A stretch of DNA of 57,056 nucleotides, from assembly GCA_022511205.1 (NCBI GenBank), contig JAFLRY010000009.1:1-57056 (forward strand), written 5' to 3'. The notes under the pieces were generated by a model. That model searched no databases. It was not told where the DNA came from and saw only the letters and a program-made list of their open reading frames with translations. Position 1 is the stretch's first letter. Each line of letters starts with the position of its first letter. Origin of the DNA: Eubacterium sp. (GTDB taxonomy: Bacteria; Bacillota; Clostridia; Oscillospirales; Acutalibacteraceae). Of the stretch, positions 1 to 57,056 are shown one piece after another. The translations under genes and the position numbers were made by a program.

Positions 1-22
1 TTTGATGATTGGGGTACTTACA

Positions 23-808
23 ATGAATGAAATAAATAAGACATTATACATTCCTCTTTATGGAAAATCAAAAGTCAGCAAACAAGGTATCATCCTTGAA
101 GATACTATGGCGGAAAAAATATGGGACTCCGAATCATTTGAAATTAAAGGAAAATCAAGATCAAAATGGCTAACTTATAATATGGCAATGAGAGCAAGGA
201 TTTTTGACGACTGGACAAAATTGCTTCTTCGTCAAAATAAAGATGTTCTCGTTCTGCATATAGGGTGCGGTTTGGATAGCAGGTGTATTAGGATAAATGT
301 TCCGTATTCAAATTGGATCGACGGAGATTTTGCCGATGTCATAAACATACGCAAAAAGTATTTTACAGAAACCGAGCATTATCATATGATTGCTTTCGAT
401 GCGTCTAATCCCGAAAGTTTTCAAAGTCTTCCTAACAGCAAACAGGCTATCGTAGTACTGGAAGGGATAAGCATGTACCTCAAAAACGAACAGGTCAATG
501 CAATGTTCAGAGAATTGGCAAAGAAATATGAATCACTAAATATTCTTATGGACATTTATACTGTTTTTGGCGCGAAAGCTTCAAAATATAAAAATCCAAT
601 AAATGATGTAGGTGTTACACAAGTTTGGGGAATAGATGATATTCAAAGTGTTCTTACGGGAACTGACATTGTATGTAAAAAAGAACATTCTCTTACTCCC
701 GATTATCTTGTCAATGAATTAAAAACATCCGAACGACTGTTTTTCAAAATGATGTTTACTAACTCTTTGTATAGAAAGATATATCGCCTATATGAACTTG
801 AATTGTAG
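23..808 (+). CDS. Leucine carboxyl methyltransferase-family (Ppm/Tcmp-like) SAM-dependent methyltransferase
   Basis: A 261-residue protein that looks like a full-length member of the Ppm1/Ppm2/Tcmp O-methyltransferase family, which transfers methyl groups from SAM to carboxyl groups of small molecules or proteins. Visible signs are the N-terminal MAEKIWDSE-type block followed by a RSKWLTYNMAMRAR helix, the SAM-binding motif LHIGCGLDSR near residue 83, and the acidic motif DGDFADV. In-frame TTG/ATG codons at 2 and 5 also exist; the ATG at 23 gives the usual family N-terminus. The window begins just upstream, so its promoter and operon are not visible. Substrate unknown. The family call is firm, the function is not. 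Confidence 0.8.
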   Translation: MNEINKTLYIPLYGKSKVSKQGIILEDTMAEKIWDSESFEIKGKSRSKWLTYNMAMRARIFDDWTKLLLRQNKDVLVLHIGCGLDSRCIRINVPYSNWIDGDFADVINIRKKYFTETEHYHMIAFDASNPESFQSLPNSKQAIVVLEGISMYLKNEQVNAMFRELAKKYESLNILMDIYTVFGAKASKYKNPINDVGVTQVWGIDDIQSVLTGTDIVCKKEHSLTPDYLVNELKTSERLFFKMMFTNSLYRKIYRLYELEL

Positions 809-961
809 CATAAACATTTCGACAAATTCCGGTTTATCGGCGTAAAAAAGAGGGCTTGAAACAAAGCTCCTTTATCGGTTGACTTTAGGAAAATAATATT
901 TGAAATTTTGTATAAATTCGTATAATGCCTTTTACGAAATTTCGAACAGGAGGTTATCACA

Positions 962-1342
962 TTGCTTTTTTCAAAACCTGAGCATGAGGAAATCATGTTG
1001 CCATTCATATTTATTAAAGATCCTGATGATTTGGAAGCAGGCGTAATAAGCATTGAAGCGTATGGGCATATTTATGAAAAGAAAAAGTATTGTTTCGCCA
1101 GCTATACGCTGAAAAATAATAAAATGTATGATAACGGAGATTATGAGCAGATGATCGGCCTGCTTAAAAACTCCGCTGATAAAATGGTAAAAGTCATATT
1201 AAGAATTAAAAAGGGCATACCGAAGGATTTTAAAATAGACGTTAACAGTTTAGCGGAAGCATATGGCGATGAACGCTTCAAATCGTTGGAATTAGTTAGC
1301 TGGGGTTTTAACGATAAGAGCGCCAGAGAGCTGAACTCATAA
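962..1342 (+). CDS. Orphan protein of unknown function, TTG start
   Basis: A 126-residue, charged, soluble-looking protein that I do not recognise. The TTG start at 962 is chosen because a strong AGGAGGT Shine-Dalgarno lies at about 948-954, 7 bases upstream, and there is no better-placed ATG; the next methionine is at residue 12. No signal peptide, membrane segment or cysteine motif is evident. It stands alone between the methyltransferase and a strong terminator at 1389. TATAAT at 921-926 could be its -10 element, with a poor -35. Likely real because of the ribosome-binding site and codon use; role unknown. Confidence 0.6.
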   Translation: MLFSKPEHEEIMLPFIFIKDPDDLEAGVISIEAYGHIYEKKKYCFASYTLKNNKMYDNGDYEQMIGLLKNSADKMVKVILRIKKGIPKDFKIDVNSLAEAYGDERFKSLELVSWGFNDKSARELNS

Positions 1343-1388
1343 TAGTATTGGTGCTTATTCTAAATAGGGAACTGCATTTGTGTTGTAA

Positions 1389-1430
1389 GGACATTTTTCT
1401 AAAAGAAGTTTTAGAAAAATGTCCTTTTTA
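1389..1430 (+). terminator. Rho-independent terminator
   Basis: A perfect 16-bp inverted repeat (GGACATTTTTCTAAAA at 1389-1404 and its complement at 1409-1424) with a 4-base loop, followed by TTTTTA. It ends the transcript of the orphan gene at 962 and insulates the next promoter, only 17 bases further on. Confidence 0.9.
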
Positions 1431-1446
1431 TTTAGTTCCATAGGTC

Positions 1447-1481
1447 TTGACAGAGAATGTATAATTGTATACAATTATACA
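1447..1481 (+). promoter_or_regulatory. Sigma-A promoter overlapped by a 24-bp palindromic operator, probably for the GntR regulator
   Basis: TTGACA at 1447-1452 and TACAAT at 1470-1475 are separated by exactly 17 bases. A perfect 24-bp palindrome (half-site TGTATAATTGTA, 1458-1481) covers the spacer end and the whole -10 box. Its core ATTGTATACAAT matches the GTnnnAC-type palindromes bound by FadR/FCD-subfamily GntR repressors, and such a regulator is encoded two genes downstream in the same transcript. Autorepression of the synthase-regulator operon is the inference. Confidence 0.75.
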
Positions 1482-1499
1482 AAGATTGGAGGACACAAA

Positions 1500-2888
1500 A
1501 TGGAAAACAGAAAAGTTATTTATAATGAAAACACGAATCTGCTGGAGCTTGAGGAGCATATGTATCCACTTGTTGACGTGGAAAATCCGAACGTATTCCG
1601 CAATTTGTTTCGCTATGATGAGATACCGAAAATCGCGTTTAACAATCGTATCGTACCCCATAATATGCCGAATGAAATTTGGATAACCGATACAACTTTT
1701 CGTGACGGTCAGCAATCAAGAGCGCCGTACACCACGGAGCAGATCGTAACGATATACGATTATTTTCATAGGCTGGGCGGTCCGAATGGCAAGATCAGGC
1801 AGTGCGAATTTTTCCTTTACAGTAAAAAGGATAGGGACGCGGTGTACAGATGCCTTGAAAAGGGTTATGCATTTCCGGAAGTCACAAGCTGGATACGCGC
1901 CAGCAAAAAGGATTTTGAGCTCGTTAAAGAAATCGGCTTAAAGGAAACGGGCATTCTCGTAAGCTGCTCCGATTACCATATTTTTTATAAGCTGAAAATG
2001 ACGCGCAAGCAGGCTATGGAGCATTATTTGTCTGTCGTTCGCGAATGTATGGAAACAGGCGTTCGCCCAAGATGCCACCTTGAGGATATTACCCGCGCTG
2101 ATATTTACGGCTTCGTTATTCCGTTTTGTCTTGAGCTTATGAAATTAACGGAGGAATACAATATTCCTGTTAAAATCAGGGTTTGCGATACGATGGGATA
2201 CGGCGTAAGTTTCCCGGGAGCGGTTATCCCGCGCTCCATTCCCGGGATCATTTACGGCTTGAAAACCCATGCGGGAGTTCCGAGTGAGCTGATCGAGTTC
2301 CACGGGCATAACGATTTTTATAAAGCGGTCAATAATTCAACTACAGCGTGGCTTTACGGCGCGTGCGGCGTTAACTGCTCGCTCTTTGGAATCGGAGAGA
2401 GAACGGGGAATACGCCTCTTGAAGCAATGGTGTTTGAATACGCTCAGCTCAGAGGAACGCTTGACGGTATGGATACTACCGTTATCACGGAATTGGCGGA
2501 GTATTATGAAAAAGAGATCGGCTACAAAGTGCCTTCCCGCACGCCCTTCGTGGGCAAAAACTTTAACGTTACAAGAGCCGGAATTCACGCTGACGGTATG
2601 CTGAAAAACGAGGAAATTTATAACATTTTTGACACGGATAAGTTCTTGAACCGCCCCGCGCTGGTTTCTGTATCAAATACCTCAGGCGTTGCGGGGATCG
2701 CCTATTGGATCAACGCTTATTTTAAACTGCCCGCGAATCGTCAGGTCAAGAAGGATTCAGATCTAGTTTTAGCAATTAAAGCTTGGGTAGACAAAGAATA
2801 CGAAGACGGTCGCGTTACGGTCTTGACAGATGAGGAATTAGTTGGCAAAATAGAAAGTGTATGTGAGGAGTTACATATCAAACTATAA
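1500..2888 (+). CDS. DRE-TIM metallolyase: 2-isopropylmalate/homocitrate/(Re)-citrate synthase family
   Basis: A 462-residue enzyme of the HMGL-like family, which condenses acetyl-CoA with a 2-oxoacid. The active-site block DTTFRDGQQS lies at residues 64-73, and the metal-binding HGHND motif lies in the middle of the TIM barrel. The start at 1500 is fixed by GGAGG at 1488-1492; upstream in-frame ATGs lie inside the terminator and promoter. It is shorter than classical LeuA (about 510 residues) and lacks the leucine-binding regulatory domain. The length and the motifs FYKAVNNSTTAW and QCEFFLYSKKD are, from memory, closest to clostridial Re-citrate synthases. The ilvD neighbour argues instead for branched-chain synthesis. 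Substrate unresolved. Promoter and operator at 1447-1481. Confidence 0.8.
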   Translation: MENRKVIYNENTNLLELEEHMYPLVDVENPNVFRNLFRYDEIPKIAFNNRIVPHNMPNEIWITDTTFRDGQQSRAPYTTEQIVTIYDYFHRLGGPNGKIRQCEFFLYSKKDRDAVYRCLEKGYAFPEVTSWIRASKKDFELVKEIGLKETGILVSCSDYHIFYKLKMTRKQAMEHYLSVVRECMETGVRPRCHLEDITRADIYGFVIPFCLELMKLTEEYNIPVKIRVCDTMGYGVSFPGAVIPRSIPGIIYGLKTHAGVPSELIEFHGHNDFYKAVNNSTTAWLYGACGVNCSLFGIGERTGNTPLEAMVFEYAQLRGTLDGMDTTVITELAEYYEKEIGYKVPSRTPFVGKNFNVTRAGIHADGMLKNEEIYNIFDTDKFLNRPALVSVSNTSGVAGIAYWINAYFKLPANRQVKKDSDLVLAIKAWVDKEYEDGRVTVLTDEELVGKIESVCEELHIKL

Positions 2889-2913
2889 GATTGTTAAAAT
2901 CTCGGAGGATGAA

Positions 2914-3564
2914 ATGGAAGAGTATCAGGACGTTTCCTTAAGCAACCGTGTTTTTCAAAAGCTTCGGAATAACATTTTAACAGGAAAATATGAGGAACAC
3001 GAAGAGTTGAGGGAAATCACGATCGGAAAAGAGCTTGGTGTCAGCCGCACGCCCGTAAGGGAAGCGCTGAGACGGCTGGAACTGGAAGGGCTTGTTACGA
3101 TCATTCCAAATAAAGGCGCGTATGTTACAGGGATTACCCCGAAGGACGTGAAGGATATTTATCTGATCCGCTCACAGCTTGAGGGCTTGTGCGCGAGACT
3201 GGCTACGGAGAATATTACGAATGAACAGCTTGATAAGCTTGATGAGATCATTTTGCTTTCTGAATTTCATTTGAACCGTGAAAACAGCGCGGAGCAAATG
3301 GCGGGGCTGGACAGTAAATTTCACGAAGTGCTTTACGAAGCCACAAACAGCCGGATTTTGAGCCACGTGTTGACTGATTTTCACAAATACGTGCTTATGG
3401 CAAGAAAGTCCTCGGTGGTATCGGAAGAGCGCGCCAAAAAGTCTATACAAGAGCACAAGGATATTCTGCAAGCGATCAGGGATAGAGACACTGATATGGC
3501 GGAACAGCTTGCCAACGAGCATATAATGCAGGTTATTCAGAACCTTCGCAAACAGGGTTATTAA
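2914..3564 (+). CDS. GntR-family (FadR/FCD-type) transcriptional regulator
   Basis: A 216-residue regulator. An N-terminal winged helix-turn-helix (about residues 10-72, including SRTPVREALRRLELEGLV) is followed by an all-helical FCD ligand-binding domain containing DSKFHEVLYEATNS and a late EHKDILQAI segment whose histidines usually bind metal. The ATG at 2914 follows GGAGG at 2904-2908; an in-frame codon at 2857 would overlap the synthase and lacks a site. It follows the synthase by 25 bases and is probably co-transcribed with it. FCD regulators usually sense small carboxylic acids, which fits the neighbouring enzyme. The palindrome at 1458-1481 is the probable target. Confidence 0.88.
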   Translation: MEEYQDVSLSNRVFQKLRNNILTGKYEEHEELREITIGKELGVSRTPVREALRRLELEGLVTIIPNKGAYVTGITPKDVKDIYLIRSQLEGLCARLATENITNEQLDKLDEIILLSEFHLNRENSAEQMAGLDSKFHEVLYEATNSRILSHVLTDFHKYVLMARKSSVVSEERAKKSIQEHKDILQAIRDRDTDMAEQLANEHIMQVIQNLRKQGY

Positions 3565-3601
3565 ATTATTCATATTAAAATTTATACGAATTGCGCAAAG
3601 G

Positions 3602-3630
3602 TTGATTTTTGTATTTTACTATGTTATACT
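3602..3630 (+). promoter_or_regulatory. Promoter for ilvD
   Basis: TTGATT at 3602-3607 and TATACT at 3625-3630 with a 17-base spacer. This predicts a start near 3637 and a 5' leader of about 80 bases before ilvD. Confidence 0.7.
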
Positions 3631-3637
3631 ATAGAGA

Positions 3638-3680
3638 AATCGTTGAGGCGTTCGTAAATACAATGCCTTCATCAGCGATT
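3638..3680 (+). other. Leader hairpin upstream of ilvD
   Basis: An imperfect inverted repeat (AATCGTTGAGGCGTT against AATGCC-TTCA-TCAGCGATT, with G-U pairs and a small bulge) that begins almost exactly at the predicted transcription start. It would form the 5' end of the ilvD mRNA. No U-tract follows, so it is not a terminator; it could stabilise the message or bind a regulator. No known riboswitch or T-box signature was seen. Confidence 0.4.
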
Positions 3681-3719
3681 GATAAACGAATAAATTTCAT
3701 TTATATGGAGATGTAATAT

Positions 3720-5384
3720 ATGAGATCAGATTTAATTAAGGAAGGTCCTTCGAGGGCTTCTCACCGCTCTCTTTTAAGAGCGCTCGGTATCGACGAGCTT
3801 GAAATGAAAAGACCCTTCGTTGCGGTCGTTAACTCAAAAAGCGATTATATTCCCGGCCATATGCACCTCGATAAAATCGCGGAGCAGGTAAAGGCGGGTA
3901 TCAGAAACGCCGGCGGCGTTCCCTTTGAATTCAATACTATCGGCGTTTGCGACGGTATCGCAATGAACCACAAGGGTATGAAATACAGCCTTTGCTCACG
4001 TGAGCTTATCGCCGATTCTATTGAGGTTATGCTTACGGCTCATCCGCTGGACGCTATCGTGTTTATTCCCAACTGCGATAAGATCGTTCCCGGTATGCTT
4101 CTTGCGGCTTGCAGACTGAATCTGCCCTGTATCTTTATTTCGGGCGGTCCTATGCTTCCCGGAAAGAGCACGGAAACTTCCGCGGGTATCGGCCTTTCGG
4201 AGCTTTTCGAATACGTCGGCAAATACAACGTTGGCAATATGAGCCTTGAAAATCTTGAGTCCTGCGCGTTTTCCGCTTGCCCCACCTGCGGCTCCTGCAG
4301 CGGTATGTACACGGCAAACTCCATGAACTGCCTCACCGAAACGATCGGTATGTCGCTTCCCGGTTCGGGTACTATCCCCGCGGTTATGAGCGCCAGACTT
4401 CGCCTTGCGAAAATGGCGGGTGAGCGCGTTATGGATCTTCTTAAAGAGGATATCAAGCCCAGCGATATCATTACCGAAAAGGCCATCGAAAACGCTATGC
4501 GCACCGATATGGCTATCGGCTGCTCCACCAACACGATCCTGCATTTAACGGCTATTGCCCACGCGGCAGGTCACGATATAGATCTTGCTACCCTTGATTC
4601 ATATGGCAGAAAAACTCCCCAGATCTGTAAGCTCAATCCCGCTTCCTCAGTTTTCATCACCGATCTTAACGAGGTAGGCGGCATTCAGGGCGTTATGAAA
4701 GAGCTTGCAAGAGGCGGTTTGATAAATACAGACGCACTCACTGTAAGCGGCACGGTTGCGGAAAGAATTGCCGTTGCTCCCGACGCTGACGGCGAGATCA
4801 TTCGTAAAATTGACGATCCCTTCTCAGCAGACGGCGGCATTGCCGTTCTCTGGGGCAATCTTGCGGAAGAGGGCGCCGTAGTTAAAAAGGGCGCTGTGCT
4901 TCCCGAAATGATGCAGCATAAGGGTCCTGCCAAGTGCTATAACAGCGAGGAAGAGGCTATCGAGGCTATCAACGGCGGAAAGGTCGTTTCGGGCGACGTT
5001 GTGGTTATCCGCTACGAAGGTCCTAAGGGCGGCCCGGGTATGAGAGAAATGCTTTCTCCCACCTCCGCTATCGTTGGAATGGGCCTCGGAAATTCCGTTG
5101 CGCTTCTTACTGACGGACGCTTCAGCGGCGCTACGAGAGGCGCTTCGATCGGTCACGTCAGCCCCGAGGCGGCTGTTGGCGGAACTATCGCCCTTGTTGA
5201 GGACGGCGATGAGATCGAGATCGATATCCCCGCAAGAGTGCTTCGCGTAAACGTATCAGACGAGGTGCTTGCCGATAGAAAAGCAAAATGGCAACCTCCC
5301 GTGCGTGAGCTTACAGGCTATCTCAAGAGATACGCTCAGCACGTTACCAGCGGTTCAAGAGGCGCGGTTTTCGAAGACGACTAA
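3720..5384 (+). CDS. ilvD: Dihydroxy-acid dehydratase IlvD
   Basis: A 554-residue Fe-S enzyme that dehydrates 2,3-dihydroxyisovalerate and 2,3-dihydroxymethylvalerate to the 2-oxoacid precursors of valine, isoleucine and leucine. It shows the family hallmarks: [15 protein letters not shown] near the N-terminus, a cluster cysteine in NCDKIVPGM, and a second in [16 protein letters not shown]. The C-terminal domain contains [11 protein letters not shown] and [13 protein letters not shown]. Length is normal (550-570). GGAGATG sits upstream of the ATG. No ilvC, ilvB or leuCD is in the window. It has its own promoter and may read into the ABC gene, 34 bases on. Confidence 0.97.
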
Positions 5385-5418
5385 TGCGCAAAAAGTGAAT
5401 TAAAAGGACGACTTAATA

Positions 5419-6582
5419 ATGAATAAAGACGTTGCAATTTCCGTTCGGAACGTGTCGATGTCCTTTAACCTGAACAAGGAAAAGGTCGATAATCTGAAGG
5501 AATATTTCATAAAGTTTGTTACCGGTAAGCTGGAATATAAGAAGTACGACGCGCTGAAGAATATCTCTTTTGAAGTAAAAAAAGGTGAGCGTCTTGCCAT
5601 AATGGGCTTCAACGGAGCCGGTAAAAGCACGCTTCTCAAGGTAATTGTTGGCGTGTATAAGCCAACGAAGGGTACGGTTGAGAGAAGCGGAGTTATCGCG
5701 CCGCTTTTGGAGCTTGGAGCGGGCTTTGATACCAACTACACGGGCAAGGAAAACATCTTTCTTTACGGCTCGATCCTCGGCTATTCGAGGGAGTTTATCC
5801 AGTCAAAATATAAGGAGATAGTCAGGTTTTCCGAGCTTGGAAAGTTTATTGACGTTCCGCTTAAAAACTATTCATCCGGTATGAAAGCAAGGCTTGGATT
5901 TTCCATTGCCACCGCCGTTGAACCTGACGTTCTCATACTTGATGAGGTGCTTTCTGTTGGCGACGCGAAGTTCCGCGCGAAAAGTATGAAAAAAGTGCAG
6001 TCTATGTTTGACAAGGGAGTGACGGTGCTTTTCGTTTCCCACAATGCTTCGCAGGTAAAAGAGTTGTGCGACAGGGCGATCCTCATCAACCACGGCGAGG
6101 TGATCGCGCAGGGCGAGGTCAATGAAGTTGCGAATCTCTACTCAAGGCTTTCCAAAGGCGATAAGGACAATAAAGAATTTTTGGAGAAAGAGCTTGCCGC
6201 CTTTGAAAGAGGGGAATTCAAGGAGAAAAAGCCTGCCGCTTCCAAAGACAAGGCTTCAAAACCCGCGCAGTCAAATGCTACTAAAAAGCCCGCTGCCGAT
6301 GCTAAAAAGCCCGCTGCTGCGAAAAAGCCTGCTGCCGAAACGAAAAAGCCGGCTGCGGATATTAAAAAGACTGACTTCGAAAATGCCGATGCTTTGCGCA
6401 GACAGAGGATCGAGGAGATCCTTAAAGAGCTTCAAGGCAATAGACCGAAGAAAGAGGAGGTCACTGCTTTTGAGGACGTCTATAGCAGCTCTCACAGCAG
6501 TGCCAGAAACTTATTTGAGGGAAGTAGATTTGGAAATACTTCCTCAAGCAGTATTTTTGACGACTTTATTAATAATCTATAA
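5419..6582 (+). CDS. ABC transporter ATP-binding protein, polysaccharide/teichoic acid export type (Wzt/TagH-like), with a KKPA-rich tail
   Basis: A 387-residue nucleotide-binding subunit. It has Walker A GFNGAGKS (63-70), a signature written YSSGM (151-155) and Walker B ending LILDEVLSVGD (about 172-182). The spaced-out N-terminus, GVIAPLLELGAGF and the YSSGM form are typical of the Wzt/TagH subfamily, which exports lipid-linked glycans or teichoic acid with a two-component permease. After about residue 255 the protein becomes low complexity, with repeated KKPAA units to about residue 330, then an acidic, Ser-rich end. No permease (TagG/Wzm) is in the window, so its partner lies elsewhere. 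A terminator follows at 6589. Confidence 0.88.
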   Translation: MNKDVAISVRNVSMSFNLNKEKVDNLKEYFIKFVTGKLEYKKYDALKNISFEVKKGERLAIMGFNGAGKSTLLKVIVGVYKPTKGTVERSGVIAPLLELGAGFDTNYTGKENIFLYGSILGYSREFIQSKYKEIVRFSELGKFIDVPLKNYSSGMKARLGFSIATAVEPDVLILDEVLSVGDAKFRAKSMKKVQSMFDKGVTVLFVSHNASQVKELCDRAILINHGEVIAQGEVNEVANLYSRLSKGDKDNKEFLEKELAAFERGEFKEKKPAASKDKASKPAQSNATKKPAADAKKPAAAKKPAAETKKPAADIKKTDFENADALRRQRIEEILKELQGNRPKKEEVTAFEDVYSSSHSSARNLFEGSRFGNTSSSSIFDDFINNL

Positions 6583-6588
6583 AACTGT

Positions 6589-6617
6589 GGCAGGAGCTTG
6601 TCTCCTGCCGTTTTTTG
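6589..6617 (+). terminator. Rho-independent terminator after the ABC gene
   Basis: GGCAGGAG (6589-6596) pairs with CTCCTGCC (6602-6609) around a 5-base loop, followed by GTTTTTTG. It sits 7 bases past the stop codon. Confidence 0.9.
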
Positions 6618-6639
6618 TTTTAAAGTTGCGTTTAGCATA

Positions 6640-6668
6640 TTGAGTTTATTTACATAATATGTTAAAAT
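6640..6668 (+). promoter_or_regulatory. Promoter for the membrane protein/acyltransferase pair
   Basis: TTGAGT (6640-6645) and TAAAAT (6663-6668) with a 17-base spacer, 31 bases before the start codon at 6700. Confidence 0.6.
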
Positions 6669-6699
6669 ATATAAGAAAAAATTATTCTCTGGAGGAAAA

Positions 6700-7506
6700 A
6701 TGCAACAGTTCATAGATTATCTTGATCACGCATTGCCTGATGATTACGGCAACAAAATTTTGTATAAGTTTAAAAGAAAGCTCCTTGATGAGATGAACGC
6801 AAGATACCTTGAGGTTTCCCGCCGCGGTATCACCAATCAAAAGGTCATAACCGATCTTATCATCAGCGAACACGCTGATATCAAGGCGGAATACAGAAAA
6901 TACAGCAGCGAAATAATGGCTAAAAAGAGAGCGAAAAACCGCGTTATTATCAGAATAATCGGCTCTGCTGTTTACCTCGTGGGCTTGCTGATAGTGTTCC
7001 TTTTGGTTAGTATTCCTACGGAAGCATGGGGTCGCACCTGGGTAATTCCCGTTGACGGACTTCTTCTCTGGATATGTTATCTGCTCACCCTCGGTGTAGC
7101 CAAAATAACGTCATTTAAGAAAATATTCCATATTTTCGCCAGAATACTTTTGGGATTTGACGTTATGCTCTTTTTCGTGGCGGCGTTTCTTTTGGTATTC
7201 GGCGCTTTCAGAATATCGATCGGCTGGGTGCTGATTATTATGGGAGTGGCCGCTGTGCTGATAGCAGATAGCGCTTACATCCATTTCACAAAGGTAAGAT
7301 TTGCCATAATCAATTATCTTATCTACATTCCGATCATCGCAACGATGTTTTACATTATTCTCTCTGCGATGCATATCCTTTCGTGGGGTACGGGCTGGCT
7401 GTTGATAATCATGTCCTTATTTGTGGACGTTATATTCATGTACGCATCGGCGCTGAGAAACAGACGTTATAAACAGGAGGTAATCGATACATGGCAAGAA
7501 AATTAA
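6700..7506 (+). CDS. Polytopic membrane protein of unknown function with an N-terminal helical prefix
   Basis: A 268-residue protein. Residues 1-75 are soluble and helical (DHALPDDYGNKILYKFKRKL then RGITNQKVITDLIISEH), resembling the HAAS or permease-prefix domains of Firmicute membrane proteins. About six hydrophobic segments follow from residue 85 to 255. GGAGG precedes the ATG. It overlaps the next gene by 16 bases, so the two are almost certainly co-translated. No catalytic motif seen. It could be the membrane partner or acceptor-supplying protein for the acyltransferase-like product downstream. Function not assigned. Confidence 0.75.
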   Translation: MQQFIDYLDHALPDDYGNKILYKFKRKLLDEMNARYLEVSRRGITNQKVITDLIISEHADIKAEYRKYSSEIMAKKRAKNRVIIRIIGSAVYLVGLLIVFLLVSIPTEAWGRTWVIPVDGLLLWICYLLTLGVAKITSFKKIFHIFARILLGFDVMLFFVAAFLLVFGAFRISIGWVLIIMGVAAVLIADSAYIHFTKVRFAIINYLIYIPIIATMFYIILSAMHILSWGTGWLLIIMSLFVDVIFMYASALRNRRYKQEVIDTWQEN

Positions 7507-8789
7507 ATGCTGAGCTTTGGGACAAAATGCATTATCTCTTCCGTGATTATAACGACAGAATGGTGCATGTTGAGCTCAGATATGATTTTGAGATCGATAT
7601 TGAAGCCCTTAAAACAGTGCTTGTTTGCTTCCTTGAAAAAGCCCCCGTGCTTCATTCTTCTTTCACCGATAACAGGATCTCTCCTTATTGGACTGTTAAG
7701 GATTACAGGATTGAGGACGTACTTACCGTTAAGGACGTAACCGAGGAGGCGCTGGACGAAGAGATAAACAATTTCCTCATTCAGTATATCCCGCCCGATG
7801 CCGATCTGCAGATCCACGTGGCTGTGTTCAGGCATAGCGGCAAATCGGTTTTGTGCGTTGTTGAAAATCATATGTGTATGGACGGCGGCGACCTGAAATA
7901 CTTTATGAAAACCCTTTGCCAAAACTACAACGATTACGTTCAAAAGGGGATAAGCCCCGTTTCTCTCAGAACGGGAACACGCTCCTACGAATCCGTTTAC
8001 GAGGATTTCTCCGCCGGTGAAAAGCGAATGGCGAAGAATCTTTACAAGAATATCAATTCTAAGGATAATCACGGCTTTCCGTTTACGCCCAACAGTATTC
8101 AGGATAAGTCCTTTATCGCTAAGAGAAAGATCCCCGCATCTAAGTTTGACGAGATCCGCGCTGTCGGTAAGAAATACGGCGCAACGATAAATGAGATGCT
8201 TCTCACTGCTTATTTCTATTCGCTTTATGAGCTTGCGGGCTTTGATAACAATGAAAGCGTTTCGATCTCTTGTGCTATCGATCTCAGAAGGCATATCAAG
8301 CAGGAGCGCGATCAGGGCATAACGAATCACACGGCTTGGATGCAGTGCAAAGTTCCCCAGCGCGGAGCGGATATTTTTGAAACCCTCAACTACGTTGTTT
8401 ATTCCTCAAACCTATTTAAAGAGGATAAATTTATGGGGCTTCACGGTCTGCCGCTTCTCTCATTTGGCTATAAGATAATGCCTCTTGCCGCCTCGGAGGA
8501 GGTTATCAAGATCGGCTACGCCAACCCGCTTTTGGCGATGAGCAATATCGGCATCCTTGAGGTGGATAAGCTTGCGCTTGACGGGCATGAGCCCACTGAC
8601 GGCTTTATGAGCGGCGCGGTCAAGTATAAGCCCTACGCGCTTTTATCCGTAACTTCTGTCAGAAAAGAGCTTACTATCTCAATGTGCTGCCGCGGAAACG
8701 CGGAGGACAAGAAGATCGTTGACCGTTTCTTTGATCTTATCGTTAAAAACATCGACGATCTCACCGCAGAGGCAAAACTTTATATGTAA
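7491..8789 (+). CDS. Condensation-domain-like / alcohol acetyltransferase-type CoA-dependent acyltransferase
   Basis: A 432-residue protein with the fold signature of the chloramphenicol acetyltransferase/NRPS-condensation/WS-DGAT superfamily. The central HxxxDG motif reads HMCMDGGDLKYF near residue 126, and a later SISCAIDLRR segment with a downstream AMSNIG block matches the second half of the fold. No carrier-protein, adenylation or signal segment is attached, so it is a free-standing cytosolic enzyme. AACAGGAGGT precedes the start, which lies inside the membrane-protein gene. Such proteins transfer acyl groups to alcohols or amines; substrate unknown. It is followed by a bidirectional terminator at 8812. 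Confidence 0.75.
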   Translation: MARKLNAELWDKMHYLFRDYNDRMVHVELRYDFEIDIEALKTVLVCFLEKAPVLHSSFTDNRISPYWTVKDYRIEDVLTVKDVTEEALDEEINNFLIQYIPPDADLQIHVAVFRHSGKSVLCVVENHMCMDGGDLKYFMKTLCQNYNDYVQKGISPVSLRTGTRSYESVYEDFSAGEKRMAKNLYKNINSKDNHGFPFTPNSIQDKSFIAKRKIPASKFDEIRAVGKKYGATINEMLLTAYFYSLYELAGFDNNESVSISCAIDLRRHIKQERDQGITNHTAWMQCKVPQRGADIFETLNYVVYSSNLFKEDKFMGLHGLPLLSFGYKIMPLAASEEVIKIGYANPLLAMSNIGILEVDKLALDGHEPTDGFMSGAVKYKPYALLSVTSVRKELTISMCCRGNAEDKKIVDRFFDLIVKNIDDLTAEAKLYM

Positions 8790-8811
8790 AGGCGAATAGC
8801 TTTACGCAACG

Positions 8812-8847
8812 AAAAACGCTCCGTTAGATATCTAACGGAGCGTTTTT
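8812..8847. terminator. Bidirectional terminator between convergent genes
   Basis: A perfect 36-bp palindrome (half AAAAACGCTCCGTTAGAT) with A and T tracts on its two sides. It can end both the acyltransferase transcript and the leftward ribbon-helix-helix transcript. Confidence 0.92.
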
Positions 8848-8860
8848 TGCTTTTTCGGTT

Positions 8861-9055
8861 TTAATCTGCTTCAACCTCGCAGTTTTCAATAGCGTAATTC
8901 AGCAGAATATTTATCAGCTCATTTCTTGAGCGGTTTGTTTTTTTAGACAGTTCCTCGAGATCGTTAACGGTTTCTTCTTTTATCCTAACGGAAAAGGTTT
9001 TATAACCGTCGTCTCCGCGAAGATTCTTTTTAGAGATAACAAGCTTTTCGTCCAT
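8861..9055 (-). CDS. Ribbon-helix-helix (CopG/Arc-type) DNA-binding protein
   Basis: A 64-residue protein. The beta strand is KTFSVRI, followed by two helices, KEETVNDLEELSKKTNR and SRNELINILLNYAIEN, the standard RHH dimer fold of CopG- and MetJ-like repressors and many antitoxins. Start at 9055 is chosen because GAGGTGA precedes this ATG; a GTG at 9064 lies within the ribosome-binding site. No toxin gene is adjacent. Its divergent neighbour is a zinc-ribbon membrane protein, and the intergenic space carries four copies of a TGTTAT/ATAACA motif, the probable binding sites. Autorepressor plus repressor of the divergent operon is the inference. Confidence 0.8.
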   Translation of the reverse strand: MDEKLVISKKNLRGDDGYKTFSVRIKEETVNDLEELSKKTNRSRNELINILLNYAIENCEVEAD

Positions 9056-9082
9056 TTTATTCACCTCATCTATATTCTATCT

Positions 9083-9132
9083 TGACAGGTGTTATAAACA
9101 TATGTTATGATTAATAACATAAAATATAACAT
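9083..9132 (+). promoter_or_regulatory. Consensus promoter buried in a four-fold operator array (RHH target)
   Basis: TTGACA (9083-9088), a 17-base spacer and TATGAT (9106-9111) form a near-perfect promoter for the gene at 9156. TGTTAT at 9090-9095 and 9103-9108 and ATAACA at 9114-9119 and 9126-9131 repeat every 11-13 bases across the spacer, -10 box and start region. Short repeats about one helical turn apart are how ribbon-helix-helix dimers bind cooperatively. Confidence 0.7.
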
Positions 9133-9155
9133 ATAGAATGAAAAGGAGAATAAAT

Positions 9156-9551
9156 ATGTTCTGTTCAAAATGCGGAAACGAAATTAACGATGAAGCGGTA
9201 ATTTGCCCGAATTGCGGTTGCCCAACGCCAAATTATAACAAACCCCAAGAGCCTGCCGTTCAGCCGAATTATGCGCCGTATTATCAGCCGGTATATCAAC
9301 AAAAACCAATTACGGAATTAATATCAAGCGCGCGTTCTCTTGGTATCATATCAATAATTGTTGGCTTATTTATTCCGCTTGTCGGCTGGGTTTGCGGCGG
9401 TATCGGCATTTCTAAAGCAAATAAAATATATGCTCCTCCCGAATTTACCGATGATGTCAAAAACGCAAAAATACTGAATTTAATCGGGCTTGTCTTAAGT
9501 ACTTGCGTATTTTTTATCGCTTTTGTCGTTATTATGGGATTGTGGTATTAA
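9156..9551 (+). CDS. Small zinc-ribbon membrane protein
   Basis: A 131-residue protein with an N-terminal zinc ribbon (CSKCGNEI..., CPNCGCP; a CxxC pair at residues 3-6 and another about 15 residues later). A Pro/Tyr/Gln-rich linker (residues 27-55) leads to two hydrophobic segments, at about 65-90 and 108-130. The ATG at 9156 is preceded by AAAAGGAGAAT; an in-frame ATG at 9138 sits on the ribosome-binding site. The next gene begins 12 bases downstream and carries the same zinc-ribbon type. Function unknown; such proteins are common in Firmicutes and uncharacterised. AT-rich compared with flanking housekeeping genes. Confidence 0.75.
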   Translation: MFCSKCGNEINDEAVICPNCGCPTPNYNKPQEPAVQPNYAPYYQPVYQQKPITELISSARSLGIISIIVGLFIPLVGWVCGGIGISKANKIYAPPEFTDDVKNAKILNLIGLVLSTCVFFIAFVVIMGLWY

Positions 9552-9563
9552 GGAGGATATTTT

Positions 9564-10382
9564 GTGTATTGCACGAATTGCGGAAAAGAAATATTTGATG
9601 AAGCTGATATTTGCACAAACTGCGGTTGTAAAACTGAAAACTATAAAGAAACACTTGATATTGCCGTATCTCCAAGTAAAACCTCGTTTATTCAGAAAGT
9701 TTTGGATAACGTACGCTCAGAACCGAAAAAAATGTTTATTATGCGATTATCTGCGACTATACTTTTTTTGATTACGGCGTTATATAATTTGTATTCTTTA
9801 TATGAATTTTTAGATTTATATGGGTTTATGCGTTATGGGGATGGATGGGAATATCTTATAAAAAATATTTCTATTTATGTAGTCCGCATTTTCATTTCGG
9901 CGTTATCTGTATTTCTTTTGAATATAAAACAAAATAAAGTTGTCTTATTGCTCGTTTCATTCTATTTTTGCATTTATTCAATATACTCCGGATATGTTTT
10001 AGTGAATAATTTAAAATATTTTGCGGAAATTAATTATTTCGATAAAGATTTAAATCTTGAAATTAGCCGAACATATTGGGTGTCTCCAACATTGCAGATA
10101 GTCGTTTTGCTTTCATTAGCTGTTATTATAGTGCTTATAAAACAAAACATAATTAAAAAGAAAGTAATACCTTTTGCTGTACTTTTAGGCTATATCATTA
10201 TTTTTCAATGCTACTTGTTTTCTCAGTCAGGCGAGCTTATCTCCTTAAGTTGGTTATTCATATACGAGCCGCTTGTTGCTTCTTGTTTAGCTTGCCATTA
10301 CTATATCAGTGCAAATAAATACAAAAAGGAAGCTGCGGAAAATGAAATTTCGCAACAAGCACCAATTATAATTCAAGAGTAA
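9564..10382 (+). CDS. Zinc-ribbon polytopic membrane protein, GTG start
   Basis: A 272-residue protein. Residues 1-25 repeat the zinc ribbon of the upstream gene (MYCTNCGKEI, then CTNCGC), showing domain duplication. About six hydrophobic segments follow from residue 50 to 255, and the C-terminus is short and charged. AGGAGG at 9551-9556 selects the GTG at 9564. Composition is strongly AT-rich, with many AAA/TTT codons unlike glyA or ilvD, which fits recent acquisition. Co-transcribed with the gene at 9156 under the RHH-controlled promoter. Function unknown. Confidence 0.72.
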   Translation: MYCTNCGKEIFDEADICTNCGCKTENYKETLDIAVSPSKTSFIQKVLDNVRSEPKKMFIMRLSATILFLITALYNLYSLYEFLDLYGFMRYGDGWEYLIKNISIYVVRIFISALSVFLLNIKQNKVVLLLVSFYFCIYSIYSGYVLVNNLKYFAEINYFDKDLNLEISRTYWVSPTLQIVVLLSLAVIIVLIKQNIIKKKVIPFAVLLGYIIIFQCYLFSQSGELISLSWLFIYEPLVASCLACHYYISANKYKKEAAENEISQQAPIIIQE

Positions 10383-10403
10383 TTGGATGAAAGGAAGATA
10401 TAT

Positions 10404-10565
10404 ATGCAGGAGTATATGGGAACGAAAGAGGCGTCAGAGAAATGGGATATGCCTCAATGGAAAGTGCAGAAATTATGCAGGGAGAAGAAAATACCCGGCG
10501 CTGAGCAGGACGCTTACGGCAGTCCGTGGAGAATACCGATTGATGCCGTTTCGCCAAAATCATAA
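10404..10565 (+). CDS. Small excisionase-like helix-turn-helix protein
   Basis: A 53-residue protein matching the MerR/excisionase-type HTH found in many small bacterial DNA-binding proteins: GTKEASEKWDMPQWKVQKLC forms the helix-turn-helix, and KKIPGAEQDAYGSPWRIPIDA the wing. Start at 10404 follows AAAGGAAG; an upstream TTG at 10383 abuts the previous stop and has no site. It begins 21 bases after the zinc-ribbon gene. No integrase or relaxase is nearby, so an excisionase role is not supported; it may be an accessory regulator of this island. Confidence 0.6.
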   Translation: MQEYMGTKEASEKWDMPQWKVQKLCREKKIPGAEQDAYGSPWRIPIDAVSPKS

Positions 10566-10584
10566 TCAAATTATATAAAAACAA

Positions 10585-10612
10585 ATCCGCCGACGGATAT
10601 CTGTCGGCGGAT
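10585..10612. terminator. Hairpin with a U-tract on the minus-strand side
   Basis: ATCCGCCGAC (10585-10594) pairs with GTCGGCGGAT (10603-10612) around an 8-base loop. On the plus strand there is no T-run after it, but on the minus strand it is followed by TTGTTTTTAT. It would therefore work best as a terminator for leftward transcription, for example the antisense RNA of the adjacent peptide locus. Confidence 0.6.
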
Positions 10613-10619
10613 CGTTATC

Positions 10620-10648
10620 TTGACAATAATTGACAAAAACTTTATAAT
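10620..10648 (+). promoter_or_regulatory. Perfect-consensus promoter of the small-peptide gene
   Basis: TTGACA (10620-10625), exactly 17 bases, TATAAT (10643-10648): both hexamers match consensus fully. Predicted start about 10654-10656. It drives a transcript of roughly 180 bases that ends at the hairpin at 10793-10833. Confidence 0.85.
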
Positions 10649-10655
10649 GGATTAT

Positions 10656-10716
10656 GCGGATAAGGGGCGTTTGTACTATAAACGCCGGGCGGTTAAATCC
10701 TGCCCCTGAAAGGGGG
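10656..10716 (+). other. Structured 5' leader that can sequester the ribosome-binding site
   Basis: Three hairpins can be drawn: GGCGTTT with AAACGCC (about 10666-10686), GGGCGG with CCTGCCC (about 10687-10705), and GCCCC-TGAA-AGGGGGC (about 10702-10717). The second and third share the GCCCC strand and are mutually exclusive. The third hides the AGGGGG Shine-Dalgarno. This is the arrangement of translationally gated small-toxin mRNAs. Confidence 0.5.
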
Positions 10717-10723
10717 CATGCCT

Positions 10724-10798
10724 ATGGAACTCTTTGCATTTATCATTTTAACTTTGATAGTTGCTACCGGGTACATACTGGCGGTAAAAGGAAAGTAG
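10724..10798 (+). CDS. 24-residue single-pass membrane peptide, candidate type I toxin
   Basis: A very short gene: MELF, then a continuous hydrophobic stretch (AFIILTLIVATGYILAV), then the basic end KGK. This is the size and layout of membrane-acting type I toxins (Fst, TxpA, Ibs, Ldr types), but I do not recognise it as a member of a named family. AGGGGG at 10711-10716 is 7 bases upstream of the ATG at 10724; an in-frame ATG at 10718 is too close to that site. It has a perfect promoter, a structured leader and its own terminator, and a possible antisense RNA faces it from the right. Toxicity is inference. Confidence 0.6.
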   Translation: MELFAFIILTLIVATGYILAVKGK

Positions 10799-10833
10799 TC
10801 GCCTAACTCCCATAAGGCGACTACTTCGTTTTT
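10793..10833. terminator. Terminator of the peptide gene, shared by convergent RNA
   Basis: AAGTAGTCGCCT (10793-10804) pairs with AGGCGACTACTT (10815-10826) around a 10-base loop, followed by CGTTTTTG on the plus strand. On the minus strand the same stem is followed by TCCTTTTA, so it can also act leftward. The stem begins at the stop codon of the peptide gene. Confidence 0.85.
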
Positions 10834-10889
10834 GATTTAGTTACTTTTGTTAGGGGCTAAACCGCTTGGTTTATAGGAGCTCCTTATCT
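10793..10889 (-). ncRNA. Putative convergent antisense RNA to the peptide mRNA
   Basis: A minus-strand promoter (TTGACA, 17 bases, TAACAT at 10924-10896) would start an RNA near 10889 running left into the 3' end of the peptide gene. No start codon with a ribosome-binding site lies in it. Its first 45 bases share four blocks in order with the leader of the peptide mRNA: GCRGATAAGGRGC, CTATAAAC, GCGGTT and GCCCCTRA. It may stop at 10793 or run to the hairpin at 10585. Not demonstrated as an RNA; readthrough from yebC is an alternative source. Confidence 0.5.
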
Positions 10890-10895
10890 GCTTTT

Positions 10896-10924
10896 ATGTT
10901 AGCACATATTTCCCGATTTGTCAA
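10896..10924 (-). promoter_or_regulatory. Promoter of the putative antisense RNA
   Basis: Reading leftward: TTGACA (10924-10919), 17 bases, TAACAT (10901-10896). The -35 hexamer is fully consensus. It faces the peptide promoter across about 250 bases. Confidence 0.6.
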
Positions 10925-10952
10925 CAGCGCTCGTTTAGATCGCTGTTTTTTT
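10923..10952 (+). terminator. Second rightward terminator-like hairpin
   Basis: AACAGCG (10923-10929) pairs with CGCTGTT (10941-10947), followed by a run of T. It would stop rightward transcription before it enters yebC antisense. Its left arm overlaps the -35 box of the antisense promoter. Confidence 0.6.
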
Positions 10953-10994
10953 GTTGATAAATATAGGCGGGAGGGAGAGGAAGCTGCTAATGCT

Positions 10995-11738
10995 TTAGCC
11001 CTCGTAGTCGTTTTCATTTTCCCAGTTGTGCCAGATGTTCTGAACGTCGTCGTTTTCCTCAAACATTTCGATCATTCTGCTCATCTTCATCATATCCTCC
11101 TGGCTTTCAAGGCGGGTGTAGGTGGAGGGGATATACGCAGGTTCGCTGGAAATGGTCTTATAGCCCTTTGCTTCAAGCTCGTCGCGGATCGCGCCAACGT
11201 CATTCGCATCCGTTCTGATTTCAAACACGTCCTCATCCTCCGCAATGAAATCGGTTGCGCCCGCTTCGATCGCCTCCATCATAAGCTCTTCCTCGTCCAC
11301 GTCCTCTTTTTCAACGAGGATAACGCCCTCGCGGGAGAACATAAAGGTAACAGAGCCGGAAGTGCCCATATTTCCGCCTGCCTTATCAAAATAATGCCTT
11401 ACTTCGCCGGCGGTCCTGTTTCTGTTATCGGTCAGAGCCTCAACTATAACGGCAACGCCGCTGGGGCCGTAGCCCTCGTAAACGATCTCCTCGTAATCCG
11501 CGCCGCCTGTTTCGCCCGCCGCCTTTTTAAGCATGCGCTCGATATTATCGTTGGGAACGTTATTCTGCTTCGCCTTGGCGATTACGTCCTTCAGCTTTGA
11601 ATTGACGTTAGGATCGGGGCCTCCGTTTTTAACTGCAACGGCAAGCTCTCTGCCGATCTTGGTGAAAACCTTTGCTCTTGCCGCGTCGTTAGCTCCTTTT
11701 TTTCTTTTAATTGTACTCCATTTTGAATGTCCGCTCAT
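10995..11738 (-). CDS. yebC: YebC/PmpR-family protein (TACO1-like)
   Basis: A 247-residue member of the YebC/TACO1 family, variously described as transcription regulators and, more recently, as ribosome-associated factors that help translate difficult sequences. The hallmark N-terminus MSGHSKWSTIKRKKGA is present, followed by DPNVNSKLKDVIAKAK, the YEGYGPSGVAVIVE block and TAGEVRHYFDKAGGNMG. Length is normal (240-250). The ATG at 11738 is preceded by GGAAGCG and gives the exact family start; a longer in-frame extension is rejected. It runs opposite to its neighbours and has its own promoter at 11770-11798. No strong leftward terminator follows the gene. Confidence 0.95.
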   Translation of the reverse strand: MSGHSKWSTIKRKKGANDAARAKVFTKIGRELAVAVKNGGPDPNVNSKLKDVIAKAKQNNVPNDNIERMLKKAAGETGGADYEEIVYEGYGPSGVAVIVEALTDNRNRTAGEVRHYFDKAGGNMGTSGSVTFMFSREGVILVEKEDVDEEELMMEAIEAGATDFIAEDEDVFEIRTDANDVGAIRDELEAKGYKTISSEPAYIPSTYTRLESQEDMMKMSRMIEMFEENDDVQNIWHNWENENDYEG

Positions 11739-11769
11739 AAAAACGCTTCCTTTTAAAAAATCTGCAATA

Positions 11770-11798
11770 ATTCTATCACATAAGTTTTTCCCTTTCAA
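11770..11798 (-). promoter_or_regulatory. Promoter for yebC
   Basis: Reading leftward: TTGAAA (11798-11793), 17 bases, TAGAAT (11775-11770), with the yebC start codon 31 bases further left. Confidence 0.7.
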
Positions 11799-11827
11799 GA
11801 GAAAAAAGGGCTTCACAAATGAAAATT

Positions 11828-11855
11828 TTGTGATATATTGTTATATAAATATAAT
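11828..11855 (+). promoter_or_regulatory. Promoter for the orphan anchored protein
   Basis: TTGTGA (11828-11833), 16 bases, TATAAT (11850-11855), about 50 bases before the start codon at 11906. Confidence 0.5.
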
Positions 11856-11905
11856 TTTAACTATTTTAAGGTATTCTGTAAATAGTATAAACAGGAGGCG
11901 AGCTG

Positions 11906-12748
11906 ATGAAAAAAGCAATAATAATCTGCTCGGTAATTGCTGTAATTGCCGTTGCGGGCGTGGCGGTGTTAACGGCGAGCGGATTAATTCTTTCGGGAAC
12001 GAAAATACCGTCTGTAAGCAAATCGGCAACAATAGCTCAGGTGGCGGATTTCTATGCCGACGTGGTTGAGCTGACGAAAAACGAAAAGAATATGAAAATA
12101 GAGACTGTTACTACGATAACATTCAAGGATTTTGACTGCCCTAACGAAACCCTCAGTGAAATAATTCTGGAGTATCTCGGCTATGAGGTGGGAGACCGTG
12201 AGACGAAAATGGCTGTCTATTCTTTTGAAAACGGCGTGGACAGTACCGGCGTTACTCCATTGTACGTGATCCAGCCGGCAGGCGCGTATATCGAAAAGGG
12301 AAATTACGCGGGTCTTACTCTTAACTCCGTTGAAAAAGATAAGGAGCATACCGCCGTTTCCTTCAATATTGCGGAGGAAAGCGCCGATTATACTGAGATC
12401 GTTGAGGCTTTCAATAGTGAGAACAGCGATTTTTCCGCTTTGGCGCCACGCCATTTCGATTATATAGACGTTGAGGGGATCGTGCTTTATCTTAAGGATA
12501 TGATCAACGTGAACTTTTCCTCAAACGACGCTGAAAACGCCATTGCCGAAATTGAAAGCGCGCGGATCAGTCTCGGAAAAACCGAAATAAAAGCAGACGT
12601 AAATTCAAAGGCTTTGCTCACGGAAATGACTGTTACCGCTCCCGTAGTTTTTGACGGAACGGTCAGAGTGATAAACGGCAATATCGGTATCGCGGCAAGG
12701 CTTGAGGTTTCTCAGCATTACGTTTTTACCTATATAGAAGAAAAATAA
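11906..12748 (+). CDS. Membrane-anchored or secreted protein of unknown function
   Basis: A 280-residue protein. The N-terminus is a signal sequence or signal anchor (MKKAIIICSVIAVIAVAGVAVLTASG, described here in parts: a KK pair followed by about 22 hydrophobic residues) without a lipobox cysteine. The remaining 245 residues look like an extracytoplasmic beta-rich domain with few cysteines. ACAGGAGG precedes the ATG. It is monocistronic, with its own promoter and a terminator at 12757. I do not recognise a domain. Confidence 0.7.
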   Translation: MKKAIIICSVIAVIAVAGVAVLTASGLILSGTKIPSVSKSATIAQVADFYADVVELTKNEKNMKIETVTTITFKDFDCPNETLSEIILEYLGYEVGDRETKMAVYSFENGVDSTGVTPLYVIQPAGAYIEKGNYAGLTLNSVEKDKEHTAVSFNIAEESADYTEIVEAFNSENSDFSALAPRHFDYIDVEGIVLYLKDMINVNFSSNDAENAIAEIESARISLGKTEIKADVNSKALLTEMTVTAPVVFDGTVRVINGNIGIAARLEVSQHYVFTYIEEK

Positions 12749-12756
12749 GCAATAAT

Positions 12757-12799
12757 GAAAGGCGCGTTGCAAAAATTGCCAATGCGCTTTCCTTTTTTT
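12757..12799 (+). terminator. Rho-independent terminator
   Basis: An imperfect stem (GAAAGGCGCGTTG at 12757-12769 with CAATGCGCTTTC at 12780-12791, one bulge and one G-U pair) followed by seven T. It ends the orphan gene before glyA. Confidence 0.75.
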
Positions 12800-12809
12800 A
12801 GCTGACTAC

Positions 12810-12838
12810 TTGTATTAAAATGATCGATATGCTATTAT
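12810..12838 (+). promoter_or_regulatory. Promoter for glyA
   Basis: TTGTAT (12810-12815), 17 bases, TATTAT (12833-12838). The glyA start is 40 bases downstream with AAGGAG before it. No glycine or purine riboswitch fits in this short leader. Confidence 0.55.
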
Positions 12839-12878
12839 TGTAAATAACTATAAATATTAAAATTAAGGAGATATAAAA

Positions 12879-14132
12879 ATGTATTCCGATTACTATGATT
12901 CAATAGCCAAGGTTGCCGAAACGGATAAAGAGGTAGCAGACGCGATGTCGCTGGAGCTTAAGCGTCAGCGTGAGAACATTGAGCTTATTGCCTCCGAAAA
13001 CCTCGTTTCTCCGCAGGTTATGGCGGCTATGGGAAGCGTACTTACCAATAAATATGCCGAGGGTCTGCCAAGCAAGCGCTACTACGGCGGCTGTCAGTAC
13101 GTTGATATCGTTGAGAATATTGCGATAAAAAGAGCATGTGAGCTTTTCGGCGCTAACTACGCCAACGTTCAGCCCCATTCCGGCGCTCAGGCGAACATTG
13201 CGGCTTACGTTGCCCTGCTTAATCCCGGCGATACCGTTATGGGTATGAGCCTTGATAACGGCGGACATCTTACCCACGGTTCTCCCGCCAATATCAGCGG
13301 AAAGTATTTCAATTTCGTTCCGTATGGTATCAATGACGACGGATATATCGATTTAAAGGAATTCGAAAAGCAGGTCAATAAGGTTAAACCCAAGCTCGTT
13401 GTTGCGGGCGCATCGGCTTATCCCCGTGAAATAGATTTCAAAACCATGGCCGATATTGCCCACGCCAACGGCGCAATGTTTATGGTGGATATGGCTCATA
13501 TTGCCGGTCTCGTTGCGGCAGGCCTTCATCAAAGCCCCGTTCCTTATGCGGACGTAGTGACTACCACCACCCACAAGACCCTGAGGGGTCCGAGAGGCGG
13601 ACTTATCCTTTGCAACAACGAATATCTTGCTAAAAAGCTGAATTCGGCAGTGTTCCCCGGCACACAGGGCGGCCCTCTCATGCACGTTATCGCCGGTAAG
13701 GCTGTTTGCTTCGGTGAGGCGCTGAAGCCGGAATTCAAGGAATATCAGCAGAGAATTATTGATAACGCCCAGGCGCTTGCAAAGGGACTTATCAACAGAG
13801 GTCTCAACCTCGTTTCCGGCGGAACGGATAACCATCTCGTTCTCCTTTCCCTTGTGGGAACAGGCGTAACCGGCAAGGAGCTTGAGGCAAAGCTTGATGA
13901 GGTGCATATCACCCTCAACAAAAATACCGTGCCAAACGAACCCCTTTCACCCTTCGTTACGTCAGGCGTTCGTATCGGCACGCCCGCCGCTACTACGAGA
14001 GGTCTTAACGAGGCTGATTTCGATAAGATCTCAGAATTCATCTATCTTGCGATAACCGATTTTGAGGGCAAGAGAGAATATATTGAAAAGGGCGTTGCGG
14101 AGATTTTGGCGCAATATCCGCTTTATGAATAA
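12879..14132 (+). CDS. glyA: Serine hydroxymethyltransferase GlyA
   Basis: A 417-residue PLP enzyme interconverting serine and glycine with transfer of a one-carbon unit to tetrahydrofolate; the main cellular source of C1 units, supplying among others thyA in this window. The PLP lysine is K233 in [14 protein letters not shown]. Other signatures are the [10 protein letters not shown] block, [15 protein letters not shown] and QPHSGAQAN. Full length. Monocistronic by promoter and spacing, although 42 bases to the next gene leaves readthrough possible. Confidence 0.98.
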
Positions 14133-14174
14133 TATTTTGCATAATTAAAACAGCAAGCAAAGGAAGTGAGAACG

Positions 14175-15374
14175 GTGATCGGATTATTCGGAAAGCTTTT
14201 TGGCTTTGCGATGGGTATTTTATACTCCTTTTTTAAGCTGAAAAAAACTGAAAATAAGGTCGCTTTTATCTCACGCCAAAGCGAAGAGCCGTCTCTCGAT
14301 TTCCTCTTTCTGATAAATGAGATCAAGGCAAATTATCCTCAATACAAGGTTGAAGTGCTTTGCAAAATGATACCCGCGGGCATTATCGGAAAGATCAAAT
14401 ATATCGGCGAATTTTTCCGCCAGATGAACGCGCTTGCCACCTCAAAGGTAGCAGTGCTTGACGGCTACTGCATCCTTGCCTGTATGCTTACGCATAAAAA
14501 AGAGCTTAAGATCATTCAGATCTGGCATGCCCTCGGCGCTTATAAGCGCTTCGGCAAATCTATTCTTGACATGGAGGGCGGCAGCTCCTCCGCTATGGCC
14601 AAGGCCTTTAAAATGCATAGCAATTACGATCTCATCGCCGCCAGCGGCTTTGATTGCGTTAAGTATTTTTCAGAGGCGTTCGGTCAGCCAAAGGAGAAAT
14701 TCATTCCCATCGGTATTCCGAGAATGGATCATCTAACTGATGAAGCCGAGAATGATAAAATGAAAAACGCCGTTTACGAAGCTTATCCCAAGCTGAACAA
14801 CGGCAAAAAAACGATCCTCTACGTTCCTACTTTCCGTGACAGGGAGGAGGATGTCCGCGAGCTTCATACAGCAACGCGGGAGCTTATTGGCAGCATAGAT
14901 TTCAACGTCTTTAATCTTATCATCAAGCATCACGTTCTTGATTCCGGCAACGAGGAGATTTACGTTGATTCCAAGGAAAATCCGATCGTAGGAGCTTCCT
15001 TTGAGGGAATGGATCTTATGCCTGTTTCCGATTACGTGATAACCGATTACAGCTCGATAATTTACGAAGCCCTGCTAAAGGAGCTTCCCATATATCTGTT
15101 TTGCTTTGACGGTGAAAAATATATTGACGAGCGCGGCTTCTATATTGATTTTTGGAATGATATCCCCGCCGTTTATTCAAAAACGGCGCAGGGAATTTAT
15201 GATGCGGTAGCGGAAAATATGACTGTTTCTCACGAAAAAACCGAGGCGTTTAAAAAGGCGTACGTTAATAAAAAATATCCGTCAATCACCAAGATTTACG
15301 GCGAGATCATAGACGAGCTTATCCGCGGCGTTTATGATAATCGCTATAATTTCAGGGAAAACAAAGATGAATAA
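14175..15374 (+). CDS. CDP-glycerol glycerophosphotransferase family protein (TagB/TagF-like), first of a tandem pair
   Basis: A 399-residue glycosyltransferase-fold enzyme of the Glyphos_transf family, which adds glycerol phosphate units to teichoic acid linkage units or related cell-surface glycans at the inner membrane face. Family motifs seen are IWHALGAYKRFG, YVPTFRD, IIKHHV and VITDYSSIIYEALL. The N-terminus has a hydrophobic or amphipathic stretch (IGLFGKLFGFAMGILYSFFKL) and no large extra domain, as in TagB. GTG at 14175 is preceded by AGGAAG 8 bases away; the GTG at 14166 touches that site. Its stop overlaps the start of its paralogue. Confidence 0.85.
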   Translation: MIGLFGKLFGFAMGILYSFFKLKKTENKVAFISRQSEEPSLDFLFLINEIKANYPQYKVEVLCKMIPAGIIGKIKYIGEFFRQMNALATSKVAVLDGYCILACMLTHKKELKIIQIWHALGAYKRFGKSILDMEGGSSSAMAKAFKMHSNYDLIAASGFDCVKYFSEAFGQPKEKFIPIGIPRMDHLTDEAENDKMKNAVYEAYPKLNNGKKTILYVPTFRDREEDVRELHTATRELIGSIDFNVFNLIIKHHVLDSGNEEIYVDSKENPIVGASFEGMDLMPVSDYVITDYSSIIYEALLKELPIYLFCFDGEKYIDERGFYIDFWNDIPAVYSKTAQGIYDAVAENMTVSHEKTEAFKKAYVNKKYPSITKIYGEIIDELIRGVYDNRYNFRENKDE

Positions 15375-16488
15375 AATCGTTTCATTTCTTTATCCGATAC
15401 TTCAAAGAGCGAGATTCGCAAAGTTCATATCGCTTTTCAACGGAGCGAAGAAGCTGCCCCTTAAAAGCGATAAGATACTGATGTTTACCACCTCCCGCGG
15501 AAAGCTGGGCGGTAATCTTTTCGCCATAAAAAACTATATCGAAAGCAATAATCTGCCCTATAAAATTACGGCGTTCACAAGCGTTGATATGCCCGATGAA
15601 AAAACCGTTGCCCGCGAAATGGCAACCAGCAAATTCATTCTCGTTGACGATTTCGAGCCGAGAGTTTACGTTTTAAAGCTTCGTGAAAACCAGCATCTCG
15701 TGCAGGTTTGGCACGCAATGGGCGCTTTCAAAAAATTCGGCTACAGCAGAAGCTCCGCGGAGAAAAATTCTTTAACGCACAAGAACTACACGGAGGCTAT
15801 CGTTTCCTCGCCCGTGCTTACTGCGGTCTATGCCGAGGCGTTCGGGATAGACGAAAGCAGAATAAAGCCCGTTGGTGTTCCGAGAACGGATATGCTTTTT
15901 GATACGAATTACAGGAACGAAGCAGTTGAACGTCTTTACGGAAAAGAGCCGAGACTTAAGGGCAAAAAGATCTGCCTTTTCGCTCCAACCTTCAGAGGAA
16001 ACAGTGTTAATGACGGCTGTTATCCAAAGGAATTCCTCGATATAAAGCGCCTTGCCGATGACTTGGGCGAGGATTGGGCAATCATTCTAAAATATCATCC
16101 GTTTATTAAAAATCCTCCCGAAATTCCCGATGAGATCGAGGACAGAGTTTTTGATTTCGGCGACGAGCGGGAGATAAATGATATCCTGTTTATAACCGAC
16201 GTGCTGGTAACGGATTATTCCTCCGTTATTTTTGAAAACGCAGTGCTGGGCAATCCCTGCGTTTTATACGCTCCCGATCTTGCGGATTATGAGGGCGAGA
16301 GGGGCTTCTATTTCGAATACGATGCCTATTCCTGCGGGCGGGTGGTTAAAAGCGAAAACGAGCTTGCCGAGGCAATCAAAAACGCGGAAAATAATACGAA
16401 AAAATCAGAAGAATTCAGGAAGCGCTTCGTTTCTCTTTGTGACGGAAATTCGAGCAGGCGCTTCGTTGAGGAGATCATAAATCAATGA
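15367..16488 (+). CDS. CDP-glycerol glycerophosphotransferase family protein, second of a tandem pair
   Basis: A 373-residue paralogue of the upstream enzyme with the same motif order: VWHAMGAFKKFGYS, LFAPTFRGN, KYHPF and VTDYSSVIFENAVLG. Start at 15367 overlaps the previous gene by 8 bases and gives the expected N-terminus; an in-frame ATG at 15334 would overlap by 41 bases and is less likely. The two may act in sequence, one priming and one extending, as TagB and TagF do, or use different donors. The next gene overlaps by ATGA. Confidence 0.85.
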   Translation: MNKIVSFLYPILQRARFAKFISLFNGAKKLPLKSDKILMFTTSRGKLGGNLFAIKNYIESNNLPYKITAFTSVDMPDEKTVAREMATSKFILVDDFEPRVYVLKLRENQHLVQVWHAMGAFKKFGYSRSSAEKNSLTHKNYTEAIVSSPVLTAVYAEAFGIDESRIKPVGVPRTDMLFDTNYRNEAVERLYGKEPRLKGKKICLFAPTFRGNSVNDGCYPKEFLDIKRLADDLGEDWAIILKYHPFIKNPPEIPDEIEDRVFDFGDEREINDILFITDVLVTDYSSVIFENAVLGNPCVLYAPDLADYEGERGFYFEYDAYSCGRVVKSENELAEAIKNAENNTKKSEEFRKRFVSLCDGNSSRRFVEEIINQ

Positions 16489-17672
16489 GCTACGAACTGT
16501 CAAAAAAATTCGCAAGCCTAAAACCCTCCGCGGTAAGGGAAATCTTAAAGGCAACGAGCCAGCCGGGCATGATAGCCTTTGCGGGCGGCTCTCCCGCCGT
16601 TGAGGCCTTTCCCTGCGAAGAGGTCAAAACCATTTCTAACGAAATACTCAGCGAAAACCCTGTTTCCGCCCTTGTTTACGGCGTTTCGGAGGGCTATGAG
16701 CCGCTGAGGGTTCAAGTCAGAGAATGGCTGAAAAGGCGTGAAAATACCGTCAGCGACGATGATGAGATCATAATCACCTCCGGCGGCACTCAGGTTATGG
16801 ATATCGCCACCAGAGTGCTTACCTCGGAGGGTGATACAGTTATCTGCGAAGACCCCTCATTCATCGGCTCGCTCAATTGCTTCCGCTCCCACGGCTGCAA
16901 GCTGGCGGGCGTTCCCATTGATGCGGACGGAATGAATATCGAAGCGCTTGAAAAGGTTATCAAGAGCAATCCAAACGCAAAATTTATCTATACTATCCCG
17001 AATTTCCAAAACCCCGGCGGCACTACCTTAAGCCTTGAAAAGCGCAGAAAAATGTACGCGCTCGCCAAGGAAAACAACCTCGTTATCGTTGAGGATAACC
17101 CCTACGGAAACCTTCGGGTAGAGGGCGAGGACGTTCCCGCGATAAAGAGTATGGATACGGACGGAATCGTTATCTACGCCGGCTCGTTCTCAAAAATTCT
17201 TGCCCCCGGTATAAGGGTCGCCTATGCCGTAGTTCCTAAAAAAATCGTCGGCGCGTTCACCATCGGCAAGCAGGTTTCGGACGTTCATTCAGGCGTTCTG
17301 AATCAGATGATCGTCTCCCGCTGGTTTGACGAATACGACGTTGACGCGCATATCGAAAATATAAGAAAAATCTACCGCAGAAAGCTCAATTTAATGTGCG
17401 ATTGTCTTGATGAATACTGCGGCGATTTCATAAAATACGTTAGACCGCAGGGCGGTCTGTTCATCTGGGCGCTGCTGCCCGAGGACGTTGATATGCTTGA
17501 TTATGTGAATAAACTTATTGAAAGGAACGTTGCGGTAGTTCCCGGCACGGCGTTTATGACAGATGATACGAAGCCCTGCCGATATATCCGCCTGAATTTC
17601 TCGACCCCGTCCGATGAGGACATCGTTAAGGGAGTAAAAATTATGGGCGAAATCGCGAAACAATATAAGTAA
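16485..17672 (+). CDS. PLP-dependent aminotransferase class I/II (2-aminoadipate/aromatic transaminase-like)
   Basis: A 395-residue fold-type I aminotransferase. The PLP lysine is K237 in SFSKILAPGIRV; other signatures are AFAGGSPAVEAFP near the N-terminus, YTIPNFQNPGG and VEDNPYG. This pattern is the LysN/MocR-catalytic-domain subgroup, which transaminates 2-aminoadipate, branched-chain or aromatic amino acids; there is no fused GntR domain. It overlaps the glycerophosphotransferase gene by four bases (ATGA) and is followed after 11 bases by trpS, so it belongs to a mixed operon. Exact substrate unknown. Confidence 0.88.
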   Translation: MSYELSKKFASLKPSAVREILKATSQPGMIAFAGGSPAVEAFPCEEVKTISNEILSENPVSALVYGVSEGYEPLRVQVREWLKRRENTVSDDDEIIITSGGTQVMDIATRVLTSEGDTVICEDPSFIGSLNCFRSHGCKLAGVPIDADGMNIEALEKVIKSNPNAKFIYTIPNFQNPGGTTLSLEKRRKMYALAKENNLVIVEDNPYGNLRVEGEDVPAIKSMDTDGIVIYAGSFSKILAPGIRVAYAVVPKKIVGAFTIGKQVSDVHSGVLNQMIVSRWFDEYDVDAHIENIRKIYRRKLNLMCDCLDEYCGDFIKYVRPQGGLFIWALLPEDVDMLDYVNKLIERNVAVVPGTAFMTDDTKPCRYIRLNFSTPSDEDIVKGVKIMGEIAKQYK

Positions 17673-17683
17673 AGGTGAAAAAT

Positions 17684-18691
17684 ATGGAAGAAATCAAAAC
17701 CGAAAGAAGAAAAAGGAGCCTCTCTTTAATCCAGCCCACGTCAATTCCCACGCTGGGAAATTACCTGGGAGCGATGAAGGGCTGGCCCACCTTTCAAAAG
17801 GAATACGATACGATCTACGGCGTTGCCGATCTTCATTCAATAACAGTTCGTCAAGATCCCCAGCAGCTGAAAAAGCAGATAACGGAGCTTTACGCAATGC
17901 TTCTTGCGATCGGTCTTGACCCTGAAACGGGAATCGTTTTCATTCAGTCGCAGGTGCCGGCTCATTCTCAGCTGGCGTGGATACTCAACTGCTACACCCA
18001 GTTCGGCGAGCTTTCCCGAATGACCCAGTTCAAGGATAAATCAAAGCAGCACAGCGATAACGTTAACGCGGGTCTGTTTACATATCCCTGCCTTATGGCG
18101 GCTGATATTCTGCTTTATCAGGCGGATATCGTTCCTGTGGGCAACGATCAGAAGCAGCACGTTGAGATAACGCGGGATATCGCGGAGCGCTTCAACGGCG
18201 TTTACGGCAACGTGTTTAAAGTGCCGGAGCCGTATATTCCAAAGAGCGGCGCGAGGGTCATGAGCCTTGCGGATCCAACGAGAAAGATGAGCAAGTCCGA
18301 TCCGAACCCCAAGGGAACGGTATATCTCACTGACGAGCCGAACGTGATTATGAAGAAGTTCAAGTCCGCCGTTACGGACAGCGAAATGAGCGTTCGCTAC
18401 GCCGAGGGCAAGGACGGTATAAATAATCTTATGACTATCTACTCCGTTATTACGGGCAACAGCCTTGAGCAGATAGAAGCGGATTTTTCCGGCAAGGGCT
18501 ACGGCGATTTCAAAAAAGCAGTGGGCGAAGCCGTTGTTGAGGAGTTAAGACCCGTTCAGGAAAACTTCAAACGGCTTATGGCTGATAAGGCGTATCTTGT
18601 AGAATGCCAGAAAAAAGGCGCGGATGCGGCTTCCCGCATCGCCCAGCGCACCCTTGATAAGGCAATGAAAAAGATCGGTTTCGTATTTTAA
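17684..18691 (+). CDS. trpS: Tryptophan--tRNA ligase TrpS
   Basis: A 335-residue class Ic synthetase charging tRNA-Trp. The class I HIGH-equivalent lies in PTLGNYLGAMKGW and the KMSKS loop reads RKMSKSDPN. GVADLHSITV and QADIVPVGNDQKQHVE are typical TrpRS blocks. The ATG at 17684 follows AAAGGTG; a GTG at 17675 lies inside that site. No T-box leader is present, which fits its place inside an operon behind the aminotransferase. A terminator follows. Confidence 0.97.
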   Translation: MEEIKTERRKRSLSLIQPTSIPTLGNYLGAMKGWPTFQKEYDTIYGVADLHSITVRQDPQQLKKQITELYAMLLAIGLDPETGIVFIQSQVPAHSQLAWILNCYTQFGELSRMTQFKDKSKQHSDNVNAGLFTYPCLMAADILLYQADIVPVGNDQKQHVEITRDIAERFNGVYGNVFKVPEPYIPKSGARVMSLADPTRKMSKSDPNPKGTVYLTDEPNVIMKKFKSAVTDSEMSVRYAEGKDGINNLMTIYSVITGNSLEQIEADFSGKGYGDFKKAVGEAVVEELRPVQENFKRLMADKAYLVECQKKGADAASRIAQRTLDKAMKKIGFVF

Positions 18692-18705
18692 AACGCAACA
18701 ATTTT

Positions 18706-18735
18706 GGGAGAGTACGACAGTACCCTCCCTTTTAT
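18706..18735 (+). terminator. Terminator after trpS
   Basis: GGGAG-A-GTAC pairs with GTAC-C-CTCCC around GACA (18706-18729), followed by TTTTATTT. Confidence 0.8.
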
Positions 18736-18791
18736 TTATTATCTTTGTTTATATTGACTAAAATGGGTTGCTTTTTTTGGAGTCTTTATCA

Positions 18792-18821
18792 TTGACCGAA
18801 ATTGTAATTTTATGATATAAT
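18792..18821 (+). promoter_or_regulatory. Promoter of the SCP2-aminotransferase-transketolase operon
   Basis: TTGACC (18792-18797), 18 bases, TATAAT (18816-18821), about 45 bases before the TTG start codon at 18869. Confidence 0.65.
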
Positions 18822-18868
18822 TTTTATAAGTGTAAATAGCTTTATTTTCCATTAAAGGAGGAATAAAT

Positions 18869-19633
18869 TTGAAAGAAGCAAAAGCAATGGCATACGTGAA
18901 TATGTACGGCGTGCTGGCGACTCTTGAGAAGCTTTGTGAGATAGACGAGGAGGCTAAAGCGGTATTAAAATCGCTGAAAAAGCCCGTTTCACTTTGCTTT
19001 GACGTTGCGAACGGCCCGTGCGGCACGTTCCATTTCACCAACGACGGTTGCAAGATGACAGACGGCTCGGAGGGTTGCACCTGCAAAATGAATTTTGCGT
19101 CGCCCGAAAAATTCAACGCGCTTATCGACAACGCAAAGCCCGGTATCCCCTCAAAGGGAGCGGTACAGGTGCTTACATTCCTTTTAGGCCCGTTCACGAA
19201 GCTGACGGACAGACTTACCAAGCTCTTAATGCCCAGTGAGGAAGATTTGAAGGACAGAGCGTTTTTCGAGGAATCAACTCAGCTTACGTTCTACACCATC
19301 GCAGGCGCGATCTCTGCTCTCGCGAATTCCGATTCCATTTCCAAGGTTTCGGCTTCAAATACTGTTGACGGCGCTGTTTCAATGGGTATCAAGGACGTTT
19401 GCTACGCCACGATAACCGTTAAAGACCACACCTTTAAAACCTCTAAGACAAAGGCGGATAATCCGAGAGCTATAATGGAATTTGCCAGCATTGATCTTGC
19501 TTACGGTTTGTTCACCGGCACGGCTTCAACCGTAGCTGAGCTCTGCGCGGGCAATATCTATATGGCCGGTATGATCTCAATGGTAGATAATATCAACCGT
19601 ATTTTAGACAGAGTTGCCGCTTATCTCGGTTAA
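18869..19633 (+). CDS. SCP2 sterol-transfer-like domain protein, TTG start
   Basis: A 254-residue protein resembling the SCP2 (sterol carrier protein 2) fold, a hydrophobic-cavity domain that binds lipids or acyl groups. The domain seems to occupy the first half (LCFDVANGPCGTFHFTNDGC, then CKMNFASPEKFNALID). The second half is helical and unassigned. The TTG at 18869 follows a strong AAAGGAGG at 18855-18862; the first ATG is six codons in and has no site. It opens a five-gene operon whose last gene is a second SCP2-like protein. No catalytic residues are evident, so a binding or carrier role is inferred. Confidence 0.6.
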   Translation: MKEAKAMAYVNMYGVLATLEKLCEIDEEAKAVLKSLKKPVSLCFDVANGPCGTFHFTNDGCKMTDGSEGCTCKMNFASPEKFNALIDNAKPGIPSKGAVQVLTFLLGPFTKLTDRLTKLLMPSEEDLKDRAFFEESTQLTFYTIAGAISALANSDSISKVSASNTVDGAVSMGIKDVCYATITVKDHTFKTSKTKADNPRAIMEFASIDLAYGLFTGTASTVAELCAGNIYMAGMISMVDNINRILDRVAAYLG

Positions 19634-19652
19634 ATGAAAGGAGAATGAAATT

Positions 19653-20933
19653 ATGAGTAAATTTCCTGAATATAAACACGAAAAAAGCCAGGAGTGGTTC
19701 AACAGAGCGCTTGCCGCGATCCCGTCAGGCGTTTACGGACATCTTGGCCCAAGTGAGGGTCTGTTCCTTCCCATCACAAAATGGCCGCTGATGAGCGATC
19801 ATGCCAAGGGAACTTATTTCTGGGACGTTGACGGCAATAAGTATCTCGATTTAATGTGCGCCTACGGCCCCAACGTTCTCGGCTATTGTGACGACGACGT
19901 TGACGCCGCCGCTATCGCTCAGCTTAAAATCGGCAACTGCACCACCTCGCCCTCCTACAAAATGGTTGAGTGCGCCGAGCTTCTTAAGGATACCGTTGCC
20001 AGCGCGGACTGGGCGTTCTTTATGAAAAACGGCTCAGACGCCACCACTTTCTCGGTTATGTGCGCCCGCGCCCACACCGGTAAGAAAAAGATTTTCTTCC
20101 TCAAGGGCTACTATCACGGCGATTTCCAGTGGGCGCAGAAGATAGATTACCCCGGAATCCTTCCCGAGGACGTTGCCAACAACGTAACGATTCCGTGGTT
20201 TGATCTCGAAGCGCTTCAGCAGGCTTATGACGAGTGCAACGGAGACGTTGCGGGCCTTATCGCTCAGCCCTACGATCACGGCAATTTCAAGGATAACGAG
20301 GTCGCCAATAAAGAGTATTGGCAGGCGGTTCGCAAGTTCTGCGACGATCACGGAATGGTGCTTATTTTTGACGACGTTCGCACCGGCTTTCGTCTTGATA
20401 TCGCCGGTTCGGACCACTATTACGGCATCAAGGCAGACCTTATCTGCTTCTGCAAAGCCCTTGCAAACGGCTATAATATGTCCGCTTGCTGCGGCGGCGA
20501 GCATATGAAGGCTACCGCTTCTTCGGTTACATACACGGGCTCTTATTGGATGAGCGCTGAGCCCTTCGCGGCGTGCCTTGCCTGCATTCCGAAGATGAAG
20601 AAGCTTGATATTCCCAACAAATTCAGAGAGGTCGGAACGAGACTTACGGACGGCTTCGTTGCCGCCGGTAAGGAGCATGGCTTCAATCTCGTGGTATCCG
20701 GCGAGCCTGCGCTGTTCTATCTCAGAATAGCCAATGATGACAGCCTTATGCTTCATCAGGAGTGGATCGCGGAGTGCGTTTCAAGAGGTCTTTTCCTTGC
20801 TTCCCACCACAACCACTTCATCAATGCCGCGATCACCGATGAGGACGTTAAGCTGGCAATCGATATAGCAGAGGATGCGTTCGGTGTTGTTCAGGCAAAT
20901 CATCCTGAACTCGATTTATCACCGATAAAATAA
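19653..20933 (+). CDS. Class III PLP-dependent aminotransferase (glutamate-1-semialdehyde aminomutase-like)
   Basis: A 426-residue fold-type I enzyme. The PLP lysine is K268 in CFCKALANGYNMSACCGG, the PLP-phosphate loop includes KNGSDATT, and the aspartate contacting the PLP ring nitrogen is in FDDVRTGFR. Overall order matches HemL and related class III aminotransferases acting on omega-amino or keto-sugar substrates. No other tetrapyrrole genes are near, and its partners are transketolase halves, so amination of an aldehyde or ketose product is more likely than haem synthesis. It begins 19 bases after the SCP2 gene. Confidence 0.88.
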   Translation: MSKFPEYKHEKSQEWFNRALAAIPSGVYGHLGPSEGLFLPITKWPLMSDHAKGTYFWDVDGNKYLDLMCAYGPNVLGYCDDDVDAAAIAQLKIGNCTTSPSYKMVECAELLKDTVASADWAFFMKNGSDATTFSVMCARAHTGKKKIFFLKGYYHGDFQWAQKIDYPGILPEDVANNVTIPWFDLEALQQAYDECNGDVAGLIAQPYDHGNFKDNEVANKEYWQAVRKFCDDHGMVLIFDDVRTGFRLDIAGSDHYYGIKADLICFCKALANGYNMSACCGGEHMKATASSVTYTGSYWMSAEPFAACLACIPKMKKLDIPNKFREVGTRLTDGFVAAGKEHGFNLVVSGEPALFYLRIANDDSLMLHQEWIAECVSRGLFLASHHNHFINAAITDEDVKLAIDIAEDAFGVVQANHPELDLSPIK

Positions 20934-20951
20934 TGTAAGTAAAATAAGGCA

Positions 20952-21016
20952 AGGCAGAGCAAACCAAAGCCGAATCAGCCGTTTTAAACCTTGTTCGGAT
21001 TTGGTGCGCTTTGCCT
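20952..21016 (+). other. Long imperfect inverted repeat inside the operon
   Basis: The arms 20952-20974 and 20994-21016 are complementary at 19 of 23 positions, around a 19-base loop. It lies between the aminotransferase and the transketolase, 23 bases before the latter start codon. No U-tract follows, so it is not a classical terminator; it may stabilise or process the polycistronic RNA, or be a remnant of a small repeat element. Confidence 0.55.
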
Positions 21017-21039
21017 CAATAAAAGAAAGGGGAAAATTT

Positions 21040-21933
21040 ATGCCTGCAAATTACAAGCCGTTCGATAAGGAAGAATGGCTGCGCCTTGAAAAAAAGGCGG
21101 ACGAATTAAGAAGGCTCACCATCAAAACGGCAGTATGGGGCGGCTCAGGTCATATGGGCGGCGCTATGAGCGCTATGGACGTTATGACCATCCTCTACCA
21201 CCGTTTTATGAAGCTTGACGTTAACGATCCCGAAATGGAGGACAGAGACCGCTTCGTGCTATCAAAAGGTCACGCGGCAGTCGGCTACGCTCCCGTGCTG
21301 GTGGATTACGGCTTTATGCCTGAGGAGGAGCTGCATATCTTCAACCTTACCGGCGCGAAGATCGGTATGCACCTTGACTGCAACAAAGTTACCGGAGTTG
21401 ACTGCTCAACCGGCTCTCTCGGCCACGGAATTTCACTTGCCGTTGGCTTCGCCCTTGCTGGAAGAGTTAAGGGCATAGACTATATGAACTACGTTGTTAC
21501 CGGCGACGGCGAGCTCAACGAGGGCTCTAACTGGGAAGCTGCGATGAGCGCGGCTCAGTTCAAGCTTTCAAACGTAGTCGTTTTCGCTGATAATAATAAG
21601 TGTATGATCGACGGCAGAGTGGATGACGAAATGAAGGTTGAGCCTCTCGATAAGAAATTCGAGGCGTTCGGCTTCAACGCTATCCGTGTTGACGGTCACA
21701 ACTTCAAGGAACTCAACGACGCTATCGAAGCAGCCATTAAGAATCACCAAGAGGGCGGCGACAAGCCCACTGCTATTATTATGGACACCTTCAAGGGCGC
21801 GGGCGTAGACTTTATGCAGGATAATTACCTGTGGCACTACGGCTCTCTTGATGAAGCCAAGGTACAGCAGGCGTATGAATCCCTCGATAATTATTATAAG
21901 ACGCGCTGCGAGCGTGCGGAAAAGGAGGCGTAA
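21040..21933 (+). CDS. Transketolase, N-terminal (TPP-binding) subunit
   Basis: A 297-residue protein equal to the first third of a full transketolase. It carries the thiamine diphosphate-binding region: LSKGHAAVGYAP, CSTGSLGHGISLAVG, and the metal/TPP motif GDGELNEGSNWEA ending near DNNKCMIDG. The ATG at 21040 follows AAAGGGG; an in-frame GTG at 21001 lies inside the inverted repeat and has no site. The partner C-terminal subunit begins 3 bases after its stop. Split transketolases serve in pentose phosphate metabolism or in dedicated pathways for unusual sugars; the surrounding genes suggest the latter. Confidence 0.93.
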   Translation: MPANYKPFDKEEWLRLEKKADELRRLTIKTAVWGGSGHMGGAMSAMDVMTILYHRFMKLDVNDPEMEDRDRFVLSKGHAAVGYAPVLVDYGFMPEEELHIFNLTGAKIGMHLDCNKVTGVDCSTGSLGHGISLAVGFALAGRVKGIDYMNYVVTGDGELNEGSNWEAAMSAAQFKLSNVVVFADNNKCMIDGRVDDEMKVEPLDKKFEAFGFNAIRVDGHNFKELNDAIEAAIKNHQEGGDKPTAIIMDTFKGAGVDFMQDNYLWHYGSLDEAKVQQAYESLDNYYKTRCERAEKEA

Positions 21934-21936
21934 GCT

Positions 21937-22947
21937 ATGGGCGGAATGACATATACTATGACGGATACAACCAAGCTTTCAACCGCTGAGTGCTACGGTA
22001 TAGCCCTTTGCGAGCTTGGCGAGGAGCATAAGGACGTTGTTGCTCTCACTGCCGATCTTGCGAAATCAACGAAAATCGGTATGTTCGGCGAGAAATTCCC
22101 CGAGCGCTTTTTCAACGTAGGTATCGCGGAGCAGAATCTGTTCGGCGTTTCCGCGGGTCTTGCGAAAAACGGCTTAGTTCCGTTTACTTCTACTTTCGCA
22201 ATTTTCGCGGCGGCTCGTTCTCTCGATCAGATCCATACGGATATCTGCTATCAGAACGTTCCCGTTAAAATTATTGCTACCCACGCGGGTACTTCCTTCG
22301 GTCAGGCGGGCTCTACCCACCATTCGCTTATCGACCTTGCCTGTATGAGAACGCTCCCGAATATGACGGTTATCTGCCCTTGTGACGGCGCTGAAACCTA
22401 TCACGCCGTTAAAGCGGCTTACGATATCGAAGGTCCCGTTTATATCCGTATAAACAGAGGCTTTGATCAGGTTATCTACAAGAACGTTGAGGATTGCAAG
22501 TTTGAGTGGAACAAGGCTTCTCTTATGAATGACGGCACGGATATCACCGTTATCGCCTGCGGCTCCTGCGTGTTTGAAGCAATGCAGGCGGCGCGTATGG
22601 CTGAGGCGGACGGCGGCATCAAGGTTCGCGTTATCAATATGCACACCATTAAGCCCATCGACGAGGAGGCTATTCTCAGTGCCGTTATGGATACCCGCCG
22701 TATCATCACGGTTGAGGATCATGAGGTTATGGGCGGCCTCGGCTCTGCTGTTGCGGAGGTCGTTGCCAAGTCCGGCAAGGCGTGTGCCTTTAAGATGCTG
22801 GGTCACCAGAATGCGTTTTCAACCATCGGTCTTCAGGAGGATCTTCTTGCTCTTGCCAAGATCGACGCAAACGGCATTGCGGAAGCAATTCAGGAAATGA
22901 TGCACGCTGATTTCGAAGCAGACGATGCTTGGGATGACGAATTCTAA
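21937..22947 (+). CDS. Transketolase, C-terminal (pyrimidine-binding plus C-domain) subunit
   Basis: A 336-residue partner of the upstream gene. It has the catalytic glutamate motif GIAEQNLFGVSAGLA, which contacts the TPP pyrimidine, the THAGTSFGQAGSTHHSLID loop and a C-terminal domain with ITVEDHEVMGGLGSAV. AAAGGAGG precedes the ATG and three bases separate the genes, so the subunits should be made in equal amounts. Together they form one transketolase transferring a two-carbon ketol unit between ketose and aldose substrates. Confidence 0.94.
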   Translation: MGGMTYTMTDTTKLSTAECYGIALCELGEEHKDVVALTADLAKSTKIGMFGEKFPERFFNVGIAEQNLFGVSAGLAKNGLVPFTSTFAIFAAARSLDQIHTDICYQNVPVKIIATHAGTSFGQAGSTHHSLIDLACMRTLPNMTVICPCDGAETYHAVKAAYDIEGPVYIRINRGFDQVIYKNVEDCKFEWNKASLMNDGTDITVIACGSCVFEAMQAARMAEADGGIKVRVINMHTIKPIDEEAILSAVMDTRRIITVEDHEVMGGLGSAVAEVVAKSGKACAFKMLGHQNAFSTIGLQEDLLALAKIDANGIAEAIQEMMHADFEADDAWDDEF

Positions 22948-22993
22948 TATCAATCATTTCAGTATTATTTGCTAAGGAAAGGAAAGTGTTATT

Positions 22994-23791
22994 ATGTCAA
23001 CTGATGAAACTCGTTTTGCCAATAAAGTTTTTATGGCGGGCGCGCTTCCGCTTATGAAAACCATCGCTACGGACGTTCCCGAGCTTGCGAAAAAGTTTGC
23101 GGGCGTAAATGCGGTGTATCAGGTTTCTGCGCTTGTTGAGGATCAGCCTAAAGAGGCGGTTCACTTTATCGTTGAAAACGGCGAGTGGAGCGTTAAGCTG
23201 GGCGAATATCAGGGCGAAAACAAAATAGACGGCGAGCTGGAATTTTCATCAATGGAAAAGATGAACGCCTTTATGAAGGGCGATATGATGAAACTGCCGA
23301 AAATGAAGATAAAGTCGTTCCCGAAGTTCGTTAAATTTATGATGGTGCTTCTCAAAATGAGCGCTCTGCTGAATATTCCCGAGCCTCCCGAGAATGACGA
23401 GGAAACCTCGGTACTTCTCTGTAAGCTCTATTTCTATCTGCTTTCAAGCGGTATCAGTCAGCTCAATAAGTTGGGTCACCCGGCTATTCACGAATGGGCG
23501 CTGAAATCTCCCGACAGATGCTATCAATGGGAAGTAATAGGTCATCCCGAATGCACGGCGTATATCCGCGTTAAGGCGGGCAAATCCCGCGCGGGCAGGG
23601 GAGCCTATAAAAGAGCGAAGCCCTTCTTCAATATGAAATTCGATTGCCCCACCTCAGCCTTGAAAATTCTTCTCGGCACGGGCGATATGTTCCAGATGAC
23701 TGCCGATCAGCAGCTCATTATGGAGGGCGGCCCCGAATTCGGCGTACAGATCGGCGATTATATGATGGTAGTCGGCGACCTCGCAAAATAA
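22994..23791 (+). CDS. Second SCP2-like domain protein
   Basis: A 265-residue protein distantly like the first gene of the operon. A central SCP2-like segment includes VHFIVENGEWSVKLGEYQG and LEFSSMEKMNAFMKGDM, and a basic, methionine-rich helix follows (KLPKMKIKSFPKFVKFMMV). The C-terminal third again has an SCP2-like end (LKILLGTGDMFQMTADQQ). GGAAAGG precedes the ATG. No signal peptide. It probably binds a lipid or other hydrophobic substrate handled by the aminotransferase/transketolase pair. Family assignment from memory of pattern, so moderate. Confidence 0.6.
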   Translation: MSTDETRFANKVFMAGALPLMKTIATDVPELAKKFAGVNAVYQVSALVEDQPKEAVHFIVENGEWSVKLGEYQGENKIDGELEFSSMEKMNAFMKGDMMKLPKMKIKSFPKFVKFMMVLLKMSALLNIPEPPENDEETSVLLCKLYFYLLSSGISQLNKLGHPAIHEWALKSPDRCYQWEVIGHPECTAYIRVKAGKSRAGRGAYKRAKPFFNMKFDCPTSALKILLGTGDMFQMTADQQLIMEGGPEFGVQIGDYMMVVGDLAK

Positions 23792-23810
23792 AAAAACATT
23801 TACTTAAAAT

Positions 23811-23840
23811 AAAAACCTTCTCTGCTTAGAGAAGGTTTTT
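23811..23840. terminator. Bidirectional terminator between convergent genes
   Basis: AAAAACCTTCTC (23811-23822) and GAGAAGGTTTTT (23829-23840) form a 12-bp perfect stem with a 6-base loop and A/T tracts on both sides. It ends the SCP2 operon and the leftward XRE gene, whose stop codon touches it. Confidence 0.92.
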
Positions 23841-24090
23841 ATTTTACCTCTTGTTCAAGGTTTTCGAATAATTCTGAGTTGAAAAAATCTTGAATCGTTA
23901 TATTTAAGCCGTCGCAGACCTTTTTGATGGTGGAAACGGTGGCGCTGTTATTTCGCCCGCTTGTAATATTATTGAGCGTTGATTGTGTAATACCGCTGAT
24001 GGTGGCTAATTTATTAACTGTGATTTTATTAGCAGTGCATAGTTCGAGTATTCGTTTTTGAACTGCTACGCCGATAGTCAAATCACTCAC
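23839..24090 (-). CDS. XRE-family helix-turn-helix regulator
   Basis: An 83-residue Cro/CI-type protein. The HTH spans about residues 24-50 (NKLATISGITQSTLNNITSG), with a third helical part VSTIKKVCDGLNITIQDFF. The GTG at 24090 gives the longest form; a TTG at 24081 is better spaced from GGAG and would give 80 residues, so the start is uncertain by three codons. No effector domain. It is divergent from a zinc-finger membrane protein, and the shared intergenic region holds a palindrome and a direct repeat that are likely binding sites. Confidence 0.85.
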   Translation of the reverse strand: MSDLTIGVAVQKRILELCTANKITVNKLATISGITQSTLNNITSGRNNSATVSTIKKVCDGLNITIQDFFNSELFENLEQEVK

Positions 24091-24102
24091 TCCAAAACTT
24101 TA

Positions 24103-24180
24103 TTTGGTTTTATCATAACCAAAATGAGTTGAAAAAGTTACCTCAAATGAGTTGACTTTTGAAACATACATTGCTATAAT
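24103..24180 (+). promoter_or_regulatory. Divergent control region: XRE palindrome, direct repeats and promoter
   Basis: TTTGGTT (24103-24109) and AACCAAA (24117-24123) form a palindrome with a 7-base spacer. AAATGAGTTGA occurs twice, at 24122-24132 and 24145-24155, 23 bases (about two turns) apart. The second copy runs into the -35 box TTGACT (24152-24157), followed after 17 bases by TATAAT (24175-24180). A regulator bound here would control the gene at 24212 and probably its own. Confidence 0.65.
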
Positions 24181-24211
24181 TGTGATATCAAAAATTTTGA
24201 GGAGAGTTAAT

Positions 24212-24745
24212 ATGAAAGATTGTGAAACCTGCGGTAAAGAATTAAATATATTTAATAAGTGCGAAATAGATGGTGTGACATTATGCTATGATTGTGCAAT
24301 GAAAGCTTCCGAGGAAAGGTTAAAAAAAGCAAAAGAAAACAAGAAAAATGAGAATAGTGATAATGAGAGAAATGCAACACTAAATAACGATGCTAAAGAA
24401 AAAAAGGCAAAAGAAATAAAACCGATTATTAATCAAGTAATTTCCGATGCTAATAGAATAGTTAATGAAAATGGAAAGCAGAATGATTCTTTATTTTGGA
24501 TTAAGTTTTTAAAGACGGTGGCTAAAATTGAATTTGTTTTATCAACTATCGGCGGCATTGTAGGAGCATTTGCTATCGGTATTGATTATGGAGATTTTGA
24601 AGGCTTCCTTATAGGTCTTGCGGTGCTTATAGGTTCCGTTGTTGCTTCCGTTCTGGTGCTTGCTGTTGAAATGGTGTTCCTTAATCTTGCTGAAGATGTT
24701 TCCGCAATAAGAAAAACGATTACAAAAAATCAAAAGGATGTATAA
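24212..24745 (+). CDS. Zinc-finger membrane protein of unknown function
   Basis: A 177-residue protein. The N-terminus has two CxxC pairs (C4/C7 and C25/C28) in a small treble-clef-like zinc finger. A highly charged Lys/Glu/Asn-rich linker runs from about residue 32 to 85, and two hydrophobic segments lie at about 107-130 and 133-160. GAGGAG precedes the ATG. AT-rich relative to the housekeeping genes that follow. Together with the divergent XRE regulator it resembles the RHH/zinc-ribbon arrangement at 8861-10382, so similar small regulator-plus-zinc-membrane modules occur twice. Confidence 0.7.
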   Translation: MKDCETCGKELNIFNKCEIDGVTLCYDCAMKASEERLKKAKENKKNENSDNERNATLNNDAKEKKAKEIKPIINQVISDANRIVNENGKQNDSLFWIKFLKTVAKIEFVLSTIGGIVGAFAIGIDYGDFEGFLIGLAVLIGSVVASVLVLAVEMVFLNLAEDVSAIRKTITKNQKDV

Positions 24746-24760
24746 ATATATTTTTAATTT

Positions 24761-24790
24761 GCCGTTGTTGAAAAACAACGGCGTTTTTTT
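24761..24790 (+). terminator. Rho-independent terminator
   Basis: GCCGTTGTT pairs with AACAACGGC around GAAA, followed by GTTTTTTT. It ends the zinc-finger gene. Confidence 0.92.
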
Positions 24791-24791
24791 G

Positions 24792-24820
24792 TTGCTTTTA
24801 TATTTTTATTTGTTTATAAT
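24792..24820 (+). promoter_or_regulatory. Promoter for mltG
   Basis: TTGCTT (24792-24797), 17 bases, TATAAT (24815-24820), about 40 bases before the mltG start. Confidence 0.6.
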
Positions 24821-24860
24821 ATCATTATCTGATATCTTGACGAACTACGAGGTGTGGGAT

Positions 24861-25892
24861 ATGAATAAAACAGTAAAGCTTTCAATTGGAATACTCGTCT
24901 GCATTGCCGTTATTGCGGCGGTGATCTGGGGCTATAACGCCGTGATGAACGACGTTAACGGCACTGAAAAGGGCGAGGTTAAGGAATACACTCTTATTAT
25001 CAAATCAAGCGATTTTCAGTATCAGGTTGGCGAAAAACTGAAGAACAACGGCATCATCATTGAGGATGCCCTGTGGACTTGGTGGATGGATAAGCATTAT
25101 CCCGATTTCGTCTATATCAACGGCGAATACTATATGAATTCCGCTATGAGCTACGAGGAGATCGCGCAGAAGCTCCAAAATCCCGATATAAGCCATCGCA
25201 CGGTTAAGGTCGCTATCCCCGAGGGCTACAATGTTTTTGATATAGCGAGAACGATGGAGGAAAACGGAATTTGCTCCGCTGAGGATTTCTACAAGGCAGT
25301 CTCCACCACCGAAGGATATAACTACACCTGGCTTGAAGATCTGCCAACTGACAACGAAAATATCGGCTTCATTCTTGAAGGCTTCCTTTTCCCCGCCACC
25401 TATGATATCGGCGAAAATACTCCTGCCACGCAGGTGGTTGACGAAATGCTGAACGCCTTTGACAACAGGCTCAGCTCCGATATGATAAATTACTGCCAAG
25501 AGAACGATATGACGCTCTATGAATTCATAACCCTTTGCTCTATAGTTCAGGAGGAGGCGCTGACGCAGGAGAGCGCGGCGAATATCGCTTCCGTGCTTGT
25601 GAACCGGCTTAATAAAGGCACGAAACTTCAATGCGACGTGACGTATTATTACGCGAAAAATCTGCTTGACTACGGCTTTTCAAGAGACGTTTACGATAGC
25701 TATTACACCTACAGATGCCCCGCGCTTCCCAGCGGTCCTATAACGAATTCGGGTATGGAGGTAGTCAACGCGGTCATAAATCATCCGGACACCAATTATC
25801 TTTTCTTCTTCTCCGATCTGCAGGGAGATTTCCATTTCGCCTCAACGGGAGAAGAATTTGAACGGCTGAAAAATCAGTATCCGTGGAAATAG
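24861..25892 (+). CDS. mltG: Endolytic murein transglycosylase MltG (YceG-like)
   Basis: A 343-residue membrane-anchored enzyme that cuts nascent glycan strands and sets peptidoglycan strand length. One N-terminal transmembrane helix (about residues 6-25) is followed by a LysM-like region (YTLIIKSSDFQYQVGEKL; VAIPEGYNVFDIA) and the catalytic YceG core with LEGFLFPATYDI and the active-site glutamate in SIVQEEAL. ALPSGPITNSG and NYLFFFSDLQGDFHFA are C-terminal family blocks. The ATG at 24861 follows GAGGTGTGG; upstream in-frame codons fall in the terminator and promoter. thyA follows after 45 bases. Confidence 0.93.
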   Translation: MNKTVKLSIGILVCIAVIAAVIWGYNAVMNDVNGTEKGEVKEYTLIIKSSDFQYQVGEKLKNNGIIIEDALWTWWMDKHYPDFVYINGEYYMNSAMSYEEIAQKLQNPDISHRTVKVAIPEGYNVFDIARTMEENGICSAEDFYKAVSTTEGYNYTWLEDLPTDNENIGFILEGFLFPATYDIGENTPATQVVDEMLNAFDNRLSSDMINYCQENDMTLYEFITLCSIVQEEALTQESAANIASVLVNRLNKGTKLQCDVTYYYAKNLLDYGFSRDVYDSYYTYRCPALPSGPITNSGMEVVNAVINHPDTNYLFFFSDLQGDFHFASTGEEFERLKNQYPWK

Positions 25893-25937
25893 GCTGATTT
25901 TGCTTGATCGCCTAAACAAGGAAAGGAGAAACGCAAT

Positions 25938-26840
25938 ATGTCAAAATGGGATAAGGATTATCTCGACCTTTGCAAAAAAATTCTCAGCGAGGGGATAGAG
26001 GTTGAAAACAGAACGGGGATAAACACCATAAAAATTCCCGCTCATCATTTTCATTTTGATCTTTCGCAGGAGTTCCCGATACTGACCACGAAGCAGCTTT
26101 TCATCAGGCAGGCGGTGCTTGAAATGCTTTGGATCTATCAGGCGCAGTCAAACGACGTCAGATGGCTTCAGGAGCGTGACGTGAAGATCTGGAACGAGTG
26201 GGAAATAGACGAAAACGGCATTTGGACCGCTACTCAGATGCTTCCCGATGAAAACGGCAAGCTCGTTAAAAAGACGATCCATAAGGATTTCGGCAAGGAG
26301 TATGCCCATACTATTGGCACGGCATACGGCTATATCGTGAAGAAATTCCGGATGACGCAAAATCTCATAGATAAGCTGAAAAATCATCCCGAGGACAGGC
26401 GTATGCTGATGACTCTCTGGCAGAACGATTATCTCGATACGGCTGTGCTTCCCAGCTGTGTTTGGAGCAGTGAGTGGGACGTTACGGACGGCAAGCTCAA
26501 CTGCTGGGTGCATCAGCGTAGCTGCGACGTACCCCTCGGTCTGCCCTTCAACGTAACCCAGTACGCAGTTTTGCTTTGTATGCTGGCGCAGGTCTGCGGT
26601 CTTAAGCCCGGTACGATCGACTGGAGCATTAAGGACGCGCATATTTATGTTAATCAGGTTGAGGGGATCAAGGAGCAGATACGCAGAATGGACGAGCAGG
26701 GCGACCTGCCCGCGCCGAAGCTTTGGCTCAATCCCGAGATAGACGATTTCTTTAAGTTCGATAACAGCAGGGCTTGCCTTGACGTTAAGCTGATAGATTA
26801 CGAGCATTTGGGAAAAATCTCTTTCCCGATCGCTCAATAG
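25938..26840 (+). CDS. thyA: Thymidylate synthase ThyA
   Basis: A 300-residue enzyme making dTMP from dUMP with methylene-tetrahydrofolate. The nucleophile is C174 in LPSCVWSSEW, and the dUMP-binding block reads HQRSCDVPLGLPFN. It is longer than the common 264-residue form because of an insertion around residues 84-117, as in several Firmicute enzymes. The residue after the catalytic cysteine is Val, whereas most ThyA have Pro-Cys-His. AAAGGAG precedes the ATG, and folA follows after 9 bases, the classical pairing. Confidence 0.95.
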   Translation: MSKWDKDYLDLCKKILSEGIEVENRTGINTIKIPAHHFHFDLSQEFPILTTKQLFIRQAVLEMLWIYQAQSNDVRWLQERDVKIWNEWEIDENGIWTATQMLPDENGKLVKKTIHKDFGKEYAHTIGTAYGYIVKKFRMTQNLIDKLKNHPEDRRMLMTLWQNDYLDTAVLPSCVWSSEWDVTDGKLNCWVHQRSCDVPLGLPFNVTQYAVLLCMLAQVCGLKPGTIDWSIKDAHIYVNQVEGIKEQIRRMDEQGDLPAPKLWLNPEIDDFFKFDNSRACLDVKLIDYEHLGKISFPIAQ

Positions 26841-26849
26841 GAGAAGCAT

Positions 26850-27329
26850 ATGAGTATCTCAATGATCGCCGCCGTAGGCAGAAACAACGAGCTTGGAAAG
26901 GATAACGATCTGATTTTTCATTTCAAAAGCGATATGAAATTTTTCAGGGAAACCACCACGGGCAGTACGGTTGTAATGGGCAGAAAGACTTTTGAGTCGC
27001 TTCCCAAGGTGCTTCCCAACAGGCGAAATATCGTTATTTCGAGAAACTCGGATTTAAAGATAGAGGGCGCGGAGATCTGCAAAAGCATTGACGATGCGCT
27101 GGAGCTCTGCAAAAACGACAACGTTTTCATCATCGGCGGCGGAAAGATTTACGCTGAATTCCTCAAATACGCCGACAAGCTTTATTTGACCGAGATAGAA
27201 GCAGACTGCCCTCAGGCGGACACCTTTTTTCCCGAATTTGACAAAACGAAATGGAAAAGGGAAGTGCTGGCGGAGCATAATGAAAACGGCGTAAGTTTTA
27301 AACATATTCTTTATTCAAAAATCTGTTGA
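26850..27329 (+). CDS. folA: Dihydrofolate reductase FolA
   Basis: A 159-residue enzyme that reduces dihydrofolate, regenerating the cofactor oxidised by ThyA. Family features: MISMIAAVG-like start (ISMIAAVGRNNELGKDNDL), the substrate-binding DMKFFRETTTG, the NADPH motifs VVMGRKTFESLP and VFIIGGGKIY, and the C-terminal TEIEADCPQADTFFPEF. Length is standard. GGAG lies upstream of the ATG. The promoter of the infC operon starts within its stop codon. Confidence 0.96.
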   Translation: MSISMIAAVGRNNELGKDNDLIFHFKSDMKFFRETTTGSTVVMGRKTFESLPKVLPNRRNIVISRNSDLKIEGAEICKSIDDALELCKNDNVFIIGGGKIYAEFLKYADKLYLTEIEADCPQADTFFPEFDKTKWKREVLAEHNENGVSFKHILYSKIC

Positions 27330-27354
27330 CAAACCGATTTGCTTGTGCTAATAT
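27326..27354 (+). promoter_or_regulatory. Promoter of the infC-rpmI-rplT operon
   Basis: TTGACA (27326-27331), overlapping the folA stop codon, 17 bases, TAATAT (27349-27354). Predicted start about 27361, giving a leader of about 125 bases. Confidence 0.8.
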
Positions 27355-27360
27355 ATTCTC

Positions 27361-27470
27361 ACAACAAAGAAGAACACGGCTCGTTCTCCCCTTCAGCACA
27401 GGCAAAAAGGGCAATAATTCAGTGAAATTGTTGAAGTGCGGGCATTTTGTGTTCGCACTTTTAATTTTTT
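27361..27470 (+). ncRNA. infC operon leader with attenuator (L20-leader type)
   Basis: The leader ends in a terminator: AAGTGCG (27434-27440) pairs with CGCACTT (27454-27460), followed by TTAATTTTTT, placed just before the infC ribosome-binding site. Upstream, CAATAATT and AATTGTTG can form a competing stem. In Bacillus the same operon is controlled by L20 binding a leader that terminates early; the position and genes match, but I cannot confirm the L20-binding fold by eye. Confidence 0.6.
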
Positions 27471-27486
27471 CAAAGAGGTGTTTTTT

Positions 27487-28005
27487 ATCAGCAAGGAAGC
27501 CCCGCAGCTTAACGGCGAAATCAGAGATAAGGAAGTGCGCGTGATCACCGCGGACGGCGAGCAGCTTGGCATTATGAGCGCCAAGGAAGCTCAGGCAGAG
27601 GCAGACAGAAGAAGTATGGATCTCGTTAAGATCGCTCCTCAGGCAAAGCCCCCGGTCGTTAAGATCATGGATTACAGCAAGTTCCGCTACGAGCAGGCTA
27701 AACGGGAAAAGGAAAACCGTAAAAAGCAGAAAATCGTTGAAACAAAGGAAATTCGCCTTTCGCTTAATATTGATATCGGAGATTTCAACACCAAAGTCAA
27801 TCAGGCTAAGAAATTTCTTTCAAAGGGCGATAAGCTTAAGGTTTCGATCCGTCTTCGCGGCCGTGAAATGGCGCACCCCGAGATCGGCGTAGGCAATATG
27901 GAAAGATTTGCCGAGGCGCTCGGAGAGGACGTTAATATTGATAAAGCACCGAAGCTTGAGGGCAGGCAGATACTTATGTTTATGTCTTCTAAGCAAGGTA
28001 AGTAA
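27487..28005 (+). CDS. infC: Translation initiation factor IF-3, apparent AUC start codon
   Basis: A 172-residue IF-3, which binds the 30S subunit and rejects non-canonical start codons. The N-terminal domain has LNGEIRDKEVRVI and the C-terminal domain RLSLNIDIGDFNTKVNQA, VSIRLRGREM and LEGRQILMFMSS. No ATG, GTG or TTG is correctly spaced: AGAGGTG at 27474-27480 is followed by six T and then ATC at 27487, giving the expected Ile/Met-Ser-Lys-Glu start. infC is known for rare AUU/AUC/AUA starts through which IF-3 represses itself. An in-frame GTG at 27478 is part of the Shine-Dalgarno. Confidence 0.93.
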   Translation: MSKEAPQLNGEIRDKEVRVITADGEQLGIMSAKEAQAEADRRSMDLVKIAPQAKPPVVKIMDYSKFRYEQAKREKENRKKQKIVETKEIRLSLNIDIGDFNTKVNQAKKFLSKGDKLKVSIRLRGREMAHPEIGVGNMERFAEALGEDVNIDKAPKLEGRQILMFMSSKQGK

Positions 28006-28026
28006 ATTCATAGGGAGGAACAAATT

Positions 28027-28224
28027 ATGCCTAAAATCAAAACTCACAGCGGCGCTAAAAAGCGTTTCAAGAAAACCAAGAACGGCAAGGTTAAGCGCGC
28101 TCATGCTTACACCTCACACATTCTTACTAAGAAAACCACAAAGCGTAAGAGAAATCTTCGTAAAACAACTGTTGGTGACGTTACCAATCAGAAGCAGATG
28201 AAGAGACTTATTCCTTATAAATAA
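28027..28224 (+). CDS. rpmI: 50S ribosomal protein L35
   Basis: A 65-residue basic protein, full length: [20 protein letters not shown] at the start and a [10 protein letters not shown] core. Second gene of the infC-rpmI-rplT operon, 21 bases after infC, with AGGGAGG before the ATG. Confidence 0.98.
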
Positions 28225-28290
28225 AAAGACCGCCATAGGGCAAATTAAGGAAATTTTACGGTACAACAATAATTCGGAGGTATTTAAGTT

Positions 28291-28644
28291 ATGGCAAGAG
28301 TAAAGGGCGCTTTAGCCACTCGCAAAAGAAGAAAGAAAGTATTAAAGGCTGCCAAGGGTTATTACGGCAGCAAACACAGCCTTTTCAAAACAGCTAAGCA
28401 GGCTGTTATGAAGAGCGGACAGTATGCATATATCGGAAGAAAGCAGAAGAAGAGAGAGTTCCGTCAGCTTTGGATCAGCCGTATTTCCGCGGCTTGCAAG
28501 GCAAACGGCACGAACTATTCCACCTTTATGAACGGCCTTAAGAAGGCCGGCATCGAGCTCAACAGAAAGATGCTTTCAGAGATCGCTATCGCAGACGCAG
28601 AGGGCTTTAAGACTCTCGTTGAATCCGCAAAGGCTGCTCTTTAA
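28291..28644 (+). CDS. rplT: 50S ribosomal protein L20
   Basis: A 117-residue protein with the family start [20 protein letters not shown] and [14 protein letters not shown] in the middle. L20 is an early assembly protein of the 50S subunit and, in Firmicutes, the repressor of its own operon through the leader. GGAGG precedes the ATG. A terminator follows at 28655. Confidence 0.98.
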
Positions 28645-28654
28645 TTTGATATTT

Positions 28655-28686
28655 AAAAGGCAAAGAAAATTTCTTTGCCTTTTTTA
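28655..28686 (+). terminator. Terminator of the infC operon
   Basis: AAGGCAAAGAAA pairs with TTTCTTTGCCTT, with essentially no loop beyond the A/T centre, followed by TTTTATTTTTT. Confidence 0.88.
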
Positions 28687-28696
28687 TTTTTTAGTG

Positions 28697-28725
28697 TTGC
28701 ACTTTTTTTCCTTATAATGTATTAT
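28697..28725 (+). promoter_or_regulatory. Promoter for the rRNA methyltransferase-dprA-topA operon
   Basis: TTGCAC (28697-28702), 17 bases, TATTAT (28720-28725), 31 bases before the start at 28757. Confidence 0.5.
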
Positions 28726-28756
28726 AATTTATATCTTATGGCGGATAAGGTACAAT

Positions 28757-29539
28757 ATGGAAAAAATCACAAGCAAAAATAACGAGCTGATAAAGTACGC
28801 AAAAAAGCTTTTCACCTCACGCAAAGCGAGAACGCAGGAGCGCAAATTCGTTTTGGAGGGTGCAAGGCTGTCTTTTGACGCTCTGAATTCTTCCTATGAG
28901 ATCAGCACCTTTCTGATAACCGAAAAGGCGGCGGAGAAATATCCCGATCAGCTAAATGAAATGCTTGAAGCCGCGCGCAATGCTTATTTCATTTCGGAGG
29001 AAGCAGCTCAAAAATTGGGCGAAACGGAAAACACGCAGGGCGTTTTTTGCATCTGTGAAATTCCCGAAACGGAAAACCGCATTGAAAAAGGAAAAAAATA
29101 TATCGCGCTGGATAGCCTGCAGGATCCCGCGAATCTCGGCGCCATAATCCGAACGGCGGAGGCGCTGGGAATAGACGGCGCGATCTGCTTTAACTGCTGT
29201 GATATTTATAATCCCAAGGCGCTTCGCGCATCAATGGGAAGCATATTGCGATTGCCGATAATTCTAAGTGACGATCTTGTGGGTGATATCGAAAATGCGA
29301 AAGCTCTCGGCTTTTCTGTTTTCGCCGCGGTTCCCTCGAAGGAAGCGGAGGATATCACAAAAATCAATTTCCCCGATTCCTCAATAATGATAATCGGCAA
29401 TGAGGGAAACGGGATATCCGACGAGGTCAAGGCAGTTGCTACTAAACAGGTGACTATCAATATGCTCGGCAGAGCTGAAAGCCTCAATGCTTCAATGGCA
29501 GGCGCGATCACAATGTGGGAAATGCTGCGGGGAAAATAA
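28757..29539 (+). CDS. TrmH/SpoU-family RNA 2'-O-methyltransferase
   Basis: A 260-residue SPOUT methyltransferase. An N-terminal L30e-like substrate-binding domain (about 1-95; KYAKKLFTSRKARTQERKFV) is followed by the knotted SAM domain with motif 1 LQDPANLGAIIRTAEALG, motif 2 IIGNEGNGIS and motif 3 MLGRAESLNASMAGAITMWE. Such proteins methylate ribose in 23S rRNA or tRNA; the placement after rplT is common in Firmicutes (ysgA/spoU type). Its stop codon is followed immediately by dprA. Confidence 0.9.
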   Translation: MEKITSKNNELIKYAKKLFTSRKARTQERKFVLEGARLSFDALNSSYEISTFLITEKAAEKYPDQLNEMLEAARNAYFISEEAAQKLGETENTQGVFCICEIPETENRIEKGKKYIALDSLQDPANLGAIIRTAEALGIDGAICFNCCDIYNPKALRASMGSILRLPIILSDDLVGDIENAKALGFSVFAAVPSKEAEDITKINFPDSSIMIIGNEGNGISDEVKAVATKQVTINMLGRAESLNASMAGAITMWEMLRGK

Positions 29540-30745
29540 ATGAGTAAAAACGCTGTTTACTGGCTGTGGCTGCAAAAGGCGCTGGGCGAGGGCGCAAGGT
29601 TCAAGGAAATTATTGATGATTTCGGCAGTATAAAATCGCTGTTTGAAGCAAATATTCTTGAATGGAAAATGAGCCCCGCGCTCGTTCCGAAGCAGATAAG
29701 CCGCCTTGAAAAAATTCGGCTCGATGAAGCTGAGAAGATAATAGAACTCTGCAACCGAAACGGTTGGCAGATCATTGATTATGACGACGATAAATACCCA
29801 AAGCGCTTAAAGGATATTGTAAACCCGCCTGCGGTGCTTTACGTTGAAGGCGATCTGCCCGATATAGACGAAAGCGTTGTGCTGGGAATGGTGGGCACGA
29901 GAAAGGCGAGCGAATACGCCGTTAAGGTCACTGAGCTTATGAGCCGCGGCGTTGCCAAAAGCGGCGCGGTGGTGGTTTCAGGCGGAGCGCTTGGAGTTGA
30001 TTCCGCCGCCCACAGAGGAGCGATACTATGCGGTGGCAAGACCGTCGCGGTACTTGGCTGCGGCTTCGGCACGAATTATCTTATGGGTAATAAATCTCTT
30101 CGTGACGCCATCAAAAAGAACGGCGCGCTGATAACGGAGTTTCCGCCTTTAACGCCCGCAACGAAATTCACTTTTCCTCTGAGAAACAGGATAATCAGCG
30201 GAATTTCGCTGGGCGTTTTAGTGGTGGAGGCGAGCGTGAAAAGCGGAAGCCTTATAACCGCGAATTTCGCGCTGGAGCAGGGAAGAGATGTTTACGCTGT
30301 GCCGTGCTCGATACTTACTCCTCAGTATGCCGGAACGAATAAGCTGATAGATGACGGCGCTGCGGTTGCCACGAAGCCCGCCGATCTGCTCTATCCCTAT
30401 GCTGAGAAATACGGCATTGATCTTTCAAAGGTGCGATCCATCGATCAACTTATGAAAGAAACGGCGGACAAAAGCGCCAACGTGATCTCCGCCGAAGATG
30501 AAAAGCTCTCCTTTGAATACCTTGAAGAGGGCAGACAAAAAAGAGAAAAACGGGAAAAGGCGGCGATAACCTTAAGCGGAAACACCCTGACTGTTTACGA
30601 GGTTTTAACCGACAATTTCCAACATATAGATATTATTACGGAGAACAGCGGCTTGAGCGTTTCGGCAGTTTTGAGCGCTCTTACTGCTCTTGAAATATCC
30701 GATCTGGCTATAAGCGCCGGCGGAAAAAGATATAAACGATCCTGA
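29540..30745 (+). CDS. dprA: DNA-processing protein DprA (Smf)
   Basis: A 401-residue protein that loads RecA on incoming single-stranded DNA in natural transformation. It has an N-terminal SAM-like helical domain, the Rossmann core with GMVGTRKASEYA, VVSGGALGVDSAAHRGAI, VAVLGCGFGTNY and EASVKSGSLITANFALEQGR, and a C-terminal winged-helix domain (residues 340-400). It starts at the base after the upstream stop codon and is followed by topA, the usual dprA-topA order. No com genes are in the window. Confidence 0.95.
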   Translation: MSKNAVYWLWLQKALGEGARFKEIIDDFGSIKSLFEANILEWKMSPALVPKQISRLEKIRLDEAEKIIELCNRNGWQIIDYDDDKYPKRLKDIVNPPAVLYVEGDLPDIDESVVLGMVGTRKASEYAVKVTELMSRGVAKSGAVVVSGGALGVDSAAHRGAILCGGKTVAVLGCGFGTNYLMGNKSLRDAIKKNGALITEFPPLTPATKFTFPLRNRIISGISLGVLVVEASVKSGSLITANFALEQGRDVYAVPCSILTPQYAGTNKLIDDGAAVATKPADLLYPYAEKYGIDLSKVRSIDQLMKETADKSANVISAEDEKLSFEYLEEGRQKREKREKAAITLSGNTLTVYEVLTDNFQHIDIITENSGLSVSAVLSALTALEISDLAISAGGKRYKRS

Positions 30746-30763
30746 AAGGAATAAATACAAAAT

Positions 30764-32866
30764 ATGTCAAAGCTTGTTATAGTTGAGTCGCCTGCAAAGG
30801 CAAAAAATATCAAGGGTTATCTTGGGAGAGGATACGAGGTCGTTGCCTCTATGGGTCACGTTCGTGATCTTCCCGCTGAGCGCCTGTCGGTCGATATTGA
30901 AAATAATTTCTCCCCTAAATACGAGGTCATCAAGGGAAAAGAGGATTTCGTTCAAAAATTAAAGAAAAAGGCAAGTGATGCCGAGTACGTTTACCTCGCT
31001 ACCGACCCTGATAGAGAGGGTGAAGCCATTAGCTGGCACCTTGCCACGCTTCTTGATCTTGATCTCAGCGATAAAAACCGCGTTACCTTCAACGAGATCA
31101 CCAAGCGCGGTGTAACGAGAGGTATGGAGGCTCCGCGTTCCATAGATATCGATCTTGTGGACGCCCAGCAGGCAAGGCGCATTTTAGACCGCCTTATCGG
31201 CTATAAGCTGTCTCCCTTCATCAGCCATAAGATCAGAAGAGGTCTTTCGGCGGGTCGCGTTCAGTCAGTTGCCCTTCGCCTGATCGTGGACAGGGAAGAG
31301 GAGATCCGCGCCTTCGTACCCCAGGAATACTGGTCGATAGACGCTAAATTTTCAAATCCGCCCAGCAAAAAAATCTTTTCTGCGGCGATATACAGTAAGA
31401 ACAAAAAGAAACTTAAAATAACGAGCAAAGAGCAGAGCGACGCTATTCTTGCCGATCTTGAAAACGCGGAATACATCGTTGATTCCGTGAAAAAGGGAAC
31501 GAGAAAGAAAAGTCCGACTCCGCCGTTCATCACCTCAACGCTTCAGCAGGAGGCTTCCCGCCGTCTTTCTTTTCAGGCAAGAAGAACGATGAAAGCGGCG
31601 CAGGAGCTTTACGAGGGCGTTGACGTTGCCGATATGGGTACGGTGGGTCTCATCACCTATATGAGAACGGATTCGCTTCGTATTTCCGAGGACGCCCGCG
31701 CGGCAGGAAATGAGTATATCCTCAAAACCTACGGCGAAAAATATCTGCCCAAAACGCCCAGATACTTTAAATCAAGGGGTAACGCGCAGGACGGCCACGA
31801 AGCCATCCGCCCCTCAATGCCAAACGTTACTCCCGAAATGGTAAAGGGCTCGCTCACAAGCGATCAATATAAAATATACAAACTCATTTGGGAGCGCTTT
31901 ATCGCTTCTCTTATGGAAAACTGTTTGCAGGAGACTATCAAGGTTGAGATCGCGGCCGGTGATTATATTTTCACCGCCTCCGGTTACACCGTTAAATTTG
32001 ACGGCTTCACGGCGCTTTACGAGGAGCTTAAGGACGAGGCAAGCGACGATTCCGCCGCTCCGCTTCCCGAAATCGCTCAGGGCGATAAGCTGAAGCTTAA
32101 ATCGATCCTCGGCAATCAGCATTTCACTCAGCCCCCCGCCAGGTATACCGAGGCAAGCCTTACTAAGGCGCTGGAGGAAAACGGCGTTGGCAGACCCTCA
32201 ACCTACGTTACGATAACCTCAACCATCCTCTCAAGAGAATATATCAAGAGAGAGGGCAAGCAGTTCGTTCCCACGGAGCTTGGCGAGGCTGTAACGAATC
32301 TTCTTAAGGATAAAATCCCGAATATCGTTGACGTTAGTTACACCTCTAAAATGGAGACCGATCTTGATAAGATCGACGAGGGCAACGAGGATTATATCAA
32401 TATGATCCGCCTGTATTATAACGAGTTTGAAGAACCCCTTGAGCAGGCGAAAAAGGAAATGCAGGGCGTTAAGATCAAGCTCAAGGAAGAGGAAACTGAC
32501 GAGATTTGCGAAAAATGCGGCAGAAAGATGGTAGTCAAGGTCGGCAGATTCGGCAAATTCCTTGCCTGCCCCGGCTATCCCGAATGTAAAAATACGAAGC
32601 CGCTGGTATTTAAAACGAAGGCAAAATGCCCTGAGTGCGGCGGAGAAGTCATCGAAAAGAAAACCAAGAAGGGCACTTCTTTTTATGGTTGTTCAAATTA
32701 TCCCAATTGCAACTTTATGACTTGGGATATGCCCAGCGACGAGGTTTGCCCCAAATGCGGAAAATCGCTTTTCAGAAGAAAGGGCAACGTGCTTTACTGC
32801 CCCGATAAAGAGGGCTGCGGTTTCACGAAATCCGCAACGAAGAAGAAAAAGAGTAACGAGGAATAA
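30764..32866 (+). CDS. topA: DNA topoisomerase I
   Basis: A 700-residue type IA topoisomerase relaxing negative supercoils. The Toprim domain opens with KLVIVESPAKAKNI and contains ATDPDREGEAISWHL; the catalytic tyrosine is Y299 in GLITYMRTDS. Three C-terminal C4 zinc ribbons follow (about residues 580-690): CEKCGRKM, CPECGGEV and CPKCGKSL, each completed by a later Cys pair. AAAGGAAT precedes the ATG. Its last base is the first base of the trmFO start codon. Confidence 0.98.
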   Translation: MSKLVIVESPAKAKNIKGYLGRGYEVVASMGHVRDLPAERLSVDIENNFSPKYEVIKGKEDFVQKLKKKASDAEYVYLATDPDREGEAISWHLATLLDLDLSDKNRVTFNEITKRGVTRGMEAPRSIDIDLVDAQQARRILDRLIGYKLSPFISHKIRRGLSAGRVQSVALRLIVDREEEIRAFVPQEYWSIDAKFSNPPSKKIFSAAIYSKNKKKLKITSKEQSDAILADLENAEYIVDSVKKGTRKKSPTPPFITSTLQQEASRRLSFQARRTMKAAQELYEGVDVADMGTVGLITYMRTDSLRISEDARAAGNEYILKTYGEKYLPKTPRYFKSRGNAQDGHEAIRPSMPNVTPEMVKGSLTSDQYKIYKLIWERFIASLMENCLQETIKVEIAAGDYIFTASGYTVKFDGFTALYEELKDEASDDSAAPLPEIAQGDKLKLKSILGNQHFTQPPARYTEASLTKALEENGVGRPSTYVTITSTILSREYIKREGKQFVPTELGEAVTNLLKDKIPNIVDVSYTSKMETDLDKIDEGNEDYINMIRLYYNEFEEPLEQAKKEMQGVKIKLKEEETDEICEKCGRKMVVKVGRFGKFLACPGYPECKNTKPLVFKTKAKCPECGGEVIEKKTKKGTSFYGCSNYPNCNFMTWDMPSDEVCPKCGKSLFRRKGNVLYCPDKEGCGFTKSATKKKKSNEE

Positions 32867-34155
32867 TGAAATTTGTTGTGATCGGCGCGGGTCTCGCAGG
32901 CGTTGAAGCGGCTTGGCAGATAGCCCAAAGCGGCAATAAGGTCAAGCTCATCGAGCAAAAGCCACTGAAAAAATCCCCCGCCCATAAATCGGATAATTTT
33001 GCGGAGCTCGTCTGCTCAAACTCCCTGAAGGCAAGCCGAATCGATTCCGCGGCGGGGCTTCTTAAAGAGGAAATGGCAAGGCTCGGCTCGCTGACCGTTC
33101 CCGTGGCGCGGGAATGCGCTGTCGCCGCAGGCGGCGCGCTGGCGGTGGATAGGGATATATTCTCAAACACAGTCACCGAAAGAATAAAATCTCACCCGAA
33201 TATCGAGATAGAATATACCGAGGCTCAGGAGATACCTACAGACGGCGACACGATTACGATCGTTGCCACAGGGCCTTTAACAGACGGCAAAATGAGCGAA
33301 GCGATCAAAGCCCTTTGCGGCGATTACCTTTCCTTTTACGATGCCGCTGCGCCGATCGTGACCGCTGAATCGGTCAACACAGATATCGCTTTCGGTGCTT
33401 CACGCTACGGCAGGGGCGGTGAGGACGATTACTTAAACTGCCCGTTTAATAAAGAGCAGTATGAGCGTTTCATAAACGAGCTTATCAACGCTGAGGGCGC
33501 GGTGGTTCATGATTTTGACGTTTACGAGGGCTGTATGCCCATCGAAAAGCTCGCCAAAAGAGGAACGGACGCTCCCCGCTTCGGTCCGATGAAGCCCGTC
33601 GGGCTTACCGATCCTGCAACAGGTCGCAGACCTTGGGCGGCGGTTCAGCTTAGGCGCGAAAACGCCAAGGGCAGTATCTTCAATCTCGTGGGCTTTCAGA
33701 CGAATCTGAAATTCGGCGAGCAGAAAAGAGTTTTCTCAATGATCCCCGGGCTTGAAAACGCTGAGTTCGTGCGCTACGGCGTTATGCACAGAAATTCGTT
33801 TCTCGATTCACCCAGAGTGCTGAAGGTTGATTTCAGCGTTAAAAATCAGCCAAACGTGTTTTTCGCCGGGCAGATAACCGGCGTTGAGGGTTATATGGAA
33901 TCAGCCGCTTCGGGAATCATCGCGGGCATAAACGCCGTGAGATTCGCAAACGGTATCGAGCCGTTGAAGCTGCCGAATACCACGATGATCGGCGCGCTTT
34001 CAGCATATATCAGCGATGAAACGGTGAAGAATTTCCAGCCAATGGGTGCGAATTTCGGAATACTTCCGCCCCTTGAATCAAAAATAAGGGACAAGCGCGA
34101 GCGCTACGCGGCGCTGTCCGAGAGGGCGCTTGAAGCGTTGAATTCAGCCCTCTAA
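32866..34155 (+). CDS. trmFO: Methylenetetrahydrofolate--tRNA-(uracil-5-)-methyltransferase TrmFO
   Basis: A 429-residue flavoprotein making 5-methyluridine at tRNA position 54 with methylene-THF as carbon donor. The FAD-binding VIGAGLAGVEAAWQ opens the protein; ELVCSNSLKA, EYTEAQEI and GYMESAASG are family blocks. The start overlaps topA by one base (TAATG), so translation is coupled. Its folate dependence links it metabolically to glyA and thyA in this window. Confidence 0.97.
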   Translation: MKFVVIGAGLAGVEAAWQIAQSGNKVKLIEQKPLKKSPAHKSDNFAELVCSNSLKASRIDSAAGLLKEEMARLGSLTVPVARECAVAAGGALAVDRDIFSNTVTERIKSHPNIEIEYTEAQEIPTDGDTITIVATGPLTDGKMSEAIKALCGDYLSFYDAAAPIVTAESVNTDIAFGASRYGRGGEDDYLNCPFNKEQYERFINELINAEGAVVHDFDVYEGCMPIEKLAKRGTDAPRFGPMKPVGLTDPATGRRPWAAVQLRRENAKGSIFNLVGFQTNLKFGEQKRVFSMIPGLENAEFVRYGVMHRNSFLDSPRVLKVDFSVKNQPNVFFAGQITGVEGYMESAASGIIAGINAVRFANGIEPLKLPNTTMIGALSAYISDETVKNFQPMGANFGILPPLESKIRDKRERYAALSERALEALNSAL

Positions 34156-34175
34156 CCCCTAAAAGGAGTAAAAAG

Positions 34176-35174
34176 ATGAAAATTATAGTTGACGCGTTCG
34201 GCGGAGATAACGCTCCCCTTGAAATACTGAAGGGCGCGATGCTCGCCGTTGACGAATACGGTATAGACGTTGTTTTAACGGGCGATGAGGCGAAAATCCT
34301 TGAATGCGCGAAACAGAATAATATCGAGCTTAAAAACACAGAGATAGTGAACACCTTGGGCGTTATCGATATGCACGATGACGCGAAGGTGGTGCTTAAG
34401 GAAAAGGCGGATTCCAGCATGGGGCTTGGCTTTCGTCTGCTGAACGAGGGCAAGGGCGACGCCTTCGTTTCAGCGGGAAGCACTGCGGCGATCACCGTTG
34501 GCGCAACGCTTATCACAAAGCGTATCAAGGGCGTTAAAAGGCCATGTATCGCCTCCGTTATGCCCAGCGCCGATAAGCCTTTTCTGCTTCTCGACTGCGG
34601 CGCGAACGCGGAGTGCAGAGCGGAATTTCTTTATCAGTTCGGCGCTATGGGAAGCCTTTATATGCAGAAGATTTTAAAGGTTGAAAACCCGCGCGTTGCC
34701 CTTGCCAACAACGGCGAGGAGGAAACGAAAGGCACTCCCGTAGTTAAAGAAGCGTATGAAATGATGAAAAACGCCGATTATAATTTTGTGGGAAATATCG
34801 AAGGCAGGCAGATACCTTTCGGTGACGCGGACGTTGTGGTAGCCGACGGCTTTACGGGCAATCTTATTCTCAAAACCTACGAGGGCGTTGCCAAGGTGCT
34901 GATGAACGGCATCAAGGATATTTTCTATAAAAATCTTTTGACGAAAATCTCCGCTCTCGGCGTTATGAGCGGAATAAATGAAATGAAAAAGCAGTTTGAT
35001 TATAAGGAATACGGCGGCGCGGTTATGCTGGGCGTGAAGAAGCCGGTAGTTAAGGCTCACGGCTCGGCGGATGCCCGCACCTTTAAAAACGCGATTAAGC
35101 AGGCAGTATGGTTTTTGGAAAACGATCTGATAAACGAAATGGAAAAGGCGTTTGATAAAGAAAATGAGCAGTGA
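34176..35174 (+). CDS. plsX: Phosphate acyltransferase PlsX
   Basis: A 332-residue enzyme converting acyl-ACP to acyl phosphate for phospholipid synthesis. Signatures: the start KIIVDAFGGDNAPLEILKGA, GFVSAGSTAA-like DAFVSAGSTAAITVG, LLDCGANAEC and VADGFTGNLILKTYEG. AAAAGGAG precedes the ATG. In many Firmicutes plsX is followed by fabD/fabG or acpP; here rnc follows directly and overlaps its end by 11 bases. Confidence 0.97.
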   Translation: MKIIVDAFGGDNAPLEILKGAMLAVDEYGIDVVLTGDEAKILECAKQNNIELKNTEIVNTLGVIDMHDDAKVVLKEKADSSMGLGFRLLNEGKGDAFVSAGSTAAITVGATLITKRIKGVKRPCIASVMPSADKPFLLLDCGANAECRAEFLYQFGAMGSLYMQKILKVENPRVALANNGEEETKGTPVVKEAYEMMKNADYNFVGNIEGRQIPFGDADVVVADGFTGNLILKTYEGVAKVLMNGIKDIFYKNLLTKISALGVMSGINEMKKQFDYKEYGGAVMLGVKKPVVKAHGSADARTFKNAIKQAVWFLENDLINEMEKAFDKENEQ

Positions 35175-35847
35175 TTTTAAAAATCTTGAAGAAAAAATCG
35201 AATATGAATTCAAGGACAAGTCCCTTTTAAAAGAAGCGCTTACCCATTCTAGCTACGCTAATGAAATGCGAAACGGCGTAAAATGCAACGAGCGTATGGA
35301 ATTTCTCGGCGACGCGGTGCTATCGATCGTCACGGCAGAGCTTCTCTACACGAAATTCCCCGATATGCCCGAGGGCGAGCTTTCTAAGCTTCGTTCAAGC
35401 CTTGTTTGCACTGCTGAGCTTTCGGGCTTCGCAAGGGAAATAGACCTCGGCGAGTATCTGTTTCTCGGCAAGGGAGAGGCGAATACGGGCGGCAAGGATC
35501 GTCCGTCTATTCTTGAAAACGCGTTTGAAGCGCTGATTGCCGCCATTTATCTTGACGGCGGCATGGAGCCTGCCAAGGCGCATATCCTGCGATTCCTTAA
35601 CGGCGCACTTGAAAATCACAATATCAATTTCAAGGATTATAAAACGGCGCTTCAGGAGATCGTTCAGCAAAATCCCGATGAAACGCTCAACTACGTTATC
35701 GTCGGCGAAAGCGGACCCGACCATGATAAGCGCTTTGAGGTTGAGGTGCATCTCAATTCAAACGTGATCGGCAGAGGAATCGGTAAAAGCAAAAAACAGG
35801 CGGAGCAGGCGGCGGCAAAAGAGGCGCTGCAGCTGATGGGCATATGA
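35164..35847 (+). CDS. rnc: Ribonuclease III
   Basis: A 227-residue endonuclease for double-stranded RNA (rRNA processing, antisense-RNA decay). The signature ERMEFLGDAVL lies at about residues 43-53 with catalytic Glu/Asp residues. RPSILENAFEALIAAIYLDGG completes the metal site, and a dsRNA-binding domain (about 153-226) ends the protein. ATG at 35164 lies inside plsX; a TTG at 35152 is the alternative. It would be the natural nuclease for the sense/antisense pair at 10620-10924. Confidence 0.96.
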   Translation: MSSDFKNLEEKIEYEFKDKSLLKEALTHSSYANEMRNGVKCNERMEFLGDAVLSIVTAELLYTKFPDMPEGELSKLRSSLVCTAELSGFAREIDLGEYLFLGKGEANTGGKDRPSILENAFEALIAAIYLDGGMEPAKAHILRFLNGALENHNINFKDYKTALQEIVQQNPDETLNYVIVGESGPDHDKRFEVEVHLNSNVIGRGIGKSKKQAEQAAAKEALQLMGI

Positions 35848-36833
35848 AAAAGGGCAATATTTCGATCTTCGTTCCCCATAGCGGCTGCCCGCAAAAATGC
35901 TCCTTTTGCAATCAGAATACGATCACGGGGCATGATGTTGCTCCGAGCGCAAACGATGTGGCAAACGCAGTTGAAACGGCTTTGAAAACGGAGGGCTACG
36001 AGTTTGAGATCGCCTTTTTCGGCGGCTCGTTCACCGCGATAGACAGGGATTATATGATCTCACTCCTCGAAGCGGCTAAGCCATATGTTGAAAGCGGCGC
36101 GGTAACGGGTATCCGCTGCTCTACAAGACCCGATTGCGTGGACGAGGAAACGCTTGATATTTTGAAAGAATACGGCGTTACGGCGATTGAGCTGGGCGCG
36201 CAGAGTATGGATGACGGCGTTTTGATCAAAAATCTCCGCGGTCATACCGCCGAGGACGTCAGAAGCGCCTCAAGGCTTGTAAAAAAATACGGCTTTGAGC
36301 TTGGGTTACAGATGATGACGGGGCTTTACGGCTCAACCCGTGAGCTTGATATTTATTCGGCGCGCGAGATTATCAGCTTAGAGCCGAAAACGGTGAGAAT
36401 ATATCCCACCGTGGTACTTAAAAATACTTATCTCGCAAGGCTTTTAGAGAGCGGAAAATACGTTCCCGATACGCTTGAGGGAACCGTTTCCCTTTGCGCT
36501 CGGCTCGTTCCTATGTTTGAGGAGCGGAACATAAAAATAATCCGCCTTGGGCTTCATTCAAGCGATGACGTTAAAGAAAATATGCTGGGCGGAGGGTATC
36601 ACGAAAGCCTTGGGGAGCTTGTTCAATCAAGAATTTTGCTGAATAAAATTCTTGAAAATCCCGCATGGGAATACACTGTTTATATCAATAAAAAGACCCT
36701 TTCAAAGCTGAAGGGCAATAAAAAAGCAAATATCACGGCGCTTGAAAACGCCGGTTACAGAATAGAAATCTTATTTGATGATTCGCTTAATGCGAATGAA
36801 TTGAGGTTAGAGAATGGTATTAAGAACTCTTGA
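35844..36833 (+). CDS. Radical SAM protein (Elp3-like subgroup)
   Basis: A 329-residue radical SAM enzyme. The [4Fe-4S] cysteines are C15, C19 and C22 (CPQKCSFC), followed by FFGGSFTAIDR and IRCSTRPDC, as in the Elp3/YhcC-like group. No C-terminal acetyltransferase domain is present, so it is not a full Elp3. It overlaps rnc by ATGA and smc by 20 bases; the rnc-radical SAM-smc order is common in Clostridia. Reaction unknown; tRNA modification is a guess from the family. Confidence 0.88.
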   Translation: MKKGNISIFVPHSGCPQKCSFCNQNTITGHDVAPSANDVANAVETALKTEGYEFEIAFFGGSFTAIDRDYMISLLEAAKPYVESGAVTGIRCSTRPDCVDEETLDILKEYGVTAIELGAQSMDDGVLIKNLRGHTAEDVRSASRLVKKYGFELGLQMMTGLYGSTRELDIYSAREIISLEPKTVRIYPTVVLKNTYLARLLESGKYVPDTLEGTVSLCARLVPMFEERNIKIIRLGLHSSDDVKENMLGGGYHESLGELVQSRILLNKILENPAWEYTVYINKKTLSKLKGNKKANITALENAGYRIEILFDDSLNANELRLENGIKNS

Positions 36834-39800
36834 AATGCAGGGCTTTAAGTCTTTCCCCGATAAGACCGAGTTGAATTTCGGCAAAGGAATAACTGCGATC
36901 GTAGGGCCTAACGGCTCGGGAAAAAGTAATATTGCGGACGCGGTTCGCTGGGTTCTCGGCGAAACCTCCACGAAATCCCTCAGAGGCGCAAAAATGGAGG
37001 ACGTTATTTTCGGCGGAACTTCATCACGAAAGCCCATAGGCTTCGCGCAGGTCAAGCTCACTCTCGATAACAGCGACGGCGTGCTTAGGGACAGGGGCGA
37101 GATCGTCACCGTCTCCCGCCGTTATTACAGAAGCGGCGAAAGCGAATATAAAATAGACGGCGAGCTTGTAAGACGCCGCGATATTCACGAGCTTTTTATG
37201 GATACAGGTCTCGGCGCGGACGGCTATTCAATGGTTGGCCAGGGCAAGATCGATTCCATCATATCCGCCAAAAATGAGGACAGGCGCGAGCTTTTTGAGG
37301 AAGCCGCGGGAATTTCACGTTTTCGTCACAAGAGAACTGACGCGCAGAAAAGGCTCGATCAGGCGCAGGAAAACCTCGTTCGCCTGCTGGATATTTTAGG
37401 CGAGCTTGAAAGCAGAGTGGGCCCTCTTAAGGAGCAGAGCGAAAAAGCCGCGAAATTCCTCGAGCTTTCCGCTGAAAAGAAAACGCTTGATATAGGCGTA
37501 TGGCTTCATAAGATAAACAGATTCACCAATTCTCTTCGTGAGCAGGAGCATAAACTGGATGCCGCAAACGCCTCTTACGAGATATGCGAAAAGGAAATTG
37601 AAGCCATCGGCGTTGAAATCGAACAGTTAGCCGATGATATCGCCAAGATCAACACTCAGATAGAGGAAGCAAGGGCAAAGGGCGCACAGAGCGAGGAGGA
37701 AGCCCTTCGCAAGGACGGCGAGGCTTCTGTTTTAGAGGCAACGCTAACCCACAATAACGAGACCATAAGCAGGCTTAAGGAGGATATTTCCGCCGCTTCG
37801 CAGGGCAATCTTTCCATAGACGCGCAGATCAAAGAGCGCGAAGGCTTTATTGAGGAAAGCGCTGTAAAGCACTGTAAAAAGAGCGATGAGCTTGCGGCTG
37901 TTACGAAGGAACTGGAGGAGCTTTCTTCATCTGACGAGGAGTTCTCCAAAATATCAATGGAGCTCAATCAGCAGATAACCGCGCTGACCTTTAAGCTTAC
38001 CGACTGCCGCGTTAAAGCCTCCGCCGCGAAATCAAGCATTGAGGAGATCGAAGTCCGCAGAGGTACGGTTGATGAGAGCATAAGCGCAATCAACAAAGAG
38101 CTTGAAATCGAGCGGGCGCGCAAGGCCGAAAGTGATGAAAATCTCAAATTTTTAAATCAGCGCATTGACGAGAACAACAATTCAATGAGTGGCTATCAGC
38201 TTAAGGTCAAGAGCAAGAACGACAGGGCGAATAAGATAAAAGAAAGCCTTGATCGTGTCAGCAGAAGCCTTGAGGAAAAACAGTCAAGAGCGAGAATGCT
38301 TTCCGATCTTGAAAAGAATATGGAGGGCTATTCCGGGGCAGTTAAAGCTGTTATGCGCCAGTCCGCGGCGAAGGCGCTCGGCGGTATCCACGGCCCTGTT
38401 TCTCAGCTTATTCAGGTGGAAAACGAGTATTCAACAGCTATTGAGGTCGCCCTCGGCGCGGCGATGCAGAATATCGTAACCACCAATGAGGCAGACGCGA
38501 AAAGAGCGATTTACTATCTGAAAAATAACAATCTCGGCAGAGCAACCTTTTTACCTATATCCAATATCAAGGGCAGAAGCCTTGACGAAAGCGGGCTTGA
38601 CGATAATTTCGGCTTCATCGCGATCGCTTCCGATTTAGTAAGCTGTGACGGTAAATATGCTGAAATTATAAGCAATCTGCTCTCCCGTGTGGTAGTCGTT
38701 GACGATATGGATTGCGCGATCGGTATTGCCAAGAAATATAAAAACAGATTTAAAATCGTTACGCTGGACGGGCAGGTTATGAACCCCGGCGGCTCAATGA
38801 CGGGCGGCAGCGGCGCGAAGGGCGCGGGCATTCTTTCCCGCGCGAATATGATAGAAGAATTAAACGAGGAAGCGGCAAAGTTTTCAAAAGAGGCGCAGGA
38901 GCTGTCATCTCAGCTGAAAACCGCCTCAGAAGAAGCGCGCCGTGCGGAGGCGGAGTTGCAGGCGGCTGAAGCAGATTTACAGACTGCAAAAGAGGAGCTT
39001 ATCCGAGCCGAGGGCGAGGACAAGCTGATTTCCGATAAGTTAGCTTCCGTTGAAGCGCAGAAGCAGTCCCTTGAAGATGAAAAGGTGAATGCAAACGGAA
39101 GAATTGCCGCCTTGCAAAAAGAGCTTGAAAGCGCGGAAAAAGAAACCGCATCAGTTCAGACAGAAATAGACGAAACGCAGGCAAAGCTTTCGGCTGTATC
39201 AAGCGATGCCCAGAGCGTTGCCGATAAGCGAGAGGAGCTTCGCGGAAAGACCGAGGAGATAAGGCTCGATATCGTTTCCATTGAGAGAGACACGGCGGCG
39301 GCTAAGCTTGCGGTTCAGGAGCTTATTCAGCGCAAGTCTGACCAGAGCGGCAGAGTAAAATCTATTGAAGATGAGATCGCGGATATCGCGAGCAAAAACG
39401 ATGCGCTTTCAGCCGAGATCGCCGCTATCAAGGCGCAGGCGGAGGAATTCCGCAGGCAGGCGCAGGGCGTTGGCGTTGATATTTCCGATAAGATCGAAAG
39501 CAGAAATGCTTTTGAAAAGCGCTCCGGAGAGCTTCGCGTTTTAGAGCGTAACAAGATAAACGAGCGTGAGGGCGTTTCGGCTGAAATCGTCCGACTTGAC
39601 GAGCGCAAGATCGCCATGCGCAAGGAGTATGACGAGCTCAACGATATGCTATTTGAGCAGTATGAGCTGACGAAGCGCGAGGCGGAAAATCTTAACATAG
39701 TTATTGAGGATATTGGCGAAGCGAAAAGACGTCTTAATGAGATCAAGCTTGCCATTAAAAAGCTGGGCTCAATAAACGTTGGCGCTGTTGAGGAGTACAA

Positions 39801-40383
39801 AGAGGTATCCCAGAGATACGAATTCCTTAAAGAGCAGATAGACGATATTGAGAAGTCAAAGGCTGAGCTAAACAGGATAATCGACGATCTCACAGCCTCA
39901 ATGAGCGAAAAATTCCTCACTCAGTTCAATAAGATAAATAAGGAATTCAACGAATCGTTTACTGATTTCTTCGGCGGCGGCAAGGGCGAGATCGTGCTTG
40001 AAGAGCCTGATAACTGCCTTGAATGCCCGATAGAAATTAAAATCCAGCCGCCCGGAAAATCGGTGCAGAACATCAATCTGTTCTCCGGCGGAGAAAAATC
40101 CCTTGCGGCCCTGGCGCTTCTTTTCAGCGTGCTTAAGGTAATGCCCTCACCGTTTTGTATTTACGATGAGGTTGAAGCGGCGCTTGATGACGTTAACGTT
40201 GAGCGCTTCGCCAAGTATATGCGCAAAATGACGGATAACACTCAGTTTATTTCGATCACCCACCGCCGCGGCACGATGGAGGAGGCAGACGTTCTCTACG
40301 GTGTAACGATGCAGGAAAAGGGCGTTTCTAAGCTTCTGGAGCTTCAAACGGCGGAGCTTGCCGCAAGCATGGGGCTTGAATAG
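36814..40383 (+). CDS. smc: Chromosome segregation protein SMC
   Basis: A 1189-residue SMC ATPase that organises the chromosome as a dimer with ScpA/ScpB. The N-terminal head has Walker A GPNGSGKSN (31-39). Two long coiled coils flank a hinge (about residues 515-640, containing GGIHGPVSQLIQVE). The C-terminal head has the signature NLFSGGEKSLAALALL and Walker B CIYDEVEAALDD. Length is typical. The start lies 20 bases inside the radical SAM gene. ftsY follows after 38 bases, the usual smc-ftsY pairing. Confidence 0.98.
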   Translation: MVLRTLEMQGFKSFPDKTELNFGKGITAIVGPNGSGKSNIADAVRWVLGETSTKSLRGAKMEDVIFGGTSSRKPIGFAQVKLTLDNSDGVLRDRGEIVTVSRRYYRSGESEYKIDGELVRRRDIHELFMDTGLGADGYSMVGQGKIDSIISAKNEDRRELFEEAAGISRFRHKRTDAQKRLDQAQENLVRLLDILGELESRVGPLKEQSEKAAKFLELSAEKKTLDIGVWLHKINRFTNSLREQEHKLDAANASYEICEKEIEAIGVEIEQLADDIAKINTQIEEARAKGAQSEEEALRKDGEASVLEATLTHNNETISRLKEDISAASQGNLSIDAQIKEREGFIEESAVKHCKKSDELAAVTKELEELSSSDEEFSKISMELNQQITALTFKLTDCRVKASAAKSSIEEIEVRRGTVDESISAINKELEIERARKAESDENLKFLNQRIDENNNSMSGYQLKVKSKNDRANKIKESLDRVSRSLEEKQSRARMLSDLEKNMEGYSGAVKAVMRQSAAKALGGIHGPVSQLIQVENEYSTAIEVALGAAMQNIVTTNEADAKRAIYYLKNNNLGRATFLPISNIKGRSLDESGLDDNFGFIAIASDLVSCDGKYAEIISNLLSRVVVVDDMDCAIGIAKKYKNRFKIVTLDGQVMNPGGSMTGGSGAKGAGILSRANMIEELNEEAAKFSKEAQELSSQLKTASEEARRAEAELQAAEADLQTAKEELIRAEGEDKLISDKLASVEAQKQSLEDEKVNANGRIAALQKELESAEKETASVQTEIDETQAKLSAVSSDAQSVADKREELRGKTEEIRLDIVSIERDTAAAKLAVQELIQRKSDQSGRVKSIEDEIADIASKNDALSAEIAAIKAQAEEFRRQAQGVGVDISDKIESRNAFEKRSGELRVLERNKINEREGVSAEIVRLDERKIAMRKEYDELNDMLFEQYELTKREAENLNIVIEDIGEAKRRLNEIKLAIKKLGSINVGAVEEYKEVSQRYEFLKEQIDDIEKSKAELNRIIDDLTASMSEKFLTQFNKINKEFNESFTDFFGGGKGEIVLEEPDNCLECPIEIKIQPPGKSVQNINLFSGGEKSLAALALLFSVLKVMPSPFCIYDEVEAALDDVNVERFAKYMRKMTDNTQFISITHRRGTMEEADVLYGVTMQEKGVSKLLELQTAELAASMGLE

Positions 40384-40421
40384 AATAGACGCGATTTTAC
40401 ATAATTCACATAGGAGTAGTT

Positions 40422-41339
40422 ATGGGAATATTTGATAAATTTTTTAAAGGCTTAAAAAAGACGAGAGAAGAGGGTTTAACCGCTCAGCTTGACGAGGTTA
40501 TGGAATCCTACGATAAGATAACCGATGAGCTTTTCGAGGAGCTGGAGGAGATCCTCATTATGGGCGACGTGGGCTTTCCCACCGCCGAAAAGATCATCAA
40601 AAGCCTAAAGGAAAAGGTTGAAAACGACAGGATAAAGGAAGTTCCTCAGGTGCGTGAAACCTTAAAGGATATCGTTTCGGGTATCGTTTGGGGCGGTAGC
40701 TACTTGAAGCTTCGCACGAAGCCCTCCGTTATCCTTGTTATCGGCGTGAACGGAGTTGGAAAAACCACCACCATCGGCAAGCTTGCCTTAAGACTTAAGG
40801 AGCAGGGCAGAAGCGTTATTCTCGGCGCAGCCGATACCTTCCGCGCCGCCGCTATCGAACAGCTTCAGGTCTGGGCAGACAGGGCAGAGGTCGATCTTAT
40901 CAAATCAGCGGAGGGTTCCGATCCTGCTTCGGTAGTATTCGATACGATTCAGGCAGGTAAAGCGAGAAACGCGGACGTTATAATTGTCGACACCGCCGGC
41001 AGGCTTCACAATAAGAAAAATCTTATGGATGAGCTCAACAAGATCAGGCGCGTTATTGACCGTGAGCTTCCCGACGCTTCAAAAGAGGTTCTTTTGGTGC
41101 TTGACGCCACCACGGGGCAGAATGCCGTTAATCAAGCTAAGGATTTCAAAGAGGCAGCAGGCATTTCGGGAATCATCCTCACGAAGCTGGACGGCACGGC
41201 AAAGGGCGGCGTAGTTCTCGCTATCAACAACGAGCTTGACGTTCCCGTTAAATTCATCGGCGTTGGCGAGCAGATAGACGATCTTCAGCCCTTTGACGCG
41301 GACGCTTTCGCGGCGGGCTTATTCGGTGACGAGGTTTAA
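40422..41339 (+). CDS. ftsY: Signal recognition particle receptor FtsY
   Basis: A 305-residue SRP GTPase that docks ribosome-nascent chains at the membrane with Ffh. The helical N domain (about 1-95) is followed by the NG domain with the P-loop GVNGVGKTT (108-116), [23 protein letters not shown] and [10 protein letters not shown]. The acidic A domain of E. coli FtsY is absent, as usual in Gram-positives. TAGGAG precedes the ATG. Confidence 0.97.
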
Positions 41340-41343
41340 ATAT

Positions 41344-41931
41344 ATGGATTTCATTTTAGCAACGAACAATATGAAAAAGCTCGGCGAAATGCAGAGGATT
41401 CTTTCGCCCCTCGGTATCAACGTTGTTACCGCGAAAATGCTCGGTATCACGATCCCGGACGTGGAGGAGAATGGAACAACCTTCGAGGAAAACGCAAGAA
41501 TAAAGGCGCTTTCCGCCTGCGAGACAACGGGTATGCCCGCAATCGCTGACGACAGCGGCATCTGCGTTGATTATTTGGACGGCGCGCCGGGTATATTTTC
41601 CGCAAGATTTTCGGGCGGTCACGGCAATGATGAAGCCAATAACGATCTGCTTCTTGAAAAGCTCAGCGGTGTGCCAATGGAGCAGAGAACGGCATACTAT
41701 GCCTGCGCGATCTGCTGTGTTTTTCCCGATGGCAGAGAGATCACCGTAAGGGGCGAATGCCACGGCCATATCGGCTTTGAGCGAGACGGAAACGAGGGCT
41801 TCGGCTACGATCCGCTTTTCATTATAAACGGCAAGGCCTTCGGCAGATATACCGCCGAGGAAAAGGACAAAATCAGCCACAGAGGCAAAGCCCTCAGGCT
41901 TTTAACTAAGGAATTGGAGAAGATCATATGA
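41344..41931 (+). CDS. rdgB: XTP/dITP diphosphatase (RdgB/HAM1 family)
   Basis: A 195-residue pyrophosphatase removing non-canonical purine nucleotides (XTP, ITP) from the pool. Motifs: the start FILATNNMKKLGEMQRIL, the catalytic ADDSGICVDYLDGAPGI, FGYDPLF and SHRGKALR near the end. ATG at 41344 lies 4 bases after ftsY; a longer in-frame form inside ftsY is rejected. Overlaps the next gene by ATGA. Confidence 0.95.
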   Translation: MDFILATNNMKKLGEMQRILSPLGINVVTAKMLGITIPDVEENGTTFEENARIKALSACETTGMPAIADDSGICVDYLDGAPGIFSARFSGGHGNDEANNDLLLEKLSGVPMEQRTAYYACAICCVFPDGREITVRGECHGHIGFERDGNEGFGYDPLFIINGKAFGRYTAEEKDKISHRGKALRLLTKELEKII

Positions 41932-42386
41932 CTTCAAAGGAAAGAGCCGAGCTTCGCGCAAAGGCAAATCCTCTTGAGCCGATTTTTCAAATCGGCAAGG
42001 AGGGAATATCTGATAATTTGATTGCTCAGCTTGACGATGCGCTGGATGTTCGCGAGCTTTTAAAGGTGCGTATCCACCTTGAAACCGCTCCAAAAGCGCC
42101 AAAGGAATTTGCGCAGGAGCTTGGCGTAGCGCTGGGTGCTGAGGTGATTCAGGTTATCGGCGGAGTTATCGTGCTTTACAGAAAGATAGATAAGGAAAAG
42201 GTTGAAGCAAAAAAGCAGGAGCGCGCCAAGGCCTCAGGCAAGAAAGCGCCCAAGAAAAAGGTTAAGATCAAGGGTTTGCGCCAGCGCCAGCGTGAATACG
42301 AGCAGGCGCACCCGCGCCCGAAATTCAACCGCTACAGCGGCGGCGGAAAATCGGATAAGGGCAACGCAAGAGGTGGCAAACGGTGA
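41928..42386 (+). CDS. yhbY: YhbY-like CRM-domain RNA-binding protein
   Basis: A 152-residue protein. Residues 1-95 form the CRS1/YhbY (CRM) domain of ribosome-assembly factors, recognisable by LRAKANPLEPIFQIGKEGIS and the late IQVIGGVIVLYR; YhbY associates with pre-50S particles. The C-terminal 55 residues are an extra Lys/Arg-rich tail ending in a Gly-rich segment (GGGKSDKGNARGGKR), probably disordered RNA-binding sequence. Coupled to rdgB and nadD by 4-base overlaps. Confidence 0.92.
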   Translation: MTSKERAELRAKANPLEPIFQIGKEGISDNLIAQLDDALDVRELLKVRIHLETAPKAPKEFAQELGVALGAEVIQVIGGVIVLYRKIDKEKVEAKKQERAKASGKKAPKKKVKIKGLRQRQREYEQAHPRPKFNRYSGGGKSDKGNARGGKR

Positions 42387-42982
42387 GGCTCGGCATCTTC
42401 GGCGGAGCCTTCAATCCCGTTCATAACGGGCATATAAACCTCGCCAAAAGCTATTTGAATAGTCTTTCACTTGATAAGCTTCTTATCATCCCAACGGCGA
42501 ATCCGCCCCACAGAAGCGCAATAGGCTTCGCCGGCGAGGAGGACAGGCTCAATATGCTCTCCCTTGCCTTTGAGGGTGTTGAGAAGATAGAGCTTTCCGA
42601 TATCGAATTCAAGCGAAGCGAAAAAAGCTACACCTACGATACGGTTAAAGAATTAAGAAAAACCTATACAAACGATGAAATTTTCCTTATAATAGGAGAA
42701 GATCAGTTCCTTATGTTCGATCAGTGGTATAAATATAAGGAGCTTCTTGACGAGGTAGTGCTCTGCACCGCGGCGCGGGAAAGGAACACACAAAAGGCGC
42801 TTAGCGACTATGCTCAAAAGCTTCTCGGCAGTCAATACGGCTACTACATTGCCGATTTCGACCCGATCGTAATCTCAAGCAGTGAACTGAGAGAAAAGCT
42901 GAAAGCAGGAGAGGACGTTTGTGATTATCTCCCCGCCAAGGTTTATGACTATATTAAGGACAAGGGACTTTATATTGAATAA
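42383..42982 (+). CDS. nadD: Nicotinate-nucleotide adenylyltransferase NadD
   Basis: A 199-residue enzyme adenylating nicotinate mononucleotide in NAD synthesis. The nucleotidyltransferase motif GGAFNPVHNGH is at residues 7-17 and the ISSSELREKL block near residue 168. The GTG start overlaps yhbY by GTGA. Typical nadD-yqeK-rsfS arrangement. Confidence 0.96.
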   Translation: MRLGIFGGAFNPVHNGHINLAKSYLNSLSLDKLLIIPTANPPHRSAIGFAGEEDRLNMLSLAFEGVEKIELSDIEFKRSEKSYTYDTVKELRKTYTNDEIFLIIGEDQFLMFDQWYKYKELLDEVVLCTAARERNTQKALSDYAQKLLGSQYGYYIADFDPIVISSSELREKLKAGEDVCDYLPAKVYDYIKDKGLYIE

Positions 42983-43559
42983 TAACGAGGAATATATCAA
43001 AATAATAAAAGAGCGTTTATCCGAGGCGCGCTTCACTCATTCGATAAACGTTGCAGAAGCGGCGGCTCAGCTTGCGGAAAAATACGGCGCGAACGCTGAG
43101 AAAGCCTACACGGCGGGCATACTCCACGATATCACGAAGGAGGAAACTCACGAAGCGCAAAAAGAGTACATAACCCGAAACGGCATAGCGCTGACGGAGC
43201 TTGAGCGCCTCAACGGCAAGGTGCTTCATCAAATGTCGGGATCACTGTTTTGCCAATCGGAGCTTGGGATAGACGATGAGGAAATTCTCGGCGCTGTCAG
43301 GTATCACACCACCGGCAGGCGGGATATGACTTTGCTTGAAAAAGTCGTTTACACCGCTGATTTCATTTCGGCGGAAAGGTGCTATTCTGACGTTGAGGTT
43401 ATGAGAGAAAAGGCGCAAAAAAGCCTTGAGGAAGCAATGCTATACTCGCTCAGGTGGACAATAAGAGATCTTTCGTCAAAAGCAAAGCTTATCCACCCGG
43501 ACACGCTGGAATGCTATAATTGGATATTGGAAAATGAATTGAAAAGGAAGATAGTATGA
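42975..43559 (+). CDS. yqeK: HD-domain hydrolase YqeK (diadenosine tetraphosphatase), TTG start
   Basis: A 194-residue HD-superfamily protein; YqeK enzymes split Ap4A symmetrically to ADP. The metal-binding residues are the H in RFTHSINVAE, the HD of AGILHDITKEE and later H residues in VLHQMSG and RYHTTGR. The chosen TTG overlaps nadD by 8 bases and gives the family start NNNEEYIKIIKERL; an in-frame ATG at 42945 would extend it by 10 residues. Coupled to rsfS by ATGA. Confidence 0.9.
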   Translation: MNNNEEYIKIIKERLSEARFTHSINVAEAAAQLAEKYGANAEKAYTAGILHDITKEETHEAQKEYITRNGIALTELERLNGKVLHQMSGSLFCQSELGIDDEEILGAVRYHTTGRRDMTLLEKVVYTADFISAERCYSDVEVMREKAQKSLEEAMLYSLRWTIRDLSSKAKLIHPDTLECYNWILENELKRKIV

Positions 43560-43909
43560 ATTCATTAGAGATCGTAAAAACAGCCGTTATGGCGGCGGAC
43601 AGTAAAAAAGGCAAGGATATACAGGTTATCGGAATCAGAGATATCTCCGTCCTTGCGGATTATTTCGTGCTGGTAACGGGTGATTCATCAACTCAGGTAA
43701 AGGCGCTTGCCGATGAAATAGAATTCAAGCTTAGTGAAGCGGGCGAAGCGCCCCACCATATTGAGGGCAGGCAATCGGGCTGGATATGCCTTGATTTTTC
43801 AACAGTGGTAATTCACGTTTTCTACAAGGATCAGCGAAACTATTTCAAGCTGGAGCATCTTTGGGAAGACGGCGATAGAATAGACATAGAAAAGCTTTTG
43901 GAGGAATAA
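43556..43909 (+). CDS. rsfS: Ribosome silencing factor RsfS
   Basis: A 117-residue protein that binds L14 and blocks subunit joining under starvation. The family core is visible: [34 protein letters not shown], and [19 protein letters not shown] followed by [18 protein letters not shown] precedes the ATG. leuS starts 2 bases after its stop. Confidence 0.97.
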
Positions 43910-43911
43910 CT

Positions 43912-46320
43912 ATGGATTATAATTTTAAAGAGATAGAAAAGAAATGGCAAAACGTTTGGTACAGCCAAAACACCTTTGCAGCGAAGGACGATTATTCTCT
44001 GCCCAAGTTCTACTGCCTCGTTGAGTTCCCTTATCCCAGCGGGCAGGGGCTTCACGTCGGTCACCCGCGTTCATACACAGCGCTGGATATCGTGGCGAGA
44101 AAGAAAAGGCTTCAGGGCTATAACGTTCTTTATCCGATGGGCTGGGACGCTTTCGGTCTTCCCACGGAAAACTTCGCGATCAAAAATCACATCCACCCCG
44201 CCGAGGTAACGAAGAACAACGTAGCCCGCTTCAAGCAGCAGCTTCAGGCACTGGGCTTCTCCTTTGACTGGACGAGGGAGATCAACACCACCGATCCGTC
44301 CTACTACAAATGGACCCAGTGGATATTCCTTCAGCTCTTCAAAAAGGGACTTGCCTATAAAAAGGAAATGGCGGTAAACTGGTGCACCTCCTGCAAGTGC
44401 GTTCTTGCAAACGAAGAGGTTGTCAACGGCGTGTGCGAGCGTTGCGGCTCGGAGGTTATCCGTAAGAATCAGAGCCAGTGGATGCTTAAGATCACCGAGT
44501 ATGCGGACAGGCTCGTTTCCGATCTGGACGACGTTGATTTTATCGACAGAGTTAAGGTTCAGCAGAGAAACTGGATCGGCAGAAGCACCGGCGCGGAGGT
44601 TGATTTCAAGACCACCCTCGGCGATACGCTGACCGTTTATACCACGAGATGCGACACGCTTTTCGGCGCTACTTATATGGTTATCTCCCCCGAGCATCCG
44701 CTTATCGAAAAGTGGGCGGACAGTCTTTCTAATCTTGACGAGGTGCGCGCTTATCAGAACGAAGCCGCTCACAAGAGCGATTTTGAACGCACGGAGCTCA
44801 ACAAGGATAAAACCGGCGTAAGGCTCAACGGCGTTATGGGTATCAACCCCGTAAACGACGAGGAGATACCGATCTTCATTTCCGATTACGTACTTACCTC
44901 CTACGGCACGGGCGCAATTATGGCAGTTCCCGCTCACGATACCCGTGACTGGGAGTTCGCAAAGAAATTCGATCTGCCGATCATCGAAGTAGTAGCAGGC
45001 GGCGAGGACGTGCAGAAGACGGCGTTCACCGATTGCTACACCGGCGTGCTTGTAAACAGCGGCTTCATCACCGGAATGTCCGTTGAGGAAGCAAAAAAAG
45101 CTATGATCGAATGGCTTGAAAAAGAGGGCAAGGGCAGAGAAAAGGTGAACTTTAAACTGCGTGACTGGGTGTTCAGCCGCCAGAGATATTGGGGCGAGCC
45201 GATCCCGATCGTTCACTGCGATAAGTGCGGCTACGTTGCCATCCCCGAAGAGGAGCTTCCTCTTGAGCTTCCCAACGTCGAATCCTACGAACCCACCGAT
45301 ACAGGCGAATCACCCCTCGCTAAAATGACCGATTGGGTAAATACCAAGTGTCCCTGTTGCGGCGGGGATGCCAAGAGAGAGACCGACACCATGCCCCAGT
45401 GGGCAGGCTCTTCCTGGTATTTCCTGCGCTATATGGATCCCCACAACGATAAGGCGATCGCTTCCAAGGAAGCCTTTGATTACTGGTCACCCGTTGATTG
45501 GTACAACGGCGGTATGGAGCACACCACGCTTCACCTGCTTTACAGCCGTTTCTGGCATAAATTCCTCTATGATATCGGCGTGGTTCCCACGAAAGAGCCG
45601 TATCAGAAGCGTACCTCCCACGGTATGATCCTCGGCGAAAACGGTGAGAAGATGAGTAAATCCCGCGGAAACGTTGTAAATCCAGATGAGATCGTAGATC
45701 AGTACGGCGCTGATACCATGCGTCTTTACGAGATGTTCATCGGCGATTTCGAGAAAGCCGCGCCGTGGAACTCCGATTCTATCAAGGGATGCAAGCGTTT
45801 CATCGAGCGTTTCTGGAATTTACAGGAGATCGCAGTAGACGGCGATGCCTACAGTCCCGAGCTGGAAGCTCTCATGCATAAGACCATTAAGAAGGTCACC
45901 GAGGATATCGATAGCCTTAAGTGCAACACCGCCATCGCCGCGATGATGACCCTTATCAACAAGATTTACGAAAAGGGCAGTGTAACGAAGGCAGAGCTCA
46001 AAGACCTCACGATCCTGCTCAATCCCTTTGCACCTCACGTTACTGAGGAAATGTGGGACGTTATGAGCTTCGGCGGAATGGTAAATGAAGCAAAATGGCC
46101 CGAGTTTGACGAGGCCAAGACTGTTGAAAACAGCGTTGAGATCGTGCTTCAGATAATGGGCAAGGTGCGCTCACGCATCACGATCCCGGTTGATATGCCC
46201 AAGGACGAGGTTATCGCTCTTGCAAAGGCAGACGAAAAAATCGCCGCCGCCATCGAGGGCAAAACCATCAAAAAGGAAATCTACGTTCCCGGCAAACTTG
46301 TTAACATCGTTGCCGTATAA
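43912..46320 (+). CDS. leuS: Leucine--tRNA ligase LeuS
   Basis: An 802-residue class I synthetase. The HIGH motif reads HVGH in [18 protein letters not shown], the KMSKS loop is [10 protein letters not shown], and the connective-peptide editing domain (about residues 220-410) contains [14 protein letters not shown] and [20 protein letters not shown] zinc-type segment [22 protein letters not shown] is also present. GGAGG precedes the ATG. No T-box leader is present, as it is the last gene of the operon. Confidence 0.98.
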
Positions 46321-46327
46321 TAAAACG

Positions 46328-46359
46328 AAAAAGCCACGAACATTTCGTTCGTGGCTTTT
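46328..46359. terminator. Bidirectional terminator after leuS
   Basis: AAAAGCCACGAAC and GTTCGTGGCTTTT form a 13-bp stem with a 5-base loop and A/T tracts on both sides. It serves leuS and the convergent methyltransferase. Confidence 0.9.
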
Positions 46360-46370
46360 GATTTGTTCAA

Positions 46371-46955
46371 TTATTTTGATACCTTCCAATACTGCGCCTT
46401 AAAGCCGTAGTTATTATCGCAAAGGTAGTTTTCAACCGTTAAATTATATTTGTTGCACAGTTTGAGAAAATCACTCATTTTTTCGTCTTTATCAAGGGTT
46501 TGGTAGTACATGCAGCCGCCCTCTTTTATAAAGCTCATAGCCTTGCCAAGCAGAGCCTCATAAAGACCGCTTTCGAGCCTCGTGCTGCCGACTACCGTAA
46601 CGATATCGAATTTGTTTTCGCAGCCCTCAACCAGCATAACGTCTGAATGGATAACCTCAACAGAATTGGGATTGCGCTCGTTGAGCAATCCCTCTTTAAG
46701 CGCTCGGCAGCATTCCTCGTCTATATCAATGCTCGTCAAAGTTCCGCCGTTTAATTTATACGAAAGATACCTGTCCCAATATCCCGCGCCGATACCTACG
46801 TTGCAGATATTTTCGCCCTCGCTAACGGCGAAATTCTCCTCGAAAAATTTTGCGATCATATATTCAAGATACTTGTTTTTAACGCCCAAATTCCATGGAC
46901 CCGCGTCCTTATCATAGCATTCGCCGTAAGATCTTAATAAGAAATCCTTATCCAT
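46371..46955 (-). CDS. Class I SAM-dependent methyltransferase
   Basis: A 194-residue protein with the Rossmann methyltransferase motifs: NVGIGAGYWDR (SAM-binding motif I), LTSIDIDEECCRAL with the acidic ribose-binding residue, and FDIVTVVGSTRLESG. No target-recognition domain. AAGGAGAA precedes the ATG. It is a single-gene unit facing leuS. Substrate unknown; the small size suggests a small-molecule or protein methyltransferase. Confidence 0.82.
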   Translation of the reverse strand: MDKDFLLRSYGECYDKDAGPWNLGVKNKYLEYMIAKFFEENFAVSEGENICNVGIGAGYWDRYLSYKLNGGTLTSIDIDEECCRALKEGLLNERNPNSVEVIHSDVMLVEGCENKFDIVTVVGSTRLESGLYEALLGKAMSFIKEGGCMYYQTLDKDEKMSDFLKLCNKYNLTVENYLCDNNYGFKAQYWKVSK

Positions 46956-47044
46956 ATTAATTCTCCTTTATTTATACAAATATATTATCATATCGGGGTG
47001 GAAAAAATCAATGGCGTATGTTATACTTGCTAATAGGTGATAAT

Positions 47045-48409
47045 ATGAAAATAACTGTTATAGGCGGGGGCGGGGTACGCTCCATGTTTCTTGCGAAGAG
47101 CATTGCACAGAAGGCGGAAAGGCTTCATATAGACGAGCTTTGCTTTATGGATAACAACGCTCAAAAGCTAAAGATATACGGCGGTATGGCGGCGCACGTG
47201 GCAAAGCTTCTTTGCCCGAAGCTGAAATTCAGCTTAACTGCTAACGCGGTTGAAGCCGTTACCGATGCGGATTACGTTATAACCACTATCCGCGTTGGAG
47301 AGGACGATATGCGCGCGAAGGACGAGCGCATTGCTCTCAACAAAGGCGTGCTTGGTCAGGAAACGACCGGTGCGGCAGGCTTTTCCTTTGCTATGAGAAG
47401 CGTTCCCGCCCTTGCGGAATACTGTGAGCTTATCAAAAAGTACGCAAAAAGCAATGTAAAGGTGTTCAACTTTACAAACCCCGCGGGTGTAGTTTCACAA
47501 ACCTTGCGTGATATGGGCTACGATTTTACATACGGAATTTGCGACGCCCCCTCTGGAATGCTCCGCTCCTTCGCGCTTTTATATAACGAATCACCCGATA
47601 ATATAAGCGGAGAGGTCTACGGGCTAAACCACCTCTCGTATTTTAAAAGCATTACACTCAGCGGAAAAGAGATTTTGAACGAGCTCATTGAGAATGACGA
47701 AGCTTACGCTAAAACCGATATGCGCTACTTTGATAAGGCGCTTTTGCGGGACAGAAAAAGTATTCTAAACGAATATCTCTACTATTTCTACTACCGCGAG
47801 CAGGCGGTGGAGAATATCCTAAAAGCAGATCAGACCCGCGGCGAGCAGATACGGGATATCAATAAAAATATGACCGCTGAGCTTTCAAAAATGGACGTGG
47901 AGAACGATTTTGAGGGTTGCCTTAAGATGTTCAATAAATGGTATGGAATGCGCGAGGGCAGCTATATGGCAAGCGAAACAGGCGTTAAGCGCACCGCAAC
48001 CTGGAAGTTCAATATCTATGAGGAGGACGACGGCGGCTATGCGGGCGTGGCGCTGAAATTCATTGAGAACGCCCAAAGTGGCAAAACAGGCACGATGATC
48101 ATGTGCGTTCCCAACAACGGCGCTATCAGCGGACTTCGTGATGACGATGTGGTTGAAATCACCTGCGACGTTAACGCCGATGGTTGTACTCCGCACTATA
48201 TGGGCGAGGTGGACGAGCAGAATCTTGAAATGATAAGGCGCGTTAAAATTTACGAACGCCTTGCCTCAAAAGCCATAAGAAATAAGGATAAGGCGGCGGC
48301 GGTGCAGGCGCTCACGCTCCACCCGCTGGTCAATTCCTATTCGCTGGCAAAAGAGCTTGTAGACGAATATATAGAGCATAACGCAAAATACAGCCAAGGC
48401 TGGAAATAG
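47045..48409 (+). CDS. Glycoside hydrolase family 4 protein (6-phospho-glycosidase-like)
   Basis: A 454-residue NAD- and metal-dependent glycosidase; GH4 enzymes cleave by oxidation and elimination. It has the Rossmann start KITVIGGGGVRSMFLAKS, NFTNPAGVVSQ, and the metal-binding cysteine and histidine in GICDAPSG (C166) and GLNHLSYF (H196). In GH4 the tetrad after the cysteine tracks substrate: from memory CNVP for 6-phospho-beta-, CDMP for 6-phospho-alpha-glucosidases, and CH-type for non-phosphorylated sugars. CDAP here is nearest CDMP. The ATG at 47045 follows AGGTGA. It opens the GH4-GH38-GH29 operon; no signal peptide. Confidence 0.88.
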   Translation: MKITVIGGGGVRSMFLAKSIAQKAERLHIDELCFMDNNAQKLKIYGGMAAHVAKLLCPKLKFSLTANAVEAVTDADYVITTIRVGEDDMRAKDERIALNKGVLGQETTGAAGFSFAMRSVPALAEYCELIKKYAKSNVKVFNFTNPAGVVSQTLRDMGYDFTYGICDAPSGMLRSFALLYNESPDNISGEVYGLNHLSYFKSITLSGKEILNELIENDEAYAKTDMRYFDKALLRDRKSILNEYLYYFYYREQAVENILKADQTRGEQIRDINKNMTAELSKMDVENDFEGCLKMFNKWYGMREGSYMASETGVKRTATWKFNIYEEDDGGYAGVALKFIENAQSGKTGTMIMCVPNNGAISGLRDDDVVEITCDVNADGCTPHYMGEVDEQNLEMIRRVKIYERLASKAIRNKDKAAAVQALTLHPLVNSYSLAKELVDEYIEHNAKYSQGWK

Positions 48410-48422
48410 AGAGGAAAAAGCT

Positions 48423-51400
48423 ATGAAAAAGAAGATCTACACCGTCGCTACGGCGCACCTTGATACGATCTGGAGCTGGGATTTTGAAACCACGGTTTCA
48501 CAGTATATTTACAATACCCTCGTGGATAATTTCAAAATGCTTGAAAAATATCCCACCTACCGTTTCAATTTTGAGGGTAGCTATCGCTACGAGCTTATGG
48601 AGGAATACTATCCCGAGCTTTTCGAAAAGGTTAAGGAATACGTTAAAGAGGGCAGGTGGAACGTATGCGGTTCTGCCTTTGAAAACGGCGACACGAATAT
48701 TCCGTCTCCCGAAGCGCTTTTCAGAAATATTCTGATCGGCAATTCCTATTTTGATAAGACCTTCGGCAAGAGATCGGTCGATATCTATTTGCCCGATTGC
48801 TTCGGCTTCGGTTGGGCGCTTCCGTCCATTGCTCATCACGCAAATCTTATGGGCTTCACCACCCAAAAGCTTGCTTGGGGCTCTGCTTACGGCACGCCTT
48901 TTGACATCGGCAAGTGGTACGGCGTGGACGGCAATTTCATCTACGCCAGCACCAATCCCCACGATTATTATTTTACGCTCACTCAGCTTCGCAAGTGGGA
49001 TTTCGTGGAGAAAAAGCTTAAGGAAAACGAGCAGTTTGACCTCGATTGGACTTATATATTCCACGGTATCGGCGATCGCGGCGGCGCGCCGAAGGAACCC
49101 ACTATTGCCTACGTTGAGCAAGAGATCAAAAAGAACGATACGGAGGATATTGAGGTTTATGCCGCGGCGGCGGACGAGATATACCGCGATATCCAAAACA
49201 AGCTAACGGACGAGCAACGCGCAAAGCTTCCTGAATGGAAAACGGAGCTTGTTATGCAGAATCACGGCGTTGGCGGTTACACCTCCCGCGCCCTCGGTAA
49301 GCGTTGGAACAGGCGTTGTGAGGAGCTTGCGGACATTGCTGAAAGAAACGGAGTTATTGCCGATTATTTCGGAACAGCCGATTATAATCACGATGTTATC
49401 AACCGCTCTTGGAAGCGCTTTATCGCCCATCAATTCCACGATGATATGCCCGGAACGTCAGTTCAGCGCGCGTACCGCAGAAGCTGGAACGATTACGCTA
49501 TGTCAGCAAATCAGTTCACGGGAGAGCTTGAAGCGGCGGCGGTTTCCGTTTCGTCGCTGATGAAAACCGATTTTTGCAGCGGTGTTCCCGTCATGGTGTC
49601 AAACCCCATTGAGGCTGATATCCACGGTGCGGTAACCGTTCGCCTTGCGGGTATAAAACAGTCCTGCGTGAGGGTATTTGATGATAGCGGCAAGGAGGTA
49701 AAAAGCCAGATAAATTCTGACGAAAACGGCGTTAAAGAGATACTTTTCATTGCGGACGTTAAGAGTCTTGGTTACCGTGTTTATGACGTCCGTCCAAGCG
49801 CTGAACCATGCAAGCTTGCGAGCTCGCTTTCCATAAATTCCGATAACGTTATGGAAAACCAGAAGTATATCGTTACCCTCAATAAAAACGGCAATATCAC
49901 TTCAATTTTAGATAAAACTCAGGACGAGCTTGAAATCCTCAAAGAGCCGATCTCCCTCGGTCTGTTTAACTACACAGGCTCAAAGGACTGGCCCGCGTGG
50001 GAAATGAATTATGCTCAGGCGAACAAGGAAGCAGACAGAATTCCTCAGCTTGTGACCATCAGCATTGAGGAAAACGGACCCGCGCGAGTTGCCTTCAAGG
50101 TCATTCAGCAGGATAAAAACCGCTCGCAGTTTACGAATTTCATCGCGCTGACTGACGGCGGGCAGTGCGTTGAGGTGTATTCGGAGATCGAATGGCAGAG
50201 CCTTTGCACAATGGCAAAGAATAAGTTTTCCTTCACCTGCTCAAATGAAAAGGCTACCTTTGACCTTGGCCTCGGCGCGATAGAGCGCGGAAATATGACG
50301 GAAAAGCTCTTTGAAGTTCCCGCTCAAAAGTGGGCGGATATCACCGATAAGAGCGGCGAATACGGCGTTTCCGTTATCAGCGAATGCAAATACGGCTGGG
50401 ATAAGTTCAGCGATAATACTTTGAGAATGACCGTCCTCCACACGCCGAAAAAAAACTACAGAATAGATTCAATGCAGTCCCTTATGGATATCGGGCTTAA
50501 CAGATATTCCTTCGCGATCTTCAGCCACGCCGGAAACGTTGGTGAAGAAACCCAGCTTGAAGCGAGAAAATTCGTTCAGCCGATGACGGCGTTCGCCGTT
50601 GAGAAGCACGGCGGCGCGCTCAAATCACATTACAGTTTCGGAAATGTTTCAAATAACGGCGTTATTATCCGCGCGCTGAAAAAGGCGGAGGACAGCAACG
50701 AGATCATCGTTCGCTTAAACGAGGGCGCAAACAAGGAAGTTGAGAATTTCACCCTTGAGCTTGGAAGCGGAATCGAATCCGCCCGCGAGATTTTCGCCAG
50801 CGAGGAGCATAAATGCGAAGCAACGGTTGAAAACGGCAAGCTTGTTACAAGCTTCAAGCCCTATGAGATAAAGAGCTTCGTGCTTAAGCTTAAGGGCAGC
50901 GAGGTTAAAGGCAATAAAGCCCTTTCAAAACCCGCAAAGGTTGATTTTGATAAGAATATCATCACCGCGCAGGGCGGCGCAAGTGCCGATTTTGAGATCA
51001 GCATTCCGCGCGAGATAACGCCGAAAGCAGTTAAGGCAAACGGCGTTGATTTCAAAATTTCCGAAACGGATAAAAACGCCCTCGTGATGAACGGACAGAC
51101 GATAAACATTTCCGAAAATACCGATAAGCTTTGCCTGCTTTGCGCTTCCCTTAACGGCGACAAAATCGTGAAATTCGATGTTGACGGCAATAAAGTTTCG
51201 AAGAGAATCCTCAGCGCCTACGAGCGTTTTGCTTCGGGCGATCTTCCCAATCTCGGTGACGTTGCCTACGTTAAGCAGGGCAAGCTGGGCTTTGAGGCGA
51301 CCCACAGCCATATGGGCGGCAAGGACGCCATCGCAAAGGGTATGTATTTTTACATTGTTGAGATAGACGTTAAGGGCAAGAAAGCCGTAACTTTGCCAAG

Positions 51401-51614
51401 TGATAGCGACATCGTAGTTATCGCCGCCACGGAATACAGCGGCGCGGCAGGAAGGCTCGCCACTCCCGTTTTTGACGAGGTAGATAAAAACCGCCTGCAG
51501 ACCTTTAGATTTACCTTTGGTGAATACATCCGCTATCAGCGCTACAAAAACGTTTGGCATTTGAACGATAAAGATAATTTCCTGAAGGACAGAAACAGAG
51601 GAAGAATTAAATGA
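48423..51614 (+). CDS. Glycoside hydrolase family 38 alpha-mannosidase
   Basis: A 1063-residue retaining alpha-mannosidase. The zinc-binding HLD motif lies in TAHLDTIWSWD (H12, D14), and the catalytic nucleophile is D125 in YLPDCFGFGW. The helical middle domain and large C-terminal beta-sandwich complete the usual GH38 length. No signal peptide or transmembrane segment, so it acts in the cytoplasm on imported mannosides such as N-glycan fragments. Starts 13 bases after GH4 with GAGGAAAA upstream; overlaps the fucosidase by ATGA. Confidence 0.94.
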   Translation: MKKKIYTVATAHLDTIWSWDFETTVSQYIYNTLVDNFKMLEKYPTYRFNFEGSYRYELMEEYYPELFEKVKEYVKEGRWNVCGSAFENGDTNIPSPEALFRNILIGNSYFDKTFGKRSVDIYLPDCFGFGWALPSIAHHANLMGFTTQKLAWGSAYGTPFDIGKWYGVDGNFIYASTNPHDYYFTLTQLRKWDFVEKKLKENEQFDLDWTYIFHGIGDRGGAPKEPTIAYVEQEIKKNDTEDIEVYAAAADEIYRDIQNKLTDEQRAKLPEWKTELVMQNHGVGGYTSRALGKRWNRRCEELADIAERNGVIADYFGTADYNHDVINRSWKRFIAHQFHDDMPGTSVQRAYRRSWNDYAMSANQFTGELEAAAVSVSSLMKTDFCSGVPVMVSNPIEADIHGAVTVRLAGIKQSCVRVFDDSGKEVKSQINSDENGVKEILFIADVKSLGYRVYDVRPSAEPCKLASSLSINSDNVMENQKYIVTLNKNGNITSILDKTQDELEILKEPISLGLFNYTGSKDWPAWEMNYAQANKEADRIPQLVTISIEENGPARVAFKVIQQDKNRSQFTNFIALTDGGQCVEVYSEIEWQSLCTMAKNKFSFTCSNEKATFDLGLGAIERGNMTEKLFEVPAQKWADITDKSGEYGVSVISECKYGWDKFSDNTLRMTVLHTPKKNYRIDSMQSLMDIGLNRYSFAIFSHAGNVGEETQLEARKFVQPMTAFAVEKHGGALKSHYSFGNVSNNGVIIRALKKAEDSNEIIVRLNEGANKEVENFTLELGSGIESAREIFASEEHKCEATVENGKLVTSFKPYEIKSFVLKLKGSEVKGNKALSKPAKVDFDKNIITAQGGASADFEISIPREITPKAVKANGVDFKISETDKNALVMNGQTINISENTDKLCLLCASLNGDKIVKFDVDGNKVSKRILSAYERFASGDLPNLGDVAYVKQGKLGFEATHSHMGGKDAIAKGMYFYIVEIDVKGKKAVTLPSDSDIVVIAATEYSGAAGRLATPVFDEVDKNRLQTFRFTFGEYIRYQRYKNVWHLNDKDNFLKDRNRGRIK

Positions 51615-52993
51615 GCCACAATTTTGAAAAAAACTGGACCACCAAAAATAATGGCTATCCATTGAATGACGAAGAAGTTCAGCGCTACGTCTCCGTTGTA
51701 CCCTCCGCAAGGCAATACCGCCATTCGCTGACGCCCTTTTATTGCTTTATCCATTTCGGAATGAACACGGCAACCGGCAGGGAATGGGGCGCGGGTACGG
51801 AAACGGCGATGGATTTCACCGTTAAAAGCATCAAACCCGCTCAATGGGTGAAATGTATCAAAGCGGCGGGCGCACAGGGCATTATTTTGACTTGTAAGCA
51901 CCACGACGGCTTCTGTCTTTGGCCAACGAAATACAGCAATTTCTCTGTAAAGTTTTCAACCTTTACGGGCGATATCGTTAAAATGGTGGCGGATGAATGC
52001 AGGGAACAGAGGCTTTTCTTCGGCGTTTATCTCTCTCCGTGGGATATGCACGAAAAAACCTACGGCACCGAAGCCTATAACGATTATTTTTGCAATCAGC
52101 TCACCGAGCTTTTAACCAATTACGGCGAGATCAGAGAGGTCTGGTTTGACGGCGCGAAGGGTGCGAATGCCCGCGCCTTTGAATATGATTGGGAAAGATA
52201 TTATAAGCTGATAAGAGAGCTTCAGCCGAACGCCAATATCGCCATCTGCGGCCCTGATATCAGGTGGGTCGGCAACGAGGGCGGAAAAACGAGAGATTCG
52301 GAATTCTCCGTTGTTCCGGCTTCTCTTTGCCTTGCGGAGACTGTCAGCAAACACAGCCAGCACGCGGAGGGCGATGCGGCAAAGCTCAAGAAAATCACCT
52401 CTACAGACGAGGATTTAGGCAGCAGGGCGGTACTTGAAAAAAATACCGATCTGTGCTGGTATCCCGCTGAGGTGGACGTTTCTATTCGCAAGGGTTGGTT
52501 TTGGTCTAAAGCGAGCAACGCCACCGTTAAAAGCGGCAAAAAACTCTTTAAGCTGTATCTCGATTCCGTGGGCAAAAACTGCTCTTTCCTGCTGAACGTG
52601 CCGCCAACCGATAAGGGCGTTATCCACCGCAAGGACGCTAAGGCGCTCAAAGACCTCGGCAGAAGAATCGAGGAGATGAAAGCGTTTCCCGTTATCGTTG
52701 AAAAGCTGGGCGAGCTCACGCCGAACGACGGCTGTATCGACTTTGATTTTGATTCCCAAAAGAAGCTGAAATACGTTATCATCAAGGAGGATATACGCAA
52801 ATCCCAGCGTGTTGAGGCATTTGATATCTATATCAAAAAGGCGAACGGCAAATTCAAAAAGGCGGCATCGGAAACAGTTATCGGCTCATGCCGCATAATC
52901 CCGCTTAAAAAGAAAAAATGTGTCGGCGCAAGGCTTGTTATCCGCCAAAGCCGCAGCACTCCCGTTATCTCTGAAATCGGGTTTTACGAATAA
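51611..52993 (+). CDS. Glycoside hydrolase family 29 alpha-L-fucosidase
   Basis: A 460-residue exo-fucosidase. The N-terminal barrel shows FIHFGMNTATGREWG, LTCKHHDGFCLW and the nucleophile D180 in EVWFDGAKG; HHDGF is the family's substrate-binding motif. The C-terminal part is a beta-sandwich. No signal peptide. As last gene of the glycosidase operon it suggests that fucosylated, mannose-containing glycans (N-glycan or mucin-derived) are taken up and trimmed inside the cell. No transporter or regulator gene adjoins the operon. Confidence 0.92.
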   Translation: MSHNFEKNWTTKNNGYPLNDEEVQRYVSVVPSARQYRHSLTPFYCFIHFGMNTATGREWGAGTETAMDFTVKSIKPAQWVKCIKAAGAQGIILTCKHHDGFCLWPTKYSNFSVKFSTFTGDIVKMVADECREQRLFFGVYLSPWDMHEKTYGTEAYNDYFCNQLTELLTNYGEIREVWFDGAKGANARAFEYDWERYYKLIRELQPNANIAICGPDIRWVGNEGGKTRDSEFSVVPASLCLAETVSKHSQHAEGDAAKLKKITSTDEDLGSRAVLEKNTDLCWYPAEVDVSIRKGWFWSKASNATVKSGKKLFKLYLDSVGKNCSFLLNVPPTDKGVIHRKDAKALKDLGRRIEEMKAFPVIVEKLGELTPNDGCIDFDFDSQKKLKYVIIKEDIRKSQRVEAFDIYIKKANGKFKKAASETVIGSCRIIPLKKKKCVGARLVIRQSRSTPVISEIGFYE

Positions 52994-53010
52994 TGAAATA
53001 AAAACGAAAC

Positions 53011-53040
53011 ACCCCGCGAACGATTTTTCGTTCGCGGGGT
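53011..53040. terminator. Hairpin terminator, strongest for the leftward gene
   Basis: ACCCCGCGAACGA (53011-53023) and TCGTTCGCGGGGT (53028-53040) form a 13-bp stem with a TTTT loop. Leftward it is followed by GTTTCGTTTTTA, a good U-tract; rightward only by TGCTTC. It separates the convergent fucosidase and radical SAM genes. Confidence 0.85.
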
Positions 53041-53044
53041 TGCT

Positions 53045-53920
53045 TCATTCATTGAGTGCTTTATTAATTGTATTTAACACGTTCTTTTTGTCCGCGCTCC
53101 AAAGGGGAGCGATAAGGTCTTTTTTCGCCCCGTCTCCCGTAAGACGGTGGATAACGACGTTTTGCGGAATTCTCTCAACGCAGGCTTTGAGGATATCAAT
53201 ATATTCCTCAAGGGTGAGTACCTCAAATTCTCCGCTTTCATAATCCCTTGCAAGATCGGTGTTTTTCAGCACGTGCAGAAGCTGAAGCTTAATGCCGTTT
53301 GTGCCTGCCTTGCAAACGTGATCGACAGTTTCAATTATATCCGCTTTCGTTTCAAAGGGCAGACCGATTATAACGTGGGTAACTACGTTTATCCCCGCCG
53401 CTTTCAGCCTCAAAACCGCATTGTCATACACGCCAAGCGCATATCCGCGCCGTATGTATTCAGCGGTCTTTTCGTGGATCGTCTGCAAGCCCAGCTCAAC
53501 GAAAACAGGCTTGATTTTATTCAGCTTTTCAAGCAAATCGATTACTTCGTCGGGCAGGCAGTCGGGGCGTGTAGCAATCGAAATTGCCACGATGTCGGGG
53601 TGATTTATCGCCTCGGTAAACTTCCTTTCAAGCACTTCAGCGGGTGCATAGGTGTTTGTAAACGCCTGAAAGTAGGCAATATATTTGCCGTCCTTGATTT
53701 TCTTTTTAACTCTGCGCTTGCCGCTCTCAATTTGCTCGGTTATCGATTTCTCGGCGCTTTCCGCAAAGTCTCCGCTGCCTCCGCGGGAGCAAAAGATACA
53801 GCCGTTTTCGCCCAGTGTGCCGTCACGGTTCGGGCAGGTGAAGCCCCCGTTTATGCTGATTTTATAAACCTTGCAGCCGAAGGTATCGCGCAAATACTGA
53901 TTAAAACTATAATATTTCAT
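53045..53920 (-). CDS. TIGR01212-family radical SAM protein (YtqA-like)
   Basis: A 291-residue radical SAM enzyme with the characteristic start YYSFNQYLRDTFG and cysteine block CPNRDGTLGENGCIFC. EVLERKFTEAINHPDIVAIS and FVELGLQTIHEKTAEYIRRG are family blocks. Function unknown; YtqA/YhcC proteins are thought to act in RNA modification. The ATG at 53920 lies 14 bases inside the upstream inositol-monophosphatase-like gene; a longer form from 53944 is possible but lacks a better site. Confidence 0.92.
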   Translation of the reverse strand: MKYYSFNQYLRDTFGCKVYKISINGGFTCPNRDGTLGENGCIFCSRGGSGDFAESAEKSITEQIESGKRRVKKKIKDGKYIAYFQAFTNTYAPAEVLERKFTEAINHPDIVAISIATRPDCLPDEVIDLLEKLNKIKPVFVELGLQTIHEKTAEYIRRGYALGVYDNAVLRLKAAGINVVTHVIIGLPFETKADIIETVDHVCKAGTNGIKLQLLHVLKNTDLARDYESGEFEVLTLEEYIDILKACVERIPQNVVIHRLTGDGAKKDLIAPLWSADKKNVLNTINKALNE

Positions 53921-54677
53921 CTGCGATCTCAAAGAATTCATCAAGATTTTTGCCGTTTGAGCAGACGTAAGAGCTTATGCGCTCACAACTTATTTCTTCT
54001 TTATCAAGGGTCATACAAACGCCGCCCGCTTCTTTGAGGACAACGGTCGCTCCCGCTAAATCCCACGGGCGCAGAATAAGCTCATAGTATAAATCAGCCT
54101 TGCCGGCCGCCACGTAGCAGATATCCAGCGCGGCACTGCCGCCTCTGCGGATCTCAACGCATTTGTAGAAAACCTGCTCTGTCAGCTCAAAGGTTTTTTT
54201 CGCCAACTCATGCTCATAAGGGCAGGTGCCGAAAAGCACGAGACTGTTTTGCATATCGCAGTCGGTAACGTGAATTCTTTTTCCGTTTAGATAAGCGCCC
54301 TTGCCTTTTTCGGCATAGTAAATATTATCTAAATCGGGATCCATAACAACGCCGAGAATAAGCTCCTTATCCTTTGCAAGCCCAACGGAAATGGCGCTGT
54401 GCTGAAAGCCCTTTATAAAATTTGTTGTGCCGTCAATCGGGTCTATGATGAAGCAGTAGCCGTCCGCAAGCTCCTTGTTGCCGTCGCCTTCTTCTCCGAG
54501 AAAAGAACAGCCGGGAACGATTTTTGAAAGCTCACAAAACAAAAAGTCTTGAATCTTTTTATCGTATTCCGTAACGAGGTTTACGGCAGAGCCTTTGCTC
54601 TCGATCCCTAAGTCTCCCGCGGCGCTTTTATAGATTATACCTGCCTGTTTAACGGCTTCAATTATTTTTTCTAACAT
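53907..54677 (-). CDS. Inositol-monophosphatase-family phosphatase (SuhB/CysQ-like)
   Basis: A 256-residue magnesium-dependent phosphatase. The metal-binding motifs are GEEGDG (about 67-72), IDPIDGTTNFIKG and the later WDLAGATVVLKEAGG. Such enzymes dephosphorylate inositol phosphate, PAP or fructose-1,6-bisphosphate; the motifs do not decide which. It precedes the radical SAM gene in a two-gene leftward operon. Its promoter (TTGATT, 16 bases, TACAAT reading leftward, 54720-54693) overlaps the start region of murT. Confidence 0.9.
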   Translation of the reverse strand: MLEKIIEAVKQAGIIYKSAAGDLGIESKGSAVNLVTEYDKKIQDFLFCELSKIVPGCSFLGEEGDGNKELADGYCFIIDPIDGTTNFIKGFQHSAISVGLAKDKELILGVVMDPDLDNIYYAEKGKGAYLNGKRIHVTDCDMQNSLVLFGTCPYEHELAKKTFELTEQVFYKCVEIRRGGSAALDICYVAAGKADLYYELILRPWDLAGATVVLKEAGGVCMTLDKEEISCERISSYVCSNGKNLDEFFEIADEIL

Positions 54678-54692
54678 ATTATCACCGCAATT

Positions 54693-54726
54693 ATTGTAGC
54701 ATAAAATTTCTCATAATCAATATAAT
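54693..54726. promoter_or_regulatory. Divergent promoter region between the phosphatase gene and murT
   Basis: Leftward: TTGATT (54720-54715), 16 bases, TACAAT (54698-54693). Rightward: TATAAT at 54721-54726 directly abuts the leftward -35 box; no good -35 lies 16-18 bases upstream of it. The rightward start of transcription would fall at about the first murT ATG. Confidence 0.5.
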
Positions 54727-54731
54727 TTAAT

Positions 54732-56036
54732 ATGATTATTGCTATGATTATCGCCAAAATGGCGGAAAGAATACTGCGCCTGTTTCACAGAGGCGCAACA
54801 ACACTTCCGGGAAAGCTTGCTCTCGCGATCAAAAGAAACATTCTGCAAAAGCTTTCACGGGGTGTGAAAGTCATTATGATAACGGGAACGAACGGCAAAA
54901 CCACCTCCGCAAGAATGATAGAGGAGGGGCTTCGGGAGAGCGGAAAAAGCTATTTTATGAACCGCTCCGGTGCGAACCTCATAACGGGCATAACAACCGC
55001 CTTTATCGCGAATTCAACCTTGTTCGGCAAATGCAAAAAGGAGTACGCCATCATCGAATGCGATGAAAACGCACTGAAAAAGGTGAGCCTTTATATCGAC
55101 GCGAAAATTCTGCTCGTCACCAACGTTTTCCGCGATCAGCTGGACAGATACGGCGAGGTTTCCTCAACGCTTTCCGCCATAAAAAAGGGCGCGCAGAATA
55201 TGAAAAACTGCGTGCTTATTTTGAATGCGGACGATCCGCTGACTTACAGCCTTTCACAGCTTCCAAACCGCTATTACACCTACGGCGTAAACATTCCGCT
55301 TCAAATGGGTGGCAGAAGTGATAGTGACTATTGTCTTTTCTGCAAATCCCGCTATAAATACCACTATAAAACATACAGCCACTTGGGCAGTTTTTATTGC
55401 AAAAATTGCGGATATCAAAGGGAAAATCCCGCCTTTTCCGCGGATGCCGTGATAGAAACAAATGCCGATCATTCCTCAGTTTTCGTCAATCTGAACGGCA
55501 AAAACGTTCTTTTTAAAATCAATCTCGGCGGCGCATATAATATTTATAACTCCATCGGCGCGGCGGCGGTGCTTTCCGTTTTAGGGCTTGATATAAACAC
55601 CGTTGAAAGCACGTTGGCGAATTTCGGCGGAGCCTTCGGCAGAATGGAAAGCTTCGGAACAACGAAAATGCTCCTTGTTAAAAACCCGGCGGGCTTTACT
55701 CAAACGATGAATTACATCTATCCGCTTACAATCAAAAACCTAATTTTCGTGCTGAATGATAATCCTGCCGACGGGCGGGACGTTTCGTGGATATGGGATG
55801 CGGATATCAGGATTCATGAAAGCGTTGAAAATATCTACGCCTTCGGTATTCGCTCAGGGGATATGGCGCTTCGTCTGAAATACGAGGGCTATCCCGTAAG
55901 GCTTATAGGCAGCTATGAGGAGTTTTACGCTCTCACAGATGAGGAAAATACGGTGATCGTGCCCACCTACACGGCGATGATGGCGCTTCGCCCGTATCTT
56001 GCTCAAAAATTTAAAAAGGATGAATTCTGGAAATGA
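54732..56036 (+). CDS. murT: Lipid II isoglutaminyl synthase, Mur-ligase subunit MurT
   Basis: A 434-residue subunit that, with GatD, amidates the D-glutamate of lipid II in Gram-positive cell walls. The Mur ligase P-loop is TGTNGKTT (51-58). A zinc ribbon (C201, C204, C223, C226) is inserted in the middle domain, as known for MurT, and a DUF1727-type C-terminal domain ends the protein. The start is uncertain: the ATG at 54732 has no Shine-Dalgarno and lies 5 bases after the -10 box, so ATGs at 54744 or 54759, or leaderless initiation, are alternatives. Confidence 0.93.
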   Translation: MIIAMIIAKMAERILRLFHRGATTLPGKLALAIKRNILQKLSRGVKVIMITGTNGKTTSARMIEEGLRESGKSYFMNRSGANLITGITTAFIANSTLFGKCKKEYAIIECDENALKKVSLYIDAKILLVTNVFRDQLDRYGEVSSTLSAIKKGAQNMKNCVLILNADDPLTYSLSQLPNRYYTYGVNIPLQMGGRSDSDYCLFCKSRYKYHYKTYSHLGSFYCKNCGYQRENPAFSADAVIETNADHSSVFVNLNGKNVLFKINLGGAYNIYNSIGAAAVLSVLGLDINTVESTLANFGGAFGRMESFGTTKMLLVKNPAGFTQTMNYIYPLTIKNLIFVLNDNPADGRDVSWIWDADIRIHESVENIYAFGIRSGDMALRLKYEGYPVRLIGSYEEFYALTDEENTVIVPTYTAMMALRPYLAQKFKKDEFWK

Positions 56037-56752
56037 AGCTGAAAATTGCCCACCTCTATCCTGATTTGCTGAATTTATACGGCGATTCGGGCAATGTTCT
56101 CTGCCTCGAGCGGAGAATAAAATGGCGGAATATAGACTGTATGACTTACAGGCTCGATTCCGCAAAACTGCTGAACAAAAACGATTACGATATTATTTTC
56201 ATCGGCGGCGGGCAGGATTTTGAGCAGTCTCTGATCCTTCGTGATCTCGGCTCGGGCGCAGACGAGCTTATCAAGCGTGAGATTGAAAACGGCACGGTGA
56301 TCCTTGCCATATGCGGCGGCTTTCAGCTTCTCGGGAATTATTATGAAACCTACAAGGGCGAGCGAATGAAATTCATCGGCGCGCTTGATTTTTACACCGT
56401 CGGCGGCGAAAAAAGGCTGATAGGGAATTACGCCTTTAAAACCAGCGACAAGATGAAAATTATCGGCTTTGAAAACCATTCGGGCAGAACGTATCTTTGC
56501 AATAATCTGAAGCCGCTGGGAAAGGTTATAAAGGGTTGCGGAAATAACGGCAAGGATAAAACCGAGGGCGTGAGATACAAAAACACCTTCGGAACTTACT
56601 GCCATGGTCCGCTTTTGCCGAAAAACCCCGCCTTTGCTGATATGCTGATAGAGAAAGCACTCATCAAAAAATATGGCGAAGGGAAGCTTGCTCCACTCGA
56701 TAACAAGCTTGAAATGCTTGCCAGAGCGCAGGTAAATGCGCTTTATTTATAG
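56033..56752 (+). CDS. gatD: Lipid II isoglutaminyl synthase, glutaminase subunit GatD
   Basis: A 239-residue CobB/CobQ-like glutamine amidotransferase that feeds ammonia to MurT. The catalytic cysteine is C94 in LAICGGFQLLG and the histidine is H191 in TYCHGPLLPKNP, the positions expected from characterised GatD. The start KIAHLYPDLLNLYGDSGN is typical. It overlaps murT by ATGA, giving equal amounts of the subunits. Nothing resembling a terminator with a U-tract directly follows. Confidence 0.95.
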   Translation: MKLKIAHLYPDLLNLYGDSGNVLCLERRIKWRNIDCMTYRLDSAKLLNKNDYDIIFIGGGQDFEQSLILRDLGSGADELIKREIENGTVILAICGGFQLLGNYYETYKGERMKFIGALDFYTVGGEKRLIGNYAFKTSDKMKIIGFENHSGRTYLCNNLKPLGKVIKGCGNNGKDKTEGVRYKNTFGTYCHGPLLPKNPAFADMLIEKALIKKYGEGKLAPLDNKLEMLARAQVNALYL

Positions 56753-57056
56753 TGAGGTAACAACTCATACTCTTGTATTCAGTGAGGCTTTTGCGCCTGC
56801 AGGCGCGGTCAATTTTTCAAAATGCTTTTTCCACTGCGTGGAAGGCCGAATTCTTTTAATTATTTAGAATTGCCACTGCCGTGGCGGGGCGTATCATTTT
56901 TTTTGAGTCGCAAAAGAACCCCTTGCGCGCACAGTGCCGCAGAGAATAAAACTTATATACCGTATCCTCGGCGCAGTGCGCAATGTGCGCGCGCCGAAAA
57001 GAGAAAGGGGATTTTCAAGGGGACTATTGAGCGTAGCGAAATCTCCCCTTGAATTG
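56753..57056. repeat. Non-coding tail rich in short inverted repeats
   Basis: About 300 bases with no convincing gene. It holds a series of small hairpins: GCGCCTGCAGGCGC (56793-56806), TTCCAC-tgc-GTGGAA (56829-56843), AATTCT...AGAATT (56849-56871), GCCAC-tgcc-GTGGC (56872-56885), a GC-rich GGCGC/GCGCC pair near 56968-56997, and a TTCAAGGGG...CCCCTTGAA pair near the window end. The reading frame at 56822-57052 merely translates these repeats. It may be a mosaic intergenic repeat or the edge of a mobile element continuing beyond the window. Confidence 0.5.

Follow-up and report, generated by a model that had tools for sequence, protein, structure and literature searches.

The window, a stretch of 57,056 nucleotides from an uncultured gut Clostridia bacterium (Eubacterium sp.), contains a cassette of approximately 370 bases with an open reading frame (ORF) for a tiny hydrophobic peptide and, facing it, a predicted small RNA (Table 1). 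We call these the toxin and antitoxin sides, respectively. To the right of the cassette lies a minus-strand gene (10995-11816) that we take to be yebC from its protein sequence. An earlier note, made from the letters of this DNA, had claimed facing promoters, a Shine-Dalgarno (SD) sequence that can be hidden in a hairpin, a 24-residue hydrophobic peptide, and a terminator that begins at the stop codon of the peptide. All four features were located. Both promoters are in place on opposite strands, the ORF is confirmed, and in the predicted fold the GGGGG of the SD pairs with CCCCU at 10703-10707. A repeat search returned the terminator arms as 10786-10804 and 10815-10833, an inverted repeat that overlaps the stop codon. 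Because this terminator is common to both strands, the two predicted RNAs would be complementary at their 3′ ends. An antisense overlap with the toxin mRNA would follow from two predicted elements, the antitoxin promoter and the common terminator, both of which are conserved.

Table 1. Features of the cassette, with positions in the window.
Feature	Position	Strand	Basis or remark
Hairpin and T run outside the toxin promoter	10585-10612		Terminator-like on both strands
Toxin-side promoter, TTGACA-17-TATAAT	10620-10648	+	12/12 consensus match
Toxin mRNA leader: block GCGGATAAGGGGC, hairpin GGCGTTTGTA/TATAAACGCC, GGCGGTT element	10655-10723	+	Homologs aligned
GCCCC block (10702-10706) able to hide the SD AGGGGG (10711-10716)	10702-10716	+	Predicted fold
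ORF of 24-amino acid hydrophobic peptide MELFAFIILTLIVATGYILAVKGK, class A (ATGYI)	10724-10798	+	ORF call; frame conserved
Two-way terminator over the stop codon	10786-10833	Both	Inverted repeat; RNAs mutually complementary here
Predicted antitoxin RNA	10787-10890	-	Start from −10 box, end from terminator; R1 match 10853-10924
Antitoxin leader, resembling the toxin leader	10848-10891	-	GCAGATAAGGAGC..CTATAAACC..GCGGTTTAGCCCCTAA
Antitoxin-side promoter, TTGACA-17-TAACAT, TG before −10	10924-10896	-	10/12 match; conserved in homologs
Hairpin and T run outside the antitoxin promoter	about 10925-10952	+	Terminator-like on + strand

The start of the toxin mRNA was placed from the position of the −10 box. 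Tandem TTGACA boxes (10620-10639), ten bases apart, lie upstream of this single −10 box. A promoter scan of 9500-12200 returned 11 promoter-like sites, against 6.4 (standard deviation, 2.7) in shuffles, so the case for the antitoxin-side promoter is its conservation in homologs and not the scan. The outer hairpins that flank both promoters account for the limits of 10585 and 10952 given in the earlier note. For antitoxin promoters of related loci, an outer hairpin was present in 37 of 191 cases, compared with 6 of 513 at random positions; for toxin promoters, the figures were only 6 of 80 and 6 of 207, respectively. Toxin promoters seldom have an outer hairpin, so framing by such hairpins is not a general property of these loci.

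The cassette is not fixed beside yebC. In one genome (G005), the counterpart of the window gene at 7491-8789 adjoins yebC (judged by eye), so a stretch of approximately 2.1 kb that contains the cassette is missing in G005. By inspection, this segment (8790-10990) also holds two small ORFs, one RHH-like (8861-9064) and one HTH-like, together with two membrane ORFs that resemble zinc ribbons. The yebC region was present in 11 relatives of the same genus; none of them had both leader motifs upstream, and three showed a loose match to one motif.

A family of related loci

In the genus search of 80 genomes, blastn found relatives of the locus in 12, the window's own genome counted. Beyond the window copy, that genome has a second class A copy, its decayed neighbor, and one class B copy. 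The decayed module (L003/L035; own-genome contig C13, approximately 14079-14152) lies beside the intact L002 and retains the antitoxin half and the terminator, with the toxin cut down to C-terminal codons. At E 0.001, the genus search with a sequence model of the antitoxin promoter and leader (R1) gave matches in 45 of 80 genomes; one of these, G058, of the window's genus, had 13 matches. In the family search, R1 matched 81 of 398 genomes, from 48 of 135 genera; 12 candidates were scored per genome, and a count of 12 is thus a lower bound. These breadth figures exclude a second model, R2, which was a poor searcher (at E 1e-4, 1 of 398 phylum genomes and 7 of 295 order genomes).

An exact promoter-plus-core pattern found 101 stretches among 84,980 species (one genome each). 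Among the 80 matches listed of these 101, most are from Clostridia, Oscillospiraceae, Ruminococcus, Lachnospiraceae, and Butyrivibrio, and the matches listed include two from Selenomonadaceae/Anaerovibrio and two named 'bacterium' only. Carriers include Butyrivibrio sp. INlla21 and Lachnospiraceae bacterium G11. Two more of the matches listed come from one bin titled Bacteroides sp. (NALB_7961_8; modules L084 and L130), where transfer, contamination, or mislabeling are all possible. The exact pattern matched one viral contig. Searches by blastn found no match among plasmids with the window locus and L071, and none among phages with the window locus only. Rfam gave no match in the window at the gathering score and seven sub-threshold matches in 10500-11000 at up to E 10.

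The peptide frame is conserved. Among class A genes (n = 21; 111 pairs that are 60 to 97% identical), differences fall on the three codon positions as 723/345/1032, a pattern that fits a protein-coding frame whose second positions are kept hydrophobic. The earlier note had chosen frame conservation in relatives beforehand as a test on which its reading could fail, and the reading came through it. The peptides themselves are diverse. We found the antitoxin core (A)CCGATAGACGGTT opposite at least three peptide classes: class A (ATGYI...KK type), to which the window peptide belongs, class B (MEYATIITLVLIVALVLAIKK type), and class C (MVTYEELFLFGTLLVSIIALVVELTKKK type). In one genome (G368), classes A and C lie beneath near-identical leaders. 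Three of the eight longer peptides tested passed the 23.3-bit cut-off of Hol_Tox (PF16935), with scores of 27.9, 29.2, and 33.8; a fourth scored 14.0, under that cut-off, and some longer peptides had sub-cut-off matches to the type I toxin PepG1. The window peptide falls into no Pfam family, Hol_Tox included. Searches of Pfam, PHROGs, and NCBIfam with class A and B peptides gave nothing at cut-off (best E 0.015), and a by-sequence search of the PDB with the peptides gave no match.

The two leaders and the peptide occur together. By script, 129 of 158 antitoxin leaders lie opposite a hydrophobic ORF and 105 of 112 toxin leaders lie opposite an antitoxin leader, in sets for which most loci were retrieved via the antitoxin leader and from which contig-end sites (12 antitoxin and 6 toxin) had been set aside. 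One of the 29 antitoxin leaders scored as having no peptide (L004, + strand) is actually a toxin leader; among the seven toxin leaders scored as having no antitoxin, L004 does have one and the other six are without an ORF. When only the toxin leader was used as the query, which removes the bias of antitoxin-first retrieval, the search found 36 sites in 18 of 300 genomes, against 1 site for a reversed-pattern control. Thirty of the 36 were fetched. Removal of L190 (no member) and of L195 and L207 (contig ends) left 27 that could be evaluated. A peptide and a facing antitoxin leader were present at 24 of these 27; some of the 24 are close relatives (for example, L214 and L219), and four (L203, two in L204, and L216) were judged by eye because the script missed diverged antitoxin leaders. 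By both counts, the right-hand leader is found together with the left-hand one, and the reading of the earlier note came through this second test as well.

Within the diverged group of L203, L204, and L216, both leaders carry AAGGGTACTG in L204 and L216. At one toxin-first site (L201), the class A peptide is intact and no antitoxin can be seen. Antitoxins without a peptide (29 of 158, one of them wrongly scored) are commoner than intact peptides without an antitoxin (1 of 27). At L198 (genome G337), the toxin leader is interrupted by an insert with TAGGGTGACGGGTATAATC-like inverted ends; L218 (genome G264) is rearranged, with a similar CCGTCACCCT stretch at the break.

Likeness and pairing of the two leaders

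The two leaders of the window are alike and not complementary. Their same-sense local alignment scores 39, against a mean of 18.0 and a maximum of 36 in 10,000 dinucleotide shuffles (p = 1e-4), whereas the same shuffle test applied to complementarity gave an ordinary score (p = 0.74). In the repeat search of the window, the leader pair appears as an inverted repeat only (10656-10668/10879-10891), and inverted likeness at the locus is confined to the leaders. These results bear out the claim that the leaders share blocks in the same order and form an imperfect inverted repeat. The shared blocks are clearer in relatives (AAGG..ACC .. CGG..T..CC), and the window's copy is a diverged member of the family.

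We compared leaders across loci using 79 leader pairs that had passed filters for a toxin-core motif, for promoter score, and for an ORF. Leaders of at least 10 nt were present in 76 pairs, and 64 distinct pairs, among which related loci persist, were used for the duplex, block, Mantel, and codon-position tests. The A blocks of toxin and antitoxin leaders score 9.03 when partners are matched and 5.30 against the partners of other loci; the partial Mantel correlation for leader likeness given peptide similarity was 0.52, and the largest of 2,000 permutations was 0.12. For 35 loci from 8 genomes, likeness averaged 5.1 between genomes and 7.8 when antitoxins were permuted within genomes; true partners scored 8.3 (p = 6e-4). 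Of the 37 loci fetched for this test, 13 were left out because no toxin leader was recognized in them, and three of the rows that were used (L227, L233, and L252) look mis-assigned. Leader likeness is largely lineage- or genome-wide, and the part specific to a locus is smaller.

The antitoxin leader is a covarying hairpin with a 5′ arm (A), a loop, and a CC-rich 3′ arm (B). We found 69.5% of cells paired, against at most 45.5% with slid partners, and a covariation of 0.207, against 0.157 in shuffles (reached by 0 of 500) and at most 0.152 when slid; the sequences are related, and the structure tested was named from the same sequences. Pairs with both sides changed were not raised (7 versus 6.6 shuffled, reached by 309 of 500). 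RNAalifold returned no structure for the first 17 antitoxins; the hairpin emerged with the wider set.

Particular blocks fit their own partners better than those of other loci. Among the 64 loci, cognate preference was observed for antitoxin A × B (z = −6.0), toxin B × SD (z = −4.4), toxin A × antitoxin B (z = −3.2), and antitoxin B × toxin SD (z = −3.1, p = 0.0016). No cognate preference was observed for toxin A × B, antitoxin A × toxin B, or toxin A × SD, and the first of these results does not support an antitoxin-like hairpin in the toxin leader. Duplex energies showed no preference either, whether for the whole leader (−22.98 cognate versus −23.00 non-cognate) or the SD region (−15.15 versus −15.10); duplexes with shuffled antitoxins were weaker (−20.7 and −13.6, respectively).

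Among the 79 selected pairs, the leader cores differ consistently. The toxin-leader hexamer xGCGGy (GGCGGU) can pair around its own stop codon and terminator region in 75 of 79 loci, and the antitoxin hexamer can pair around the stop in 2 of 79. At L009, both sides of this pairing are changed (GGCGGC with GCCGCC). An additional hairpin, AGAGGGC..GCCCTCT, is present in many toxin leaders of class B and in some of class A (L018, L005, L007, and others); it lies between block B and the SD and may act as a second switch.

Discussion

The locus shares its general layout with par/Fst (pAD1 RNA I/RNA II) and the Fst/Ldr family, for which the relevant sections of PMC7472228 give convergent promoters, a common two-way terminator, a small hydrophobic peptide, and a 5′ structure that hides the SD; at our locus, this last element is a predicted fold. 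The par RNAs are described as complementary at DRa/DRb, and Fst peptides as carrying PXXXG (excerpts of PMC7472228 and PMC4147584). In contrast, the window leaders are alike and have no complementary repeats of the DRa/DRb type (p = 0.74), and the window peptide has no proline and matches no Pfam family. Furthermore, par interaction sites are characterized as poorly conserved in the same part of PMC7472228, whereas here the antitoxin core recurs across genera. By the features tested, this locus is not Fst/par, and the earlier note's judgment that leaders of this kind, alike and not complementary, are out of the ordinary stands up against par/fst as portrayed there.

Convergent RNAs that overlap at their 3′ ends are also described for txpA/RatA, bsrG, and Hol_Tox-type systems (passages of PMC6563280 and PMC4147584), and some peptides of our family are Hol_Tox by Pfam. 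The window peptide misses Hol_Tox; the locus is set apart from txpA/RatA and bsrG by its peptide and not by a comparison of leaders. The type I modules of Clostridioides difficile (CD2517.1-RCd8 and others) are likewise clostridial pairs of convergent peptide and antisense genes. Their toxins are given as 34 to 59 amino acids and their RNAs as overlapping over a long stretch, and the portions of PMC6563280 devoted to them mention no shared leader; it is by this description that we set them apart. Within the portion of the open-licence literature covered (preprints excluded), we found no account of this leader pair.

We consider it likely that the locus is a convergent type I toxin-antitoxin module of an apparently undescribed family. 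The Hol_Tox peptides encoded in the same architecture lend weight to the type I reading put forward in the earlier note. The module as a whole is further favored by the sub-cut-off PepG1 matches, the joint occurrence of both leaders, peptide, and terminator, the codon-position pattern, the covariation of the antitoxin hairpin, the cognate block preferences, the stop pairing of GGCGGU, and the excess of antitoxins without a peptide over intact peptides without an antitoxin. Against it stand the duplex energies, which do not distinguish cognate from non-cognate leaders, the block pairs that showed no cognate preference, the ordinary number of pairs with both sides changed, the lone peptide of L201, and the negative toxin-family searches with class A and B peptides. 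The toxin mRNA would be kept inert by pairing of block B with the SD and by GGCGGU, which would link the two ends of the mRNA. First contact of the antitoxin RNA with the toxin mRNA would be made at the complementary terminator stem-loops, after which the B arm of the antitoxin would cover the toxin SD in trans. If the antitoxin were lost, the peptide would be made and would act on the membrane.

On this reading, the antitoxin hairpin would bear a copy of the toxin's anti-Shine-Dalgarno block, which would explain why the leaders are alike. They would serve as a handle common within a genome, above peptides and terminators that vary, and specificity among modules probably lies in the terminator. 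A further step is to take such mimicry as a principle of regulation, with a transplanted anti-Shine-Dalgarno block in the antitoxin and a single lineage-specific handle that would occur on both strands and above unrelated peptides; modules of one genome may then cross-talk as a network, and toxin cassettes may be exchanged beneath constant leaders. We regard this further step as possible, if doubtful, and hold it a little more loosely because the block tests did not support a toxin A × B hairpin. A rival answer, which we would not favor on even terms, is that the likeness in a type I module has no role and arose by inverted duplication of promoter and leader followed by gene conversion. Consistent with this, likeness is mostly per genome, across loci, strands, and peptide classes (5.1, 7.8, and 8.3), and whole-leader duplexes show no cognate preference. 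However, the cores differ constantly while the flanking blocks agree (stop pairing in 75 of 79 versus 2 of 79, among pairs chosen by toxin-core motif, from which gene-converted cores could have escaped), the antitoxin hairpin covaries, and the fit of antitoxin B to the SD is better at its own locus than at others.

We think it improbable that the peptide is no toxin but an innocuous small membrane protein tuned by antisense RNA. In favor of such a protein, no toxin family is matched by peptides of class A or B, and many copies are tolerated in one genome (13 in G058), yet Hol_Tox peptides occur in the same architecture, and decayed toxin halves lie next to kept antitoxins. Least credible, and very improbable, is a miniature inverted-repeat mobile element with promoters in its ends by chance and an incidental ORF: the locus is multi-copy, has inverted-repeat ends, and is not fixed beside yebC, but peptide classes differ within a genome while frame and SD are kept, codon positions are biased, and inverted likeness is found only in the leaders.

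In rumen and gut Clostridia, genes of 21 to 36 codons are readily missed by annotation, and the RNA signature described here, a hairpin CCG-AUAGA-CGG behind a sigma-70-type promoter, offers a means to find type I-like modules with very different peptides there. How leaders that are alike, and not complementary, could regulate one another can now be tested, as can the way in which paralogous modules within one genome retain specificity. The recurrence of one design with several peptides suggests a family of RNA-controlled toxin switches.
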